Source: Flavobacteriaceae bacterium
Lineage (GTDB): Bacteria; Bacteroidota; Bacteroidia; Flavobacteriales; Flavobacteriaceae
DNA length: 12,403 bases
Assembly (NCBI GenBank): GCA_002401385.1
Contig: NVSY01000010.1
Coordinates: 50,231-62,633, forward strand
Direction of reading: 5' to 3'
Every line of letters begins with the position of its first letter. The stretch's first letter is position 1. Both the position numbers and the translations under genes were made by a program. This document shows positions 1 to 12,403 of the stretch, one piece after another. Below the pieces are notes generated by a model. That model ran no database searches, had not been told where the DNA came from, and saw only the letters and a program-made list of their open reading frames with translations.

Positions 1-1887
1 ATACCTCTTAAAATAATTTTCTCTTGTAAGAGTTAATATGTTAGTATCAGAATTAACTAAAGGTATTTGTCCAAAACCATTATTAGTAACTGAAAGAAAT
101 AAAATTGTTGTTAGATTATTTTTGTAAACATGGTTGAACTCAAAATTATCTTTAAATGATGGTTGCAAAAAAGGATTCCCTTCAGCAAAGGAAAAATCAT
201 TTATATACCATCTAAATGGGTTAATTTCCCAATATTTAGGTCTTTTTATCCTTTTACCGTAACTAAAAGAAAGGCTGTTGTTTTCGTTAGGAATAAACAT
301 TAAATATGCAGTAGGAAATAATTTACTATAAGATGTTTTATTTTTTTGATTTAATGTTTTTGAAAATCCTTCTGTATTCGTGTTTTCAAAACGCACCCCT
401 ATTTTAAAACTCCATTTTTCATTTAATTTATGTGAAGCACTGACGTATAGGGATTGAGTATTTTCTTTATAATCAAAAATATCACTTTTCGTATTATCAA
501 ATTGTGGTGTGCCAGAAGATACATCAAAGAAGGAAACAGAATTATCATTATTTATAAAACTTATTTTCCCTCCATAATCGATATCAAATTTCCCCAATGG
601 GTACTCCACATCTGTTTTAAAACTATAATTTTTAATGTTTTGTTGACCTAAATTTTTAGAGGATGTAAATAAATTCCCTGGATCTCCATTTGGAGCAAAT
701 GTTTGAGTTTCAAAATCACGATCTTGATCTTCTACATAATTGAAGTAATCAATATCAAAAGTAAGACGTCGACCTAGCGTGTCTAATTTTATTATGCCAT
801 ATGCATTTAAAGAGTGGTTATAATTATTTCTATTGTTATTTCCATTAGCCGTTAATATAGAATCTAAAGCATTGTTGGCGATATTTATGATATCTACAGT
901 GTTTCGATCTCTAATGTCTGGGTTTTCTATACCAGCTATGTATTGTAGCCCTAGACTTAATGTGTTAGATACATCATATTGAAGAGATAGTCTTCCCGAC
1001 AAATAATCTTTTTTGTCTTTCCGGTCTGTTCTTCCGTTCCAAAACTGATTGGGATAAAAAATATCCGATTCTTCTATAACGGCTTCGCTTCCTTTTTTTC
1101 CATTTAAATCAACAAATAATGATATCTTATTTTTGAAATAGGAAAAATTTCCACCTGTAGCATAAGTAGGATAAGTCGTTTGAATATATCTACTATTAAG
1201 TCTTGCTTGCCAGAAATTTATTCTTTTTTTGTAGATGATATTGATGAGTCCATAATTTCCTTCGGCTTCAAATCTAGCTGGTGGATTTGTGATTACTTCT
1301 ATGGTTCTTACATCTTCAGATCTAATAGAGGATAAAAAATTAGTTAAGCCCCCACTTGGGATAGATGTAACTCGACCATTAATCATGATTTTCACACCGT
1401 CTTTACCAAATACTGATAAATTATCATTGGTGAATATGACGCCTGGAGTTACTTTCAGTGCATCGGTTAAATCACCACCGATGGCTTGTGGTGAACTTGA
1501 AACATCAAAAACCAATCTATCAACTTTTCGTTTAACAAAAACTTTTTTTCCTTTTACAACCACTTCATCTAACTGATATAAGTTATTAATAAGTATTATG
1601 TTTTCTAGATTTATATTATTATTTATAGCGATACTTATCTTCCAGTCTTTATACCCTAAAAGACTCACTGTTAAAGTATAAGTTCCTTCTTTAATAGATA
1701 AATTGAAAGACCCTTCTTTATCGGTAACAATACCTGTAACAATCTCATTATTCTGATTGGTCAAAAAAACATTGGCAAATTCAATAGCTACATTCGATGA
1801 GTCCTTAACAGTTCCTTTAATCTCTATTTGAGAATAAGAGAAAAAGGATATCAGAAAAAATATAGAAAACAATTTAAATGAAAACAT
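1..1887 (-). CDS. Outer-membrane beta-barrel receptor (TonB-dependent receptor-like), 3' end beyond window
   Basis: The reading frame is open from an ATG at 1887 down to base 1 (629 codons, no stop), so the C-terminus lies outside the window. Residues 1-20 form a signal peptide ending SYSQ. Residues ~22-105 read as a carboxypeptidase-regulatory-like beta-sandwich, with the typical run from GTVKDS through GSFNL to LLGYKDW. Residues ~108-220 look like a plug domain (LDEVVV, DALKVTPGV, VKIMINGR, NPPARFEAEG). The rest is barrel, with the family-typical KRIKRPKYWEINPF followed by GNPFLQPSF near residues 545-575. This matches the 'outer membrane beta-barrel family protein' group, usually about 780-830 residues long, so roughly three quarters is present. 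Such proteins sit in the outer membrane; their substrate cannot be told from sequence. It is the only large minus-strand gene and is divergent from the cassette-like island to its right. Confidence 0.93.
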   Translation of the reverse strand, partial: MFSFKLFSIFFLISFFSYSQIEIKGTVKDSSNVAIEFANVFLTNQNNEIVTGIVTDKEGSFNLSIKEGTYTLTVSLLGYKDWKISIAINNNINLENIILINNLYQLDEVVVKGKKVFVKRKVDRLVFDVSSSPQAIGGDLTDALKVTPGVIFTNDNLSVFGKDGVKIMINGRVTSIPSGGLTNFLSSIRSEDVRTIEVITNPPARFEAEGNYGLINIIYKKRINFWQARLNSRYIQTTYPTYATGGNFSYFKNKISLFVDLNGKKGSEAVIEESDIFYPNQFWNGRTDRKDKKDYLSGRLSLQYDVSNTLSLGLQYIAGIENPDIRDRNTVDIINIANNALDSILTANGNNNRNNYNHSLNAYGIIKLDTLGRRLTFDIDYFNYVEDQDRDFETQTFAPNGDPGNLFTSSKNLGQQNIKNYSFKTDVEYPLGKFDIDYGGKISFINNDNSVSFFDVSSGTPQFDNTKSDIFDYKENTQSLYVSASHKLNEKWSFKIGVRFENTNTEGFSKTLNQKNKTSYSKLFPTAYLMFIPNENNSLSFSYGKRIKRPKYWEINPFRWYINDFSFAEGNPFLQPSFKDNFEFNHVYKNNLTTILFLSVTNNGFGQIPLVNSDTNILTLTRENYFKRY

Positions 1888-1950
1888 GTCATAATATTTG
1901 ATAATGTCAAGTTATAGTTTACCTACAAAATAAAAGTATGTTCATCCGTA

Positions 1951-1979
1951 AAAAAAGTAAGGGCTATCCTTACTTTTTT
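1951..1979. terminator. Strong A/T-flanked hairpin, possible bidirectional terminator
   Basis: A perfect 12-bp inverted repeat, AAAAAAGTAAGG and CCTTACTTTTTT, encloses the loop GCTAT and has T-runs on both strands. It lies 64 bp upstream of the minus-strand receptor gene. It can therefore stop transcription entering from the right, or act as an attenuator or operator for that gene. No plus-strand gene ends here, so insulation of the receptor gene is the simplest reading. Confidence 0.55.
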
Positions 1980-2005
1980 ATTACTTAATATGTGTCTGAA
2001 TACTA

Positions 2006-2230
2006 CCCCCGCTCGGGCACGATTACTCGCATAGGCTCGTGAAAAATTTGTATCGTGTGTTCACCCTAGTTTTAAATCCCTAAAAATATTTATATTTTTT
2101 AATAATCCAATTTCTCCTGCACAATCAACAGGTCTTACTTATTGCTAGACGTTGTACGGCTCTACTGGTGGAGGCCACGTGATAAATCTATTCTTTTGAG
2201 CGTTAGCGAGTAATCGGTAGCTAGCGGGGG
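2006..2230. mobile_element. MITE-like element with 33-nt terminal inverted repeats (copy A1)
   Basis: Bases 2006-2038 and the reverse complement of 2198-2230 match at 25 of 33 positions. Two blocks are perfect: CCCCCGCT at the outer end and CGATTACTCGC further in. The interior has no open frame of note, so the element is non-coding and MITE-like. Its core (from TCACCCTAG to AATCGGTAGC, about 2061-2221) recurs at 8782-8941. The right terminal repeat runs directly into repeat B through a shared GGGGGATAAG. I see no convincing target-site duplication. Confidence 0.6.
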
Positions 2231-2505
2231 ATAAGTTCGAAATAATTATGAGCTAACACTTTTATAACGTATTGCATATTAACTAGCGTACATGCTAGTT
2301 CTTTAATTGATACCTGTTTTACTTTTTTGTTAACTGTCTGTGAATAAAGGGTGTTTAAACCTGCGTGTAACTTAAATTTATGTATTTTTGAAAGGAGAGC
2401 TAGCGTTATATGCCTTTTTTATAAATAGTTTTAATAATGTTCCTGTATTGTAGATAATGGATATACCGTCAAGTTTAAGGTTTCTATTGTAGATATACAG
2501 GTGTT
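2227..2505 (+). repeat. Repeat B, copy 1 (most diverged)
   Basis: This is a ~279-bp non-coding repeat, also at 5571-5850 and 9583-9860. It opens with GGGGATAA, holds ATAACGTATTGCATATTAAC, a hairpin (AACTAGC-GTACAT-GCTAGTT), a Bacteroidota-like -7 box TATTTTTG (2383-2390), the purine stretch AAAGGAGAG, and the end block ATGGATATACCGTCAAG to ATACAGGTGTT. Similarity to the other copies stops at GTGTT (2501-2505), where cargo begins. A mini-ORF intact in copies 2 and 3 is frameshifted here (ATG 2410, stops after four codons). The second mini-ORF is cut at 2490 by TAG in place of TGG. All copies point the same way, with cargo downstream on the plus strand. Confidence 0.9.
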
Positions 2506-3130
2506 AGCTTCGATTAAGAAAAAAAATAAAGACCAATTGAAGATTGTCAATAAAGATAAAATGTTTACTCTGATTTCTGTCGATAAAAAGATAGACTCGG
2601 AAGGTGCTGTAAAATTAGAATTAAACGGAAATCCTTTTTTACCAAGAGATTTTAATAGTAAAGAGTATTGCAAATACCAACTAATAATTTATGGTATAAT
2701 AGAGCAAAATAAATTCATTAAAAAAATCAGTGAATATGTTGGAGGTTTTATTGATATTGAAGAATTAGAAAATAAAAAATTGGATTTTTGGAGTGACGCA
2801 TATCAAATTGGAGTGTTCGAATTTGAAAAATATGAAGAAGTTGTAAAACCTTTTGAAGAAAATGATTGGATAAAAGAACATAAGTCATTAATTGATTACT
2901 TTTATAAGCAATCTGACTTGCAGACAGAAGATAATGTTCGTTGGAGAAAATTCATTGACAATTTGGAGTTTTTCTTAAAAAAGGAATCAGGAAATTCAGA
3001 AATGAAAAACGAATTCTTAGAAGGTAAAACAGAATCTATAAATGCTAATAAGAAAGCAGTTGCGTTAACAAAGAGAATATTCAATTTGATTGAGCAATAT
3101 AAAGCAGAAGAAAATGAAAACGGAAGCTAA
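2501..3130 (+). CDS. Hypothetical protein, first cargo of array 1 (start uncertain)
   Basis: The frame gives up to 209 residues and resembles no family I recognise. It is hydrophilic and lysine/glutamate-rich, with no signal peptide or membrane segment, so it is probably cytoplasmic. The C-terminal third (EFFLKKESG to NLIEQYKAEENENGS) looks helical. The GTG at 2501 lies inside the end of repeat B. The frame is open even further upstream through the repeat, so the given start is an outer bound. A TTG at 2537 (giving (M)KIVNKDKMFTL) or the ATG at 2561 (giving MFTLISVDKK) may be the true start. An A8 run at 2518-2525 sits where the neighbouring B3 cargo has its ATG. The gene is followed by element E1. 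Confidence 0.68.
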   Translation: MLASIKKKNKDQLKIVNKDKMFTLISVDKKIDSEGAVKLELNGNPFLPRDFNSKEYCKYQLIIYGIIEQNKFIKKISEYVGGFIDIEELENKKLDFWSDAYQIGVFEFEKYEEVVKPFEENDWIKEHKSLIDYFYKQSDLQTEDNVRWRKFIDNLEFFLKKESGNSEMKNEFLEGKTESINANKKAVALTKRIFNLIEQYKAEENENGS

Positions 3131-3140
3131 CTTAGGAAAC

Positions 3141-3336
3141 CTAAACGCAATACGGGTTTGGTGCTTATCCAAAAGTCCAATACATTTAACGAACACCGCC
3201 AACACGAAGTCTCACCGAAGGTAAATCTTTTGATTTGGCTTTACAATAAAAAAGATAAAACAAAATAAAAAGTTTTGGCTAATTGCTAGATTGAAAGTCC
3301 GTACTTTCTAATCCGTACTGCGCTTAGCCAAACGTT
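3141..3336 (+). repeat. Element E1: long inverted-repeat cassette-end site
   Basis: The outer arms CTAAACGCAATACGGGTT (3141-3158) and AATCCGTACTGCGCTTAG (3310-3327) pair at 16 of 18 positions, counting one G-T wobble. Inside are TTTGGCTAA (3274-3282) with TTAGCCAAA (3324-3332), and a small hairpin GAAAGT-CCGT-ACTTTC (3293-3308). The middle (CCAACACGAAGTCTCACCGA and beyond) is nearly identical to E3. The element starts 10 nt after the stop of the hypothetical gene and ends in AACGTT, 15 nt before the next start codon. Confidence 0.75.
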
Positions 3337-3351
3337 ATCTTCAATTAAGAA

Positions 3352-4092
3352 ATGAGTGAACATTACGAATACGACAAAAAAATTACTGCCAGTATTCTTA
3401 AGGATATTGAAGAGCATAAAGTGCATATTGTTTTCATAGAAAGTGATGGATATAATCCTGGGTTCGGATATTCAATTGGACTCGTTAAAGAGTTTAATCA
3501 CCCTGAATTGATAATAATTGGTCTGAACCCGGAATCAACTGGAGCAATAATCAATAATGCAAAAGATGAAATTGAAAAAGGAACCAAGTTTATAGAAGGT
3601 ATTAACTATCCCGGTTTCTTGGTTGAACTTCCTGTTCAGTTTCTTGAGGTAAAAAAAGAACATTACCCCGATTATTTAGGATATGCAGGATGGTATAACG
3701 ATAATTCAATAGACTTTCCAAGCCTTCAAATTGTTTGGACTGATAGAGAAGGGATTTTTCCTTGGGAATCTGAGTTTAATGAGAATTTCAAGTTCAAACA
3801 ACCATTACTGGATAGAAATACTGAATTTAAGTTTCTCGAAGAACGAAATCTTGGAGTATTTACAACCTCTGATGTATTGGAGGGGAAGCCAGTAAAATAC
3901 GTCTACCATAATGAGGATGGTGATTGGCAATTTCAATCAGAACAAGACCCTGATTTGAACAAAGCTAAACTTGTTTGCCTAGAAGAACTTGTGAAAAAAG
4001 ACTCAACCCTGAATGAAATATATTACTTGAATTATGGAGAGTCAGCTGAAAGAGAAAGCGTTGGGGAAAAATGGAAGATATTTGAAAAGTAA
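3352..4092 (+). CDS. DUF4262-domain protein with Imm33/DUF2185-like tail
   Basis: This is a 246-residue cytoplasmic protein. The first ~150 residues carry the DUF4262 pattern: IVFIESDGYNPGFGYSIGL (residues ~26-44), HPELIIIGL, then DREGIFPWE followed by QPLL. The last ~75 residues (VFTTSDVLEGKPVKYVYH, DGDWQF, then LEELVKKD) resemble the DUF2185/Imm33 immunity-type domain. I assign that tail from pattern only. No catalytic function is established for DUF4262. The ATG at 3352 is the first in frame and sits 15 nt after the AACGTT end of E1. The leader between them (ATCTTCAATTAAGAA) is close to the sequence just after the end of repeat B copy 1. The gene forms a single unit with E2 behind it. The immunity role is inferred. 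Confidence 0.85.
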   Translation: MSEHYEYDKKITASILKDIEEHKVHIVFIESDGYNPGFGYSIGLVKEFNHPELIIIGLNPESTGAIINNAKDEIEKGTKFIEGINYPGFLVELPVQFLEVKKEHYPDYLGYAGWYNDNSIDFPSLQIVWTDREGIFPWESEFNENFKFKQPLLDRNTEFKFLEERNLGVFTTSDVLEGKPVKYVYHNEDGDWQFQSEQDPDLNKAKLVCLEELVKKDSTLNEIYYLNYGESAERESVGEKWKIFEK

Positions 4093-4105
4093 AAAAAGAA
4101 GATTA

Positions 4106-4288
4106 CACGGTATATAGCAAATAGGACGTTCGGGGGATTACGAAAGTTCAGTGCTTTTACCATCACCGCCAAATCGTTGATTTGGCTTTTAAGAATGAAT
4201 AAGATAAAAACAAAATACAACGCTTTGGCTCAGTGCAAACTTGAAAGTTTATCACTTTATACTGCCCTACTTGCCATATACTAAACGT
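4106..4288 (+). repeat. Element E2: long inverted-repeat cassette-end site
   Basis: The arms GTATATAGCAAATAGG (4110-4125) and CCTACTTGCCATATAC (4266-4281) pair at 14 of 16 positions. A perfect central hairpin GCCAAATC-GTT-GATTTGGC lies at 4168-4186. It is followed by the family's A-rich tract (AAGATAAAAACAAAA) and CTTTGGCT, as in E1 and E3. It lacks the ACACGAAGTCTCACCGAAGG insert that E1 and E3 share. The end is AAACGTAGG, a variant of the AACGTT end, 24 nt before the TTG start of the next gene. Confidence 0.72.
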
Positions 4289-4312
4289 AGGGCGTAATTA
4301 AAATAAAAAAAA

Positions 4313-5407
4313 TTGCAACAAAAAACTACTAAAAAAGAAAACCAACATTACGTTCCTAAATTCTATTTGAAATATTTCTCAATAGAGAATAATAAAAAAA
4401 CTATTGGAATTTATAATGAGCGGAATAAACTTTTTGTTCCAAGTACTAAACTTGAAAATCAGGCTTCCGAAAAGTATTTTTATGGGAAAGATGGTATAAT
4501 TGAGGATTGGTTATCCACTATCGAATCTTTAGTTGCTCCAATTTTTTCAAACATTTTAAAAACTCAAGTTTTACCAAGATTTCAATCAACAACTCAAGTA
4601 GACATATTGTTTTTTCTAATTCTTTTAGATTTAAGAAATCCGATTAGAAAAAAAAACTTTAAACGAACAACTGAATTATTAAAAGAACGAATTTTAGAAG
4701 TAAATCCCGATAATAAGAATTCAGAACTTTTTAAAGCAATAGAACTTTCTGAATTAAAAGATGAAACACATCAGAGAAATCTTTTAAATACAAAAGAGCA
4801 TATTCCTTATTTGATGGATTTACATTTTAAACTGATTAAAAATAATAGTAATAAACCATTTATAATATCTGATAATCCACTTATTAATTATAACCAATTT
4901 TTAGAGAAAATAAAATGGAAATTTGGAAGTCATAATGGTTATGGAATTATTGGAAAACAATTATTTTTTCCTTTGAGTGATGAATATATGCTGATTTTTT
5001 ATGATTCTAATATTTACAAAGTTGGTAATAAAAGAGAAAAAATAGTAATATTTGATGACGAAAAATCTATAGATCAATTGAACATCTTACAATATCTAAA
5101 TAGTGATCAAAATATATATTTCAATAACAAAGCAACAAAATTCTATATTGAGAATTTGATAAATAAAGCAAAGAAGTATAATAAAGCCAATGATACATTA
5201 TCCGAGGTTTTTTCAAAGATTGAAGATAATGGGAATACAACTGAAAATGATGAAATTATTTTTTTCGAGACAACAGATTTAAAAATAAACCTAACATTAC
5301 CAAAAATTAAGTTGCTCTCAAAATCTAAAGGAATTGTATTTGATGATAAAATCGTTCAATTAAGACCAAGAGTTAAAGAATATCGAAAATATAAAAAAGA
5401 AAGATAA
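4313..5407 (+). CDS. DUF4238-domain protein, TTG start
   Basis: This 364-residue cytoplasmic protein carries the DUF4238 signature QHYVPKFYL at residues 11-19. The later family block, FIISDNPL (about residue 183) and FFPLSDEYMLIFY (about residue 218), is also present. The family occurs widely next to mobile and defence genes but has no established activity. The only usable start in front of the signature is TTG at 4313, because a TAA lies in frame at 4304 and no ATG precedes the motif. Residues ~270-364 extend beyond the usual DUF4238 core and end in a basic tail (VKEYRKYKKER). The gene sits between E2 and the untranslated stretch leading to repeat B copy 2, and is the last cargo of array 1. 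Confidence 0.85.
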   Translation: MQQKTTKKENQHYVPKFYLKYFSIENNKKTIGIYNERNKLFVPSTKLENQASEKYFYGKDGIIEDWLSTIESLVAPIFSNILKTQVLPRFQSTTQVDILFFLILLDLRNPIRKKNFKRTTELLKERILEVNPDNKNSELFKAIELSELKDETHQRNLLNTKEHIPYLMDLHFKLIKNNSNKPFIISDNPLINYNQFLEKIKWKFGSHNGYGIIGKQLFFPLSDEYMLIFYDSNIYKVGNKREKIVIFDDEKSIDQLNILQYLNSDQNIYFNNKATKFYIENLINKAKKYNKANDTLSEVFSKIEDNGNTTENDEIIFFETTDLKINLTLPKIKLLSKSKGIVFDDKIVQLRPRVKEYRKYKKER

Positions 5408-5570
5408 AAAACTACTCTCAACACCTCATGAAAATTATGATGTGATTTCTTGCAACTGTCTATAAATTACTTGACCAATAAAAATCAATGCTTTTGCAAT
5501 TGGCTGTAAGTTGTTCATTAAAAAAAAATGCTTAATCGTAACTGTTTCTTCTTTCCAACAGTTTAATGCA
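5408..5570. other. Non-coding gap between array 1 and repeat B copy 2
   Basis: I see no gene here. The gap holds AACTGTT-N10-AACAGTT (5540-5563), a 7-bp perfect inverted repeat. It also holds a nested pair CAACT/AGTTG around CCAAT/ATTGG between about 5454 and 5516. That could be a decayed E-type element behind the DUF4238 gene, but the outer arms and the ACGTT end are not recognisable. No copy of the MITE core precedes this repeat B. Confidence 0.35.
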
Positions 5571-5850
5571 GGGGATGACTCGAAATAATAAATGAGCCAT
5601 CATTTTTATAACGTATTGCATATTAACTAGCATACTTACTAGTTAATTAATTTACACCCGTTTTACTTGTTGTTAATTGTCTGTAAATAAAGGGGGGTAA
5701 AACGTGCGTATAACATAAATTTATCTATTTTTGAAAGGAGAGGTACTTTGTATGACCTTTTTTATAAATAGTTTTAATATTACTCCTCTACTGTAGATAT
5801 AATGGATATACCGTCAAGTTTAAGGTTTCTATTGTGGATATACAGGTGTT
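5571..5850 (+). repeat. Repeat B, copy 2
   Basis: This copy is nearly identical to the one at 9583. The exceptions are a few bases at the left end, a GGGG/GAGT difference near 5695, and a short patch at about 5779-5800. It carries a 9-bp hairpin (ATTAACTAG, 8-nt loop, CTAGTTAAT) near 5621, TATTTTTG (5726-5733), AAAGGAGAGG, and two mini-ORFs. The direct repeat TGGATATAC occurs at 5803-5811 and 5835-5843, close to the boundary. Similarity ends at GGTGTT (5845-5850), and the lipoprotein cargo follows 39 nt later. A weaker promoter candidate is TTTG (5747-5750)-N18-TAGTTTTA (5769-5776). Confidence 0.92.
5752..5796 (+). CDS. Possible 14-codon leader peptide within repeat B copy 2
   Basis: ATG at 5752 encodes MTFFINSFNITPLL. 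It lies downstream of AAAGGAGAGG, one of the few Shine-Dalgarno-like stretches in the window. The equivalent frame in copy 3 (9764-9805) encodes MTFFINSFNNTPV. The two differ only at the 3' end, where the DNA differs by substitutions and a small indel yet both stop. Copy 1 has lost a base and stops after four codons. Translation is unproven; it could be a leader peptide or chance. Confidence 0.3.
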   Translation: MTFFINSFNITPLL

Positions 5851-5867
5851 GTAACCCATTGGTGTGA
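5802..5867 (+). CDS. Possible second mini-ORF crossing the repeat B/cargo boundary
   Basis: ATG at 5802, six bases after the first mini-ORF's stop, encodes MDIPSSLRFLLWIYRC and then cargo-specific CNPLV before TGA. In copy 3 the same peptide stops exactly at the boundary (TAG 9860-9862). In copy 1 it is cut at 11 codons. It may be a translated leader, or an incidental frame kept because the DNA itself is conserved. Confidence 0.22.
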   Translation: MDIPSSLRFLLWIYRCCNPLV

Positions 5868-5889
5868 AAAACCACAAAGCTTAAAGATA

Positions 5890-6366
5890 ATGAGAAAAAT
5901 TATAGTTCTTTTATTGGTAATATCTATATGTTCTTGTAAATCACAGAAGTTATATAAAACAGTAGATTATAATTATATAAATGAACATCTAATTGTAAAA
6001 AGAAATATTACAAAAATACGTGAAGGAAAACTCATAACACTGAATATAAAAAGCAATATTAGTCTTAAAGGGTATTTTACAATTAATGAGCGTTATAACA
6101 AACCTGTTCATCTGACCATTGATACAAAATGTCCCTACAAACCATTTTTTCAATCTAACAATGAAATTAGGTTCGTATTCTCTGACCCTCAAATATCAGA
6201 TGAACCAAAAATTGCAATTCCAATTCCCGAAAAAGTGGAGTTCAAGATTAGTTATATACTTATGGATGTACCTGAAAATGAGAATTTCACTATAAATGGG
6301 AGAATTCTATATTTAGTAAATAACCGTCCAGCACCTGAATTAAAAATAGTCGCAAAATTTAGATAA
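5890..6366 (+). CDS. Small lipoprotein, unknown function
   Basis: This 158-residue protein has a lipoprotein signal: a basic MRK start, a hydrophobic core IIVLLLVISI and lipobox ICSC with Cys16, followed by KSQK. The mature part is beta-rich (ITLNIKSNISLKGYF, KVEFKISYILMDV) with one further Cys. No family is recognised. The ATG at 5890 is preferred because it places the signal sequence at the N-terminus. It lies 39 nt after the end of repeat B copy 2 and is followed within 20 nt by element E3. This makes it the cleanest single-gene unit in the window. A periplasmic or outer-membrane immunity lipoprotein is one possibility, inferred from the context only. Confidence 0.82.
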   Translation: MRKIIVLLLVISICSCKSQKLYKTVDYNYINEHLIVKRNITKIREGKLITLNIKSNISLKGYFTINERYNKPVHLTIDTKCPYKPFFQSNNEIRFVFSDPQISDEPKIAIPIPEKVEFKISYILMDVPENENFTINGRILYLVNNRPAPELKIVAKFR

Positions 6367-6382
6367 ACGGTTTACAACACAA

Positions 6383-6583
6383 CCTATAACGCAATGCGTA
6401 TTTGTTTCTAACTCCAAAGTTTAGTACATTTAACAATCACCACCAACACGAAGTCTCACCGAAGGTAAATCTATTGATTTGGTTTTTGAATAAAGAAAGA
6501 TAAAAACAAACAATAGCTTTGGCTCTGTGCTTATCGAAGGATTCGTAAATTTTAACCCCGCACTGTGCTTAGCCAAACACGTT
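6383..6583 (+). repeat. Element E3: long inverted-repeat cassette-end site
   Basis: The arms CGCAATGCG (6390-6398) and CGCACTGTG (6559-6567) pair at 8 of 9 positions with one wobble. They extend by TAA/TTA across a bulged C. The inner arms TTTGGCT (6518-6524) and AGCCAAA (6571-6577) are perfect. The middle is nearly identical to E1 from CCAACACGAAG to TTGATTTGG. The end is CACGTTGGTAA, but no gene starts soon after: the next start codon is 160 nt away. The 5' arm TATAACGCAATGCGTATT resembles TATAACGTATTGCATATT inside repeat B. Confidence 0.72.
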
Positions 6584-6744
6584 GGTAAACATAAAAAAAC
6601 AAATACATACTCAAGGACTAAATTACATAAAAGGCATTTAGTCAACTAATATGTTTTTAATTTAATTATTAATAATACACTTTTGTAATTGCCTTTCAAA
6701 AATTGAATAATTAGTATTTTCGCTTATCAAAAATAGTATAACCT
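6584..6744. other. Upstream region of the 633-residue secreted protein
   Basis: This stretch is AT-rich and has no gene. It contains the hairpin GACTAAAT-N12-ATTTAGTC (6616-6643). A possible -7 box TATTTTCG (6715-6722) differs from TAnnTTTG at one base, but no well-spaced -33 TTTG is visible. The hairpin could mark the end of array 2 transcription or an operator. Confidence 0.35.
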
Positions 6745-8646
6745 ATGAAAACCACTTTATTTTTCACCTCCATTTTTATTTTTTTATCATTACAAACCTT
6801 AAAAGCTCAAAACAAATTTGATATTGTTTTTCCGCAGGCAAACAGAGATGAAGTATGCCAAAGCTGTACCCGAATTTTTCAACAGAAACCTAAAGAAGTA
6901 AAATTTTCAATAGTAAAAGATAAAGCCAATAACCTCTATTTTGAGGTAAACAACAAACAATGGTTTAATCAGCTTTTTAAAAATTCAGGAGATGGTATTG
7001 CTATAGATGTAGTTACCAAAGAACGCTATGACTGCATGGAGGCTACACCTGAAGCAAGCCAAATTAGAGGAGAGTTATTACGACCTGTTTATTCAGCTGT
7101 TTTAAAAAAGAAATTAAGACCTTCTCCTCAAGGAAAAAATAGGTTCAGAACACGAGTAGGAAAACTTTCTGCTTCCTATACAGGTAAAGATGTGGAATTC
7201 AACATTCTTTTTTTAAGTAATAAAAATTTATGCAGATACCAAACCATTTTCAATTTACAAGCATACCAATGGGGACTTTTAGATATGGGAATGTATTTAG
7301 ATTCGCTTACCTATAAGACTAAATTAAACGCACTAGCTGATAAGGAGAGTTTTACACTTAAACATAAAAACTTACAATTCACCATTCCATTTGAGAAAAA
7401 TAAGTCGAACTATTCCCAAGAAGATATAAAACCCTTGTACGACTCTCTTAGACTAACAGACTATTATATAAAAAAAATAAACATTCGTGCCTACTCTTCT
7501 GTTGAAGGGAATTTGGAACGAAATTTGGAACTGCAAGAACAACGCGCCAATAGCATTGTATCTGCATTGCAAACTTTTCAAAAACCAACAATTATTACTG
7601 AGGTTTCCTCTTCTGAAAATTGGGTGGAATTTTTAAATGATATTAGTAATACGGAACATGAACAACTAAAAAACCAGAAAAAGGCTGTCATTAAATCTAA
7701 ATTAAATGCAGGTCTTTCCAATACTTTAGAACACATTCTTAAAAATCATAGAAAAGCGGTAATTAATCTAGAATTAGAAAAAATAGATAGGTATAAGGAT
7801 AAGAATATAAGTATGCTTATAAAACTTTTTAACGAAGTTCTAGGTCAAGAGAAAGTAGATGAAGCTATCGAAATTCAAAATTCTATTTTTGAAAAATTAA
7901 AAGACAAACAAACCGACCCTAATGTTCTAAATCAAATGAACATCCCTCGCCAATTAAAATATACACTCTTCTTCAATAAAAATGCTGCATTTAGGTATTT
8001 AATGAACGAACGTAATTTACTAATAGCCTATGGAGAATTACAAGATCTGGAAAAACTGGCTCCTAAAAATGGTAAGGTTAAATACAATTTAGCAGCATTA
8101 AAATTTACAATTTGGAAGCATAATGTACAATCAGTAAATGAACAAAATTTTAAAAAACAGATTCTGACACTTAAGAACTATGGCATTTCAAAAGCCTTAG
8201 TTAATAGAATGTTGGTAAATTACCATATTGTTAAAAGCGAAAAATACCTACGTAAACAAGATTATGTAAACAAAGATAAATCTGTGGACTACATCTATGC
8301 CAACTACAAAAATGTTCCGCTAACAGATTATGATTATTTAAGTTTGGCACAATTCCTCGCCTACTATTCTAATATTGATAAGGCTGTGAATATATTAGCC
8401 AACAAAGTAAAAAGTATTGATGTTATTGAAAATTTACTTTTTTACTATCTCAACTTAACTTTAATAGACAAGGAGTTAACCAAAACAACAGATTACAGAA
8501 CCATTATGCTAAATGCCCTAAATATGAACAAAACAAGGTTTTGTTCCATTTTTAACGCTTTAGAAGATGGCGGAGTAACTTTTCAATTGCTGGAAGACGA
8601 TTTTTTAAGAGAAACCTATTGTGAAAATTGCAATGACCAAAAATAG
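6745..8646 (+). CDS. Secreted 633-residue protein with OmpA-like segment
   Basis: The N-terminus is a signal peptide (MKTTLFFTSIFIFLSLQTLKAQ, cleavage near residue 21). A CQSC pair follows at residues 38-41, and a CENC pair sits near the C-terminus (626-629). Residues ~240-277 (INIRAYSSVEGN to QRANSIVSALQ) carry the OmpA-type pattern of a beta-strand ending in YSSVEG, then N..L...RA..I...L. This resembles the peptidoglycan-binding fold, but the rest of that domain is not evident. The last ~250 residues are helical and could form TPR-like repeats. The location is the periplasm or cell surface. It is followed by no E element and preceded by no repeat B boundary, so it may be a resident gene between two cassette arrays. 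No family name is assigned. Confidence 0.85.
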   Translation: MKTTLFFTSIFIFLSLQTLKAQNKFDIVFPQANRDEVCQSCTRIFQQKPKEVKFSIVKDKANNLYFEVNNKQWFNQLFKNSGDGIAIDVVTKERYDCMEATPEASQIRGELLRPVYSAVLKKKLRPSPQGKNRFRTRVGKLSASYTGKDVEFNILFLSNKNLCRYQTIFNLQAYQWGLLDMGMYLDSLTYKTKLNALADKESFTLKHKNLQFTIPFEKNKSNYSQEDIKPLYDSLRLTDYYIKKINIRAYSSVEGNLERNLELQEQRANSIVSALQTFQKPTIITEVSSSENWVEFLNDISNTEHEQLKNQKKAVIKSKLNAGLSNTLEHILKNHRKAVINLELEKIDRYKDKNISMLIKLFNEVLGQEKVDEAIEIQNSIFEKLKDKQTDPNVLNQMNIPRQLKYTLFFNKNAAFRYLMNERNLLIAYGELQDLEKLAPKNGKVKYNLAALKFTIWKHNVQSVNEQNFKKQILTLKNYGISKALVNRMLVNYHIVKSEKYLRKQDYVNKDKSVDYIYANYKNVPLTDYDYLSLAQFLAYYSNIDKAVNILANKVKSIDVIENLLFYYLNLTLIDKELTKTTDYRTIMLNALNMNKTRFCSIFNALEDGGVTFQLLEDDFLRETYCENCNDQK

Positions 8647-8781
8647 TTACAAGATAAAGTGTAAATTAAAAATAATCGTACAATGGTATATTGATATAAA
8701 TGAAAACGATTTACCAACAATGGCTGAAAAAAATGCTAAATTAAAATGATTAGAAAAATCCGATAAACATATAAGCCGTGG

Positions 8782-8946
8782 TCACCCTAGCTTAAATCCA
8801 TAAAAATATTTATATTTTTTAATAATCCAATTTCTCCTGCACAAACAACAGGTCTTACTTATTTCTAAATATTGTACGGCCTACTGGTGGACGCGACGTG
8901 ATATAACTATTCTTATGAGCGTTAGCGAGTAATCGGTAGCGCTGCG
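8782..8946. repeat. MITE core, copy A2 (left end missing)
   Basis: From TCACCCTAG to GAGTAATCGGTAGC this matches 2061-2221 closely, including TAAAAATATTTATATTTTTT, TTTCTCCTGCACAA and GAGCGTTAGCGAGTAATCGG. The left terminal inverted repeat seen at 2006-2038 is not clearly present here. The right end keeps GAGCGTTAGCGAGTAATCGGTAGC but then diverges instead of running into GGGGGATAAG. Unlike copy A1, it is separated from repeat B by about 640 bp holding two small genes. Confidence 0.75.
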
Positions 8947-8988
8947 GTTATTCGTGTGCCATCTGGGGGCGGAATCTGAATGCATATT

Positions 8989-9192
8989 TCATGATTTTGA
9001 CTTTCTTCTTGTTGGATACATGACTTGCTGCTCTTTGAATTGACTGATTTCCTTTCTAAGTGTCTTATTGATGTTTTGAATCAAATTATTCTGGAATTTC
9101 ATGATTCCTAATAAATCGTGCATTGCATTTAGGTTCTCCAATTGTTTGTAGACAATCTCCTCTAAATCTGCTTTGGTGTATCTTTTACTCAT
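8989..9192 (-). CDS. Small basic helical protein, divergent partner of the XRE regulator (orf67)
   Basis: A 67-residue protein starting MSKRYTKADLEEI. It has one long amphipathic helical stretch (IVYKQLENLNAMHDLLGI, then IQNINKTLRKEISQF) and a basic tail (YPTRRKSKS). No family is recognised; a coiled-coil or DNA-binding accessory is plausible. The frame is open to an ATG at 9261, but that longer start is rejected. A consensus promoter TTTG-N19-TAGATTTG (9262 down to 9232) would overlap the extra codons and puts transcription near 9226, leaving a ~33-nt leader before the ATG at 9192. The gene is divergent from the XRE gene with 139 bp between start codons. A regulator and its controlled partner is the usual meaning of that layout. 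Confidence 0.7.
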   Translation of the reverse strand: MSKRYTKADLEEIVYKQLENLNAMHDLLGIMKFQNNLIQNINKTLRKEISQFKEQQVMYPTRRKSKS

Positions 9193-9231
9193 AACATTAT
9201 ACTTTATAAATATATCTTTAGACTTTCTATA

Positions 9232-9262
9232 CAAATCTAATGATAATCTATAGAAATTCAAA
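9232..9262 (-). promoter_or_regulatory. Consensus Bacteroidota promoter for orf67
   Basis: Read on the minus strand, TTTG (9262-9259) is followed by 19 bases and then TAGATTTG (9239-9232). This is an exact match to the Bacteroidota -33/-7 consensus TTTG-N19-TAnnTTTG. It fixes the start of the minus-strand gene at 9192. It is the clearest promoter in the window. Confidence 0.7.
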
Positions 9263-9331
9263 ACAATACTTTAGTTTTTCTATATTTTTCTTTAATCAAC
9301 CTATATTTACGGATATAAATTCGAAAGTATC

Positions 9332-9550
9332 ATGACTTCCTTAGGACTATATCTTACTAAAAAATCTGTGAATAGAGCAATGGTTTCCAGACGAACAGGA
9401 ATCAGTCAAGCTCGATTATCTCAATTGACCTCAAATGAATCAACCAAGCTTAGAGCAGATGAATTATATCTGATTGCTTTGGCAATTGATATTGATCCAG
9501 GGGAAATGTTTAAAGATGTATTTAGCAATTTGAAATTGGACAATGATTAG
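9332..9550 (+). CDS. XRE (Cro/C1-type) helix-turn-helix transcriptional regulator
   Basis: A 72-residue single-domain regulator. The helix-turn-helix covers about residues 12-57: NRAMVSRRTGISQARLSQLT is the recognition region, followed by LRADELYLIALAIDIDPGEMF, the usual fourth and fifth helices of the Cro/C1 fold. There is no extra ligand or peptidase domain. It lies divergent to orf67 and 32 bp before repeat B copy 3, so this three-part block may be the regulatory module of the repeat family. A plausible but weak promoter is TATATTTA (9302-9309), placed to give a very short leader. Autorepression and control of the divergent gene are inferred. Confidence 0.88.
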   Translation: MTSLGLYLTKKSVNRAMVSRRTGISQARLSQLTSNESTKLRADELYLIALAIDIDPGEMFKDVFSNLKLDND

Positions 9551-9582
9551 GAAATGAACTCATTGATGTTCAGCTAAAAGTA

Positions 9583-9860
9583 GGGGATAAGCTCTAAATA
9601 ATAATGAGCCATCATTTTTATAACGTATTGCATATTAACTAGCATACTTACTAGTTAATTAATTTACACCCGTTTTACTTGTTGTTAATTGTCTGTAAAT
9701 AAAGGGAGTTAAAACGTGCGTATAACATAAATTTATCTATTTTTGAAAGGAGAGGTACTTTGTATGACCTTTTTTATAAATAGTTTTAATAATACCCCTG
9801 TATAGTAGATAATGGATATACCGTCAAGTTTAAGGTTTCTATTGTGGATATACAGGTGTT
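9583..9860 (+). repeat. Repeat B, copy 3
   Basis: From ATGAGCCATC on this copy is almost identical to copy 2, with the same hairpin, TATTTTTG (9738-9745), AAAGGAGAGG, first mini-ORF (9764-9805) and end block. The second mini-ORF (9812-9862) stops exactly at the boundary. After GGTGTT (9855-9860) the sequence AGTACCAATTAGAA leads into the ATG of the secreted-protein cargo. It starts 32 bp after the XRE stop codon with GGGGATAAG, the same left edge as copies 1 and 2. Confidence 0.92.
9764..9805 (+). CDS. Possible 13-codon leader peptide within repeat B copy 3
   Basis: Encodes MTFFINSFNNTPV behind AAAGGAGAGG. It is the counterpart of 5752-5796, with the first nine residues identical. Expression is unproven. 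Confidence 0.3.
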   Translation: MTFFINSFNNTPV

Positions 9861-9879
9861 AGTACCAATTAGAAAAAAA

Positions 9880-10740
9880 ATGAAGAGCATAATAATACTA
9901 TTTACGATATTAACATTTGGAAACATTTATTCCCAAACTGATAGAAACGGAAATCCTGTTTTTAATTCAATCATTACGAATGAACAAAAATTTGAGGACT
10001 TCAATTTGGTTTCTAATTATTACACCCTGAAAAACAATATTGAAAACAAGAATTCGTCAGTTTTTGTTACAGAAAACCCATCACTTTACGAAATTGAAAA
10101 ATTTGCAACGGAACTATCATCTGATTTTTTCCTAATTACGAAAGAACAACAGATGTCAAATCTGATTTTAATTGTTAACGAACCTCAAATGGCTTTTGTA
10201 GTTATAAATTTGGCGACTAATAAACAATCTGAATTTGATTTTAAGTTAAATGGAGATATTACAGAAAATCGAGCAAATGAAATAATTAAAGGGAAATACG
10301 ATTCTGATGCAAAAATAAAAAAAGGAAAATTATATTTTAATAAGAAAAAATTTAAAATAATTTCCTCCAAAGACATAAATAAGGCTGTTCTATCGCTTAT
10401 AAGTAAACAAGGCTTGGGGAAAACAAATCCTTCAGACATAAAAATGCCATCTCAAGAGGAATTGAAAAACATAATATTAATTGAAACAAAAAAAGGCGGA
10501 CAACTTGATTACTTTACAGAAATAAAGGGAAAAGAAAATGACGGAATACAAATTAAGCCAGGAGTTTTCAGTACAAAATTGGGGATTGCACTTTATAAAT
10601 GGGGACGAGCAACATTTGAAAATGGAGTAAATACACTTGAAGATTCCTATAAGATTTTTGCAGAATTCAAAGGGCGTGAATTAAACCGAAAAGAAAAAGA
10701 CTATATCAAACTCGGATTCAATAAAGAATTGGAGAAGTAA
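9880..10740 (+). CDS. Secreted protein, unknown function, first cargo of array 3
   Basis: A 286-residue protein starting MKSIIILFTILTFGNIYSQ, a clear signal peptide with cleavage after YSQ. The frame is also open from a GTG at 9844 inside repeat B, but that would bury the signal sequence behind twelve residues, so the ATG at 9880 is preferred. The mature protein is lysine-rich with no recognised domain. One stretch (MSNLILIVNEPQMAFVVINL) looks like a beta-rich core, and the C-terminal part (LGIALYKWGRATFENGVNT) is more helical. No lipobox cysteine follows the signal, so it is predicted soluble in the periplasm or exported. It is followed by element E4 six bases after the stop. The role is unknown. 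Confidence 0.82.
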   Translation: MKSIIILFTILTFGNIYSQTDRNGNPVFNSIITNEQKFEDFNLVSNYYTLKNNIENKNSSVFVTENPSLYEIEKFATELSSDFFLITKEQQMSNLILIVNEPQMAFVVINLATNKQSEFDFKLNGDITENRANEIIKGKYDSDAKIKKGKLYFNKKKFKIISSKDINKAVLSLISKQGLGKTNPSDIKMPSQEELKNIILIETKKGGQLDYFTEIKGKENDGIQIKPGVFSTKLGIALYKWGRATFENGVNTLEDSYKIFAEFKGRELNRKEKDYIKLGFNKELEK

Positions 10741-10745
10741 CTGGT

Positions 10746-10933
10746 GCTAACAAAGTATAAAAAATAATAAGGGTTAAGTGTCAAACCCAAAGTTGGTACA
10801 TTTTTACAAAGTCCGCCAAATTTAAAATTTGACGGTTAAAAGAAAAATAACGGTAAAATTGTTAAATTTGGCTAAGTACTAAATCCGAAAAGTAAGTACA
10901 TTTCAATCCCTTACTATTCTTACACAAAACGTT
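10746..10933 (+). repeat. Element E4: long inverted-repeat cassette-end site (diverged member)
   Basis: The outer arms at 10760-10773 (ending AATAATAAGGG) and 10908-10921 (starting CCCTTACTATT) pair at 12 of 14 positions and extend across a bulge. The central hairpin is CCGCCAAAT-TTAAA-ATTTGACGG (10813-10835). ATTTGGCTAAGTAC occurs at 10866-10879, as in the other members. The primary sequence differs from E1-E3 but the layout and the AACGTTGGTAA end are the same. The next ATG is 16 nt after the end. Confidence 0.68.
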
Positions 10934-10949
10934 GGTAATAATTTGAAGA

Positions 10950-11174
10950 ATGACGATTATAGAGAACATTGCACAGATATTATTCATTGGAATCGTAATA
11001 TTTATTTGGAACAAATACGCAGTTCGAAATTTGATTAAGGAAGTCGTGGAGAAAAATCCAAAAAATGAATGGTTAGCCAATAATCAAACTATAATTACCA
11101 AAGGATCTGAAGGGTTTTATTGGGCAGGTTATGGGATGTTTATTATCTCCATTTTATTATCAAACTTTAAATAA
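10950..11174 (+). CDS. Small inner-membrane protein with two predicted helices
   Basis: A 74-residue protein with hydrophobic segments at residues ~7-19 (AQILFIGIVIFIW) and ~57-71 (WAGYGMFIISILL). They flank a charged middle (KEVVEKNPKNEW). No family is recognised. The ATG lies 16 nt after the AACGTT end of E4, the same spacing seen at the DUF4262 gene. The stop is 7 nt before the SUKH gene, so the two are probably co-transcribed and translationally close. Small two-helix proteins next to SUKH genes may be immunity partners, but that is a guess. Confidence 0.7.
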   Translation: MTIIENIAQILFIGIVIFIWNKYAVRNLIKEVVEKNPKNEWLANNQTIITKGSEGFYWAGYGMFIISILLSNFK

Positions 11175-11181
11175 ATATGCA

Positions 11182-11574
11182 ATGCCATTTCCTGTAAACG
11201 AGAAGTATATAATTGAAACAGAATCCGAAATGAAAATAAAATTTCCAAATGAATTCAAAAACCGAATGATGAAATCAAATGGTGGCGAATTGTCAACGGA
11301 AGAATATGAATTTGAACTTTTTCCTTTTTTTGACAAGTCTGACCGAAAAAGAATAAGCAGAACTTGTAATCACATTGGACTTGAAACGAAAAATGCAAGA
11401 GAATGGAATGGATTTCCTGAAAACGGAATAGCAATAGGTTCAGACGGAATTGGAAATTTAATTATATTGACTCATAACGGAAACAGAATTCTGACTGACA
11501 ATGTTTATTTCTGGAATCACGAAATCGGACAAATAGAAAAAATTGCAGAATCGATTAATGAACTTGACGAATAA
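11182..11574 (+). CDS. SMI1/KNR4 (SUKH) family protein
   Basis: A 130-residue cytoplasmic protein with the SUKH pattern: FPNEFKNRMMKSNGGE near residue 22 (the 'lP..yk.f....NGG' block), ELFPFF, then GIAIGSDGIGNLIIL in the middle and WNHE near the C-terminus. SUKH proteins are commonly immunity proteins of polymorphic toxin systems; no toxin is present here. The frame is open back to an ATG at 11131, but that overlaps the upstream gene, and the ATG at 11182 gives a normal N-terminus (MPFPVNEKY) 7 nt after the upstream stop. The lipoprotein gene begins 5 nt after its stop, so the three genes form one operon without an E element between them. Confidence 0.85.
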   Translation: MPFPVNEKYIIETESEMKIKFPNEFKNRMMKSNGGELSTEEYEFELFPFFDKSDRKRISRTCNHIGLETKNAREWNGFPENGIAIGSDGIGNLIILTHNGNRILTDNVYFWNHEIGQIEKIAESINELDE

Positions 11575-11579
11575 AAAAA

Positions 11580-12185
11580 ATGAAAAACATAATAATATTA
11601 ATAGTTTTTATTTTAATTTCTTGTAAAACTGAGCAAAAATCTGAAAAAGTAACTCAATCAGAACAGAGTACTTTATTACAAAAAAAGGAAAAAGAACCTA
11701 TAGAAAAGGGAGCTTCTAATTACACTGAATTAGATAGTATTTGGGTGGATAGAATATTTAAGAATACTCCTCTGACTTCAGAGAATGGTAAATTATACCA
11801 AGGATATAAATCCAAAGTTTATGGAATGACATCTGACTCAATAAATAATAAAAAGCTTAATACTTATATTAAGAAAGTAGGTATAGAGGACGGAAGTCTT
11901 TCTGAAATATACGTTGTTCTACTCTCTGAAAACGGAGAAGAATTATATGATTTAAAATGGATTGGAAATAATGGACAGGTAGCTGAATGTGAAATGAATA
12001 CTGAATTTCATTCTATCGAAAATGGTTTGATTGCTAACTATTCCTTTAACTGCTTTGATGGTTATGATGAAACGTTAGATAAAGAGTTTATGGTTGATAA
12101 AATAACTATATCCAAAATAATAGTTGAACAAAATTCATTGATTATTAAAAGAGATACACTAACAAAAAAAAATGCGATAAATTAA
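11580..12185 (+). CDS. Lipoprotein, unknown function
   Basis: A 201-residue protein with signal MKNIIILIVFILISC and lipobox cysteine at residue 15, followed by KTEQKSEK and a ~35-residue polar linker typical of surface or periplasmic lipoproteins. The folded part (from LDSIWVDRIF) contains LSEIYVVLLSENGEELYDLKW and later CFDGYDE. No family is recognised. It starts 5 nt after the SUKH gene, so the two are very likely co-transcribed. It ends with no E element visible in the next 80 bases. Confidence 0.82.
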   Translation: MKNIIILIVFILISCKTEQKSEKVTQSEQSTLLQKKEKEPIEKGASNYTELDSIWVDRIFKNTPLTSENGKLYQGYKSKVYGMTSDSINNKKLNTYIKKVGIEDGSLSEIYVVLLSENGEELYDLKWIGNNGQVAECEMNTEFHSIENGLIANYSFNCFDGYDETLDKEFMVDKITISKIIVEQNSLIIKRDTLTKKNAIN

Positions 12186-12265
12186 TGATTAGAACAATAA
12201 GACAAATATTTTAACAAACCGATTTTCCAGTCGCACAAATCATATTCAAACTCGTTGAACACTTT

Positions 12266-12403
12266 ATGATTAAAAAGAATAAGACCTCTTCTAGTTTTTT
12301 AAGTTTTATTACAATTTTAATGACTTTAATAATTGTTAGTTGTTCTAACTGGAGTAATCATGAAAATGAGAGAATTATTACAAAAATTCGTATTTCGAAA
12401 GAT
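12266..12403 (+). CDS. Partial lipoprotein, cut by the right edge
   Basis: ATG at 12266 opens a frame of 46 codons to the window end without a stop. It starts MIKKNKTSSSFLSFITILM and reaches IIVSCSNWSNHE, giving a basic start, hydrophobic core and lipobox IVSC. The upstream gap holds TCGTTGAACAC just before the start, which may be another cassette boundary, but the evidence there is thin. Confidence 0.65.
   Translation, partial: MIKKNKTSSSFLSFITILMTLIIVSCSNWSNHENERIITKIRISKD

Follow-up and report, generated by a model that had tools for sequence, protein, structure and literature searches.

Three repeats of about 280 bp in a flavobacterial chromosome, each ending in front of a different gene, are in all likelihood parts of an integron-like system, to judge from the sequence, in which a XerA-like integrase acts together with many promoter-attI docks. 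Each repeat (hereafter, leader) would be a stand-alone expression dock consisting of a flavobacterial promoter, in some cases preceded by a terminator-like hairpin, and of an attI-like site that ends in G-TT. Gene cassettes with attC-like ends would be inserted at this G-TT, one to a few in series, and would be read from the promoter of the dock. The expected enzyme is a tyrosine recombinase of about 370 amino acids that would recombine these sites and serve solo docks in trans. XerA-like recombinases of this size head cassette arrays in many Bacteroidota and lack the extra domain that defines IntI. The reading favoured here is the one proposed in an earlier note on this DNA, an attI-like landing site combined with an expression leader, and it draws on the pairing of the cargo ends, the linkage of the leader edge to a recombinase gene in a congener and the conserved TAnnTTTG box.

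Leader copies and their edges

The window, that is, the whole stretch of 12,403 nucleotides that was analysed, contains three leaders in one orientation (Table 1) which, as described previously, terminate at the same base, within a GTT, before unrelated genes. Compared with the middle copy (280 bp), the first is 86% and the third 95% identical; a fourth copy, 94% identical to the middle one, is located approximately 1.5 kb past the window (C45:64115-64385). A DNA search of the same genome with the repeat produced 41 matches up to an E of 10; 21 had E<0.001, and many spanned just the last ~70 bp of the repeat. With an iterated profile, further copies were recovered from this genome and its relatives, for a count of 54 (31 in the same genome, 13 in G002 and 10 in the congener G003) that refers to stretches fetched around hits rather than to a whole-genome census. 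A plasmid collection searched with leader 3 and its flanks gave zero matches.

Table 1. Leaders, putative cassettes and attC-like sites in the window
Feature	Position	Strand	Remarks
Leader copy 1	2227..2505	+	promoter part and attI-like end; GTT 2503-2505
Leader copy 2	5571..5850	+	GTT 5848-5850
Leader copy 3	9583..9860	+	GTT 9858-9860
attI-like end, leader 1	2453..2505	+	inside part common to the integrase-linked G003 site; left limit approximate
attI-like ends, leaders 2 and 3	5798-5850, 9808-9860	+	left limits approximate
TAnnTTTG -7 box, leader 1	2383..2390	+	read from sequence
TAnnTTTG -7 box, leaders 2 and 3	5726-5733, 9738-9745	+	read from sequence
Cassette 1	2504..3334	+	from TT of own R' to G of next R'; ORF 2501-3130, 209 aa, without Pfam match; R' 2503 and R'' 3123-3131 pair 9/9
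attC-like site, cassette 1	3123..3342	+	bottom-strand fold z -1.9
Cassette 2	3335..4287	+	DUF4262 gene 3352-4092 (PF14081); R' 3334 and R'' 4098-4106 pair 8/9
Third gene behind leader 1	4313..5407	+	DUF4238 (PF14022)
First cassette behind leader 2	5849..6581	+	gene 5890-6366, product lipoprotein-like (by eye); R' 5848 and R'' 6370-6378 pair 8/9
attC-like site, first cassette behind leader 2	6370..6589	+	bottom-strand fold z -0.8
Second cassette behind leader 2	6582..8718	+	gene 6745-8646 (633 aa); R' 6581 and R'' 8710-8718 pair 9/9
Cassette behind leader 3	9859..10931	+	gene end 10740, product secreted (by eye); R' 9858 and R'' 10743-10751 pair 8/9
attC-like site, cassette behind leader 3	10743..10939	+	next R' 10931; bottom-strand fold z -2.4
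Further genes behind leader 3	10932..12185	+	74 aa, SUKH/SMI1-KNR4 protein, 201 aa

The right edge of the model is reached by 47 of the 54 copies, and 38 of these carry a GTT within 4 nt of the edge, 34 of them precisely at the model end. The fixed right edge postulated in the earlier note is thus a property of most copies, with a minority (9/47) that lack a GTT within this distance and in which the edge varies. A fixed left start (GGGGAT) did not hold up: the copies begin with differing terminator-like or other sequences, a separate repeat terminates at about 2230 in copy 1, and copies 2 and 3 have their left end in common. Among the 1081 pairs formed by the 47 copies, the leader ends (110 bp) were alike at E<1e-5 in 412 pairs and the 600 bp downstream of the edge in two, one of these across only 31 bp; common downstream genes, which would speak against an insertion platform, were therefore not seen.

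The promoter part of the leader

A TAnnTTTG box, described as the -7 box of flavobacterial sigma-A promoters (PMC9723704), is present in 42 of 44 leaders vs 22% of shuffles. Directly downstream, the box is adjoined by the ribosome-binding-like sequence GAAAGGAGAGG, which lies about where transcription should start; because of this location, and because Bacteroidia are reported not to use Shine-Dalgarno sequences (PMC9976891; PMC6847099), GAAAGGAGAGG is probably not a ribosome-binding site. Of the expression signals suggested earlier, the promoter-like sequence is retained and the ribosome-binding-like one probably falls away. Terminator-like hairpins were detected upstream of only 10 of 24 leaders. 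As far as sequence conservation indicates, the left part is a promoter and not a recombination site, since the integrase-linked copy described below conserves no more than roughly the final 80 bp of the repeat.

Pairing of cassette ends

In integrons, the R'' box of an attC site is complementary to the R' box of the same cassette. The first nine nucleotides from the GTT were reverse-complementary (8-9/9) to a box beside the stop codon of the gene (the stop-codon box) in 11 of 30 testable leaders, three of which are those of the window, spotted by eye before the test (8/27 for the remainder), as compared to a mean of 1.04 and a maximum of 5 in 2000 permutations. Perfect pairing (9/9) was found in 6 of the 30 (2000 permutations: mean 0.29, maximum 3), and when leader starts were matched to the boxes of other leaders, 8 matches were attained in 22 of 1110 comparisons. 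The level of 8/9 was not attained by 19 of the 30 leaders, and in G002 by none of five. Within the window, the genes at 2501-3130 and 6745-8646 pair 9/9 and three others 8/9; for the first cassette behind leader 2, another GTT in the scan likewise reached 8/9. The right junction of cassette 2 is a decayed R' (ACG-TAGG), no R'' of the DUF4238 gene was found in the pairing scan, and no cassette end was found within the window for the last genes behind leader 3.

An attC profile detected only 20 sites vs 54 leaders. The bottom strands of 50 attC-like sites folded with z<-2 in 39 cases and with z above -2 in 11 (median z -3.3); 9/9 pairing had been the criterion for choosing these 50, among which are two duplicates (L206 and L237, from one species). 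In the window, one of three sites folded with z<-2. Small asymmetric loops recur in the attC-like stems of the L220 set, as seen by eye and without a control. As for the cargo, six of ten window proteins have no Pfam family or none above the cut-off, and PADLOC returned no match for eight.

A XerA-like integrase linked to the leader end

In G003, a gene for a 372-aa tyrosine recombinase is followed at once by the last ~80 bp of the repeat in the same orientation, so that the recombinase which the earlier note proposed to look for near one copy is found in a congener, adjoining the repeat end. Hits of the attC profile lie 4.5 and 6.2 kb beyond this site; ORFs one to five downstream of the integrase gene are unpaired, and one alone, 4.8 kb on, pairs at 8/9. 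The source assembly (82% complete) yielded no integrase that would fit, and G001 and G002 no XerA-like integrase either. A TIGR02249 search of the source genome yielded weak Xer-type matches only, and the two PF00589 matches are encoded on C25 and C52, with the window contig C45 giving none. The phage/CTn-type integrases of C25 and G002:C117 were rejected as the enzyme, being of another type by eye and unlinked to the leader edge. Among 99 relatives, 45 encode a XerA-like integrase at E<=1e-50.

The additional I2 domain is given as the defining feature of IntI integrases (PMC9668308; PMC4792948) and is thought to recognise extrahelical bases of the folded attC and to block the second cleavage (PMC4792948); it is absent from XerCD. 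XerA-like integrases do not possess this domain. The spacing between the KGxKDR and HxLRH motifs is 58-63 residues in all 71 homologues with both motifs (78 were examined, seven without one of them) and 100 residues in 15 of 15 canonical IntI, and in the alignment to 2a3v 21 residues remain vs 64. Two XerA-like members scored 181 and 228 bits with TIGR02249 (cut-off 265). By sequence and in Foldseek, the integrase matched XerA and XerD best (4a8e, 5hxy, 1a0p), with IntI4 (2a3v) close behind. P0001 remains below the NCBIfam cut-offs (XerA 189/220, XerD 165/329.6 and XerC 155.5/335.15 bits), and a homologue from G344 clears that for XerA with 236.6 bits. Phylogenetically, the integrase falls on a branch apart from three Xer proteins of the genus; the tree of IntI and the XerA-like family, which has long branches, gave an AU p of 0.182 for one clade.

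Cassette arrays in relatives

Downstream of the 80 named homologues retained in the search, pairing at 9/9 was seen for 79 of 254 ORFs on the same strand (109 at >=8), as against 2 of 248 upstream ORFs (20 at >=8) and 2 of 82 ORFs on the reverse strand (10). At least one cassette with 9/9 pairing is present at 32 of 51 testable integrase loci, in 21 at the first ORF, vs 2 of 76 in the upstream control. In G029, a 99% complete genome of another genus, 10 attI matches were detected, four of which are full promoter leaders with a sequence other than that of the leaders above. Seven of the 10 are followed by a cassette that begins precisely at the GTT and pairs 9/9, two lack a cassette that pairs, and for one the script did not find the copy in the right orientation. 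Only the last ~59 bp are common with the integrase-linked site, and the leaders form two families with unlike left parts, sharp left breaks and one common right part.

One cassette (89% identity over 1105 bp) was observed in two species whose leaders ahead of it clearly differ, the homology stopping ~110 bp past the stop codon. This sequence pattern possibly represents a natural exchange; alternatively, it could reflect a diverged leader above a vertically inherited gene. The leader itself was hardly detected beyond the genus: it turned up in 4 of 299 genomes across the family, including its own and a weak fourth match, and in 5 of 60 relatives, two with matches of 27-30 bp.

Alternative explanations

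Instead of an attI, the leader might be a cassette with a promoter and no gene, or a site derived from attC, and might move as other cassettes do. Gene-less cassettes with promoters are described in Vibrio (PMC11014356), and ATAACGTATTGCATATT of the leader resembles, by eye, the left end of the attC-like sites, ATAACGCAATGCGTATT. However, the integrase-linked site has only its right end in common with the leaders, the leader families of G029 differ at the left and agree at the right, and copies 2 and 3 share a left end, although an attC left end should track its own cassette; we therefore regard this explanation as unlikely. Insertion of a mobile promoter (MITE-like element) ahead of existing genes would account for the dispersed, near-identical copies and for the sharp left breaks, also in G029, but not for a cassette end as the right neighbour or for a single cassette behind two different leaders, and has a very low probability. 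Copying of the leader itself may nevertheless follow a MITE-like route.

Equally improbable is an ordinary CALIN left behind by a canonical IntI integron absent from the assembly. The incompleteness of the assembly and the lack of a nearby integrase are in its favour, as is the fact that, in a phylum-wide sample of 395 genomes, 105 pass the IntI cut-off; but none of 397 genomes of the same family passes this cut-off, the XerA-like integrase is encoded by nearly half of the relatives and stands at the head of arrays, and the multiple promoter-attI leaders are left unexplained. Least probable of all, and hardly tenable, is a regulon promoter with a 5' untranslated region, without any recombination, in which the common edge would be the end of a leader RNA: this agrees with the TAnnTTTG box and the location ahead of genes, yet does not predict that the first nine nucleotides are complementary to the stop-codon box or that a recombinase gene is followed by the same end.

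Comparison with known systems

The proposed promoter-attI docks and their cassettes share with IntI integrons the G-TT edge, the uniform direction of the genes, attC-like ends that mostly fold, on the bottom strand, into a long imperfect hairpin and whose R'' is complementary to the R' of the same cassette, an attI adjoining a tyrosine recombinase gene (in relatives) and a promoter upstream of attI. Unlike in integrons of classes 1-3 and sedentary chromosomal integrons, the integrase lacks the IntI-specific domain and its gene is co-directional with the cassettes. The latter arrangement is also found in Treponema integrons. Furthermore, IntI integrons have one attI beside intI, whereas here many attI copies come with their own promoters (the 54 leaders in stretches from three species and the 10 attI matches of G029).

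Whether these elements add up to a distributed integron, in which an I2-less integrase would serve dozens of promoter-attI docks across the chromosome, the family being either the parent stock of IntI or an independent invention, we consider an evenly balanced question. If so, many cassettes would be first in line and expressed simultaneously, and the numerous docks would constitute a new escape from the restriction of expression to the first cassettes. With an I2-less integrase in a cassette system, the origin of integrons and the necessity of the domain would also become directly testable, and tools that seek IntI would miss many integrons of Bacteroidota. The sole complete Bacteroidetes integron named in one survey is that of Salinibacter (PMC9024848). 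In the open-licence part of PMC, we found neither multi-copy promoter-attI leaders nor, for Flavobacteriaceae, an integron whose integrase is without the IntI domain.

The cassette clusters of the source genome, without a nearby integrase, resemble CALIN, and the window does contain at least two attC-like sites, with no IntI found nearby; in contrast to CALIN, the clusters begin with a promoter-attI leader, and relatives possess an integrase. Class 1/2 integrons are described as having delta-attI cassettes and attG sites, in which an attI piece replaces the attC of a cassette (PMC12901181); the leaders are similar in being attI-like pieces within arrays, far from the integrase, and differ in that the promoter-attI unit precedes the cassette. 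Finally, the integrase has a catalytic-box spacing similar to that of XerA and XerD, from which it is distinguished by an extra N-terminal domain of ~75 residues and by its link to cassettes.

Leader copies and their right edge

The three repeats described in an earlier note are present where it placed them, in a single orientation. The two outer copies are 86% and 95% identical to the middle one, and a fourth copy, 94% identical to the middle copy, lies just beyond the window. The window occupies positions 50231-62633 of contig C45 in the source assembly (3.15 Mb, 60 contigs, 82% complete). A DNA search of this assembly with the repeat produced 41 matches at E ≤ 10, 21 of them below 0.001. 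An iterated profile, run on stretches picked around matches, recovered 54 leader copies in three species (31 in this genome, 13 in a second species, G002, and 10 in a congener, G003). The right end is reached by 47 copies, with GTT at most 4 nt from it in 38 and exactly there in 34. Among 1081 pairs, leader ends were similar in 412, compared with 2 for the following 600 bp. Hence, the proposed combination of a fixed right edge and variable cargo is real, with the qualifications that the edge is mostly rather than strictly fixed and that the left ends are not alike.

Features of the window
Feature	Position	Strand	Remarks
Large ORF	1-1888	-	799 aa in record L065; adjoins leader 1; TonB-dependent-receptor-like by eye
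MITE-like repeat	2006-2230		about 225 bp, inverted ends
Leader 1	2227-2505
Gene	2501-3130		9/9 pairing
Leader 2	5571-5850
Short ORF (ATGACC...TAG)	5752-5796		untranslated part of leader 2
Gene	6745-8646		9/9 pairing
MITE-like repeat	about 8792-8940
ORF	8989-9261	-	90 aa; just upstream of leader 3, opposite strand to HTH gene
HTH gene	9332-9550	+	small Cro/C1-type protein (PF13443); just upstream of leader 3
Leader 3	9583-9860

The motif TAnnTTTG, given as the sigma-A -7 box of flavobacteria in PMC9723704, is present in 42 of the 44 leaders of this genus compared with 22% of shuffles, and likewise in leaders of another genus (G029). An upstream hairpin with z < -2 was predicted in 10 of 24 leaders. 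It is strongly suggested that promoter and attI form a single unit. The short ORF within the untranslated part of the leader appears by eye to be retained in several copies, and we take it to be reminiscent of ORF-11 of attI1. The separate MITE-like repeat has three matches in this genome, one of which finishes where leader 1 begins.

Cassette ends

Inspection of the window by eye revealed that the first bases of a unit behind GTT recur, reverse-complemented, close beside the stop codon of the gene that it carries. Integron cassettes have such a layout, with R' at the start and R'' inside the attC site. For 30 leaders with GTT and a closed ORF, we reverse-complemented the first 9 nt and scored their closest match between -30 and +60 of the stop codon. 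Eight or nine paired positions were reached in 11 leaders (8 of 27 when the three window leaders, the source of the idea and all positive, are excluded), and nine in 6 of the 30. Control boxes from other leaders reached 8 at the same places in 22 of 1110 comparisons, and 2000 permutations of the boxes among leaders gave means of 1.04 (8-9) and 0.29 (9), with maxima of 5 and 3. Pairing of at least 8 was found in 8/21 leaders of this genome, 3/4 of G003 and 0/5 of G002; in the window, three genes pair 8/9 in addition to the two tabulated.

Imperfect palindromes of about 200 bp with an AACGTT end lie behind several genes, short attC-like sites of 60-70 bp occur in some cassettes, and an attC profile detected 20 sites in the first set of stretches. 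Bottom-strand folding with DNA parameters yielded z < -2 in 39 of 50 sites (median -3.3). Of these 50, the three from the window had z of -1.9, -0.8 and -2.4; the others were selected because both their sides pair 9/9, and the set includes two duplicates. Together, the pairing and the edges strongly suggest, at the sequence level, that cassettes are inserted at G-TT.

Multiple putative docks and a possible exchange of cassettes

In this genome, leaders precede runs of one or several genes. The same design, in other sequence, is found in G029. Ten sites match the attI of G029: 4 along the whole 189-bp leader, 5 across roughly its final 59 bp, and 1 behind an integrase. Cassettes beginning exactly at GTT pair 9/9 in 7 of the 10, two lack pairing and one copy was not correctly located. 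An additional attI, seen directly, lies behind a truncated second integrase ORF. One cassette is shared by this genome and G002 (89% identity over 1105 bp) behind clearly different leader types, the homology spanning the conserved leader end and ending about 110 bp past the stop codon. Transfer between docks, that is, stand-alone promoter-attI leaders, is the simplest reading, although divergence of the leaders could also account for the difference.

A candidate XerA-like integrase

A sequence model of the right part of the leader located a leader-end copy in G003, the part in common being about the last 80 bp. This copy immediately follows an ORF for a 372-aa tyrosine recombinase and has the same orientation. 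None of the first five ORFs behind the integrase pairs; one ORF at 4.8 kb pairs 8/9, and attC-profile matches lie 4.5 and 6.2 kb past the site. The protein combines PF00589 with a SAM-like N-terminal core-binding domain and falls under all listed NCBIfam cut-offs, the best being XerA/integron integrase NF040815 (189 of 220) and TIGR02249 (181 of 265). Homologues at E ≤ 1e-50 are present in 45 of 99 relatives and absent from this 82%-complete assembly, G002 and a further relative (G001).

The catalytic residues are invariant across 15 homologues. An alignment to VchIntIA (2a3v) shows 21 residues in the recombinase opposite a stretch of 64 in the integron integrase, and the KGxKDR-HxLRH spacing is 58-63 in 71/71 homologues with both motifs and 63-66 in two Xer proteins, compared with 100 in 15/15 canonical IntI. 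For L236, the nearest named homologue among the best 80 of 565, structure prediction (pLDDT 88.6, pTM 0.71) gave a model that best matches XerA and IntI4 and carries an extra N-terminal domain. This domain (residues 1-75) is beta-rich and has no counterpart in those parts of XerA and IntI that align with the model. A tree built from 61 homologues, 15 IntI and 3 Xer places IntI as a single long branch among the homologues, with Xer apart. In a smaller tree, monophyly of the homologues was not rejected (AU p 0.182), so IntI may be nested in them or sister to them.

The linkage in relatives suggests that an integrase of this XerA-like family acts on these sites; it would act on docks and cassettes, with solo docks served in trans. 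Judged from its sequences, the system appears to work like an integron. Unlike canonical IntI integrons, it has an integrase without the defining domain and a multi-copy attI, and thus lies outside the canonical type as defined.

Distribution

Canonical IntI exceeded its cut-off in 0/397 genomes of this family and in 105/395 sampled across the phylum. Integrase homologues also occur in records named Spirochaetes (L252), Undinarchaeales (L292), Desulfurellales (L305), Deltaproteobacteria (L310) and Halonatronum (L315); no 9/9 cassettes were seen behind these five, two of which have little downstream sequence. Many integrase-linked attI sites (L220, L219, L262, L268, L283 and others) contain a short perfect palindrome immediately before the crossover GTT. 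Among the best 80 of 565 relatives, mostly Bacteroidota, 9/9 pairing was found in 79/254 same-strand ORFs behind integrases compared with 2/248 upstream and 2/82 on the reverse strand, and 32 of 51 testable loci had at least one such cassette (upstream, 2/76). Some arrays are almost unbroken: in one relative (G065), 9/9 pairing is seen in 6 of the first 7 ORFs (93 aa or longer) that follow the integrase.
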